NCBI GenBank assembly: GCA_017617635.1
Contig: JAFZVW010000041.1
Span: 1 to 37,621, forward strand
Direction: 5' to 3'
DNA: 37,621 bases
Source: Bacteroidaceae bacterium
GTDB taxonomy: Bacteria > Bacteroidota > Bacteroidia > Bacteroidales > Bacteroidaceae
Part shown: piece by piece, positions 1 to 37,621 of the stretch
Layout of the letters: the number at the start of each line of letters is the position of its first letter
Numbering within the stretch: the first letter of the stretch is position 1
Program-made: the position numbers and the translations under genes
Notes under the pieces: generated by a model
What the model saw: the letters and a program-made list of their open reading frames with translations, nothing else
Databases searched by the model: none
What the model was told of the DNA's origin: nothing

Positions 1-1
1 C

Positions 2-742
2 AAGAGTCCGGCATACGAGGAGCAGCAGACCGTAAAAATACGCGGTGAGGTTGCTTTTCAGGGTGACTACTCACTCACGAACAAGAATTATCGTCTTTCG
101 GATTTAATCAAGGCGTGTGGCGGACTGACATCCATGGCTTATGTTGATGGTGCACACCTTACGCGCCTTATGACGAAAGACGAGATAGAAAACCGTGACG
201 AGATTAACCGCAAGGAACTTATAAAACTGTACGAGGACGGACTTAAGGAAGGCAAGGATATGAATATGCAGATTGCAGATTCGCTGTACAATCTGAAGAA
301 AAACACCAAATATTCATATCCTGTGGCTATTAACCTAAAGAAGGCAATCGAACAACCCGGCTCTAATTTTGACCTTATATTGCGCAAGGGTGATATCCTT
401 GAAGTTCCAGAGCAAATCAATGTCGTGAAAGTAAGCGGTGAAGTAATGTATCCCGTGAGCATGTCATACGACAAAGACAAAAACCTGCACTATTATGTTT
501 CTCATGCAGGCGGTCTGACCGGCAACGCAAGCCGCAGCCGCATCTACGGTATTCAGGCAAATGGTTCGATTGTAAAACTATCAAGCAATTCGGTTCGGGA
601 CATCCAGCCAGGTACCGAGATAGTGGTTCCGCAGAAGAAGGCAAAGAGAAAGATGAGCACGGGTGAAATCGTTGGCATAACGAGTGGTATTGCCTCACTG
701 GGTGCAATAATAGTCGCATTGCTGAATGTATTGAAAAAATAG
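2..742 (+). CDS. SLBB-domain polysaccharide export protein (C-terminal part, 5' end outside window)
   Basis: The reading frame is already open at base 2, so the gene starts before the window. What remains is about 246 residues. It holds two SLBB-type units, each with a GEV strand followed by an AGGLT or CGGLT turn (around bases 38-160 and 428-545). The C-terminus is one hydrophobic segment ending in a short lysine tail, typical of the large outer-membrane SLBB proteins of Bacteroidetes related to Wza. Such proteins form the channel that exports capsule or exopolysaccharide. A Wzz-like gene follows after 24 bp, which is the usual partner and suggests one operon. The family assignment is firm; the exact size and the N-terminal Poly_export domain cannot be seen. 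Confidence 0.85.
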   Translation, partial: KSPAYEEQQTVKIRGEVAFQGDYSLTNKNYRLSDLIKACGGLTSMAYVDGAHLTRLMTKDEIENRDEINRKELIKLYEDGLKEGKDMNMQIADSLYNLKKNTKYSYPVAINLKKAIEQPGSNFDLILRKGDILEVPEQINVVKVSGEVMYPVSMSYDKDKNLHYYVSHAGGLTGNASRSRIYGIQANGSIVKLSSNSVRDIQPGTEIVVPQKKAKRKMSTGEIVGITSGIASLGAIIVALLNVLKK

Positions 743-766
743 TATTGCATCAAGAAATACAGGAAT

Positions 767-1828
767 ATGGAAGACAAGAATCTAACCATTGATTTCGGAA
801 AGGTCTTAAAAGATCTTTGGAGCAGAAAAGTCCTAATGCTCAAGGTTTGGACCATTACGTTCATCCTAGCATGTATATATATATTCCCACAACCAAGATA
901 CTATGACGCAAGCGAGGTTTTGGCTCCTGAAATAGTTGACGTTTCTGCCGGCAGCGGCTTAAGCTCACTGACCAGCAGTTTGGGTGTAAACATAGGGATT
1001 GGGCTGAGTCAGGATGCCATTTATCCGGTACTTTATCCCGACCTGATACAGTCAAAGCAGTTTCTGGTATCACTCTTTGACATCAGGGTCAAGACTTTGG
1101 ACGGTACGGTAGAATGTGATTTACACACATATATGCTACAACACCAGAAAGACGCATTCTACAACTACCCGAAGACCTGGCTTAGAAAGAAAATCAAGGA
1201 ATGGAAGAACAGGAACAAGCCTGCAGTGAAAATTGACGGTAATATCAATCCGTTTATCCTGAGCGAGCAGGACATGATGCTTACGGAAGCACTTGAGGGC
1301 ATGATCAGGTGTCAGGTAAACAAAAAAACAGACGTTGTAACCATTGCCGTCCGAAGCCAGGATCCTCTGGTATCTGCAACCCTTGCCGACAGCGTATGTG
1401 AGCGACTGCAGAATGTTATCACAAACTACAGGACAAGCAAAGCGCGTACGGACGTGGAATACTACACAAAAATCACAGAGGAGGCAAAAGCCGACTATGA
1501 CCGTTCGGTAGTAAGATACAGTAATTACTGTGATACACACGAGGGTATCGTTTTGCAGGCATACGCGTCCGAGCGTGACAAGTTGGAAAACGAGATGTCA
1601 ATGCACTATGCCACATACCAGGCCATGCAGACACAACTGCAGGCCGCCAAGGCAAAACTGCAGGAGCGCACACCGGCATTTACCATTCTGCAATGTAGCA
1701 CTGTGCCCGTGAAGCCCGCAGGTCCTAAGCGTCTGATTTTCGTGATTGCAATGCTGTTCCTGTCCACTGTATGTACGACACTATACGTTGGCAGGGATGA
1801 ATTCAAGAAAGCATTTACTGCACGCTAA
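767..1828 (+). CDS. Wzz-like chain-length determinant / polysaccharide co-polymerase
   Basis: A 353-residue protein with a transmembrane helix near residues 20-40, a long mostly helical periplasmic part (coiled-coil-like stretch around 220-305), and a second helix near 322-342 preceded by a proline-rich PVKPAGPKR motif. This two-helix layout with a proline motif before the second helix defines the Wzz / polysaccharide co-polymerase family, which sets chain length in Wzy-dependent polymerisation. There is no kinase domain, so it is a Wzz-type or class 2a-like protein rather than a Wzc. It sits between the SLBB export gene and a flippase in the same orientation with short gaps, as expected for a glycan export operon. 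Confidence 0.85.
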   Translation: MEDKNLTIDFGKVLKDLWSRKVLMLKVWTITFILACIYIFPQPRYYDASEVLAPEIVDVSAGSGLSSLTSSLGVNIGIGLSQDAIYPVLYPDLIQSKQFLVSLFDIRVKTLDGTVECDLHTYMLQHQKDAFYNYPKTWLRKKIKEWKNRNKPAVKIDGNINPFILSEQDMMLTEALEGMIRCQVNKKTDVVTIAVRSQDPLVSATLADSVCERLQNVITNYRTSKARTDVEYYTKITEEAKADYDRSVVRYSNYCDTHEGIVLQAYASERDKLENEMSMHYATYQAMQTQLQAAKAKLQERTPAFTILQCSTVPVKPAGPKRLIFVIAMLFLSTVCTTLYVGRDEFKKAFTAR

Positions 1829-1849
1829 GCCACTTTCCATGATACAGGA

Positions 1850-3283
1850 ATGAGCGTCAAGAGGAATTTTGCATATAACTTTGTCCTGACCGCAAGCGGA
1901 TATATCTTTCCGCTGCTCACCTACCCTTACATTTCACGTGCATTAGGGGTAAGCGGTATTGGAATATGCGACTTTGTGGACAGTATAATCAACTACTTTA
2001 TACTGATATCCATGATGGGTATCACAGCATGCGGAATCAGGGAAATTGCCGCACACAGGGAAGACTGCCGGCAACGCTCAAGGCTTTTCAACAGTATCAT
2101 TGCACTTAATGCCATCAGTACAGCCATCGCGCTGGCGGTCCTGCTTATTGCAATGTATACAGTTCCAATGCTGGCTCAGTATCGCAGATTGCTCTATATC
2201 GGTGTCCTGAAACTGGTTGCAAATGTATTCCTGGTAGAGTGGTTCTTTACCGGAATGGAGAACTTTGCCTACATTACCAAGCGAAGTCTCATCGTCAAAT
2301 GCCTGTATGTTGCATCCGTTTTTGTATTCATCAGAAAGTCTGGGGATTATCATATCTACTATATCCTGACCGTAGGAGCCATTGTGCTGAATGCAATCTG
2401 CAATATCGTATATTCACGCAAATTCATATCTTTCGGATTAAAGAATATTTACATAAAGCCACTCTTGGCCACGTTTTTTTCAATAGGACTGTATAAAATC
2501 ATCACTTCAATATACACAACGCTGAATGTTACCTGGCTGGGATTCGTAACCGATATAGACCAAGTGGGTTATTATACATCTGCAACCAGGCTGTACACAA
2601 TTATCATTTCGATATTTACGGCTTTTACCGGTGTCATGATGCCCAGGTTGTCAGCATTGCATGCAGAAGGAAACGAAAAGGAATTTTGGGAGAAGATACA
2701 TCTGTCGGTCGAAGCCTTGGCTTGTTTTTCATTCCCTTTGACGGTCTTTTCGATAATATTTGCCCCGAACATCCTGCATTTTCTGCTGGGTGACGGCTTT
2801 GAGGGTTCGTATCTTCCCTTCCGCATAATTGCTCCGCTGATTTTCATTATCGGATATGAACAGATTTTGGTAATGCAGATATTGATTCCACGCAAACATG
2901 ACAAGGTCGTATTGCGAAACTCTGTCATTGGGGCATCCATAGCCATTATTGCCAACCTGCTGATGGTAAAAATATATGGTGCAACCGGTTCTGCTATTGT
3001 ATGGTTCACATCTGAACTCGCAGTACTGACCGCAACACTGGTATTCATCTGCAAGACCACGCAGTACAGGATACCGGTCCGTTCCGTGACCCGATATGCT
3101 TTGTGCTATCTGCCTCTGGCTGTAATATTGTATTGGTATAAGACAACGACGACAGGCTGCGACCTGACAGTTATAGTAGTGTCCGGAGCCATTGTGTCCA
3201 TGTTTACGGTGCTAGTCCAAAAGTACTACATAAAATCCCCCATAGCAATCCAGCTTATCAATAAATTCCAATTCAGACAGTAA
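1850..3283 (+). CDS. Oligosaccharide flippase, Wzx/MATE-like family
   Basis: A 477-residue protein that is hydrophobic throughout, with about 12 to 14 predicted membrane segments. The N-terminus (NFAYNFVLTASGYIFPLLT, then YISRALGVSGIG) is the characteristic opening of polysaccharide flippases of the MOP superfamily. These move undecaprenyl-linked repeat units across the inner membrane. It follows the Wzz-like gene by 21 bp and precedes the polymerase-like gene by 6 bp, completing a flippase-polymerase-chain-length set. A second, different flippase is present at 35868-37328, so the window contains parts of two glycan pathways. The substrate cannot be told from sequence. Confidence 0.9.
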   Translation: MSVKRNFAYNFVLTASGYIFPLLTYPYISRALGVSGIGICDFVDSIINYFILISMMGITACGIREIAAHREDCRQRSRLFNSIIALNAISTAIALAVLLIAMYTVPMLAQYRRLLYIGVLKLVANVFLVEWFFTGMENFAYITKRSLIVKCLYVASVFVFIRKSGDYHIYYILTVGAIVLNAICNIVYSRKFISFGLKNIYIKPLLATFFSIGLYKIITSIYTTLNVTWLGFVTDIDQVGYYTSATRLYTIIISIFTAFTGVMMPRLSALHAEGNEKEFWEKIHLSVEALACFSFPLTVFSIIFAPNILHFLLGDGFEGSYLPFRIIAPLIFIIGYEQILVMQILIPRKHDKVVLRNSVIGASIAIIANLLMVKIYGATGSAIVWFTSELAVLTATLVFICKTTQYRIPVRSVTRYALCYLPLAVILYWYKTTTTGCDLTVIVVSGAIVSMFTVLVQKYYIKSPIAIQLINKFQFRQ

Positions 3284-3289
3284 AACAGC

Positions 3290-4543
3290 ATGGCATTGAT
3301 TAATACAATATCGGGCAGTTCGGGTATCATGGCATTCGTCAGGAAAGTCGTGGTTGTATCTGCCATGCTTGCATTAGCCGCATTCCTGGGAAACGGATTC
3401 AATCTTATTGGTTGGAACCTGATTGTGCAGGCCAGGTATTATATTCTGATAGGCATAGTATGCATTGGTGCTTCGCTTTTGTATTTTATCCAGTTCAGAA
3501 ACCGGCCTGTCACATTTAAATACTATACTGCATTTGTTACATTATGGCCTTTTGCGATAGTTCTATCATCATCTTTGCAAGGCGGTATCCTGATTGAGGA
3601 CCTGTCACAAATTGTTTCCTGGACATTTGTCGGAGCATTCTTCATGATATTCTACCGGTTCAGGTTCAGCGAACAGATGATTCTGTGGATTCTGGTCTTG
3701 TACGCCCTTATTACTGTGGGAATACAGATTGCCCAGCAGGTTGAACCGTTGTTTGCCATTTTCGGAGGCAACCCAGATGACATTTCGGATCTGGTTGTAG
3801 TTGAAAAGCGTAATGGACTGGCTCGCTTTTTTGTCGGTAGTTATCACATACAGATGCTTGTTATGTGTTTCTTTTGGAGCAGGTTACTACAGACCTTTCG
3901 TGCACATTGGGCAATACTGTCTGCCCTTCTTATTACTTCTATCTATCTATATCTTACTAAGCAAATATTAATATCAACCCTGTTAACTCTCGGGGTATCT
4001 TTCTTTATGGTCAATGGACGTCGGGTAAAAATACTTGCCTTTATCCTGGCTGCAATATGTATTGTCGGATTAGGAGTGTTTTGGGAAGACCTGTTCGGTG
4101 AACTGATTCAGGACAGCAAGGATGAAAGTTTCTCGCACGCCATACGTTTTGAGTTCATCGGATATATTATGGAGTATAACCTGACTGACCCCGTAGGCGT
4201 ATTGTTTGGGCACGGCATGTCAAAACCTTGGTTTGCTGAACTCCAGCACAAACTGTATTACCCTTCGGATATCGGTTTCTTTGGAGAAGCTATCTATTTC
4301 GGATGGATGTGGGCACTGGCTTATTTTTACGTGATTTACAGGATTATGGTGACATACCGTGACAGAATACCTTTGTATATAAAGTTGTTTGTCATCTGCT
4401 CGGGACTGATTTCCATATTCATATTCCCCTACAGGAACCGCATTGAGTTTTTCAACTGGATTTGCATGATTTATATATGCTCGCTTTACATAGACAACAG
4501 GACCGACCTGATTCTGGACAAAACCCCTGAACAAAATGAATGA
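3290..4543 (+). CDS. Putative Wzy-like O-antigen/capsule polymerase (multi-spanning membrane protein)
   Basis: A 417-residue protein with roughly ten hydrophobic segments and a larger soluble loop around residues 265-340, between the later helices. Wzy polymerases are very divergent, and I recognise this one by topology, size and context rather than by a conserved motif. It lies directly between a flippase and a glycosyltransferase. An alternative in-frame ATG lies 39 bp downstream at 3329. The last 8 bp overlap the next gene, which suggests translational coupling. It could instead be a WaaL-like ligase, which shares the same fold, but the position favours polymerase. Confidence 0.65.
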   Translation: MALINTISGSSGIMAFVRKVVVVSAMLALAAFLGNGFNLIGWNLIVQARYYILIGIVCIGASLLYFIQFRNRPVTFKYYTAFVTLWPFAIVLSSSLQGGILIEDLSQIVSWTFVGAFFMIFYRFRFSEQMILWILVLYALITVGIQIAQQVEPLFAIFGGNPDDISDLVVVEKRNGLARFFVGSYHIQMLVMCFFWSRLLQTFRAHWAILSALLITSIYLYLTKQILISTLLTLGVSFFMVNGRRVKILAFILAAICIVGLGVFWEDLFGELIQDSKDESFSHAIRFEFIGYIMEYNLTDPVGVLFGHGMSKPWFAELQHKLYYPSDIGFFGEAIYFGWMWALAYFYVIYRIMVTYRDRIPLYIKLFVICSGLISIFIFPYRNRIEFFNWICMIYICSLYIDNRTDLILDKTPEQNE

Positions 4544-5483
4544 GACAAATAGGTTGTTTTCGATAATTATACCATCATACAAGAGACGCTATCTTGACGA
4601 GGCAATTAAAAGTATTGTTTCCCAAACCTATGATAATTGGGAATTGATTGTCGTGAACGACTGTTCGCCAGAAGATCTTGATGCGGTTGTAAAGCCATAT
4701 ATGGAGGACAGCAGAATCAGGTATTATGTGAATGAGCATAATTTCGGTTCGGAGCGACTGTGCGAGAATTGGAACAATTGTCTGAGATACTGCAACGGGG
4801 ACTATGTAATCTGCATGGGTGATGATGACAGGCTGACACCCATTTGTTTGGAGGAATATACACGTTTGATTGACAAATACCCACATGCAGAAGTATTTCA
4901 CGGTCAGACCGAGGTGATTGACGAAAACGGGAACGTCTGTGAATTGATGGAGCCACGTTTTGAACACGAAACTGCCTTGCAACTGATATATTACAGATGG
5001 GCAGGACTGGGCCGTCAGCAGTTCATCGGTGATTTTTGCTATAAAAAAGAGCCTTTGGTAAAACGTGACGGCTTTTACAACCTGCCCTTGGCATGGGGCA
5101 GTGATGACATATCTGCCGTTATTGCTGCCACAGCATGCGGCATTGCCAATACGGAAAAGATCTGCTTCCAGTATCGCAAGAACCGTTTTTCGATATCATC
5201 GGACACTAACAACAAGCGCAAGGCTGATGCGCTGATGATGCAACGCGAATGGTATGACAGCTATTTTCGGGGATATATAACTTACACAAAGCAGGAGAAT
5301 GTGACTTTGGCACTGCTGAAAGAAATGATGCCCATGCACTTCGAGGCGCATATCAATGAGCTAATGCGCATGGATATGTGCAGAGGCAAATGCAATGTAT
5401 TCTACTGGCTAAAGAACAGAAAAAAGTACAAAACTACAACAGGACAAATATTATTCCAACTTTTGAAATCATTAAAGAAATAA
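4536..5483 (+). CDS. Family 2 glycosyltransferase
   Basis: A 315-residue GT-A type enzyme. The N-terminus has the GT2 signature (SIIIPSYKRRYLDEAIKSI, residues 9-27, then VVNDCSPED at 39-47) and a nucleotide-sugar/metal motif MGDDDR near residues 94-99. It should add one sugar from a nucleotide-sugar donor to the lipid-linked repeat unit on the cytoplasmic side of the membrane. It overlaps the end of the polymerase-like gene by 8 bp and is followed by a GT4 gene after only 4 bp. The sugar specificity is not predictable. Confidence 0.88.
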   Translation: MNETNRLFSIIIPSYKRRYLDEAIKSIVSQTYDNWELIVVNDCSPEDLDAVVKPYMEDSRIRYYVNEHNFGSERLCENWNNCLRYCNGDYVICMGDDDRLTPICLEEYTRLIDKYPHAEVFHGQTEVIDENGNVCELMEPRFEHETALQLIYYRWAGLGRQQFIGDFCYKKEPLVKRDGFYNLPLAWGSDDISAVIAATACGIANTEKICFQYRKNRFSISSDTNNKRKADALMMQREWYDSYFRGYITYTKQENVTLALLKEMMPMHFEAHINELMRMDMCRGKCNVFYWLKNRKKYKTTTGQILFQLLKSLKK

Positions 5484-5487
5484 ACCT

Positions 5488-6663
5488 GTGAACAAGAAAA
5501 TCGCCTTTATTACAGAAGCGTTTTTGGGTAGCATACTGCCTTTGGTCCGTCAGTTATGTGACAGGGGGCATAATGTTGACATCTATTATTACAAGAGGGA
5601 AATCCACGACCCCGAAGCCTGTGAAATGGATTATGTTTCACCACACTATGGCATCAATACTGTTCCTGAGGAAGCATATAAGGGAATAAGCGAATACATC
5701 GGTAATGACAGACTTAAGATTTATACTTTCTCGCAGATGAAACCGTTTGCTTCAGTACCTGTGCTAAGGAATATTGTCAACTATATACTGAAATACCAGG
5801 CGCGAAAAGCTGCCAAGCATATAAACAATCAAGTATACGATGCTATTAACCTGGTATGCAACTATGACATGGTGCACATGACTGATATGCTGCACTTTTT
5901 AAAAGGGAATATAGTTGTATCCATGCACGAAGTGTGGAATCATGCGGCTCCATTGCCAATTCCGTCACCTCTGCTAAAAGAAGCAATAGACAAAAAATGC
6001 AAGATTTCTGTATTCTCGGAAAACTCGCTTGATGACATTTCCCGTATTCATGGCGTAGATATGAACTTGGTTGCTATGAATCCCTTTGGACTGTTTGAGT
6101 CTTTTACGACCTTGACTGAAGTCGATCTGCCCGAAGAACTTCCTGACAAGTACATTCTTTTTTTCGGGTACATAAGACCATACAAAGGATTGAAGGTCCT
6201 ACATGATGCCATAGACATTCTTGGAGAATCATTGGAAGACTATAAAATTGTAATTGCAGGAAAGGGTGACGATCCGACAATCGGCGAGATAAAAAATGAT
6301 GACAGGTATTTATTAATACACAAATTTATCAATAGCAGGGAATTGGTAACCCTGATAAAACGAGCCTACGTTGTTGTCTGCCCATACCTTACAATGTCAC
6401 AAAGCGGAATTCCACAGACAGTCTTCCCATTTGGCACGCCTATAATCGCATCCGACCTTGACGGATTCAGAGAAATAATTACAAACAGCGTAGGCATGCT
6501 TTTCCCTACCGGAAATGCGGAATCGCTGGCCAAATGTCTCTCCCAAATGATACATCACCCTGAGAAACAGAAACAAATGAGTCAAAATATACTCTCCTTC
6601 AGCAGGCACAATCCCAAATATGACTGGGAAAAGATATGCGACAAATTCCTACGAATACTATGA
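5488..6663 (+). CDS. Family 4 glycosyltransferase (GTG start)
   Basis: A 391-residue GT-B enzyme. The C-terminal half carries the GT4 features: FFGYIRPYKGLKVLHDAI near residue 225 and the donor-site region GTPIIASDLDGFREII near 318, followed by a glycine-rich GMLFPTGNAESLA. The N-terminal half contains a Rossmann-like opening and a central MHEVWNH stretch. The only suitable start is a GTG 4 bp after the preceding stop codon. The stop overlaps the start of the next gene in an ATGA arrangement at 6660-6663. It is predicted to add a sugar to the growing repeat unit; donor unknown. Confidence 0.87.
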   Translation: MNKKIAFITEAFLGSILPLVRQLCDRGHNVDIYYYKREIHDPEACEMDYVSPHYGINTVPEEAYKGISEYIGNDRLKIYTFSQMKPFASVPVLRNIVNYILKYQARKAAKHINNQVYDAINLVCNYDMVHMTDMLHFLKGNIVVSMHEVWNHAAPLPIPSPLLKEAIDKKCKISVFSENSLDDISRIHGVDMNLVAMNPFGLFESFTTLTEVDLPEELPDKYILFFGYIRPYKGLKVLHDAIDILGESLEDYKIVIAGKGDDPTIGEIKNDDRYLLIHKFINSRELVTLIKRAYVVVCPYLTMSQSGIPQTVFPFGTPIIASDLDGFREIITNSVGMLFPTGNAESLAKCLSQMIHHPEKQKQMSQNILSFSRHNPKYDWEKICDKFLRIL

Positions 6664-7358
6664 CAAAGAAATCATATTATCTTAAAAGGCTGAAAATGTT
6701 TCTTGGAACTCTTCCAAGTACAATATATTTCAATTTTCACTATCTGCCGTTCAGACAGGCCATCAAGTTGCCTATTTGGATCAAGGCGTCGGAATTGGTG
6801 TGCGTAAAAGGAGAGGTTATCCTGGATGTCCCTACTGTGTCAACTGGTATGGTTACACTTGGCTATAGGGCTGTAAGTGTATACCCAAAGAGAGGTATTA
6901 TGTGGGAAAACAAAGGTGGCAGAGTCATATTTCACGGCAGATGTCGAATCGGCAATGACTCTTACATTAGCATTGGTTCTGAAAGTACTGTGCATTTTGG
7001 TGAAGATTTCCGTAACTCTGCAGCAATGAAGCTTATTTCCAATTACGGGATAACATTCGGGAACCACACAAGTATGGGATGGGATACAATAATCATGGAC
7101 AGCAGCCTGCATTCAATCATAGACACAAATACAGGACAGGTAAAACCCAATGGAGGCCCTATCATGACCGGAGCATACAACTGGTTTGGGGCAGGATGCC
7201 GGATAATGCCAAACGTAAATACGCCTGAACGGTGTATATTCGGCATGAATTCGCTGATTACACGAGGTTGCCAAATGGAATCATACTGCCTTATGGGCGG
7301 CAACCCGGCAAGAATTCTGACAAGAAACGTAACGAGAGACTTTGAAACTGATGAATAG
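6660..7358 (+). CDS. Hexapeptide-repeat (left-handed beta-helix) acyltransferase
   Basis: About 232 residues. The C-terminal two thirds show imperfect hexapeptide periodicity (GNDSYISIGSESTVHFGEDF, later GNHTSMGWDTIIMD) and end with the family's typical IFGMNSLITRGC and GGNPARIL elements. Such enzymes O- or N-acetylate sugars within glycan clusters. I chose the ATG at 6660 because it overlaps the previous stop (ATGA) and begins with a lysine-rich leader; an upstream in-frame ATG at 6636 lies inside the GT4 gene and would add 8 unlikely residues. The N-terminal 60 residues are a hydrophobic or amphipathic extension seen in several capsule acetyltransferases. The acceptor is unknown. Confidence 0.82.
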   Translation: MTKKSYYLKRLKMFLGTLPSTIYFNFHYLPFRQAIKLPIWIKASELVCVKGEVILDVPTVSTGMVTLGYRAVSVYPKRGIMWENKGGRVIFHGRCRIGNDSYISIGSESTVHFGEDFRNSAAMKLISNYGITFGNHTSMGWDTIIMDSSLHSIIDTNTGQVKPNGGPIMTGAYNWFGAGCRIMPNVNTPERCIFGMNSLITRGCQMESYCLMGGNPARILTRNVTRDFETDE

Positions 7359-7731
7359 ACTGAAAATCATATCTCTTGGTTTGGTTTTACTCATTGTGAA
7401 CATAGCCTGCCAAAACGAAGTTCCCGATTACGAAGAAGGACGTGAGGCTGTGTTTGTGAACAATCCGTATCCAACCAATATTGAAACGCTTCGCGTTCTG
7501 GCTATAGGAAACAGCTTTACCGATGACGCAACGTCATATCTTTGTACTATAGCAGACAGGGGGGGGATTGATCCTGAGAGATATTGCCTGTACACGATAG
7601 CACATCCTGCTGCTTCAATCAGTCATTTCATTGAAGTTTACAGAAACAACAGTCAGGTAAAAGCCAATGTCTATGGTGGACATATCATAATGAACAGCGT
7701 GGGCACGCTTGCTGATATAATGGAACTATGA
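7351..7731 (+). pseudogene. Truncated SGNH/DUF4886-like lipoprotein (3' part missing)
   Basis: A 126-residue reading frame starting at the ATG at 7351, with a lipoprotein-like leader (cysteine at residue 20). Then comes VLAIGNSFTDDATSYL, which matches the nucleophile block of DUF4886 / SGNH-hydrolase-like proteins. Members of this family are normally 250-300 residues or longer. Here the frame stops at IMEL, before the second conserved block and the C-terminal catalytic Asp/His. The stop overlaps the start of the next gene (ATGA at 7728-7731). An 8-G run lies at 7559-7566. It may be a decayed remnant, or a short protein kept for coupling. The start overlaps the acyltransferase gene by 8 bp. 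Confidence 0.65.
7559..7566 (+). repeat. Poly-G tract of 8 (possible slippage site)
   Basis: Eight consecutive G residues lie inside the truncated SGNH-like reading frame, encoding Arg-Gly-Gly. Long G runs are uncommon in this AT-leaning sequence and I noticed no other run of this length. Such tracts are a well-known substrate for polymerase slippage and on/off switching in surface genes of other bacteria. The current length keeps the frame open. Confidence 0.6.
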
Positions 7732-9296
7732 TTTCAAAAAAAAGCATATTGCTATTTCTTTGGGTTGCTGGCTGTATACTGATGCTGCCGGTCAAATCAT
7801 ATTCCAGATCTGTCATCGGGATTGGAACACAGGAACAGTTTGACTCCATTGCCATTATGATAAGACGGCAACTGGAAAATGGAGAGAAGGATATCTGCAT
7901 AAAACTGTTGCCAGGGAAATTTAAGTTTTCTGAGAATCATATACAACTGCAGGGCCTGAATTTTCCGAAAGCGAATATCACTGTCTCGGGAAGCAACGGT
8001 ACAACAGTATACTCGGAAGGCATGGGGTATTCCCGGGGTGACAGATACATCTATGGATTCAATCACCAGAATACATTCCTGGATGAAAAGATGCAGGAAG
8101 TGTCCCTGTGGAGCGAGAGTCATATTGCAAATGACACAATACGCGTTGTCAACCCCAAGACGAAGAAATGCTTTATACCATATCGTGGTCTTGAGGCACA
8201 GGCGGGGGAACTGTGCAAGTACACGTATGTACTGGTGACAATGTGGTTTTACAGTAGCATCTACAAGGTGTCGGAGATAACAGACGAAGGCGTATGGTTT
8301 GAATGCGCTGACCTGAACAATAGTAATTGGCTGAAGTCCTACAACGTAAATCTCGACTATGCATATACCCGACACTGTAAAGTTCCAATACAGATGCCGC
8401 GTTTCAGATTATGCAACATGTTAATGGCATCAAACTCGATAGCGGACGGACGAATCAAATCCGAGAAGAAAAGGCTGCATGAATGCCGGAATACGACATT
8501 CATTTCCCTGGAAGGATGCAAACTGAAGTCATTCAATATTGACAGCATATGTTTTAAAGGCAACGCTAATAACTGGAACAGATACCTGATACAGTCATCT
8601 GACTGTAAGCTGACAAAAGGGCTGAACATTACCAACAACTCGTTCATATACCTCAAAAGCCTGGCCGTATTTGCCAATGCCACAGATAACGTTACATTCT
8701 CGAACAACAGGGCGAAACTTTGTTCGTCAGGAATCTTAAGGTCACTGAATAACTGCAAAAATACCAAGGTGCTGAACAATCGCTTTGAACAATGCGGAAC
8801 CGGGCAGACTAACATTCCTGTTGTACAGACGATAGGAACCAATTTCCTGGTCAAAGGCAACATTCTTTCTGATTTTGGGTATTCGGGGCTGAACAGCGGA
8901 GTGTACTGGGGAGATGAAATGAAGTACAGATGTTCCGGTATTATCGAGGATAACGAGCTATATTACACCAATCTGACATTGGACAATATCGAAAAAATCA
9001 CACTTATTGACAGCGGGGCCATATACATTGCCACCCAGAATTATAAAACCATTATCAGGAACAATTACATTCATGACTATGCCGGGATATGGGATTACAG
9101 GGGCATTTATATGGATGACGGTGCAAATAACTGCCAGGTTTATAATAACAAAATACGCAACACGCCAACCAGTTATAACATTCAGTTCAGTACCCAGGGG
9201 AAAGAGGATGACCCAAGGAACAAGTCACCGTATTTCTGCATTGGAAACCAAGAATGGAATAATGACTGTGACGGCAAAATATATCTTAAACGCTGA
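7728..9296 (+). CDS. Secreted right-handed parallel beta-helix protein (possible glycan lyase/hydrolase)
   Basis: A 522-residue protein with an N-terminal signal peptide (residues 1-26, ending near SYS). Much of the rest looks like a right-handed beta-helix: repeated short strands with N-rich turns (for example NNSFIYLKSLAVFANATDN, NNRAKLCSSGILRSLNN, DNELYYTN, NNYIHDYAGIWDYRG). The fold is typical of pectate lyase-like, depolymerase and epimerase proteins. A VAGC box at 13-16 could make it a lipoprotein, but it is followed by more hydrophobic residues, so ordinary cleavage is as likely. It lies inside a glycan synthesis operon, so it may trim, epimerise or bind the product. No catalytic residues could be assigned. 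No T9SS sorting domain is seen at the C-terminus. Confidence 0.7.
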   Translation: MISKKSILLFLWVAGCILMLPVKSYSRSVIGIGTQEQFDSIAIMIRRQLENGEKDICIKLLPGKFKFSENHIQLQGLNFPKANITVSGSNGTTVYSEGMGYSRGDRYIYGFNHQNTFLDEKMQEVSLWSESHIANDTIRVVNPKTKKCFIPYRGLEAQAGELCKYTYVLVTMWFYSSIYKVSEITDEGVWFECADLNNSNWLKSYNVNLDYAYTRHCKVPIQMPRFRLCNMLMASNSIADGRIKSEKKRLHECRNTTFISLEGCKLKSFNIDSICFKGNANNWNRYLIQSSDCKLTKGLNITNNSFIYLKSLAVFANATDNVTFSNNRAKLCSSGILRSLNNCKNTKVLNNRFEQCGTGQTNIPVVQTIGTNFLVKGNILSDFGYSGLNSGVYWGDEMKYRCSGIIEDNELYYTNLTLDNIEKITLIDSGAIYIATQNYKTIIRNNYIHDYAGIWDYRGIYMDDGANNCQVYNNKIRNTPTSYNIQFSTQGKEDDPRNKSPYFCIGNQEWNNDCDGKIYLKR

Positions 9297-9302
9297 CAGA
9301 CA

Positions 9303-10208
9303 ATGATTCGTATTGCAACTATAGTTACATGCTTTAACCGTAGGGAAAAGACCATTTCGTCCCTACAACACATGTATGCTGCTCAAGAACATTATAATTC
9401 TGTTTCAAAAGACACTATTGACATTGCGCTCTACATGACAGACGACGGCTGTACCGACGGGACATCCGATGCTGTAAGGAAAGCATTTCCCGATAAGGAA
9501 ATACACATCCAAAGAAGCGATGGAGAGCTGTTTTGGGCACGAGGGATGAACTACTCCTGGAAGGTAGCAGCAGAGGGTGGAGCCTGGGATTTCTTCCTGC
9601 TCATAAACGATGACACCGACATGACGGAGGATTGTTTCTTACAACTCATCGAAGCAGAGAAATACTCGCAAGTAAAACATGGTAAGGAAGCATTGGTTGC
9701 CGGTATTATTGCATCAAAGAAGGATGCTTCGCAAGTAACATATGGAGGCGAGAGATTCCTGACGCATTTCTCTGCCAAGTTACAACTGATGGAACCATCG
9801 GGCAAGCCTCAGGAATGTGATCTGACAAATGCGAATATCCTGCTTGTGCCCTACTCTATTTTCAGACAGGTGGGAATTTTCTACCCATATCTGCATAGTT
9901 GTGCAGATTCGGACTACTCGGTGATGGCTACGAGAGCCGGATTCCCTGTATATGTAACTTCTGGAATCTGTGGCCTATGTGACTTTGACCATTGGACAAA
10001 GGCTGATGACAGAGTTAATCTAGTAAAGATGAGTCTTAAGGAACGTAAGGCCTACTTCAACCACCCACTTCATTCAAACAAAGACTACCTGACACTTATA
10101 TGGCGCATAACACCATGGAGATACCCGTTTGTATGGTTGTTTCGGAATATGGTTATATATTGGCCGTCACTATATTATAAAATAACATTCAGACGATATA
10201 AACAATGA
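9303..10208 (+). CDS. Family 2 glycosyltransferase
   Basis: A 301-residue GT-A enzyme. It has IATIVTCFNRREKTISSL at residues 4-21, DDGCTDGT at 47-54, the GELFWARGMN block at 74-83 and the metal-binding NDDT at 102-105. The FWARG block is seen in a GT2 subgroup of Bacteroidetes capsule clusters annotated as rhamnosyltransferase-like. It starts 6 bp after the beta-helix gene and overlaps the following GT4 gene by 4 bp (ATGA). It should transfer one sugar in repeat-unit assembly. Confidence 0.87.
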   Translation: MIRIATIVTCFNRREKTISSLQHMYAAQEHYNSVSKDTIDIALYMTDDGCTDGTSDAVRKAFPDKEIHIQRSDGELFWARGMNYSWKVAAEGGAWDFFLLINDDTDMTEDCFLQLIEAEKYSQVKHGKEALVAGIIASKKDASQVTYGGERFLTHFSAKLQLMEPSGKPQECDLTNANILLVPYSIFRQVGIFYPYLHSCADSDYSVMATRAGFPVYVTSGICGLCDFDHWTKADDRVNLVKMSLKERKAYFNHPLHSNKDYLTLIWRITPWRYPFVWLFRNMVIYWPSLYYKITFRRYKQ

Positions 10209-11407
10209 ACTTGATATACATAGGATATCTGTATCCTGACAGATTGCTACAGGAATTAATCGGATTGAAGTCATATATAGATTTTCCCGCCCATAGTTTT
10301 CAAACGGCTATGCTTAAGGGGTTGGACAGGATATTTCCGCAGACGAAGGTTATTTCCGCAGCACCGGTATCCGCCTACCCGAAAATCAAAAAATGGAATT
10401 TTAAGAAACAGATGTTCTCACACCGCGGAGATGACAACAATAACGATGTATATGTAGGCGTTCTTAATTTCCCGATAATTGCACTGTTTTCGCGTTTCCT
10501 GCGTGTACGTTCACAAATCAGGAAATCAATCAGGAAAAATGACAAGAATGTTGTCCTCTCCTACGGACTGCACACCCCGTTCCTTTTAGCTGTACTGTCA
10601 TTGAGAAGGCACTTTGACAAGACATGCATTATCGTTCCTGACCTGCCGCAGTTCATGACAGAAAAGAGCAATATGCTATATAGATTTGCCAAAGCAATTG
10701 ACCGTCGTATCATCAACTTTTGTCTGAAACGTATGGATGCATTCGTCTTATTGAGTCCTCACATGGCAGAAAAGCTGCCTATTAAAAGTAAACAGACAGC
10801 AATAGTGGACGGCATATATGGCGGAACTCCGGATAATATTGAATCCACTGCAAAAGAAAAATGCAAGACAATACTTTATATAGGAAAGGCAGAAGAGCGG
10901 ACAGGAATCTATGACTTGATTGAAGCCTTCAAACAAATCAACGATCCAGATTACAGACTATGGATCAGGATGTATGGCGACAAAAAAGAGTACCTGGACG
11001 CTGCATTTGAAAGCATCAAGACAGACGAAAGAATTTCGTATATTCCGCCTCTGTCCAGAACTGAACTGCTAAAACTGGAAAGAAGGGCAACTGTTCTTGT
11101 TAATCCAATACGTCCCTCTCAAACATTCACAAGGTACTATTTCCCTTCAAAAACCATGGAATTCCTAGCCTCAGGAACACCGACAATAATGTATAGGCTG
11201 GATTGTCTGTCAAAAGAATACGACAAGTACATACATTATATTCCTGAACAGACGGTAGAATCATTGCGCCAAACAATTGTACGCGTCTGCAATCAGTCAG
11301 ATGAAGAACGTCGTGAATTTGGTCATGAAGCCGGGAAGTTCATTCTTGAATATCGCAATCCAGATATCCAGGCTTACAAAATAGCGGATTTACTACACTG
11401 TGGGTGA
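10205..11407 (+). CDS. Family 4-like glycosyltransferase
   Basis: A 400-residue GT-B protein. The N-terminal half resembles an acceptor domain (SYGLHTPFLLAVLSLRRHF). The C-terminal half has KTILYIGKAEERTGIYDLIE near residue 220 and the donor-site block KTMEFLASGTPTIMY near 316. It overlaps the previous GT2 gene by 4 bp. It is the last gene of the first + strand cluster: its stop codon ends at 11407 and the convergent gene's stop codon begins at 11408, so no base separates them. The sugar donor is unknown. Confidence 0.85.
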   Translation: MNLIYIGYLYPDRLLQELIGLKSYIDFPAHSFQTAMLKGLDRIFPQTKVISAAPVSAYPKIKKWNFKKQMFSHRGDDNNNDVYVGVLNFPIIALFSRFLRVRSQIRKSIRKNDKNVVLSYGLHTPFLLAVLSLRRHFDKTCIIVPDLPQFMTEKSNMLYRFAKAIDRRIINFCLKRMDAFVLLSPHMAEKLPIKSKQTAIVDGIYGGTPDNIESTAKEKCKTILYIGKAEERTGIYDLIEAFKQINDPDYRLWIRMYGDKKEYLDAAFESIKTDERISYIPPLSRTELLKLERRATVLVNPIRPSQTFTRYYFPSKTMEFLASGTPTIMYRLDCLSKEYDKYIHYIPEQTVESLRQTIVRVCNQSDEERREFGHEAGKFILEYRNPDIQAYKIADLLHCG

Positions 11408-13366
11408 TTATAGCAATCCTCTCACACGTCCACATACGACCTCAATGCACTTGTACAGATACCTGAACGAGAAAAGGAGATAACTGACTCTCGTGCCATA
11501 CGAGCGCATGGCTTTGGCATGATCCTGAATAATCTGCAAGTGACTCCTCAATCCTGAATTGCTTGCACCGCCAGTTCGCATTGTAACAAAATCCATATCT
11601 ATGTATCTTGCCCTGATCCGGTGAATATACAGCAATCGGAACAACTGGTCAAAATCTGCGGCCACCTTGTAATCCAAACGATATTTACCGTATGTCGAAT
11701 ACAACTCTTTCAGGCAATAGAACGACGGATGTGCAGGCATAAAGCCCATACGCATATTACGTGGACGGAAATACCTGCTACTGTAGTATCGTACGGGGCG
11801 GCTCAGGTCCTTGGGTTTTACATAATGGACGTCACCATATACGGCTTCAAGTAACGGAATGCTTTTGAATGTAGCAACAATCCTTTCCAAAACATTATCA
11901 GATGTATAGAAATCGTCACTGTTCAGTATGCCTACTATATCACCTGTAGCACGTTCTATACCCTTGTTCATAGCGTCATAGATGCCTTTGTCCTTTTCGC
12001 TGACAGCATTCAAGCGAGCCCCGAACCGCTCTTTATAGCTTTCTACAACCTTCATAGTGTCATCCTGGGATGCACCATCACACAAAACGACTTCATAGTT
12101 CTGATATGTCTGGCGAAGAATACTTTCTAAAGTGTCTGCCAGTGTGTCAGCACTGTTATAAGTTGCTACTACGATTGAAACTTTTATGTCACTGGTCTGC
12201 AAGTCAGGACGTATGTATGGTTTGACATTGTCAGTACCATAGACATCAACTTTATTGACATGCTGGTCTGTTACATCTTCCTGAATGATCTGGTCAGGCA
12301 TTACCTTTAATAGGATTATAACCGTAAAGGAATATAGCAGGACATCAATAATCACTATCCATGTTATCATAATCCCACATTTCCACAGTGCCAGATTCAG
12401 GGTAATAAGTAATATATCAGAAATAACGAGCGAAGCCATTGCCGTATGCTGGGACAGACCATTGCGCATTAGCAGATGGTGTATATGAGTCTTATCGGGA
12501 TGAAACGGATGCACGCCCCTCAGCATTCTGCCAATTGCAACACGTACCAAGTCAAATGTAGGGATTACCAAAACAGACAACGGGATTAGAACACCCTGTT
12601 TGGGTGGAGCGATAATGGTGCTTGTCATGCTCAGTTTGATGCCGAGGTATGACAAAGTGAAGCCAAGCATCAGACTCCCGCTGTCACCCATGAATGTCTT
12701 TGTTCCTTTCTGGACATCTCCAAACATATTGTATATCATGTACACAGCCAAAGAACCTATCAATGAACATGTAAAAAGACAGAATATATAATTATGTATT
12801 TCGTAGAAAAAATATGTATATACCGATAAAGCAATAATACTTAATCCTGCGCACAGTCCATCTATCCCGTCAATGGTGTTGACAGAGTTAACCACAAACA
12901 TTACCAGGAATACTGTCAATGCATAACCTATCCATTGATTAACCTCATACATGCCAAACAGTCCGTAAAGATTGTCCAGATACAAGCCGCATACGGGAAA
13001 TGCCAGTGCAGCGACAAACTGTACTGTAAATTTCAGATTGGCAGAGAGACCGAACATATCGTCCAGGATGCCCAACAGATAAATCATCAGCAAACCGATA
13101 CCGACAAGCAGTGTACTGACCTTGATATTGTCTGAGAGGTTCGTGTTGTTTGTCATAAACATCAGGCTTATGACCAATCCGCATGCTGTCGTCGGTACAA
13201 ATACGACACCACCCATTCTGGGAATATGGCTTTTGTGTACCTTACGTGCATTAGGGGTGTCATATAAACCGTTCTTATGACACAAACGCAAAATCCACGG
13301 CATCATTACCATTGAAGCCGTGACAGAGATTGCAAAAGCAATAACGAGATAGACAAATTCACTCAT
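11408..13366 (-). CDS. Fusion: WecA/TagO-like polyprenyl-phosphate sugar-1-phosphate transferase + GT2 glycosyltransferase
   Basis: A 652-residue two-domain protein. Residues 1-355 form a polytopic PNPT enzyme of the MraY/WecA/TagO family. It has the DD pair at 102-103, NTIDGIDG at 163-170, GDSG at 227-230 and the HPFHPDKTHIHHLL block at 286-299. A linker of about 40 residues leads to a complete GT2 domain (about 395-652) with VSIVVATYN, LCDGASQDDT, KGIYDAMNKGI and the metal motif LNSDD at 481-485. The first half should load a sugar-1-phosphate (commonly GlcNAc-1-P) on undecaprenyl phosphate; the second could add the next sugar. The frame is unbroken, so this is a real fusion. It lies 57 nt downstream of the lipoprotein gene of the - strand operon. 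Confidence 0.9.
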   Translation of the reverse strand: MSEFVYLVIAFAISVTASMVMMPWILRLCHKNGLYDTPNARKVHKSHIPRMGGVVFVPTTACGLVISLMFMTNNTNLSDNIKVSTLLVGIGLLMIYLLGILDDMFGLSANLKFTVQFVAALAFPVCGLYLDNLYGLFGMYEVNQWIGYALTVFLVMFVVNSVNTIDGIDGLCAGLSIIALSVYTYFFYEIHNYIFCLFTCSLIGSLAVYMIYNMFGDVQKGTKTFMGDSGSLMLGFTLSYLGIKLSMTSTIIAPPKQGVLIPLSVLVIPTFDLVRVAIGRMLRGVHPFHPDKTHIHHLLMRNGLSQHTAMASLVISDILLITLNLALWKCGIMITWIVIIDVLLYSFTVIILLKVMPDQIIQEDVTDQHVNKVDVYGTDNVKPYIRPDLQTSDIKVSIVVATYNSADTLADTLESILRQTYQNYEVVLCDGASQDDTMKVVESYKERFGARLNAVSEKDKGIYDAMNKGIERATGDIVGILNSDDFYTSDNVLERIVATFKSIPLLEAVYGDVHYVKPKDLSRPVRYYSSRYFRPRNMRMGFMPAHPSFYCLKELYSTYGKYRLDYKVAADFDQLFRLLYIHRIRARYIDMDFVTMRTGGASNSGLRSHLQIIQDHAKAMRSYGTRVSYLLFSFRYLYKCIEVVCGRVRGLL

Positions 13367-13376
13367 AAAGCATTTG

Positions 13377-13394
13377 CGTTATATTTATATAACG
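13377..13394. promoter_or_regulatory. Perfect 8-bp inverted repeat upstream of the fused priming enzyme
   Basis: CGTTATAT, a TT centre, then ATATAACG: a perfect palindrome located 10 bp upstream of the start codon of the - strand fusion gene, in the only gap within that gene series. It could be an operator or a small leader hairpin in the mRNA. The stem is AT-rich and has no U-tract, so it is a poor terminator. No -7 box was found between it and the gene. Confidence 0.4.
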
Positions 13395-13423
13395 AAACAC
13401 TGATGTAAATATTGTGAAAGCAT

Positions 13424-13861
13424 CTAATATTTCCTGAATTGCAGGACTCCCGTGTCGGTGCTGCTCAAAACAAGTTCGGTAGAGCTTAACCTGTCGATAT
13501 GCATCACACCGTCTGATGGTACACCTACGGGAGATAAATATGACATTTCGTGTACACGGTCATGACCTGGATTTTCTGAATCGACAGTTATGGGACGAAA
13601 GATGCGTATCCTGTCTCCCTGATATTCAAAAGAAGAGAGACAGTAGAGACCTGGAGTGGTCTTTCGGTCAAACCTCATCATCTGTAACTGGAAGCTGTAA
13701 AAAATCTTATCTGCTTTTGTGGCAATAACAGACCCTTCGGAGTCTTTCCACTCGATAAGTTGCCACATACCATCCAAATCACCATTGCAATCCTGTTTAC
13801 TGCAACTGGCGATTCCTGCAATAAAAGTCAAGAAAATTATGAAATATCGTATATTTTTCAT
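13424..13861 (-). CDS. Small lipoprotein, lipocalin-like
   Basis: A 145-residue protein with a lipoprotein signal (FIAGIASC, cysteine at residue 20). The rest opens with DLDGMWQLIEWKDSEG, the GxW start typical of lipocalin-like beta-barrel lipoproteins of Bacteroidetes, and continues as alternating strands. Its start overlaps the end of the Wzi-like gene by 4 bp, so the two are probably translated together. A role in outer-membrane assembly of the exported glycan is an inference from position only; the exact family was not identified. Confidence 0.7.
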   Translation of the reverse strand: MKNIRYFIIFLTFIAGIASCSKQDCNGDLDGMWQLIEWKDSEGSVIATKADKIFYSFQLQMMRFDRKTTPGLYCLSSFEYQGDRIRIFRPITVDSENPGHDRVHEMSYLSPVGVPSDGVMHIDRLSSTELVLSSTDTGVLQFRKY

Positions 13862-15372
13862 CTCCAGTCTGTTTTCCTAATCCAAGCATCCCAGGCTATA
13901 GTCAACATTCCTGCATTGCTATTGCCAAGAAGTGTTCCGTCGTTATGACCGTATGCAACAGTGAAACTGAGGCCTTTTACCTGTTTGGGCGAATACTTCG
14001 TCTCGAAAAGAATAAAATTACCGTGTACCGGATCCATCACAGGCCTGTCGTATGTTCCAAGGCTTTTAACTCTTGTGTACTTGGCGCACCAATGTAACTG
14101 CGAACATGGGTCACCGCTCAGGCCTATATGATAAGTGCGAGTGCGGTTGTGATATGGATGCAGGGAACCTGAATATCCGAAATAGCTGTTATACAGAGGT
14201 GAGAGTATTGTGGGATTACCCATCATAAATCCTGCGTGCTGCCAGGAACCATATATATGATTATCGTAATAACTGTCCTTTCCACTGATTTGAAGCTCAT
14301 TCTCAGGTGTTCTATCATGGTATATAGGACCAGTCTGGCTCATCGTTGAGTTATATTCGAACAACGCTGTACTCAGGTATGGGTTGGCAGGTAAGTTTGC
14401 CTCGATTCCCAACAGCATATCCTTCCAAGGGCCGTATTGCAGGAACATCTGGCTTTGATCCTCGAACATATGTTCCATATAAATACCTAAAGACCAATTC
14501 TGTTTTTTCCAGTCCAAACGAAAATGATATGATCCGATATGATTTCCTGCTGAATTCTGGAAAGCGGCAAAGTCATTTACATCACCCCCCGAACCTGGAA
14601 GAAAGGCAGTCCAAATGTTACCTCCCAGAGGCACATCGCCCATTGGTTTTCCACTGTAATCACGGATATTGTAGCCCAACCCCTTGAACTGGCATGCCAT
14701 TTCCATGCCCATTGTAAATTCCAACGGGAATCTTTTGCAATTTCCGAAACGCAAGAACAGGGCCTTGGAGTGAAACCAACTGTTTCGGGTATAAATATTG
14801 TCTGTGCCTGAATTGAATTCTTTCTGCCAGCTGTTATCGGTATACCAACCATAAGCGATGTGAGCCTTGAAACTGAATATACCTTTTGTACCGGGGACAG
14901 CCCAAAAATCAGGCATCTCTAGACGAACTTGAGGAATCGGGCGTGCATTCATCCCAAGTACCAGTCCTCCGCTGGTCAGTTCGGGGTTCTTAAGTTCAGA
15001 CGGACGTTCTTTCTGTCCTAGTGACAAAGCCAGCATTTTCCATCCCGCCTCGAAATATGCCTGCTGGATGTTGAAATGACTCTGATTTCCATATCCTGCC
15101 GCTATATCCACGCCATAACCTACTTTCCAAAAACGAAGGGAATCCGCCTCAATATCACGCTTAATATATGCACGTCCCAAAGCAGTATAGTTTCCTATGG
15201 CGCCCAGTCCGTATCTGTTGGCAGTGAACCAGAATGGGGCATTGTCACCGGCACCGGCGGTACCTCGGACACTGCCGCCATATTGGACATCATCAATAAG
15301 GCGTGATACCTGCGCATTGGCAGTTGCTGCGAACATACACAGGATAACAGGAATAATCAATCTAATCCTCAT
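13858..15372 (-). CDS. Wzi-family capsule assembly outer-membrane protein
   Basis: A 504-residue protein with a signal peptide ending at ANA (residue 20), followed by alternating amphipathic strands rich in aromatic residues, as in an outer-membrane beta-barrel. The early GSVRGTAGAGDNAPFWF and LSLGQKERPSELKNPELTSG stretches are typical of Bacteroidetes members of the Wzi capsule-assembly family. In Escherichia coli, Wzi is an 18-strand barrel lectin that helps attach K30 capsule at the surface. Here it is coupled at both ends: it overlaps the upstream GT2 by 11 bp and the downstream lipoprotein by 4 bp. It probably handles the polysaccharide exported with the Wzc-like kinase of the same operon. 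Confidence 0.87.
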   Translation of the reverse strand: MRIRLIIPVILCMFAATANAQVSRLIDDVQYGGSVRGTAGAGDNAPFWFTANRYGLGAIGNYTALGRAYIKRDIEADSLRFWKVGYGVDIAAGYGNQSHFNIQQAYFEAGWKMLALSLGQKERPSELKNPELTSGGLVLGMNARPIPQVRLEMPDFWAVPGTKGIFSFKAHIAYGWYTDNSWQKEFNSGTDNIYTRNSWFHSKALFLRFGNCKRFPLEFTMGMEMACQFKGLGYNIRDYSGKPMGDVPLGGNIWTAFLPGSGGDVNDFAAFQNSAGNHIGSYHFRLDWKKQNWSLGIYMEHMFEDQSQMFLQYGPWKDMLLGIEANLPANPYLSTALFEYNSTMSQTGPIYHDRTPENELQISGKDSYYDNHIYGSWQHAGFMMGNPTILSPLYNSYFGYSGSLHPYHNRTRTYHIGLSGDPCSQLHWCAKYTRVKSLGTYDRPVMDPVHGNFILFETKYSPKQVKGLSFTVAYGHNDGTLLGNSNAGMLTIAWDAWIRKTDWR

Positions 15373-16231
15373 TAGAACAACCTCCGGATATTTCGTTCAA
15401 CAAAACCTTGTTTACACGTCTTCTCTCAGAATCATACATCCATCCCCACTTATTGAAATATTTAATAACGCTGACTATGTGTATCAGGGATATTCGCCAA
15501 TTGTGGTATGAAAGACGCGAGAATCGGTGATATATTGTTACCTTGGGATAAAACAAGGTCTTGTATCTGGAATGCAAGCGTCTGCTGATATCTATATCCT
15601 CGGCATACATAAAGAAGCGCTCGTCGAAAAGTCCTATCTCCTTTAAAGCACTAATCCTTAAAAACATGAAACAGCCAGACAGGAACGGAACATTCATCAC
15701 CTTGTCATAACCGGAATGCTTCAGCTCATGCCTGTCATTTCTTTTCTTTATCATGAAATGAGGGAAAAAGAACCGGGCAATCAAATCCATCGGACTCGGC
15801 AACAGCTTCGCAACATATTGTATTTCACCGTTAAGATACAGCACCTTAGGCATTATCAGGGCTATATCTTGCCCATTCTCCATCTTTTTCCATATGGCAG
15901 GAACAACCTCGGGGCCAAACCATACATCGGGATTAAGAACAAGGTGATATTCACTGCCCTCGGCAATAGCTTCACGAATAGCCACATTGTGACCGCCACC
16001 ATAGCCATTGTTGCGATGTTTGATGTATTTCAGCACAAATCCACAGGAAACATGTTTCCGGAACTCCTCGTCATTGCGCATATATTCGTTTAACTCGCCC
16101 TCCAACCTGGTAAACACATCACTGTGGTCAATAATCCAGACCTTCTGGACGGGCGAAATAAGAAGACTGCGAAGCACAGCCTCCAGATCAAGCACATTAT
16201 TATTATATGTTACTATAGATGCAGTAATCAT
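15362..16231 (-). CDS. Family 2 glycosyltransferase (WbbL/rhamnosyltransferase-like)
   Basis: A 289-residue GT2 protein. It has TASIVTYNNNVLDLEAVLRSL at the N-terminus, HRNNGYGGGHNVAIREAI at 72-89, LVLNPDVWFGPEV at 97-109 (NPDV in place of the usual DxD) and the downstream FFMYAEDIDISRRL element. This combination is that of the WbbL/rhamnosyltransferase subgroup. Its start overlaps the porZ stop (ATGA on the - strand) and its end overlaps the wzi start by 11 bp. It is predicted to act on a lipid-linked glycan in the cytoplasm. Acceptor and donor are not predictable. Confidence 0.87.
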   Translation of the reverse strand: MITASIVTYNNNVLDLEAVLRSLLISPVQKVWIIDHSDVFTRLEGELNEYMRNDEEFRKHVSCGFVLKYIKHRNNGYGGGHNVAIREAIAEGSEYHLVLNPDVWFGPEVVPAIWKKMENGQDIALIMPKVLYLNGEIQYVAKLLPSPMDLIARFFFPHFMIKKRNDRHELKHSGYDKVMNVPFLSGCFMFLRISALKEIGLFDERFFMYAEDIDISRRLHSRYKTLFYPKVTIYHRFSRLSYHNWRISLIHIVSVIKYFNKWGWMYDSERRRVNKVLLNEISGGCSNED

Positions 16232-18633
16232 TTCATCACGATTATGCGCGTCACCACTGTGTTCTTTCCGTTATTGTCATATGCAACCACATGGTACACG
16301 CCACTGGATACACGATTACCTTTCATATTGCAGCAATTCCACACAACCTGACCGCCTATGCTCTTCTCTCCCCAAACGGGTTGTCCTGCACTTGACAAAA
16401 TCTTGACCTCGGCACCGTCTGTCAGGCCTGTTATAGTAACTGGCACAGTACATCCAGGCTCAACCGGATTGGGATATGCCAAGACATTATTATCCTTTAA
16501 CTCTTCCTCGGGTGCGGTTACACCCTCGTCAAAACTGCACAGACCCTTGTCAGTAGCGAACATTACCCTTCCCGAATATGGTTCCACAGCTATATTCTGG
16601 ACATAATTGCTCAGCAGCGGACTGTTTTCTGTTGTAAAATGACAGATTGTTTCCTGACCATTATCATTGAACAGGTACACACCGTCGCTGTATGTACCTA
16701 CCCACTTGCGGTTTGCGCCGTCTACTGCAATTGCCGTGACCAGCACACCATTGAGCAGATAGTCTGCATAACCGCTTCCGTCATCACGGTTACGTATAAT
16801 CTGATGGAAAGTAAAATCGTCATCGAACCATCCCTTTGGATTTGTGATAACGAACAGTCCTGCACTTGTACCACACCAGATTTCGTGATCCTTGTCCTCT
16901 GTCATGCAGAAGAACTGGTTGGGGGTATATGTCGTACCGTTTTGATTGGTTATGGTACTGCGCAACATATGATAGTCGTCCTCCACAATGTTCAGGGTTC
17001 CCCTGGTATCAAATCCAAAGAAGCCTATTGGTCCGCTGTAGCCCGAAACTGCAAAATTTATTCCGCTTGAACTGAACAGATACTGATAGATATTTGATGC
17101 CTGTGCAAACTCGGGATAATAAAGACTTATCCATTTCCCATCGGGACGCAAAAGCCTGACAATTGTATCTGTCTGCTGGTTAGCCATCCACAGATTGCCA
17201 TTCTTGTCATACTGCAGTGCATCACAGGTACAATAATTGTATTTCTTGGGACTATCTTTTACAACTGTAATAACTTCCAGTGGAGAGTTATCGCAATTAT
17301 ACAGTTTCACAAAATTGACATTACCCTCACTATCCATACGATATTCCTGCAGACCGTTACGATATACGGCTGCATAGAAATGGTTGGAATCCTCCGGGTC
17401 TTGGACAAGGTTAACTCCATTGTAGTGTGACAAGTCTGGATATGCGGTCCGGGGGCCTTTCTCGTCAAAGTTTATCCATTTGTCATTGCTTCCGTCAGGA
17501 CTAAGTCCACGTTCCTTAATCATCATTGTTTCCGGGAAATACCTGGCTTCCTGAGTATTGATACCGCCAGCCACCAAGAGACGGTCACCCACATAGCTCA
17601 AACTGTAGAAAGTATCCCTGGTCGGGGAATTGACTTTAAACAGACTTTCCTGATTACTGATGAACGTCTTTTGTTCCGAATCATATCCGTACCTGATGAC
17701 GCCATTCATTCCACTTGCAACAAAGACGTTGTTTGAATCCATCACATCAAAATACTGCCATGAATTCGCATAATAGAACTTTACCGGTTCTGTACTTCCC
17801 TTTACAAAGACGGCAAATTCGCCAGCTGTATTGTCCATCAGCAGGGTTTTGCCATTATGCTTGAATCTTACCATCTGCAACCATGCAGGCAGCACCTCTT
17901 TGCTCGGGGACTTTAATTCTATATAATGGACGTGGTAGTCACATACAACGTATATCCTGCCATCAAAGACAATCATATCCTTGATTACAGAGGCTTTTAA
18001 CAACTCCCACTTATTGGTTTCCCTAACATCGGATTTAGATACACTATACAGACCTGTATCAGTACCTATATAATAAGTCCCGTCGGCAAGCGAAACGCAG
18101 TTGATCTTGGTATTTAGCCTGTATGTTTCACGTACGACGGCATCCCTGGTATCCACATCAATAAAGCCCCAGTTGGTACAAAGATATGCTTCGTTGCTGC
18201 ACTGGCTTATTGCAATAACATCCTTGTCCGCCAATGTGCTGTTCTTCAGGAAGGGAAGATTCACGACTCCGTCCTCCTCATCAAGCAGGTCTATGTTATC
18301 ATCATCGTATAACAAAAGAAGCCGGTGCGATATGTCATTGTAACTAAGAGTCTTGATATGCTGTGAACTCAGATCATTCAGACAATCGTAAGTACGGACG
18401 CTGTTATCTTCCAGGTCATAGCGCACCAGATTACCTGAAGTTATTGATTTGCCTGTATTGATGTCTATTCTACCCATTCCCGTCATGACGGCATATACAT
18501 AATTACCGCCACACACAACCTGGGCAGCCTCGGTGTACGAAGGGTACACCTGCCACTTCCCGTCATATGCATGAGAGAAGAGGCAGGTGCACAATAGCAA
18601 CACCGACAAAATACGCTGCATACTACGCCTCAT
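16228..18633 (-). CDS. porZ: PorZ-like T9SS attachment-complex protein (beta-propeller with C-terminal sorting domain)
   Basis: An 801-residue secreted protein with a signal peptide (about residues 1-22). The long middle section consists of repeated short beta-propeller blades (patterns such as GGNYVYAV, DGTYYIGTDTGLYSV, NRKWVGTYSDGVYLFND, GRVMFATDKGLCSFD). The C-terminal 85 residues, from about 715, begin with AYPNPV and end in a strand-rich module, the T9SS type A sorting-domain pattern. Propellers plus this terminal domain match PorZ, which in Porphyromonas gingivalis works with PorU, PorV and PorQ to attach cargo to A-LPS and itself binds A-LPS. The start may instead be the ATG at 18621, just after the wzc stop. 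The neighbours are wzc and a GT2, which overlap it. Confidence 0.85.
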   Translation of the reverse strand: MRRSMQRILSVLLLCTCLFSHAYDGKWQVYPSYTEAAQVVCGGNYVYAVMTGMGRIDINTGKSITSGNLVRYDLEDNSVRTYDCLNDLSSQHIKTLSYNDISHRLLLLYDDDNIDLLDEEDGVVNLPFLKNSTLADKDVIAISQCSNEAYLCTNWGFIDVDTRDAVVRETYRLNTKINCVSLADGTYYIGTDTGLYSVSKSDVRETNKWELLKASVIKDMIVFDGRIYVVCDYHVHYIELKSPSKEVLPAWLQMVRFKHNGKTLLMDNTAGEFAVFVKGSTEPVKFYYANSWQYFDVMDSNNVFVASGMNGVIRYGYDSEQKTFISNQESLFKVNSPTRDTFYSLSYVGDRLLVAGGINTQEARYFPETMMIKERGLSPDGSNDKWINFDEKGPRTAYPDLSHYNGVNLVQDPEDSNHFYAAVYRNGLQEYRMDSEGNVNFVKLYNCDNSPLEVITVVKDSPKKYNYCTCDALQYDKNGNLWMANQQTDTIVRLLRPDGKWISLYYPEFAQASNIYQYLFSSSGINFAVSGYSGPIGFFGFDTRGTLNIVEDDYHMLRSTITNQNGTTYTPNQFFCMTEDKDHEIWCGTSAGLFVITNPKGWFDDDFTFHQIIRNRDDGSGYADYLLNGVLVTAIAVDGANRKWVGTYSDGVYLFNDNGQETICHFTTENSPLLSNYVQNIAVEPYSGRVMFATDKGLCSFDEGVTAPEEELKDNNVLAYPNPVEPGCTVPVTITGLTDGAEVKILSSAGQPVWGEKSIGGQVVWNCCNMKGNRVSSGVYHVVAYDNNGKNTVVTRIIVMK

Positions 18634-21112
18634 TCAGAGCGGTAGTTTCCTTGGTGCTGACACCGTAATTTCCGTAAACACCGTAACCATAGCCATAGTT
18701 GCCGTACTTACCGTACTTACCGTACCTGCCATAATTGCCGTACTTGCCATAACCATAGTAATAGCCGTATTTACGCTTTTCAAGGTCCATACCGTTTAAT
18801 ACAAGGTTACACTTTGGCAGCCTGTTCTTCTTCGCAATTTCGTTTATCAACTGGAAATTGCCCTTGGGACTGTAATCAGCACGCACCACGAAAATAGTCA
18901 TATTGGCAAAATGTCCCATATTCAATGTATCTGATACCAGGCCCACAGGCGGTGTATCCAATATGATATAGTCATACTTGCCTTTCAGGTACTCGACTGC
19001 CTTTTGCAGCATAGGACGGCTCAACAATTCAGCAGGGTTCGGTGGAATTATACCTGCCGGCAACACATCCAGATTCGGGTTAACACCTGATGGGAATATC
19101 TGAGACATCAACAAATCGTAGTCAGGCTCTGCATTAACGAGGAAATTGGTTATGCCTCGCTGGTCTGCCTTCAGTTTGAAGAGTCGTATCAACTGAGGTT
19201 TGCGGATATCAACACCCATGACGATAACCTTCTTACCAAGCAGAGCAAGGGACATGGCAAGGTTTGTAGCCACAAAAGTCTTACCTTCACCTGGGATACA
19301 GGAAGTACAAATGATTACCTTCTCTCCCTGCTCCAAGACAAAATTCAAATTGGTACGCAACCCACGGAAACACTCTTCCATCATATTGTTGCGATTCTCG
19401 CGTACAACAACCGCACGTTCTGACTCATCCAGTTCATGTGAAAACGGGATATCTGCCAAAATAGACAGATTAGTCAGGCGTTCAACATCATCGCGACCTT
19501 CAATACGGTAACGAAGGAAACTGAGACCGAAGAACAATGCCAATGGGAAGAAGAATCCAAACACGAATGCACCTGTCCAGATAACCTTTGAATTCGGTGC
19601 AACACGTCCGCCGGATACCGGCTCATCAATCATACGCGCCTTTGTTGCCGTACTTGCCAATTGGATATAGTTCTCTTCACGCTTTTGCAGCAAAGTAAGA
19701 TACAGACCAGCCTTCAGATCCTGCTGGCGACCGATGTTTGTCAGCACGCGCTCCTGCGTCGGAGTTTTGCTGACACGACCGGCAAACAAGTCATACTGGC
19801 TGTCAGCACTGTTCTTCTGAATCTGCATGTCACGATAGATGCTACTCATATTGCTGCGGATTACCGGCCACAGGTCCTCAGCCTGTTGCGTAACCTGAAC
19901 CACAGTGGGATTGTCCTCGCTGGAAGCCTTCAGGTAACGCTGACGCCTCATAATAAATTCGTTATACTGATCAATCATGTGCGTCAACGAAGCGTTTGTC
20001 AGACCAAGATTGGCAGGAATAATCTGCAGGTAATTGTTGGGCGAATCCATGTAATCCATCAAGGTACGTATCAGGGATATCTGAGTCTGGAGATCCACCT
20101 GCGCCTTCTGGTAACTGGTACTCTGGTTCAAGGCTGAAGGAGCATCGTTGGCAAGGTTCACCAACTCGTTCTGACGCTTGTATGTCTCCATATTTATCTC
20201 CGTACTGTCCAATTCATGACGGATGATATTTATACGGTTTGCAATAAACTCCTCTGTCTTACGTGCAACCTCGTTCTTGTCTTCGTTGGCATCGTCATTG
20301 TAGCAGTCAACCAATTCTCTCAGGAAATCAATGGCACGTTCCTTCTTTGTGTCGACAAAGCTTACAATTGCCACTGTAGTTGTCTTGGATGTGGAGTTTG
20401 CGTTAAGGCGGGCAGCATATCCGCGAGCCACTTCCTTGGGATTACGGATAGTAACATACAGTTTTTTGTCAGACATTTTATATCCCGGATTACGCTGGAA
20501 TATCAACTTGCCAAACGGACTGTTCAACTGTGCGGGGAAATTCTGCACATCCTGCGTAAAGGTAACTGCATCGGGATTCTTCTTGTCAAACTTGCCTTCG
20601 ACATGGATACCGTTGCCTTTCTTGACTATCTCCAGCTTGATTGGCATGTTGAGATTGTCAAGACGATCTTCCTCGAGATCAACCAGAATAGGACTTGTCT
20701 TATATATTTCACGGTCAGTAATACGTCCCTCCCCTACATAGTTGACATACAGCTTCAATTGTCTTACCGCACGAGTAGACACAGATACACTACGGATAAT
20801 CTCCAGCTCATTGTCAAAACCGTCGGAAATACTCATCACGCCAAACTCGTCAATATTCTTTCCGACCATACCGCGACTCTTGCTATTACCCTGACTGTCC
20901 TTTATGAAAATCTTCATACTGGCAGAATATGTCGGTTCGGTATACTTGAGATAGACATATGCCACACTCATGCAAATAATGAGCGATAATATTACCCAAT
21001 ACCAGTTCAGGTAAAAGAGCGTCCACAGGGTTTTAAAGGTAAAGAAACTCTTGGTTTCCTCCTCGCCTGTTCCATTACTGCTCAGGAAATCATTTTCATT
21101 CAACTCTGTCAT
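18623..21112 (-). CDS. wzc: Wzc-like polysaccharide co-polymerase / bacterial tyrosine autokinase
   Basis: An 829-residue protein. It has a first membrane helix near residues 30-55, a Wzz-type periplasmic domain with coiled-coil stretches, and a second helix near 510-535. A cytoplasmic BY-kinase follows, with Walker A (PGEGKT, about 607), Walker A' (VMGVDIRKP, about 633) and Walker B (YIILDTPPVG, about 715). The C-terminus is an exceptional tyrosine cluster with about 15 Tyr in 40 residues, the autophosphorylation tail. In the family, cycling of this tail's phosphorylation controls Wza-Wzc capsule export. A matching Wza-like lipoprotein is at 25219-26031. It is the first gene of the - strand operon, with its own promoter, and overlaps porZ by 11 bp. 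Confidence 0.95.
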   Translation of the reverse strand: MTELNENDFLSSNGTGEEETKSFFTFKTLWTLFYLNWYWVILSLIICMSVAYVYLKYTEPTYSASMKIFIKDSQGNSKSRGMVGKNIDEFGVMSISDGFDNELEIIRSVSVSTRAVRQLKLYVNYVGEGRITDREIYKTSPILVDLEEDRLDNLNMPIKLEIVKKGNGIHVEGKFDKKNPDAVTFTQDVQNFPAQLNSPFGKLIFQRNPGYKMSDKKLYVTIRNPKEVARGYAARLNANSTSKTTTVAIVSFVDTKKERAIDFLRELVDCYNDDANEDKNEVARKTEEFIANRINIIRHELDSTEINMETYKRQNELVNLANDAPSALNQSTSYQKAQVDLQTQISLIRTLMDYMDSPNNYLQIIPANLGLTNASLTHMIDQYNEFIMRRQRYLKASSEDNPTVVQVTQQAEDLWPVIRSNMSSIYRDMQIQKNSADSQYDLFAGRVSKTPTQERVLTNIGRQQDLKAGLYLTLLQKREENYIQLASTATKARMIDEPVSGGRVAPNSKVIWTGAFVFGFFFPLALFFGLSFLRYRIEGRDDVERLTNLSILADIPFSHELDESERAVVVRENRNNMMEECFRGLRTNLNFVLEQGEKVIICTSCIPGEGKTFVATNLAMSLALLGKKVIVMGVDIRKPQLIRLFKLKADQRGITNFLVNAEPDYDLLMSQIFPSGVNPNLDVLPAGIIPPNPAELLSRPMLQKAVEYLKGKYDYIILDTPPVGLVSDTLNMGHFANMTIFVVRADYSPKGNFQLINEIAKKNRLPKCNLVLNGMDLEKRKYGYYYGYGKYGNYGRYGKYGKYGNYGYGYGVYGNYGVSTKETTALNEA
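18661..18773 (-). repeat. Imperfect 9-bp-based repeat encoding the Tyr/Gly tail of the Wzc-like kinase
   Basis: On the + strand the unit CCGTACTTR (or CCGTAATTG, CCATAACCA and similar variants) recurs over about 110 bp. It encodes runs of KYG, NYG and YGYG. The unit length is a multiple of three, so gain or loss of copies would change the number of tyrosines without a frameshift. Confidence 0.75.
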
Positions 21113-21168
21113 AATCTGTTTCTGTATTTATTTTTGATTTACTACACGCTTAATTAAATTTTAGCGTA

Positions 21169-21199
21169 CAAATATATACTATTCTTCTGAAATGAGCAA
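21169..21199 (-). promoter_or_regulatory. Bacteroidetes-type promoter for the wzc operon
   Basis: On the - strand a TATATTTG box (21176 down to 21169) fits the Bacteroidetes -7 consensus TAnnTTTG. A TTG lies 20 nt upstream of it (21199-21197), fitting the -33 element. The predicted transcript would carry a leader of about 50 nt before the wzc ATG. It is the only good candidate in the intergenic gap for this operon. Confidence 0.6.
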
Positions 21200-21272
21200 C
21201 ACATTTTACCAAAAATTCACGCACGCGCCATTTATTCAACATAATTAAGGAGTCCCTATTATTATTTTTTCG

Positions 21273-21280
21273 TATCTTTG
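21273..21280 (+). promoter_or_regulatory. -7 box TATCTTTG placed 4 bp before the start codon
   Basis: The sequence matches TAnnTTTG exactly and is followed by only 4 bases before the ATG at 21285 (a second ATG is at 21288). Transcription is expected about 5-7 nt after the box, at or within the start codon, so the mRNA would be leaderless or nearly so. No convincing -33 TTG was seen at the usual distance. Confidence 0.5.
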
Positions 21281-21284
21281 TCGC

Positions 21285-21947
21285 ATGATGGAAAATATAG
21301 ACACAAAACAGAACAATAATTATTCCCTGCTGGTATGTTTCCTAGACCTCATGATTTTAAATTCATGCGGAATATTTGCAGCATGCATAGCAGGGTCGCA
21401 GACACTTGTCTTCAGTACATTCGCAGGAATAAATGCCATTGCCATTGTCATCCTGAGAGAATGGATTATGCGCATTCTTGACATTCATGTGAATGTAAGT
21501 TGGCTGAACGTCGTACTGAAACGCATTATCAGTATGGCAGTGGGCATAATAGCTTCTGTCACAATACTGCCAGTTGCGATAGCCATGGCATTCATTATGA
21601 CAAAACGCCACAGTGCCGGTCCTGTACTGATTTCTGCAAAACTGCGCAATAAAAACGGGCGCGAAATCAACTGCCTCGCATTCCGCCCCGCAGGATGTCT
21701 TTCTGACAAGGGCTTCATTGGAAAATTACCTCTTGCATTAAACCTGGTAACAGGCCCTCTCAGCCTTTGGAACATCAGCAACTACGAAATGCAACAGCCT
21801 CTGATGTGGACACAAGGTTCAGGTGATACAGATGGCAGCGAAGCAAACGTAAGAAACGCAAACGGGATAACAGGCAACAAACCTGGTATTGAAACAGAAT
21901 ATAACTATGAGCATACTGAACAGACTATTTGGCAGGACGAAGAATAA
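21285..21947 (+). CDS. Membrane protein resembling a polyprenyl-phosphate sugar transferase lacking catalytic residues
   Basis: A 220-residue protein with two N-terminal hydrophobic segments (about 14-36 and 40-60). A third region, LKRIISMAVGIIASVTILP with the stretch GPVLISAKLRNKNGREINC (112-130) and KLPLALNLVTGPLSLW (147-162), aligns by eye with the bacterial sugar transferase (PglC/WbaP) pattern KR-D, GPV-RxGxNG, and SLDELPQLxNVLKGDMSLVG. The catalytic Asp-Glu of that pattern is replaced by Gly-Lys at 146-147, and the KFRSM and PRP motifs are changed. The last 45 residues are polar and low in complexity. I infer a catalytically dead relative, possibly regulatory or vestigial. The family link is by eye and needs a profile search. 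It overlaps the next gene by 41 bp. Confidence 0.6.
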   Translation: MMENIDTKQNNNYSLLVCFLDLMILNSCGIFAACIAGSQTLVFSTFAGINAIAIVILREWIMRILDIHVNVSWLNVVLKRIISMAVGIIASVTILPVAIAMAFIMTKRHSAGPVLISAKLRNKNGREINCLAFRPAGCLSDKGFIGKLPLALNLVTGPLSLWNISNYEMQQPLMWTQGSGDTDGSEANVRNANGITGNKPGIETEYNYEHTEQTIWQDEE

Positions 21948-22533
21948 CGAGCAGTCCACAGTAGGCGGAATGGATGATTTCATGCTCCTGATCCGCGTAT
22001 ACTACCAAGCTGCGCTGGCTGCACAGATAGGAATCAACAATCTGGCAATCTTGCCTGACCTGCGCATTTTCAAGCAGACTTATCACGTTCCTACCCAAAA
22101 CAACAAGTTGGGCTTGGCTGAAAAAAAACAATGTCAGAAAATGGCAACCAGCCTATACGGCATAAGCGATGCATTTTTCAGGGAAATTGACCAAAGCATC
22201 AAAAAACGTTGTCGCACGATACAGGATGTACAGCCATACCTGATGCAGTTCCAGGGCTTTAGTCAGGATTTGATGATGCTTATGGGGAACTTGATGCAGT
22301 GGAAATTCAGACTTCCAGGATTTTTCCGCAAGGCAATGCGCAACATGGTTGAGAAGCAGGTTCATCAGATCATGACCAGCAACGACTGGAAAGACGAAGG
22401 AGTACGCCGCACATGCGTGGCAGTCCGCAAGTATCAGGCCGCGTTAGGATATAGCGAGGCGTGGATGACCGAATATGTGCATACTGTCGTCATGCTTGCA
22501 AAGAAAGAGAAACGACCTCAAACACAAGAATAA
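21907..22533 (+). CDS. Conserved hypothetical protein upstream of zapA
   Basis: About 208 residues from the ATG at 21907. It is mostly helical and soluble, with no signal peptide or clear membrane segment. The N-terminus (MSILNRLFGRTKNNEQ) looks like an amphipathic helix that might touch the membrane. Recognisable but unassigned stretches are DDFMLLIRVYYQAALAAQIG and the C-terminal RKYQAALGYSEAWMTEYV. I do not recognise a named domain. It overlaps the preceding gene by 41 bp and ends 3 bp before the coiled-coil gene, so the set 21285-23160 is likely one transcript. Its place next to zapA and rny hints at a link to division or RNA turnover; this is inference only. Confidence 0.7.
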   Translation: MSILNRLFGRTKNNEQSTVGGMDDFMLLIRVYYQAALAAQIGINNLAILPDLRIFKQTYHVPTQNNKLGLAEKKQCQKMATSLYGISDAFFREIDQSIKKRCRTIQDVQPYLMQFQGFSQDLMMLMGNLMQWKFRLPGFFRKAMRNMVEKQVHQIMTSNDWKDEGVRRTCVAVRKYQAALGYSEAWMTEYVHTVVMLAKKEKRPQTQE

Positions 22534-22536
22534 GCT

Positions 22537-22833
22537 ATGGAACTGGAAGTCAACAATATACTACAGCGTCTGGAAACACGGACACGCCAGTTGATTCTGA
22601 GCTATCGTAAACAGCAGGACGAAATAGCCAGGCTACAGAAGAAACTGCAGGAGCAGACCAGGCATGCAAAGGCACTTGAGGAGGAGAATCAGCAGTTGCG
22701 TACAGACTATTCACGTTTGAAGGCTGCCCGTCTGATGGATATGGCAGATACAGATGACCTGCACGAAACACGCAAACGCATCAACCGTATGATAGCGTCA
22801 GTGGACCGATGCATTGCAACAATCAAAGCCTAA
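22537..22833 (+). CDS. Short coiled-coil protein upstream of zapA (possible ZapB-like partner)
   Basis: A 98-residue protein that is almost entirely heptad-like coiled coil (residues about 5-65: QDEIARLQKKLQEQTRHAKA and EEENQQLRTDYSRLKAARL). It has no signal peptide and no membrane segment. Size and composition resemble the ZapB-type division proteins, which partner ZapA in other bacteria, but this kind of composition is easily convergent, so the name is a hypothesis. It ends 24 bp before zapA in the same operon. Confidence 0.7.
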   Translation: MELEVNNILQRLETRTRQLILSYRKQQDEIARLQKKLQEQTRHAKALEEENQQLRTDYSRLKAARLMDMADTDDLHETRKRINRMIASVDRCIATIKA

Positions 22834-22857
22834 ACATTCAATTCACCCACACATTCT

Positions 22858-23160
22858 ATGAAAGAGGATAACGACAAACAGAATATTACCATACGTTTCG
22901 GTTCATGGGATCTGCCCATGACTGTCCAGCGAAAGAACGAGCACCTGTATCGCGAAGCAGAGAAGATAATGAAGGAACGCTATGCCTTCTATACCAGCAC
23001 ATACAAGGGGTTGGCTACAGAGCGCTACATGATTATGTCAATGCTGGATATTGCCGTACGCCTGGCTCACGCTCAGGAAAAAGGGGATCCTGCTCCATTT
23101 GTGTCAGCATTACAGCCATTGGTAGACGAGATTGAAACCCTATTGGGAGAAAGGAAATAA
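22858..23160 (+). CDS. zapA: Cell division protein ZapA
   Basis: A 100-residue protein with the ZapA pattern: N-terminal strands (ITIRFGSWDLPMTV), then REAEKIMKERYAFY and the long helix beginning at ATERYMIMSMLDIAVRLA. ZapA binds FtsZ and promotes bundling of the division ring. Placement between a coiled-coil gene and rny, with a 46-bp gap to rny, is a familiar order in Bacteroidetes. It is annotated with high confidence on sequence and context. Confidence 0.9.
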   Translation: MKEDNDKQNITIRFGSWDLPMTVQRKNEHLYREAEKIMKERYAFYTSTYKGLATERYMIMSMLDIAVRLAHAQEKGDPAPFVSALQPLVDEIETLLGERK

Positions 23161-23206
23161 CACAGCATATTTACATTTTACATAAACACTTTATCAAGGA
23201 ACTACA

Positions 23207-24754
23207 ATGATTAATATAGTATTTGGACTGATAGTCGGATTCGCCGTCGTTGTTGTATGGTGGGCCGTATGGTACTTCATGATAGTGCCGCAGAAGAAAA
23301 AGAGCATGCAGGACGAAGCTCAAAAGGAAGCAGAGGTCATAAAGCAAAGGAAAATGCTCGAAGTCAAGGAAAAATTCCTTTCCAAGAAGAACGAGCTGGA
23401 CAAGGAAGTACAGCAGCGTAACCAGCAGCTGCAACAGGCTGAGAACCGGAATAAACAGCGTGAGATGAGCCTTAACCAGCGTCAGGACGAACTGAATCGC
23501 CGCAAACAGGAAACCGAGAGCATGCGGGCTCGCATAGAGACCCAGCAGGCATTGTTGGAACAGAAGGAGAATGAACTGAATGCGCGTCAGGCAGATTTGA
23601 TTAACCAGGAACGTACTAAGCTGGAAGAGATTAGCGGTCTAAGCGTCGAGGACGCCAAGGCCCAGCTGATTGAAGGACTCAAGGACGAAGCCCGCACCAA
23701 TGCACAGGCATATATCAACGAGATTGTTGATGAGGCAAAGATCAGTGCAAACAAGGAAGCAAAAAGAATCATAATCCAGAGCATCCAGCGCGTTGCGACA
23801 GAAACTGCCGTTGAGAACAGCGTAACCGTGTTCCATATCGACAACGATGAAGTCAAAGGCCGCATCATCGGACGCGAAGGGCGCAACATCCGCGCATTGG
23901 AACAAGCAACTGGCGTTGAAATCGTAGTGGATGACACACCGGAAAGCATTGTAATCAGTGCTTTTGACCCGATACGGCGAGAGATATGCCGCCTGGCCCT
24001 CCACCAACTTGTGGCAGACGGGCGTATTCATCCTGCACGTATAGAAGAAGTTGTCGCCAAGGTCAAGAAACAAGTCGAGGAAGAAGTTTTGGAAACCGGC
24101 AAGCGTACGACTATCGACCTGGGCATACATGGACTGCACCCCGAACTGATTCGGATTGTAGGTAAGATGAAATACCGCAGTTCATATGGGCAGAACCTGT
24201 TGCAGCATGCCCGTGAAACAGCTAATCTGTGTGCCGTAATGGCAAGTGAACTGGGATTGAATCCGAAGAAGGCAAAGCGTGCAGGTCTGCTGCATGACAT
24301 AGGTAAAGTCCCTGACGAGGAGCCGGAAATGCCACACGCACTGTATGGTGCCAAACTGGCTGAGAAATATAAGGAGAAACCTGATATCTGCAACGCTATC
24401 GGAGCACATCACGAGGAGATGGAAATGACATCTCTGATTGCTCCTATCGTTCAGGTATGTGATGCTATTAGCGGTGCGCGTCCGGGCGCGCGTCGAGAAA
24501 TTGTCGAAGCATACATCAAACGTCTTAAAGACCTGGAGAACATTGCACTCAGCTACAATGGCGTAACCAAGACGTATGCTATTCAGGCCGGCCGTGAACT
24601 ACGTGTAATTGTGGGTGCTGACCAGATAGATGACAAGCAGATAGACAAGCTCTCAAGCGATATAGCAACACGCATCCAAAACGAGATGACATACCCTGGT
24701 CAGGTTAAAATTACAGTAATCCGTGAAACGCGTGCAGTTTCCTACGCAAAATAG
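23207..24754 (+). CDS. rny: Ribonuclease Y
   Basis: A 515-residue protein with an N-terminal membrane anchor (residues 1-25), a long charged coiled coil (30-190), a KH domain with the RNA-binding loop [15 protein letters not shown] near 219, and an HD domain. The metal-binding HD pair is in AGLLHDIGK near 360, with a further AHHEEMEM motif. RNase Y is a membrane-associated endonuclease that starts mRNA decay. All expected domains are present in order and the length matches the family, so the gene appears intact. It is followed after 2 bp by the HAD-family gene. Confidence 0.96.
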
Positions 24755-24756
24755 CC

Positions 24757-25188
24757 ATGATAATAGCAGTAGATTTTGACGGCACCATAGTTACACACGA
24801 ATATCCCAAGATTGGACGGGAGATTCCTTTCGCCATACAGACTCTGAAGATGCTGCGTGACGAAGGACATCAGCTTATCCTTTGGAGCGTACGTGAAGAC
24901 GAACTGTTAGACGAAGCCGTAGAATGGTGTCGCGAGCGTGGACTGGAATTCTATGCAGTCAACAAGGACTATCCCGAGGAAGAACGCAAGAACAACAATC
25001 ATTTCTCACGCAAGCTGAAAGTTGACGTGTGGATTGACGACCGAAACGTAGGCGGACTGCCGGACTGGGGGACCATATATCGCATGATACATGACAATCT
25101 CACATACCAGCAAATCATGATGGATGAGATACGTCCAGACACGAAACTTAAAAACAAACTACCTAAACGAAAATGGTGGCAGATTTAG
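24757..25188 (+). CDS. Small HAD-superfamily hydrolase (BT0820-like)
   Basis: A 143-residue protein with HAD motif I VDFDGTI (nucleophile Asp6, Asp8), motif II at WSVRED near 43-48, a lysine before the acid block, and motif IV WIDDRNVGG (Asp94-Asp95). The short cap-less form matches the small HAD phosphatases of Bacteroidetes exemplified by BT0820 of Bacteroides thetaiotaomicron. It should hydrolyse a phosphorylated metabolite, identity unknown. It lies 2 bp after rny and 30 bp before the Wza-like gene; the start ATG is fixed by the compact spacing. Confidence 0.85.
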   Translation: MIIAVDFDGTIVTHEYPKIGREIPFAIQTLKMLRDEGHQLILWSVREDELLDEAVEWCRERGLEFYAVNKDYPEEERKNNNHFSRKLKVDVWIDDRNVGGLPDWGTIYRMIHDNLTYQQIMMDEIRPDTKLKNKLPKRKWWQI

Positions 25189-25218
25189 CAAAAGAGTAAA
25201 ACAAAATAATTTAACACA

Positions 25219-26031
25219 ATGAAAAAAATTCCATCTATTATTATTGTACTTCTGGCAACCTTGATGGCTACCAGTTGTGTAAGCAGGAAAAAACTGATTT
25301 ATTTCCAGGGCGCTGACACGCTGTATGCACAGGCTCAGAAGATTGCCCAGCAGTACGAAATGCGTTTGAAGCCTGCTGATCAGGTTCTGGTGAAAATCAC
25401 ATGCCCTGACAAGGATTTGCTAAGCATTTTTTCACAGGATGTTACCATGGGTTCCAACACCCAGAACATGAGCACATACAGTAATGGTACACTGAGTAAT
25501 TCGTATGGTTTTACCGTCACAAATGACGGACACCTGATTCTGCCGGCAGTCGGCAAGGTCTTTGTTGACAACATGACAACAGAAGAAGCCGCACGTGCTA
25601 TTGAGGAGCGGGTAAAGGAACTGAATCTCATCAAGGACCCGGAGGTAACCGTAAGACTTATGAATGCACGTGTGACAGTTGTCGGTGCAGTCAAGGGCCC
25701 TACTGTTGTCAACCTGACCAGCGAGCGCAATTCAATTATCGACGTACTGGCGCAATGCGGAGACCTAAACGAAATGTCCCTGCGCAAGAAAATCAAGCTG
25801 TTCCGCGAGAACAATGGCGAGCGTACCATGTATGACCTGGACATCACGGATGTCAATATCTTCACAAGCCCCGCCTTCTATGTCCAGCAGAACGACCTCA
25901 TATATATTGAGCCTAACAAGAGCCTCGGCGTAAAGAGCAGTTCGTTCTACACATTCCTTGGCGCAGGTGCCAGCATTCTGGGTCTGATATCATCTATAGT
26001 CGCTCTGGCAATTGCAATCAAGAAAAATTAA
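25219..26031 (+). CDS. Wza-like polysaccharide export lipoprotein
   Basis: A 270-residue lipoprotein (ATSC box, cysteine at residue 20). It carries a Poly_export domain (about 45-145: MRLKPADQVLVKI, then GFTVTNDGHLILPAVGKVFV), an SLBB region (ARVTVVGAVKGPTVVNL, then LAQCGDLNEMSLRKKIKLF) and a C-terminal hydrophobic segment (about 240-266). This is the short Bacteroidetes form of the Wza export channel, without the extra SLBB repeats of the large protein at 2-742. It most likely works with the Wzc-like kinase encoded divergently at 18623-21112. A hairpin terminator follows 45-80 bp after the stop. Confidence 0.9.
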   Translation: MKKIPSIIIVLLATLMATSCVSRKKLIYFQGADTLYAQAQKIAQQYEMRLKPADQVLVKITCPDKDLLSIFSQDVTMGSNTQNMSTYSNGTLSNSYGFTVTNDGHLILPAVGKVFVDNMTTEEAARAIEERVKELNLIKDPEVTVRLMNARVTVVGAVKGPTVVNLTSERNSIIDVLAQCGDLNEMSLRKKIKLFRENNGERTMYDLDITDVNIFTSPAFYVQQNDLIYIEPNKSLGVKSSSFYTFLGAGASILGLISSIVALAIAIKKN

Positions 26032-26075
26032 TAATACTTCATGGATTGACAGCCAGTTTCTGGCAATTAATAAAC

Positions 26076-26118
26076 AAAAGGCAGTTCCAGTTTGAGGTTT
26101 TGGGAGCTGCCCTTTGTT
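26076..26118. terminator. Bidirectional hairpin terminator between converging genes
   Basis: A 9-bp stem (GGCAGTTCC at 26080-26088 pairing with GGAGCTGCC at 26103-26111, one G-U pair) has an A-rich flank on the left and a T-rich CTTTGTTATT on the right. It lies between the Wza-like gene and the convergent YihY family gene and could stop transcription from both sides. A smaller hairpin (GCCAG-TTT-CTGGC, 26052-26064) lies just before it. Confidence 0.75.
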
Positions 26119-26130
26119 ATTATGATGGAA

Positions 26131-27435
26131 TCAGTCAAGTTTGACTTCCGCTATCAAATCATCCTTCAACTCATATCGAAGGTTGCGAAGCCGTTGCCAT
26201 TCGGGATTACGGATAATCCAGTTGTCCGACGCCAATTCTGAACCGTGCTTGTCCAATTTTGTTATTACCATACTCACCGTAAGACGGTGAATGTCTATTG
26301 CAGGAAGATACAGCACCTCGGTACCGGATTCGTTATGCGTAATGGCCAGCACGCCAACGCTTACCAATTCGTCCAGCAATTGTTTCACCAAGGCTCCCGG
26401 CAGACGTGTAGCCCGGGTCAGGGCACGACGGCTCATAGGACTTTTGCCTTCCGCAAAACGACGGGCAACACAATTCACCAGCAAAAGTGACAAACTGTCA
26501 CGGAAACGACGGCTCATGCCACGAGTAGAGCGTTCAAAAGCATACTCGCTTACCGTCTGGTTCGCATACGACAACTGACATCCTATTAGGCATATATACC
26601 ACGTAAACTGCAGGAATATAAGCAACAACGGGATGGCGGCAAAGCTACCGTATATGGCGTTATATGCTGACAGTTTTATCTGATAATGGATATAAAAATA
26701 TTCCAAACCCTGAAACAGCACACCTGCAATAATACCTGGCCCTATACAAGCAGTCCAGTGCACATGTGTATTAGGCATCAGTTTGTATAACAGCGTAAAT
26801 ACGATACTGGTAATAATAAACGGCGAAACAGTTATCAGGAATTTGATGCTTCCGCTCACTATCAGATAATGTCCCAGCGAATTGCTCAAATTCAAAAGGA
26901 ATACGCTGATACCACTGGTAATTACCAGCAAGAGAGGCAACAGCAGGAAAACCGAAAGATAATCAGTAACACGACGGTAGATATTGCGTGAGTTGCTTAC
27001 CTGCCAAATAGTATTAAAGGCTGTCTCTATATTTATTGTCAGGTTTATCAATGTATAGAACAACAACAACAGACCAACTCCCAGGAAAATACCACTCTTG
27101 GTGTGCTGCAGATAACTCTCGACAAAAGACAGAACAGAATCCGTCAGCTCAGGGGAAAAATTGGCAAGCCCCTCACGGATACGGTTTTCAATTAGCTTAT
27201 CGAACCCGAATCCTCTTGCCATTGCAAAGATAATGGCCAACACAGGAACTGCTGCCAATGTCGTATTATAGGTCAATGCCGAGGCATACGAACCAAGATT
27301 ATTGGAGATAAAATGATCGACAGTAATATAAAGCCGTTTGAATATGCGAAGGGCATAACGCGAAACCGGGGAACTTTGTTCCTCGTTCATTCGCCACCAA
27401 TATTCCATTCTTTCCTTCAGGCTCATACTCTGCAT
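26131..27435 (-). CDS. YihY/BrkB family inner-membrane protein
   Basis: A 434-residue protein. The N-terminal 300 residues carry about six membrane helices and the family signature ASALTYNTTLAAVPVLAIIFAM near residues 50-70, followed by FYTLINLTINIETAFNTIW. The C-terminal 130 residues are soluble and resemble a winged-helix-like domain (SRRALTRATRLPGALVKQLLDELVSVGVL), an extension common in Bacteroidetes members. The family was once called RNase BN, a name now known to be wrong for it. Function is unknown; an envelope role is likely. It begins 17 bp after the 3' end of rnpB on the same strand, and its 3' end faces the Wza-like gene. Confidence 0.88.
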   Translation of the reverse strand: MQSMSLKERMEYWWRMNEEQSSPVSRYALRIFKRLYITVDHFISNNLGSYASALTYNTTLAAVPVLAIIFAMARGFGFDKLIENRIREGLANFSPELTDSVLSFVESYLQHTKSGIFLGVGLLLLFYTLINLTINIETAFNTIWQVSNSRNIYRRVTDYLSVFLLLPLLLVITSGISVFLLNLSNSLGHYLIVSGSIKFLITVSPFIITSIVFTLLYKLMPNTHVHWTACIGPGIIAGVLFQGLEYFYIHYQIKLSAYNAIYGSFAAIPLLLIFLQFTWYICLIGCQLSYANQTVSEYAFERSTRGMSRRFRDSLSLLLVNCVARRFAEGKSPMSRRALTRATRLPGALVKQLLDELVSVGVLAITHNESGTEVLYLPAIDIHRLTVSMVITKLDKHGSELASDNWIIRNPEWQRLRNLRYELKDDLIAEVKLD

Positions 27436-27452
27436 TCTATTTGTTCTCAGTA

Positions 27453-27838
27453 AAAAACAGTGGCTCTATAAGCCGGGTTCTGTGCATCCCGCCATAGCGG
27501 GACCGCCTGTCATTTATCTACTACCGATGTCACCATCGGTCTCTATCGTTCTACCCTCCAGCTCGGGCGGGCAGCCCTTACCCTTGCGGAGCGCCGGTAT
27601 ACGCGAACTTTCAACATCCGGTGTGTACAGCACGCATGTCACCATACGCCTGGTAAGCCCTTACCTCACCTTCTCACCCTTACAGAATAACTCTGCGGTT
27701 ATTTTCTTCTACACTGGCTAGCCATTGCTGACTACTACCTGTTAGGTAGCGGATTGCCCTATGTTGCCCGGACTTTCCTCCCGTCTGATTCTATAGAGAA
27801 TACAAACCGGCGACAAGCCGAGCCACTGTTTATTTTTC
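27453..27838 (-). ncRNA. rnpB: RNase P RNA (class A), catalytic subunit
   Basis: On the - strand the sequence contains the hallmark GAGGAAAGTCCGGGC (complement at 27766-27780) near the 5' end and ACAGAACCCGGCTTAT (complement at 27468-27483) near the 3' end. The ends AACAGTGGCTC and GAGCCACTGTT pair to form helix P1, so the RNA spans about 385 nt. It is the catalytic RNA that matures tRNA 5' ends. Exact ends are approximate. A T6 tract (27452-27457 on the complement) follows P1 and may terminate transcription. The promoter lies directly upstream at 27845-27876. Confidence 0.95.
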
Positions 27839-27844
27839 GACGGA

Positions 27845-27876
27845 CAAAAATACGAATAAAGTTTAAAAGAGCCAAA
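27845..27876 (-). promoter_or_regulatory. rnpB promoter (-33 / -7)
   Basis: On the - strand TTTG (27876-27873) and TATTTTTG (27852-27845) are separated by 20 nt, a textbook Bacteroidetes sigma-factor promoter. The expected start point, about 27839, coincides with the predicted 5' end of RNase P RNA. Confidence 0.75.
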
Positions 27877-27936
27877 ACTATATATATCAAAAGTTAAAAC
27901 CAGAAGGCAAATAGAACAACATATCATATAAATACG

Positions 27937-27944
27937 TACTTTTG
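27937..27944 (+). promoter_or_regulatory. -7 box upstream of the DegP gene
   Basis: TACTTTTG matches TAnnTTTG and lies 31 bp before the ATG of the HtrA/DegP gene, giving a leader of about 25 nt. No clear -33 TTG is present at the usual distance. The region 27877-27936 between this box and the divergent rnpB promoter shows no other structure I can name. Confidence 0.55.
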
Positions 27945-27975
27945 CACCGTTGAATTTATTAACACCTTATATAAT

Positions 27976-29379
27976 ATGTTGAAGACAATTAAAATCGTTA
28001 TGTTGTCCCTGGCCTTGACAATCGGTTCAGGAACAGCAATGGCAGCCGGCCTGGTGGATCTTACACAAGCCGCTGAAAGTAGTGTGAACGCTGTGGTGTA
28101 TATCAAGGTAACACAAACCGGAAAAACACAGACAATCACGTACCAAGACCCGTTTGCAGACTTCTTCGGTGATTTCTTCGGACGCCAGAGCCAGCCGCAG
28201 AAACGTGAGTACAAGCAACCGGATAAGCATGGCGCAGGCAGCGGTGTAATCATCTCTGCAGACGGCTATATCGTCACAAACAACCATGTTGTAGGAGAGG
28301 CTGACGAAATTCTGGTCAAGCTGAATGACAACCGCGAATTCAAGGGCCGCATCATTGGCTGCGACGAAACTACCGACCTGGCCCTTATCAAGATTGACGG
28401 CAAAAACCTGCCCACAATACCTATAGGCAACAGCGATGACCTGAAGATAGGCCAGTGGGTTCTGGCTGTAGGAAATCCATTCAACCTTACAAGCACTGTT
28501 ACTGCAGGAATTGTATCTGCCAAGGCACGAAGCCTGGGAGCTAACGGTATCGAAAGCTTCATTCAGACAGACGCAGCAATCAATCCAGGTAACAGCGGCG
28601 GTGCTCTTGTAAACGAAAAGGGAGAACTGGTAGGCATCAATGCAATGCTATATAGTCAGACAGGCAATTTCAGTGGCTATGGCTTTGCCATCCCTACCAC
28701 CATCATGAACAAAGTGGTTGACGACCTTAAGGTATATGGTACGGTACAGCGTGCCGTACTGGGTGTACAGGGAGGTGATGTCAGCGCACACATTGATGCA
28801 GAAAAGGCCAAGGGCAACGAGATTGACCTGGGCACTGTTAGTGGAGTATGGGTTGAAAAGGTATCTACAGCTTCTGCCGCAGAAGAGGCGGGTTTGGAAA
28901 AAGGTGACGTAATCATCAGGTTTGACGGCAAGGAGGTACACAAGATGGCTGAGATGCAGGAAGCCATATCACAGCACCGTCCAGGCGACAAGGTAGCAAT
29001 TACATGGTTGCGTGACAAGAAGCAGAAGAGCACAACGGTCACGTTGCGTAACAGCCAAGGCTCCACCAAGGTGATGAAGGAGGTTGACATGGATCAGCTG
29101 GGAATATCATTACGTCAGGTAAACGACGAGGAGAAGAAACTGATGGAAATCGACTACGGACTGACCGTAAACGCAATACGCAAGGGTAAGATGCAGCAGA
29201 ATGGCGTAAGCAAGGGTACAATCATACTCAGTGCCAATGACAAGAAGCTCAAGACCCTGGACGATTGGGAAGAAGCAGTAAAGGCTGCAAACCAGAGCAG
29301 CGACCGCACATTGTGGATAAAGGCCCTGTCGCCAAGCGGACGAAAGATAGCATTCGCCATCGAACTGGACGAAAAGTAA
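27976..29379 (+). CDS. degP: HtrA/DegP-type periplasmic serine protease
   Basis: A 467-residue protein with a signal peptide (about 1-23). The trypsin-like domain carries the triad His104 (TNNHVV), Asp134 (TTDLALIKI) and Ser207 (PGNSGGA). A PDZ domain follows from about 255 (RAVLGVQGGDV, then EKVSTASAAEEAGLEKGDV), and a second, shorter PDZ-like region covers about 375-467. HtrA proteases degrade and refold misfolded envelope proteins. The Asp/Phe-rich stretch before His104 (QDPFADFFGDFFG) is the usual LA-loop region. The gene has its own -7 box and ends with a hairpin terminator 23 bp downstream, so it is probably monocistronic. Confidence 0.95.
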   Translation: MLKTIKIVMLSLALTIGSGTAMAAGLVDLTQAAESSVNAVVYIKVTQTGKTQTITYQDPFADFFGDFFGRQSQPQKREYKQPDKHGAGSGVIISADGYIVTNNHVVGEADEILVKLNDNREFKGRIIGCDETTDLALIKIDGKNLPTIPIGNSDDLKIGQWVLAVGNPFNLTSTVTAGIVSAKARSLGANGIESFIQTDAAINPGNSGGALVNEKGELVGINAMLYSQTGNFSGYGFAIPTTIMNKVVDDLKVYGTVQRAVLGVQGGDVSAHIDAEKAKGNEIDLGTVSGVWVEKVSTASAAEEAGLEKGDVIIRFDGKEVHKMAEMQEAISQHRPGDKVAITWLRDKKQKSTTVTLRNSQGSTKVMKEVDMDQLGISLRQVNDEEKKLMEIDYGLTVNAIRKGKMQQNGVSKGTIILSANDKKLKTLDDWEEAVKAANQSSDRTLWIKALSPSGRKIAFAIELDEK

Positions 29380-29402
29380 CACCTAACATATAAAATAAGG
29401 AG

Positions 29403-29430
29403 AAGCGCAGTGAAAATTGCGCTTTTCTTT
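29403..29430 (+). terminator. Hairpin terminator after the DegP gene
   Basis: A 7-bp stem AAGCGCA (29403-29409) and TGCGCTT (29418-29424) with an 8-nt loop, followed by TTCTTT. It separates degP from the next operon. Confidence 0.75.
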
Positions 29431-29431
29431 A

Positions 29432-29439
29432 TATCTTTA
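29432..29439 (+). promoter_or_regulatory. Weak candidate -7 box for the peptide-maturation-like cassette
   Basis: TATCTTTA matches seven of the eight positions of TAnnTTTG, 32 bp before the ATG at 29472. No -33 element is clear. It is the best candidate in the short gap after the degP terminator. Confidence 0.3.
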
Positions 29440-29471
29440 CGCCGCTTTTGTATATCATATAACATTATACG

Positions 29472-29888
29472 ATGATAAAGAAAATTGCTTTTGTGCTACT
29501 TGTGGCTTTCATGACCACAGGCGCGATGCATGCCAAACCTAAGAAACGCGTAGTGTATATGTTCGGTGTGAGTGCCAGTTTCACTGACTCCATCGCATAT
29601 ATTACAGACGTTCAGCGTATGGATCCGGTATATATCGAATCCAAGACGGGATTTCTGTACGACCGTAGCATATATTCCCAGCAGCTGCAGACTTTCATGG
29701 AAGAGAAAATGGGACGTCCGCACACCACATGCACCATATTCTTCTCAAAGAAAAAAGGCAAGCTGGAAAACAAGTATCTGAAAGTACTTAAATTCCACAA
29801 GAAAAGGAACAGCCTGAACATCCGTCAGATGGAAACAGGTATATTCAAGTTTATACCAGAAGAGTGGACCGAGCATGAAACGATTTAA
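29472..29888 (+). CDS. Small secreted protein of unknown function
   Basis: A 138-residue protein with a signal peptide (about 1-21, ending MHA). The mature part is basic and begins KPKKRVVYMFGVSASFTDSIAYITDVQRMD. It contains SIYSQQLQTFMEEKMGRPHTT and a lysine-rich stretch near 94-112. I recognise no named domain. The gene overlaps the following HPr-kinase-like gene by 14 bp, so the two are probably translated together. A substrate or partner role in the adjoining cassette is possible but is inference only. Confidence 0.75.
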   Translation: MIKKIAFVLLVAFMTTGAMHAKPKKRVVYMFGVSASFTDSIAYITDVQRMDPVYIESKTGFLYDRSIYSQQLQTFMEEKMGRPHTTCTIFFSKKKGKLENKYLKVLKFHKKRNSLNIRQMETGIFKFIPEEWTEHETI

Positions 29889-30747
29889 AGTTGCAGAGCA
29901 TATCATCGCCATTGAAGCAGATGACTGCATTGACGTACTTAATCTGCTTCCAGGCTTCAAGCCATTTGAATGGGACGGTAATGGCGTTGCCGTGCTTACG
30001 GTATATGTTTCCACAACCTGGGAATGGGAACTGCGAGGCAGGGAAATTGGCCAGTTTGACGTTGGCGGCACAAATCACGGGGTATACCTCAACGACGACG
30101 GAGGCTATCAGTTTGAAGTCAGCGACATAAACGGTCACCTATGTGCACGCATGCAGAGCAACAAAGACTTCAGCAAATGCACAGTACGTCTGTACGAAGG
30201 GACATGGAACCAGCAGAACTTCGGTCTGAACAACTGCATGATGATGTCATATGCATTTGCAACATCCGAATCAGACACCATACTTATACATTCCAGCGTA
30301 ATCCGCTGTGACGGGAAAGCCTATCTGATGACAGCTCCCAGCGGAACAGGCAAGAGCACTCATACACGTCTATGGTATGACAATATCCCCGGTTGCGACC
30401 TGATGAACGACGACAATCCTGTAATCCGCATGGTAGACGGTATTCCCGTCGCCTTCGGTTCGCCATGGAGCGGCAAGACACCATGCTATCGCAACGTACA
30501 GGCTCCCATTGGCGGAATAGTGCGAATCCGGCAGAAACCGGAAAACAGCATTCGTAAGCTGAAACCCATTGAAGCGTTTGCAATGCTCCTGCCTGCCTGC
30601 AGCAGCATGAAATGGGACGAACGCGTTTACAACGGAGTATGCGACAGCGTGTCACACTTTGTAGCCACATGCAACATATGGGAACTGGGATGCCTGCCCA
30701 ATGCTGCAGCCGCACATCTGTGCCACGACACAATAGCACTTACATGA
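29875..30747 (+). CDS. HPr-kinase-like ATPase associated with PqqD/peptide-maturation loci
   Basis: A 290-residue protein. The C-terminal half has a Walker A loop APSGTGKST (154-162), an acidic NDDNP motif at 178-182 and GSPWSGKTP at 195-203. These follow the HPr kinase/phosphorylase-like fold found in PqqD-linked ribosomal-peptide loci. The N-terminal half is a separate beta-rich domain, unlike the classical HprK N-domain. It may phosphorylate a peptide, protein or small molecule using ATP. The start overlaps the previous gene by 14 bp and the stop overlaps the next by 4 bp (ATGA), inside a four-gene cassette. True HprK seems unlikely without a PTS context. Confidence 0.8.
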   Translation: MKRFKVAEHIIAIEADDCIDVLNLLPGFKPFEWDGNGVAVLTVYVSTTWEWELRGREIGQFDVGGTNHGVYLNDDGGYQFEVSDINGHLCARMQSNKDFSKCTVRLYEGTWNQQNFGLNNCMMMSYAFATSESDTILIHSSVIRCDGKAYLMTAPSGTGKSTHTRLWYDNIPGCDLMNDDNPVIRMVDGIPVAFGSPWSGKTPCYRNVQAPIGGIVRIRQKPENSIRKLKPIEAFAMLLPACSSMKWDERVYNGVCDSVSHFVATCNIWELGCLPNAAAAHLCHDTIALT

Positions 30748-31289
30748 GGATCCGGACAATCATACGAAGGATTACAGACATGGCATTGAAGGTCGCATTA
30801 TGGCCAATGCACATGAAATACAGGCATGCAAACGGTACGGTAGGCACAGGTCCCAGAAAGGAAATCCCGAATGACATCCTGCTTGGAGCCGTGCGTGATG
30901 CCATACGCGAGGGAAACAGCGCCACCATTCTGGTCAAAGGATGGAGCATGCGTCCTTTCCTGGAACACTTGCGCGACAAGGTCGTACTGGACGCACCCGA
31001 AGCACTCCGTATAGGCGATGCCGTTCTGGCAGAAATCACCCCCGGTCACTTCGTCCTGCACAGAATCATAGAGATAGACGGAGATGAGATAACCCTGATG
31101 GGAGACGGCAATCTTGTCGGTACCGAACACTGCAGGAAGAGTGATGTCTGCGGAGTTGTAAGACAATATATACGCCCCACACGCACCATCAGTGCAGACG
31201 ATCCCGAATTAATCAGGAATATACAACGATGGCGGAAGCTACTGCCATACCGCAAGTATCTGCTGATGATATACCGAGCTATAGTATAA
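30744..31289 (+). CDS. S24/S26-family peptidase with Ser/His dyad
   Basis: A 181-residue protein from the ATG at 30744, chosen because it overlaps the previous stop (ATGA); earlier in-frame starts lie inside the kinase gene. It has the catalytic serine block VKGWSMRPFL (Ser68) and GHFVLHRIIEI near residues 101-111, where His106 takes the place of the usual lysine, followed by LMGDGN. A Ser/His pair is the form found in SipW and eukaryotic signal peptidases. There is no clear N-terminal membrane helix, unlike signal peptidase I. It could cleave a leader peptide. It precedes a PqqD-like gene. Confidence 0.8.
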   Translation: MRIRTIIRRITDMALKVALWPMHMKYRHANGTVGTGPRKEIPNDILLGAVRDAIREGNSATILVKGWSMRPFLEHLRDKVVLDAPEALRIGDAVLAEITPGHFVLHRIIEIDGDEITLMGDGNLVGTEHCRKSDVCGVVRQYIRPTRTISADDPELIRNIQRWRKLLPYRKYLLMIYRAIV

Positions 31290-31302
31290 CAAATTATAAA
31301 AC

Positions 31303-31569
31303 ATGAAGATAAAAGAAGGATTCCAGCTTCGCGAAGTATGCGGCGAATATGTCATTGTTGCATACGGAATGAAGAACATAGACTTTTCCAAGGTCATTAA
31401 CCTGAACGAATCTGCTGCAGATATGTGGAAGGCAGTAGTTGGCAAGGAGTTTACAGTCGAAGATTTGAAGAATGCCCTGATGGCCAGCTATGACGTCAGC
31501 GAGGAACAGGCATTGGCAGACGCCAGGCGCGTTGCCGCTGAGTGGAAGGAAATAGGTCTGGTATCGTAA
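31303..31569 (+). CDS. PqqD-family peptide-binding protein (RiPP recognition element)
   Basis: An 88-residue protein with the PqqD fold: an N-terminal strand pair (GFQLREVCGEYVIVAYG), VINLNESAADMWKAVVGKEFT, and helices ending in ADARRVAAEWKEIGLV. PqqD-like domains bind leader peptides and present them to modifying enzymes. Its companions here, an HPr-kinase-like ATPase and an S24/S26 peptidase, are typical of RiPP-type loci, but the modifying enzyme is absent. It starts 13 bp after the peptidase gene and ends 12 bp before a TRIC-channel gene. Confidence 0.85.
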   Translation: MKIKEGFQLREVCGEYVIVAYGMKNIDFSKVINLNESAADMWKAVVGKEFTVEDLKNALMASYDVSEEQALADARRVAAEWKEIGLVS

Positions 31570-31581
31570 TACAACGCAACT

Positions 31582-32250
31582 ATGGAGATTATTTGGCAGG
31601 ATTTAGTCAAGCTGTTCACGGACCTTGCCATGACAGTACGCATTCCTACATCATTCCTGGTAATCGAGTTTATAGGAACGTTTGCCTTTGCCCTGTCAGG
31701 AATCAGGCTTGCCAGTGCGAAACAGTTTGACATATTCGGAGCATGGATTGTAGGTATGGCCACTGCCATCGGTGGAGGTACCCTGCGTGACATACTGCTG
31801 GATATTCACCCTTTTTGGATGGAGAACAGCATATACTTCATCTGGTGTGCAATTGCCGTAGTCTTTGTACATATATTCAGCAAGCACCTGGTAAGAAGGG
31901 AGAACACCTGGTTTATCTTTGACACCATCGGTCTGGCCCTGTTTAACGTAGTCGGCATCGAAAAGACCCTGCAGATGGGATTCCCTATGTGGGTTGCTAT
32001 TACAATGGGCTCCATGACCGGTGCTGCAGGCGGCGTTATCCGTGACGTCCTGATCAACGAGGTTCCGCTTATTTTCCGCAAGGAGATATATGCCCTGGCC
32101 TGCGTTGCCGGAGGCATCGTATATGGCATACTATATTCCTGTGGACTGAACGAAGCGGTCAATGCAATGATTTCAAGCATCGTTGTCATTGCCGTCAGAT
32201 GCCTTGCCGTCAAGTTCCACTGGCATCTGCCCATAGTAAAAGGCAAATAG
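31582..32250 (+). CDS. TRIC-family cation channel protein (YicG-like)
   Basis: A 222-residue membrane protein with seven hydrophobic segments, arranged as two repeats of a three-helix unit. Each repeat contains a glycine-rich turn: IGGGTLRDILLD near residues 66-77 and AGGVIRDVLINEVP near 151-164. This is the duplicated motif of the bacterial TRIC family (formerly UPF0126), which forms trimeric potassium-selective channels. It begins 12 bp after the PqqD-like gene, so it may share that transcript, but a functional link is not evident. Confidence 0.88.
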   Translation: MEIIWQDLVKLFTDLAMTVRIPTSFLVIEFIGTFAFALSGIRLASAKQFDIFGAWIVGMATAIGGGTLRDILLDIHPFWMENSIYFIWCAIAVVFVHIFSKHLVRRENTWFIFDTIGLALFNVVGIEKTLQMGFPMWVAITMGSMTGAAGGVIRDVLINEVPLIFRKEIYALACVAGGIVYGILYSCGLNEAVNAMISSIVVIAVRCLAVKFHWHLPIVKGK

Positions 32251-32274
32251 CCGTCGATCAGATACCTTAGGCAA

Positions 32275-33519
32275 ATGAAAGAAACCGGAACCATAATACG
32301 ACTGCTCCTATTGCTACTGTCAATGTCAATTGCAAGGAGTAGCATGTCACAGAATATGGTTTATGACAGCAACATCAGGACTTTCCAAGTAACGAAGGAC
32401 AGTAACCCTCTGCTACCTGCCGTCATAAAGCTGGGCAGTTCGTCATACATGACATTCTCATGGGACGAGATGAGTCACGACTACCACCGCTACATCTACC
32501 GCCTGGAACACTGTACATGGGACTGGCAAGCCTCGGACGACATGTTCGAGAGCGAATGGCTGGGAGGGCTGAACAATCTTCCCGTTGATGACTACCGCAC
32601 CAGTTTCAATACCACGCAAATCTATACACACTACTCAGTATCCATACCTAACGGGAATACTTCCGTCCTGCTAAGCGGTAACTATCGCCTGCTGGTCTTC
32701 GAGGACGGAGAGGAGGACAAGGGACCTGTATTGGAGAGCAGGTTTCAGGTATATGAGGATGTTGTCCCTGTAAATTGCGAGGTAAATTCCAATACTGACA
32801 TTGACTGCAACAATTCACACCAGCAGGTAACACTGGCCATGCGATACGGAAAACTGAACGTTTTGGATCCCAACAGTCAGATTCACACAGTTGTAACCCA
32901 GAACCGCAGGCCAACGCGCACTGTAACAAACATACCGGCAAATATCCGCAGCAATGCCGGTCTGGAGTGGACACATTGCGAAGACCTGATATTCCCCGCA
33001 GGAAACGAGTACTACAAGTTCGAAATCCTGGATGTGCACGTAAGCGGCATGAACGTGGACAACATGCGATGGTACGAGCCGTTCTTCCACGCAACACTCT
33101 GGGAAAATGTCGTAGAACTGAACTATCTGTCTGCCGAGGACCAGGACGGAGCATTCTACCCCCGGACACAAGACCAGACGGACAACAACACACAGTCCGA
33201 ATACGTAATTGTTCATTTTGCGCTGAAAAGCCCCAGACTTGACGGTGATGTCTATGTAAACGGACAATGGAGCAACGGAGAATGCGATCCTGTCTGCCGT
33301 ATGGAATACAACGAGGCAAGCCGCTGCTACGAAGCAGCCATAATGCTGAAACAGGGATTCTACAATTATCAGTTTATACTGGAAGACGGGTCCACCAGAA
33401 AGACCATGGGAGACTTCTGGCAGACCGAGAATGAGTATCAGACATTTATTTACTTCCGGGACCAGGGAGGCCGCTACGACCGCCTTGTAGGCTACACCTG
33501 CGTGAAATCACGCCTATAG
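32275..33519 (+). CDS. Type IX secretion system Plug protein (formerly DUF5103)
   Basis: A 414-residue secreted protein with a signal peptide (about 1-25). The first domain contains VYDSNIRTFQVTKDSNPLLPAVIKLGSS and LEHCTWDWQASD, the markers of the family once called DUF5103. Further domains are predicted through the C-terminus (SPRLDGDVYVNGQWSNGECD and QGFYNYQFILEDGSTRKTMG). Members act as the periplasmic plug of the T9SS translocon SprA in Flavobacterium johnsoniae. It is the second T9SS component in the window after PorZ, so an active T9SS is likely in this organism. It starts 24 bp after the TRIC gene and ends 19 bp before an FdtA-like gene. Confidence 0.85.
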   Translation: MKETGTIIRLLLLLLSMSIARSSMSQNMVYDSNIRTFQVTKDSNPLLPAVIKLGSSSYMTFSWDEMSHDYHRYIYRLEHCTWDWQASDDMFESEWLGGLNNLPVDDYRTSFNTTQIYTHYSVSIPNGNTSVLLSGNYRLLVFEDGEEDKGPVLESRFQVYEDVVPVNCEVNSNTDIDCNNSHQQVTLAMRYGKLNVLDPNSQIHTVVTQNRRPTRTVTNIPANIRSNAGLEWTHCEDLIFPAGNEYYKFEILDVHVSGMNVDNMRWYEPFFHATLWENVVELNYLSAEDQDGAFYPRTQDQTDNNTQSEYVIVHFALKSPRLDGDVYVNGQWSNGECDPVCRMEYNEASRCYEAAIMLKQGFYNYQFILEDGSTRKTMGDFWQTENEYQTFIYFRDQGGRYDRLVGYTCVKSRL

Positions 33520-33538
33520 ACAACAATAAACGAACCGA

Positions 33539-33952
33539 ATGATGTACACAATTGATGACTGCAAGCTGTTTGACCTGCCCAAGGAAGAAGACCCACGTGG
33601 CAGCCTGACATACCTGTACGAGCATGTTCAGATACCCTTTGCCATCAATCGGGTATTCTACATATACGACGTCCCTGCAGGCAAGGACAGAGGAGCCCAT
33701 GCACACAAGGAATGCTGGCAATTTATCATTGCTGCAAGTGGAGCCCTGGAAGTCTACCTGAATGACGGCACACACGAAAAGAGCGTTTTGCTCAACCGAC
33801 CGTTCCGCGGCCTGCTGGTTCCGCCCGGAATCTGGGCACAGGAACGTGAATTTACCACTGGCGCACTATGTCTGGTCCTCGCCAGTCATCCATACAGCGA
33901 AGAAGACTATATCCGCAACTTTGATGAATATCTGTCGATATACAAAAGATAG
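33539..33952 (+). CDS. FdtA/WxcM-like cupin sugar isomerase
   Basis: A 137-residue cupin protein. It has RGSLTYLYE near residues 21-29, the metal/substrate-binding GAHAHKECWQFIIAASGALE near 57-76, and FRGLLVPPGIW. This is the FdtA/QdtA family: dTDP-4-keto-6-deoxyglucose isomerases that make the 3-keto sugar used for Fuc3NAc or Qui3NAc. An ATG 3 bp downstream could be the true start. It overlaps the next gene by 29 bp, a common pairing with an acyltransferase. No aminotransferase (FdtB/QdtB) is in the window, but the cluster continues past the end. Confidence 0.85.
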   Translation: MMYTIDDCKLFDLPKEEDPRGSLTYLYEHVQIPFAINRVFYIYDVPAGKDRGAHAHKECWQFIIAASGALEVYLNDGTHEKSVLLNRPFRGLLVPPGIWAQEREFTTGALCLVLASHPYSEEDYIRNFDEYLSIYKR

Positions 33953-34874
33953 GAAACAGGAGTGGGATGCCTTTGTCCATGACGCAAAGAACGGGACCTT
34001 CCTGTTCTTGCGCGACTACATGGACTACCATGCGGAACGGTTCATGGACCATTCCCTGATGTATTACGACGACAAGGGAAGACTAATGGCCGTAATGCCG
34101 GCTAACGAGGACGGACACATCCTGTATAGCCATCAGGGTCTGACATACGGAGGACTGGTCCTGACGACAAAATCCCGTGCCACAGACGTAGGTACGATGT
34201 TCTCCATGACCATAGCGTATTTAAGGGAACATGGGTTTACAGAGTGGTACTATAAGCAGATTCCTTCAATCTATTGCCAGTACCCGTCACAGGAAGACGA
34301 ATATTGGCTGTGGCGCAACAATGCCTCACTGGCATGCTGCAATCTTTCCTGCACAATTCAAATGGACAGCAACCTGTCGACACCTTGGGAACGCAGGAGA
34401 AGAAGGGGCCTGAAAAGAGCAACGGAAGCAGGTCTGCACATTACAGAAGATGCTGACATAGAGACATTCTGGCCAATAATGGTCGAGAATCTGAGAACCA
34501 AATACGGAGCAGCTCCTGTCCACACGCTGGACGAGATGAAGATACTTCATTCCAGATTCCCCGACAATATCCGCATCTATACATGCTTAGACAGTCAAGA
34601 CATCGTGCGTGCCGGAGCCGTGGTATACGTCACAAACCCACAGACAATACATGTACAATATGCACATGCAGACCAAATGGGTAAGAAAAGCGGAGCCATC
34701 GACCTTTTGTATGACTTCCTGACTGACAAGTACCATGCATCGGGCTATACATACTTCGACATAGGTACCAGCAACGAACAGGGAGGCAGGTTCCTGAACG
34801 AAAAACTAATAGAGCAGAAGGAAGGCTTCGGTGGACGGGGTATTGTCTACAAGCACTGGAGAATCGTGCTATGA
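33924..34874 (+). CDS. GNAT/FemAB-like N-acyltransferase
   Basis: About 316 residues from the ATG at 33924 (an earlier in-frame start at 33762 lies inside the FdtA gene and encodes an out-of-frame shadow). It has KQEWDAFVHDAKNGTFLFLRD near the start, then SHQGLTYGGLVL and a C-terminal HVQYAHADQMGKKSGAIDLL stretch. This layout is that of FemAB-like members of the GNAT superfamily, seen in surface-glycan clusters. It would transfer an acyl group to an aminosugar, plausibly the product of the neighbouring FdtA pathway. The last 6 bases overlap the convergent gene's stop. Confidence 0.78.
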   Translation: MNICRYTKDRKQEWDAFVHDAKNGTFLFLRDYMDYHAERFMDHSLMYYDDKGRLMAVMPANEDGHILYSHQGLTYGGLVLTTKSRATDVGTMFSMTIAYLREHGFTEWYYKQIPSIYCQYPSQEDEYWLWRNNASLACCNLSCTIQMDSNLSTPWERRRRRGLKRATEAGLHITEDADIETFWPIMVENLRTKYGAAPVHTLDEMKILHSRFPDNIRIYTCLDSQDIVRAGAVVYVTNPQTIHVQYAHADQMGKKSGAIDLLYDFLTDKYHASGYTYFDIGTSNEQGGRFLNEKLIEQKEGFGGRGIVYKHWRIVL

Positions 34875-35822
34875 TTCCATCCTGTCCAAAGGCAAAAGCT
34901 CCTTTTGCGCAAAAATATACGGGAAATAGCGCCTGCCCACCAATATCACAGGTATCTCCAGGAGGAAAACCAGCACAATCGTCAACAGTCGCTCTTCGGG
35001 CAACACTCTACCCACATAGTATATCAACGGGAAGTGGGTCAGAAGTACAATTATGCTGTAACGTCCTATAAACGATATATAGGGAATTTTTCTCAGCAGC
35101 TTCGACAACACAACGACAGCCGCACATCCTGCCAAACCGGCGGAATACATTCCTATTATGGAATATCCGTAGAAGTTCAGGCGGAACCCCGTGTCTGAAT
35201 AATCATAGTACCACCCGACAAAGGCAACTAAACCGACACATACTGCTATCAGCAGGATATCATATCCAAGTTTTAATTTCTTTTCCGGCTGTATGATATC
35301 AGAGTATGTCCTCATGGCATATCCGGCATAAAAGAAGCCAAGACACGTCATAGCCGTCTCCATGTAATACACCTGTTCAACCAACTGGTTGTCACAGCCC
35401 TGACCGCCAGGCAGGTAAAATCCCGTGACAGACAGTACTATACAGGCTACAGGCAGGACGTATTTGCCGGGACAAAGCTTTTCAAGCCTCTTACAACCAT
35501 AGAACAATATGTTGGAATAAAACAGGCTGCTCAGGAACCATATCGGGAAATTACGGAACGTGACGAATCCTAAAACCAGGAACACCAGATAGGGAATGAC
35601 GAGATGGTTGGTCTTTTTGGTCAGGAAATACCTGAAACTACCGTAGGTCTTGAAGAATATTCCACTCAAGAAGAAGTATAGGGGCATGCGTACGTATGAC
35701 AAAGTACAGTTCAGTTCCTGAAACTGAACATAGCCGTACTTCTCCTGAAAATGGCCCAGAACCACGAGCACCATGCATATTCCCTTGGCCAGGTCTATAT
35801 ATTCTATACGATTTCTGCCCAT
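34869..35822 (-). CDS. Acyltransferase-3 family membrane protein
   Basis: A 317-residue protein from the ATG at 35822, chosen because the family signature YIDLAKGICMVLVVLGHF follows at once; the frame runs further upstream but without likeness to the family. It has about ten membrane helices and the expected PLYFFLSGIFFK motif near 60-75. These enzymes O-acetylate glycans at the membrane. It is encoded against the neighbouring genes, and its stop codon overlaps the GNAT gene's stop by 6 bp. It shares a 45-bp intergenic space with the flippase gene. Confidence 0.85.
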   Translation of the reverse strand: MGRNRIEYIDLAKGICMVLVVLGHFQEKYGYVQFQELNCTLSYVRMPLYFFLSGIFFKTYGSFRYFLTKKTNHLVIPYLVFLVLGFVTFRNFPIWFLSSLFYSNILFYGCKRLEKLCPGKYVLPVACIVLSVTGFYLPGGQGCDNQLVEQVYYMETAMTCLGFFYAGYAMRTYSDIIQPEKKLKLGYDILLIAVCVGLVAFVGWYYDYSDTGFRLNFYGYSIIGMYSAGLAGCAAVVVLSKLLRKIPYISFIGRYSIIVLLTHFPLIYYVGRVLPEERLLTIVLVFLLEIPVILVGRRYFPYIFAQKELLPLDRMES

Positions 35823-35830
35823 TGCGACTG

Positions 35831-35846
35831 CAAAAATACAAAAATA
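35831..35846 (-). promoter_or_regulatory. Two tandem -7 boxes (TATTTTTG) for the acyltransferase gene
   Basis: On the - strand TATTTTTG occurs at 35838-35831 and again at 35846-35839, both matching TAnnTTTG. Either would give a very short leader before the ATG at 35822. Neither has a clear -33 element. Confidence 0.4.
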
Positions 35847-35851
35847 TTCCT

Positions 35852-35859
35852 TATCTTTG
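35852..35859 (+). promoter_or_regulatory. -7 box TATCTTTG close to the flippase start codon
   Basis: A perfect TAnnTTTG match ends 8 bp before the ATG at 35868, so the message would have a leader of only a few bases. The same octamer is used at 21273 in the same manner. Confidence 0.45.
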
Positions 35860-35867
35860 TGCTTTGA

Positions 35868-37328
35868 ATGATTCCTACATATAATAACATACTGAAAGCA
35901 ACCACACTTTTTGGCGGAGTACAAGGGTTGAGCATAGTCCTGAACCTTGTCCGTACCAAGATTGTTGCCGTACTGCTCGGTCCCGAAGGCATTGGACTTA
36001 ACTCTATATACAACGAGACCCGCGAATTTGTCCACAGCACAAGCAACCTGGGATTGGATGTCAGCGGCGTAAGAGGCGTCTCAGCTGCCTACGAGAAATG
36101 GACAGAAGCCACTGACGATGACGAAAAAGCCCTATGCAGGAGCAATATCACACTACAAGTCGCTGTCCTGCGCTCATGGGTGATTCTCCTGGCACTGTTC
36201 GGTGTCCTGATATGTATGCTGCTTGCTGCTCCATTGTCTTACTTCACGTTTGGCGACTTTAATCACACCTGGGGCTATGTCCTGCTGTCACCGGCAGTAG
36301 GTTTCAGCACTGTCACATGCGGAGAACTGGCTGTACTTAAAGGACTCCGGAAACTCAAGTCACTGGCAACGGTATCGGTTCTGAACGTAGTGGCAGGAAT
36401 CGTGATAACGCTTCCTATATATTTTCTATGGGGAATCGAAGGCGTATTGCCAGCCATACTGGCATTCTGTGCCGCCAGCATGATACTCACAATAGCCTTC
36501 AGCAGGAAAGCAGAACGTTTCCATGTTGTATATACCAGAAAAGAACTTCGTGAAGGCCACAAGGCCCTGTCAGTAGGTTTCAATTTCGTAATATGCAGTA
36601 TCATCGGACATGTGTCCATACTGTGCATACAAGCCTACCTCAACAACTTTGCATCACTCAGGTTTGTCGGTCTATACAATGCAGGATACACACTGACAAT
36701 GACATACGCAGGACTTGTCTTTGCCGCGATGGAAACCGACTATTTCCCACGCCTTTCCGGAGTGTTCACAAACATCAAGGAAAGAACAGACACCCTGCTG
36801 AAACAGCAGGATGTTACCATTGTGCTGGTAACACCTCTTCTGGCAGCCATGATTGTTGTATTACCGCTTGTCGTACCCCTGTTGTTAAGCGGCAATTTCG
36901 ACAGTATAATACCAATGGCCCAGGTTACGACAATCGGTTTGCTGTTCAGGGCAATATATCTGCCTAATGCATACATGTCGCTTGCTGCAGGAGACAACAG
37001 GACCTTCCTGTTCATAAATACCGTCGGTGCTATTGACATTCTGCTAGTACTTGTCGGTTACGAGATTTACGGGCTGTTAGGCATGGGTATAGCACTTACC
37101 TTCCAGAATCTCCTGGACATGCTCCTTGTAATGGCTATTTCCAAGTGGAAATATGGTGTCAGGTTCACCACAGGACGGATTGCAGAGCTTATTGTATTCA
37201 GTATTCTGCTCTTTGCCACATACGCATCATGCCTCAATCTGGACGGATGGCAGTACTGGGTATGCGGCACAGCCCTGACCCTGCTATGTACGGCATATTC
37301 AATACTGAAATTCAAACAAGGAAAATAA
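35868..37328 (+). CDS. Oligosaccharide flippase (WzxE-like O-antigen translocase)
   Basis: A 486-residue membrane protein with about 12 hydrophobic segments. The N-terminus ATTLFGGVQGLSIVLNLVR and VLLGPEGIGLNSIYNETREF matches the MOP-superfamily flippase branch that includes WzxE of enterobacterial common antigen. It should move a lipid-linked repeat unit to the periplasm. It differs clearly from the flippase at 1850-3283, so the two serve different glycans. A GT2 gene follows after 12 bp, and FdtA-like and acyltransferase genes precede it. Confidence 0.9.
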   Translation: MIPTYNNILKATTLFGGVQGLSIVLNLVRTKIVAVLLGPEGIGLNSIYNETREFVHSTSNLGLDVSGVRGVSAAYEKWTEATDDDEKALCRSNITLQVAVLRSWVILLALFGVLICMLLAAPLSYFTFGDFNHTWGYVLLSPAVGFSTVTCGELAVLKGLRKLKSLATVSVLNVVAGIVITLPIYFLWGIEGVLPAILAFCAASMILTIAFSRKAERFHVVYTRKELREGHKALSVGFNFVICSIIGHVSILCIQAYLNNFASLRFVGLYNAGYTLTMTYAGLVFAAMETDYFPRLSGVFTNIKERTDTLLKQQDVTIVLVTPLLAAMIVVLPLVVPLLLSGNFDSIIPMAQVTTIGLLFRAIYLPNAYMSLAAGDNRTFLFINTVGAIDILLVLVGYEIYGLLGMGIALTFQNLLDMLLVMAISKWKYGVRFTTGRIAELIVFSILLFATYASCLNLDGWQYWVCGTALTLLCTAYSILKFKQGK

Positions 37329-37340
37329 TCCTACCCCACC

Positions 37341-37621
37341 GTGACAAAAGGCCTTGTCTCCATAATCGTTGCCGCATATAATGCCGAAAGCCTGCTCCCG
37401 CGATGCCTGGATTCACTTATTTCCCAGACATACAGGAAGCTGGAGATTATCGTCATCAACGATGCCTCGACTGACAACACGCAAGAAGTCATAGATGCAT
37501 ATCGGGCAAGAGACAGCCGCATCATCGCCCTTGGCATGCCTGTCATCAGCGGAGCACCGGCTGCCCGCAAAGAAGGCATGAAACTCACCAGTGGCGAATT
37601 CATGACAATGGTTGATGCTGA
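37341..37621 (+). CDS. Family 2 glycosyltransferase (N-terminal part; runs off the window)
   Basis: The frame is open to the window end, giving 93 residues. It begins at a GTG 12 bp after the flippase stop, the only suitable start between them, and contains VSIIVAAYNAESLLPRCLDSL and IIVINDASTDNTQEVI, the first two GT2 blocks. The end VDAD at the window edge is probably the metal motif. The enzyme is expected to be about 250-330 residues; the rest lies beyond the window. Confidence 0.85.
   Translation, partial: MTKGLVSIIVAAYNAESLLPRCLDSLISQTYRKLEIIVINDASTDNTQEVIDAYRARDSRIIALGMPVISGAPAARKEGMKLTSGEFMTMVDA

Follow-up and report, generated by a model that had tools for sequence, protein, structure and literature searches.

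We describe three adjacent genes of a Bacteroidaceae genome, encoding an HprK-like kinase (gene B), a signal-peptidase-like serine peptidase (gene C) and a PqqD-type leader binder (gene D), which we interpret, with a probability of roughly 0.7, as a Bacteroidales version of the maturation module of the linear polyphosphorylated peptides (LPP) that serves dispersed precursor peptides in trans. The cassette is a variant, from another phylum and with an unusual split layout, of a recently described family, and what is more surprising than the cassette itself is the nature of its probable substrates and their location behind secretion-type genes. The relevant features of the window (the whole 37,621-nucleotide stretch of DNA that was analysed) are given below. 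Conservation refers to 81 loci, the window and 80 relatives retained for comparison from the 290 confirmed relatives of B found by scanning 84,980 species genomes; these loci come from MAGs named Prevotellaceae, Bacteroidaceae or Bacteroidales.

29472-29888, + strand: gene A, 138 amino acids, signal-like N-terminal helix; a neighbour of the cassette
29875-30747, + strand: gene B, 290 amino acids, HprK-like kinase (LppK-like), candidate peptide Ser kinase
30334-30366, + strand: B residues 154-164, APSGTGKSTHT, Walker A, invariant in 81/81 loci
30406-30420, + strand: B residues 178-182, NDDNP, acidic pair, invariant in 81/81 loci
30744-31289, + strand: gene C, 181 amino acids, S24/S26 peptidase, SipW/archaeal-type signal-peptidase-like (LppS-like), candidate leader peptidase
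30945-30947, + strand: C Ser68 (SMRPF), candidate nucleophile, invariant in 81/81 loci
31059-31061, + strand: C His106 (VLHRI), candidate general base of the ER/SipW type, invariant in 81/81 loci
31104-31106, + strand: C Asp121 (GDGN), candidate third catalytic residue, invariant in 81/81 loci
31303-31569, + strand: gene D, 88 amino acids, PqqD-type discrete RRE (LppB-like), candidate leader binder
31405-31407, + strand: D Asn35, hand-aligned to LppB Asn33, the residue that fixes the kink at the leader Pro; invariant in 79/79
31519-31521, + strand: D Asp73, aligned by hand with LppB Asp70, which hydrogen-bonds the leader Tyr; invariant in 79/79
32275-33519, + strand: type IX secretion system (T9SS) plug protein (NF052315, 416.8 bits, cut-off 100); neighbouring gene that we do not count among the cassette genes

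The arrangement of four overlapping or nearly touching genes given in the preliminary description of this DNA is borne out by the coordinates, and a gene-neighbourhood search for co-occurrence of the four families found their linkage conserved. The start of B overlaps the end of A, and C shares ATGA with the end of B if it starts at ATG 30744, which is the best reading, the mechanical ORF beginning earlier, at 30612. Order and strand of A-B-C-D are the same in 78/81 loci, the exceptions being a locus that begins within B (L058), one whose contig stops 266 bases past C (L055) and one with a single 499-residue frame at the expected position of C and no D (L066). Gaps of at most 20 bp (overlaps included) separate A and B in 67/80 loci, B and C in 59/81, and C and D in 40/79. 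B was matched in 57 of 61 genomes of the genus sample (counted from the table) and in 207 of 251 genomes of the family sample.

All three proteins of the cassette retain the residues expected of active enzymes or binders. The Walker A motif reported earlier at B residues 154-162 is confirmed as APSGTGKST, and residues 198-202 are likewise invariant in 81/81 loci. The acidic pair sits where HprK has its catalytic Asp. The predicted structure of B (mean pLDDT 91.2) was assigned by structure search to the PEPCK/HprK fold, which includes HPr kinases, while the profile match to HprK has E 0.048; placement in an unrelated metabolic family is not what the search returned, and the kinase motifs are present in 81/81 loci. 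Membership in HprK-related kinase A (TIGR04352) was rejected, this best curated model scoring 27.1 bits over the P-loop region, far under its cut-off of 200. Peptidase C scores below the cut-offs of both Peptidase_S24 (20.8 bits, cut-off 23.3) and the archaeal-type signal peptidase model TIGR02228 (18.8 bits, cut-off 51.85); its invariant Ser, His and Asp agree with the S24/S26 assignment made earlier, and the motif and the sub-cut-off TIGR02228 match suggest a SipW/archaeal-type-like enzyme. The PqqD-like assignment of D holds above cut-off (PF05402, 53.4 bits, cut-off 23.4), and Tyr63 is invariant in 79/79 together with Asn35 and Asp73. D aligns weakly with LppB (chain 9x8z_B, E 0.048); lasso RREs, such as TfuB1 (6jx3, E 7e-9), match it better and are the closest among solved structures. 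At C48 (L033:7340-9114) the genome of the window has a second PqqD gene, behind which an S24-like protein of 505 residues is encoded that contains a His-rich stretch and, judged by eye, Asn in place of the catalytic His; this pair could be another peptide binder. D is favoured as the reader of YxxP leaders because the second PqqD has Ala at the position of the Tyr-binding Asp73.

The LPP are a RiPP family described in May 2026 (Nat Commun, PMC13381572) from the lppAKBSDN genes of Paenibacillus alginolyticus; the statements on them here follow portions of that paper. The cluster encodes the precursor LppA, the kinase LppK, the RRE LppB, the SipW-like peptidase LppS, the MsbA-like exporter LppD and the NTP-transferase LppN. 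LppK adds several phosphates to core Ser3, cleavage by LppS requires Ser29, His68 and Asp93 plus the RRE, and LppB holds the Tyr and Pro of YxxP with Asp70 and Asn33. A YxxP peptide is phosphorylated and cut by these enzymes. The published clusters are located in capsule loci, the biological role is stated to be unknown, and the authors call the family patchy and restricted to Bacillota; the word stem 'bacteroid' is absent from the main text (PMC13381572).

The window has in common with this family an HprK-like kinase with intact P-loop and acidic pair, a discrete RRE with the Tyr- and Pro-holding residues (D73 and N35), and a SipW-like Ser/His/Asp peptidase, encoded together. Because B, C and D match the LPP core, the kinase is likely the modifying enzyme and the peptidase likely the leader remover, which lends support to the RiPP-like logic of the preliminary description. 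That description also spoke of an undescribed system, which holds only in part: the enzyme set has been described in Bacillota (PMC13381572, May 2026), and no Bacteroidales counterpart came up among the literature listings searched. Paeninodin-type lasso clusters, in the portions of PMC13381572 and PMC7533575 that describe them, also have an HprK-like kinase, a PqqD-type B1 protein and an NTP-transferase as tailoring genes, but they carry a macrolactam cyclase and a B2 cysteine peptidase. Neither a lasso macrolactam cyclase nor a B2 transglutaminase-like peptidase was noticed among the window ORFs, and peptidase C is of the serine signal-peptidase type, unlike B2.

The layout differs from that of LPP. 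Precursor, exporter and NTP-transferase are within the LPP cluster as published, whereas the window cassette has none of them and thus three of the six genes. The intergenic gaps of the window cassette are too small for a precursor gene. The NTP-transferase model matched in 0/81 cassette loci, and the ABC-exporter model had one match among the 81 loci, a protein of L096 encoded about 4 kb beyond the cassette, in keeping with the earlier remark that the cassette lacks a transporter. One PF14907 NTP-transferase gene is located elsewhere in the genome of the window (C43), next to a glycosyltransferase-like gene. More complete clusters exist in other Bacteroidales. In L224, PqqD, a YxxP peptide, HprK, S24, an ABC exporter and an NTP-transferase are all in one place, and HprK, S24, PqqD, NTP-transferase and ABC genes are found together in L216, L217, L218, L220 and L048. 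A small YxxP ORF lies between PqqD and HprK in L223, L224 and L226, and just before HprK in L225 and L048; a precursor gene within the cluster, as in LPP, was recognised in L223, L224, L226 and L048. In three deep-branching Bacteroidales genomes, a large cargo gene positive for the T9SS type A sorting domain (TIGR04183) precedes PqqD, with 8 to 15 bases between the two:

L223, 291-5090: T9SS type A cargo gene directly before PqqD
L224, 197-6100: T9SS type A cargo gene directly before PqqD
L226, 7804-10041: T9SS type A cargo gene directly before PqqD

Dispersed peptides are the likely substrates of the window cassette; they have a YxxP leader, and a Ser follows the leader Tyr at a distance of 19 residues. 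A leader profile (A6) built from 16 leader stretches gave matches in 57 of 61 genus genomes (E ≤ 0.1, with E calculated per genome), up to 17 in a single genome and three in the genome of the window, the last of them weak (E 0.009):

C1, 52223-52306: leader match to profile A6
C18, 15946-16023: leader match to profile A6
C49, 38766-38840: leader match to profile A6

The full peptide ORFs have 34-70 residues (median 58) and typically start with MKK-x-Y-I-x-P-x-x-x-V-V-x-L-x-x-x-x-M-L-A-x-S. We drew 68 peptides from the best-scoring loci, 54 of them outside the seed loci. Among these 54, Tyr is found at position 0 in 52 and Pro at +3 in 53, and Ser at +19 in 46, a frequency that is partly a product of selection, as the search model includes this Ser and the peptides were drawn from top-scoring loci. 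Trp, which is outside the search model, occurs within the last 12 residues in 40/54, compared with a mean of 13.9 and a maximum of 23 in 500 shufflings. All three peptides of the window's own genome have Ser at +19 (counted by eye). The preliminary description had listed a remote peptide as one possible substrate, and it is this option that is supported by YxxP peptides elsewhere in the genome whose presence tracks the kinase. The likeness to LPP, as far as the published account of LppA goes, comprises the YxxP leader, a Ser 18-19 residues past the Tyr (+18 for the modified Ser of LppA, +19 in the Bacteroidales peptides) and variable C termini; the Bacteroidales precursors differ in being dispersed, in having their own leader consensus after YxxP and often a Trp near the C terminus.

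Related peptides were also seen in other settings. At L046:46-3921, a 46-residue Cys-rich peptide of the YxxP type (FxxP) is followed by a radical SAM gene and by two genes each for PqqD and HprK, so that the same kinase family occurs beside a radical SAM enzyme. YxxP-type peptides adjoin HprK-PqqD pairs at L044:8527-8652 and L045:7642-7776, where they directly precede large lipoprotein-like genes (866 and 905 residues).

A same-strand ORF ends at most 300 bp upstream of 52 of the 68 peptides, and 41 of these 52 upstream genes carry a short T9SS-like tail by a cross-validated tail model, which marks no more than 21 of the remaining 891 ORF ends of the 81 loci; a plain motif test (short-CTD motifs B-D-E) gives 36/52 versus 21/891. 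Of the three peptides of the window's own genome, two have a tail-bearing gene upstream and one lies where its contig ends. In the reverse direction, the 81 loci contain 21 tail-bearing genes, of which 4 have a YxxP peptide behind them. The tail consensus is TGI .. IYxLxGRRV .. KGIYIVNGKKV .. K, with a Tyr..Gly..basic motif, GxYI, a terminal basic stretch and often T(G/A)I at 35-62 residues from the end. The tails appear to fit the motifs of the short T9SS C-terminal domains of Prevotella intermedia, in a study that, in its available portions, is not concerned with peptides (PMC11969387). Just 3/52 tails match TIGR04183 at E ≤ 0.01, and the profile-profile link to the T9SS sorting domain is weak (probability 25%). 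A T9SS plug homologue is present in the locus DNA of 74/81 cassette loci.

The peptides are statistically linked not only to the tail-bearing genes but also to the kinase. In the family sample, peptides were found at E ≤ 0.01 in 138 of 207 genomes with B compared with 9 of 44 without B (p = 1.7e-8), and in the good-quality genomes in 80/126 compared with 3/25 (p = 1.7e-6). In the order sample (E ≤ 0.1), the numbers are 22/49 and 9/149 (p = 2.6e-9), or 15/42 and 9/149 (p = 4.3e-6) after removal of the seven seed genomes; the B profile included sequences from two genomes of this sample. Because the genomes are related and the samples phylogenetically structured, these Fisher tests overstate independence and the p values are guides only. 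Counting against our interpretation, 69 of the 207 family genomes with B have no peptide at E ≤ 0.01, and nine family genomes (three of them of good quality) have peptides in the absence of B. It could be argued that other enzymes process the peptides, which would still be genuine and associated with T9SS-type cargo, their co-occurrence with B reflecting shared ancestry only. Peptides and B are both family-wide traits, and the nine genomes with peptides in the absence of B fit such a scenario. However, the association holds order-wide and without the seed genomes, peptide genes lie inside HprK clusters elsewhere in the order, and YxxP is the motif that RREs of this type are known to bind according to the published LPP account (PMC13381572), so that we regard processing by other enzymes as improbable.

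A second scenario, which we consider quite unlikely, is that the trio serves the synthesis or regulation of cell-surface polysaccharides and the YxxP peptides are unrelated small proteins. HprK genes occur with PqqD or S24 in exopolysaccharide-type loci (L047, L222), which recalls the capsule context of LPP in Bacilli as described in PMC13381572, and the NTP-transferase of the window's genome has its glycosyltransferase-like neighbour. Against this scenario, the peptide genes of L223, L224, L225, L226 and L048 are located either between PqqD and HprK or immediately ahead of HprK, and peptide presence tracks B. A YxxP peptide is also what the same enzymes phosphorylate and cleave in the published LPP work (PMC13381572, in the portions cited).

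The 138-residue secreted protein encoded by A had also been put forward as a substrate, in which case D would bind it, B would phosphorylate it and C would cut it. Its close spacing to B and its presence in 80/81 loci speak for such a role, but its distribution and structure make it very unlikely. A occurs in 240/251 family genomes, 44 of the 251 being without a B match, and among the good-quality family genomes in 151/151 compared with 126/151 for B; B is situated elsewhere in 17/86 genomes, and in L214 and L215 A is found near rpoD and degP with B-C-D absent. Instead of a YxxP leader A has a signal-like N-terminal helix, and its predicted fold (pLDDT 88.9) contains an alpha/beta domain from about residue 23. 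Residues G32, D39, S40, R65, Y68, Q71 and F127 are conserved in 80/80 sequences; at E ≤ 1, A has no match in Pfam, NCBIfam or the PDB sequences, and it has no clear fold match. A gene for a clostripain-like (C11) lipoprotein separates A and B in five genomes:

L227, 6545-7777: C11 lipoprotein gene between A and B
L228, 5747-7015: C11 lipoprotein gene between A and B
L229, 2409-3698: C11 lipoprotein gene between A and B
L230, 5930-7165: C11 lipoprotein gene between A and B
L231, 6462-7763: C11 lipoprotein gene between A and B

A C11 gene also adjoins A in L215, which lacks B, and the window's genome has a single C11 gene, elsewhere (C59). The ancestral gene order may have been degP-rpoD-A-C11-B-C-D. 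A is probably an independent secreted protein, older than the cassette and included in the same operon, and a role as substrate is unlikely. The failure to recognise a precursor, exporter or cyclase gene beside the module and the likeness of D to lasso RREs might suggest that a lasso-peptide or LPP cluster has decayed here and that the module has no substrate left. This is highly improbable given that the catalytic residues are invariant in 81 loci across which B identity falls to about 51%, and that the operon has been kept, with B in most genus and family genomes.

These results lead us to favour the interpretation of B-C-D as an LPP-type maturation module acting on dispersed peptides. D would bind the YxxP leader of the small precursor peptides, B would phosphorylate a Ser of the core, with the Ser at +19 from the leader Tyr as the most likely site, C would remove the leader near that Ser, and the mature product would then be exported. 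The stand-alone module would act in trans on peptides scattered over the genome, unlike the published clusters; many of these peptide genes sit immediately behind a gene whose product bears a short T9SS-like tail. What happens to the peptides, from leader binding and phosphorylation to the site of cleavage and export, is extrapolated from the LPP work and the conserved residues, and the biological role is an inference as well.

More tentatively, we speculate that one core kinase-peptidase-RRE module could serve a genome-wide phosphopeptide repertoire in much of the Bacteroidaceae/Prevotella group, each peptide being made with its own T9SS-exported protein, so that peptide phosphorylation would be tied to surface display, with the peptide as anchor, escort, regulator or matching signal. 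Since the peptides are linked to genes with T9SS-type tails, a cell-surface role lends itself to direct testing. Cluster-based RiPP mining misses such peptides because enzymes and substrates are not neighbours. If our interpretation is correct, an enzyme set seemingly orphan in its own locus would gain candidate substrates, very many unannotated peptides of about 58 residues would gain a likely role, and LPP-type peptide phosphorylation would extend from Bacillota to a near-core trait of a large clade of gut and rumen bacteria.
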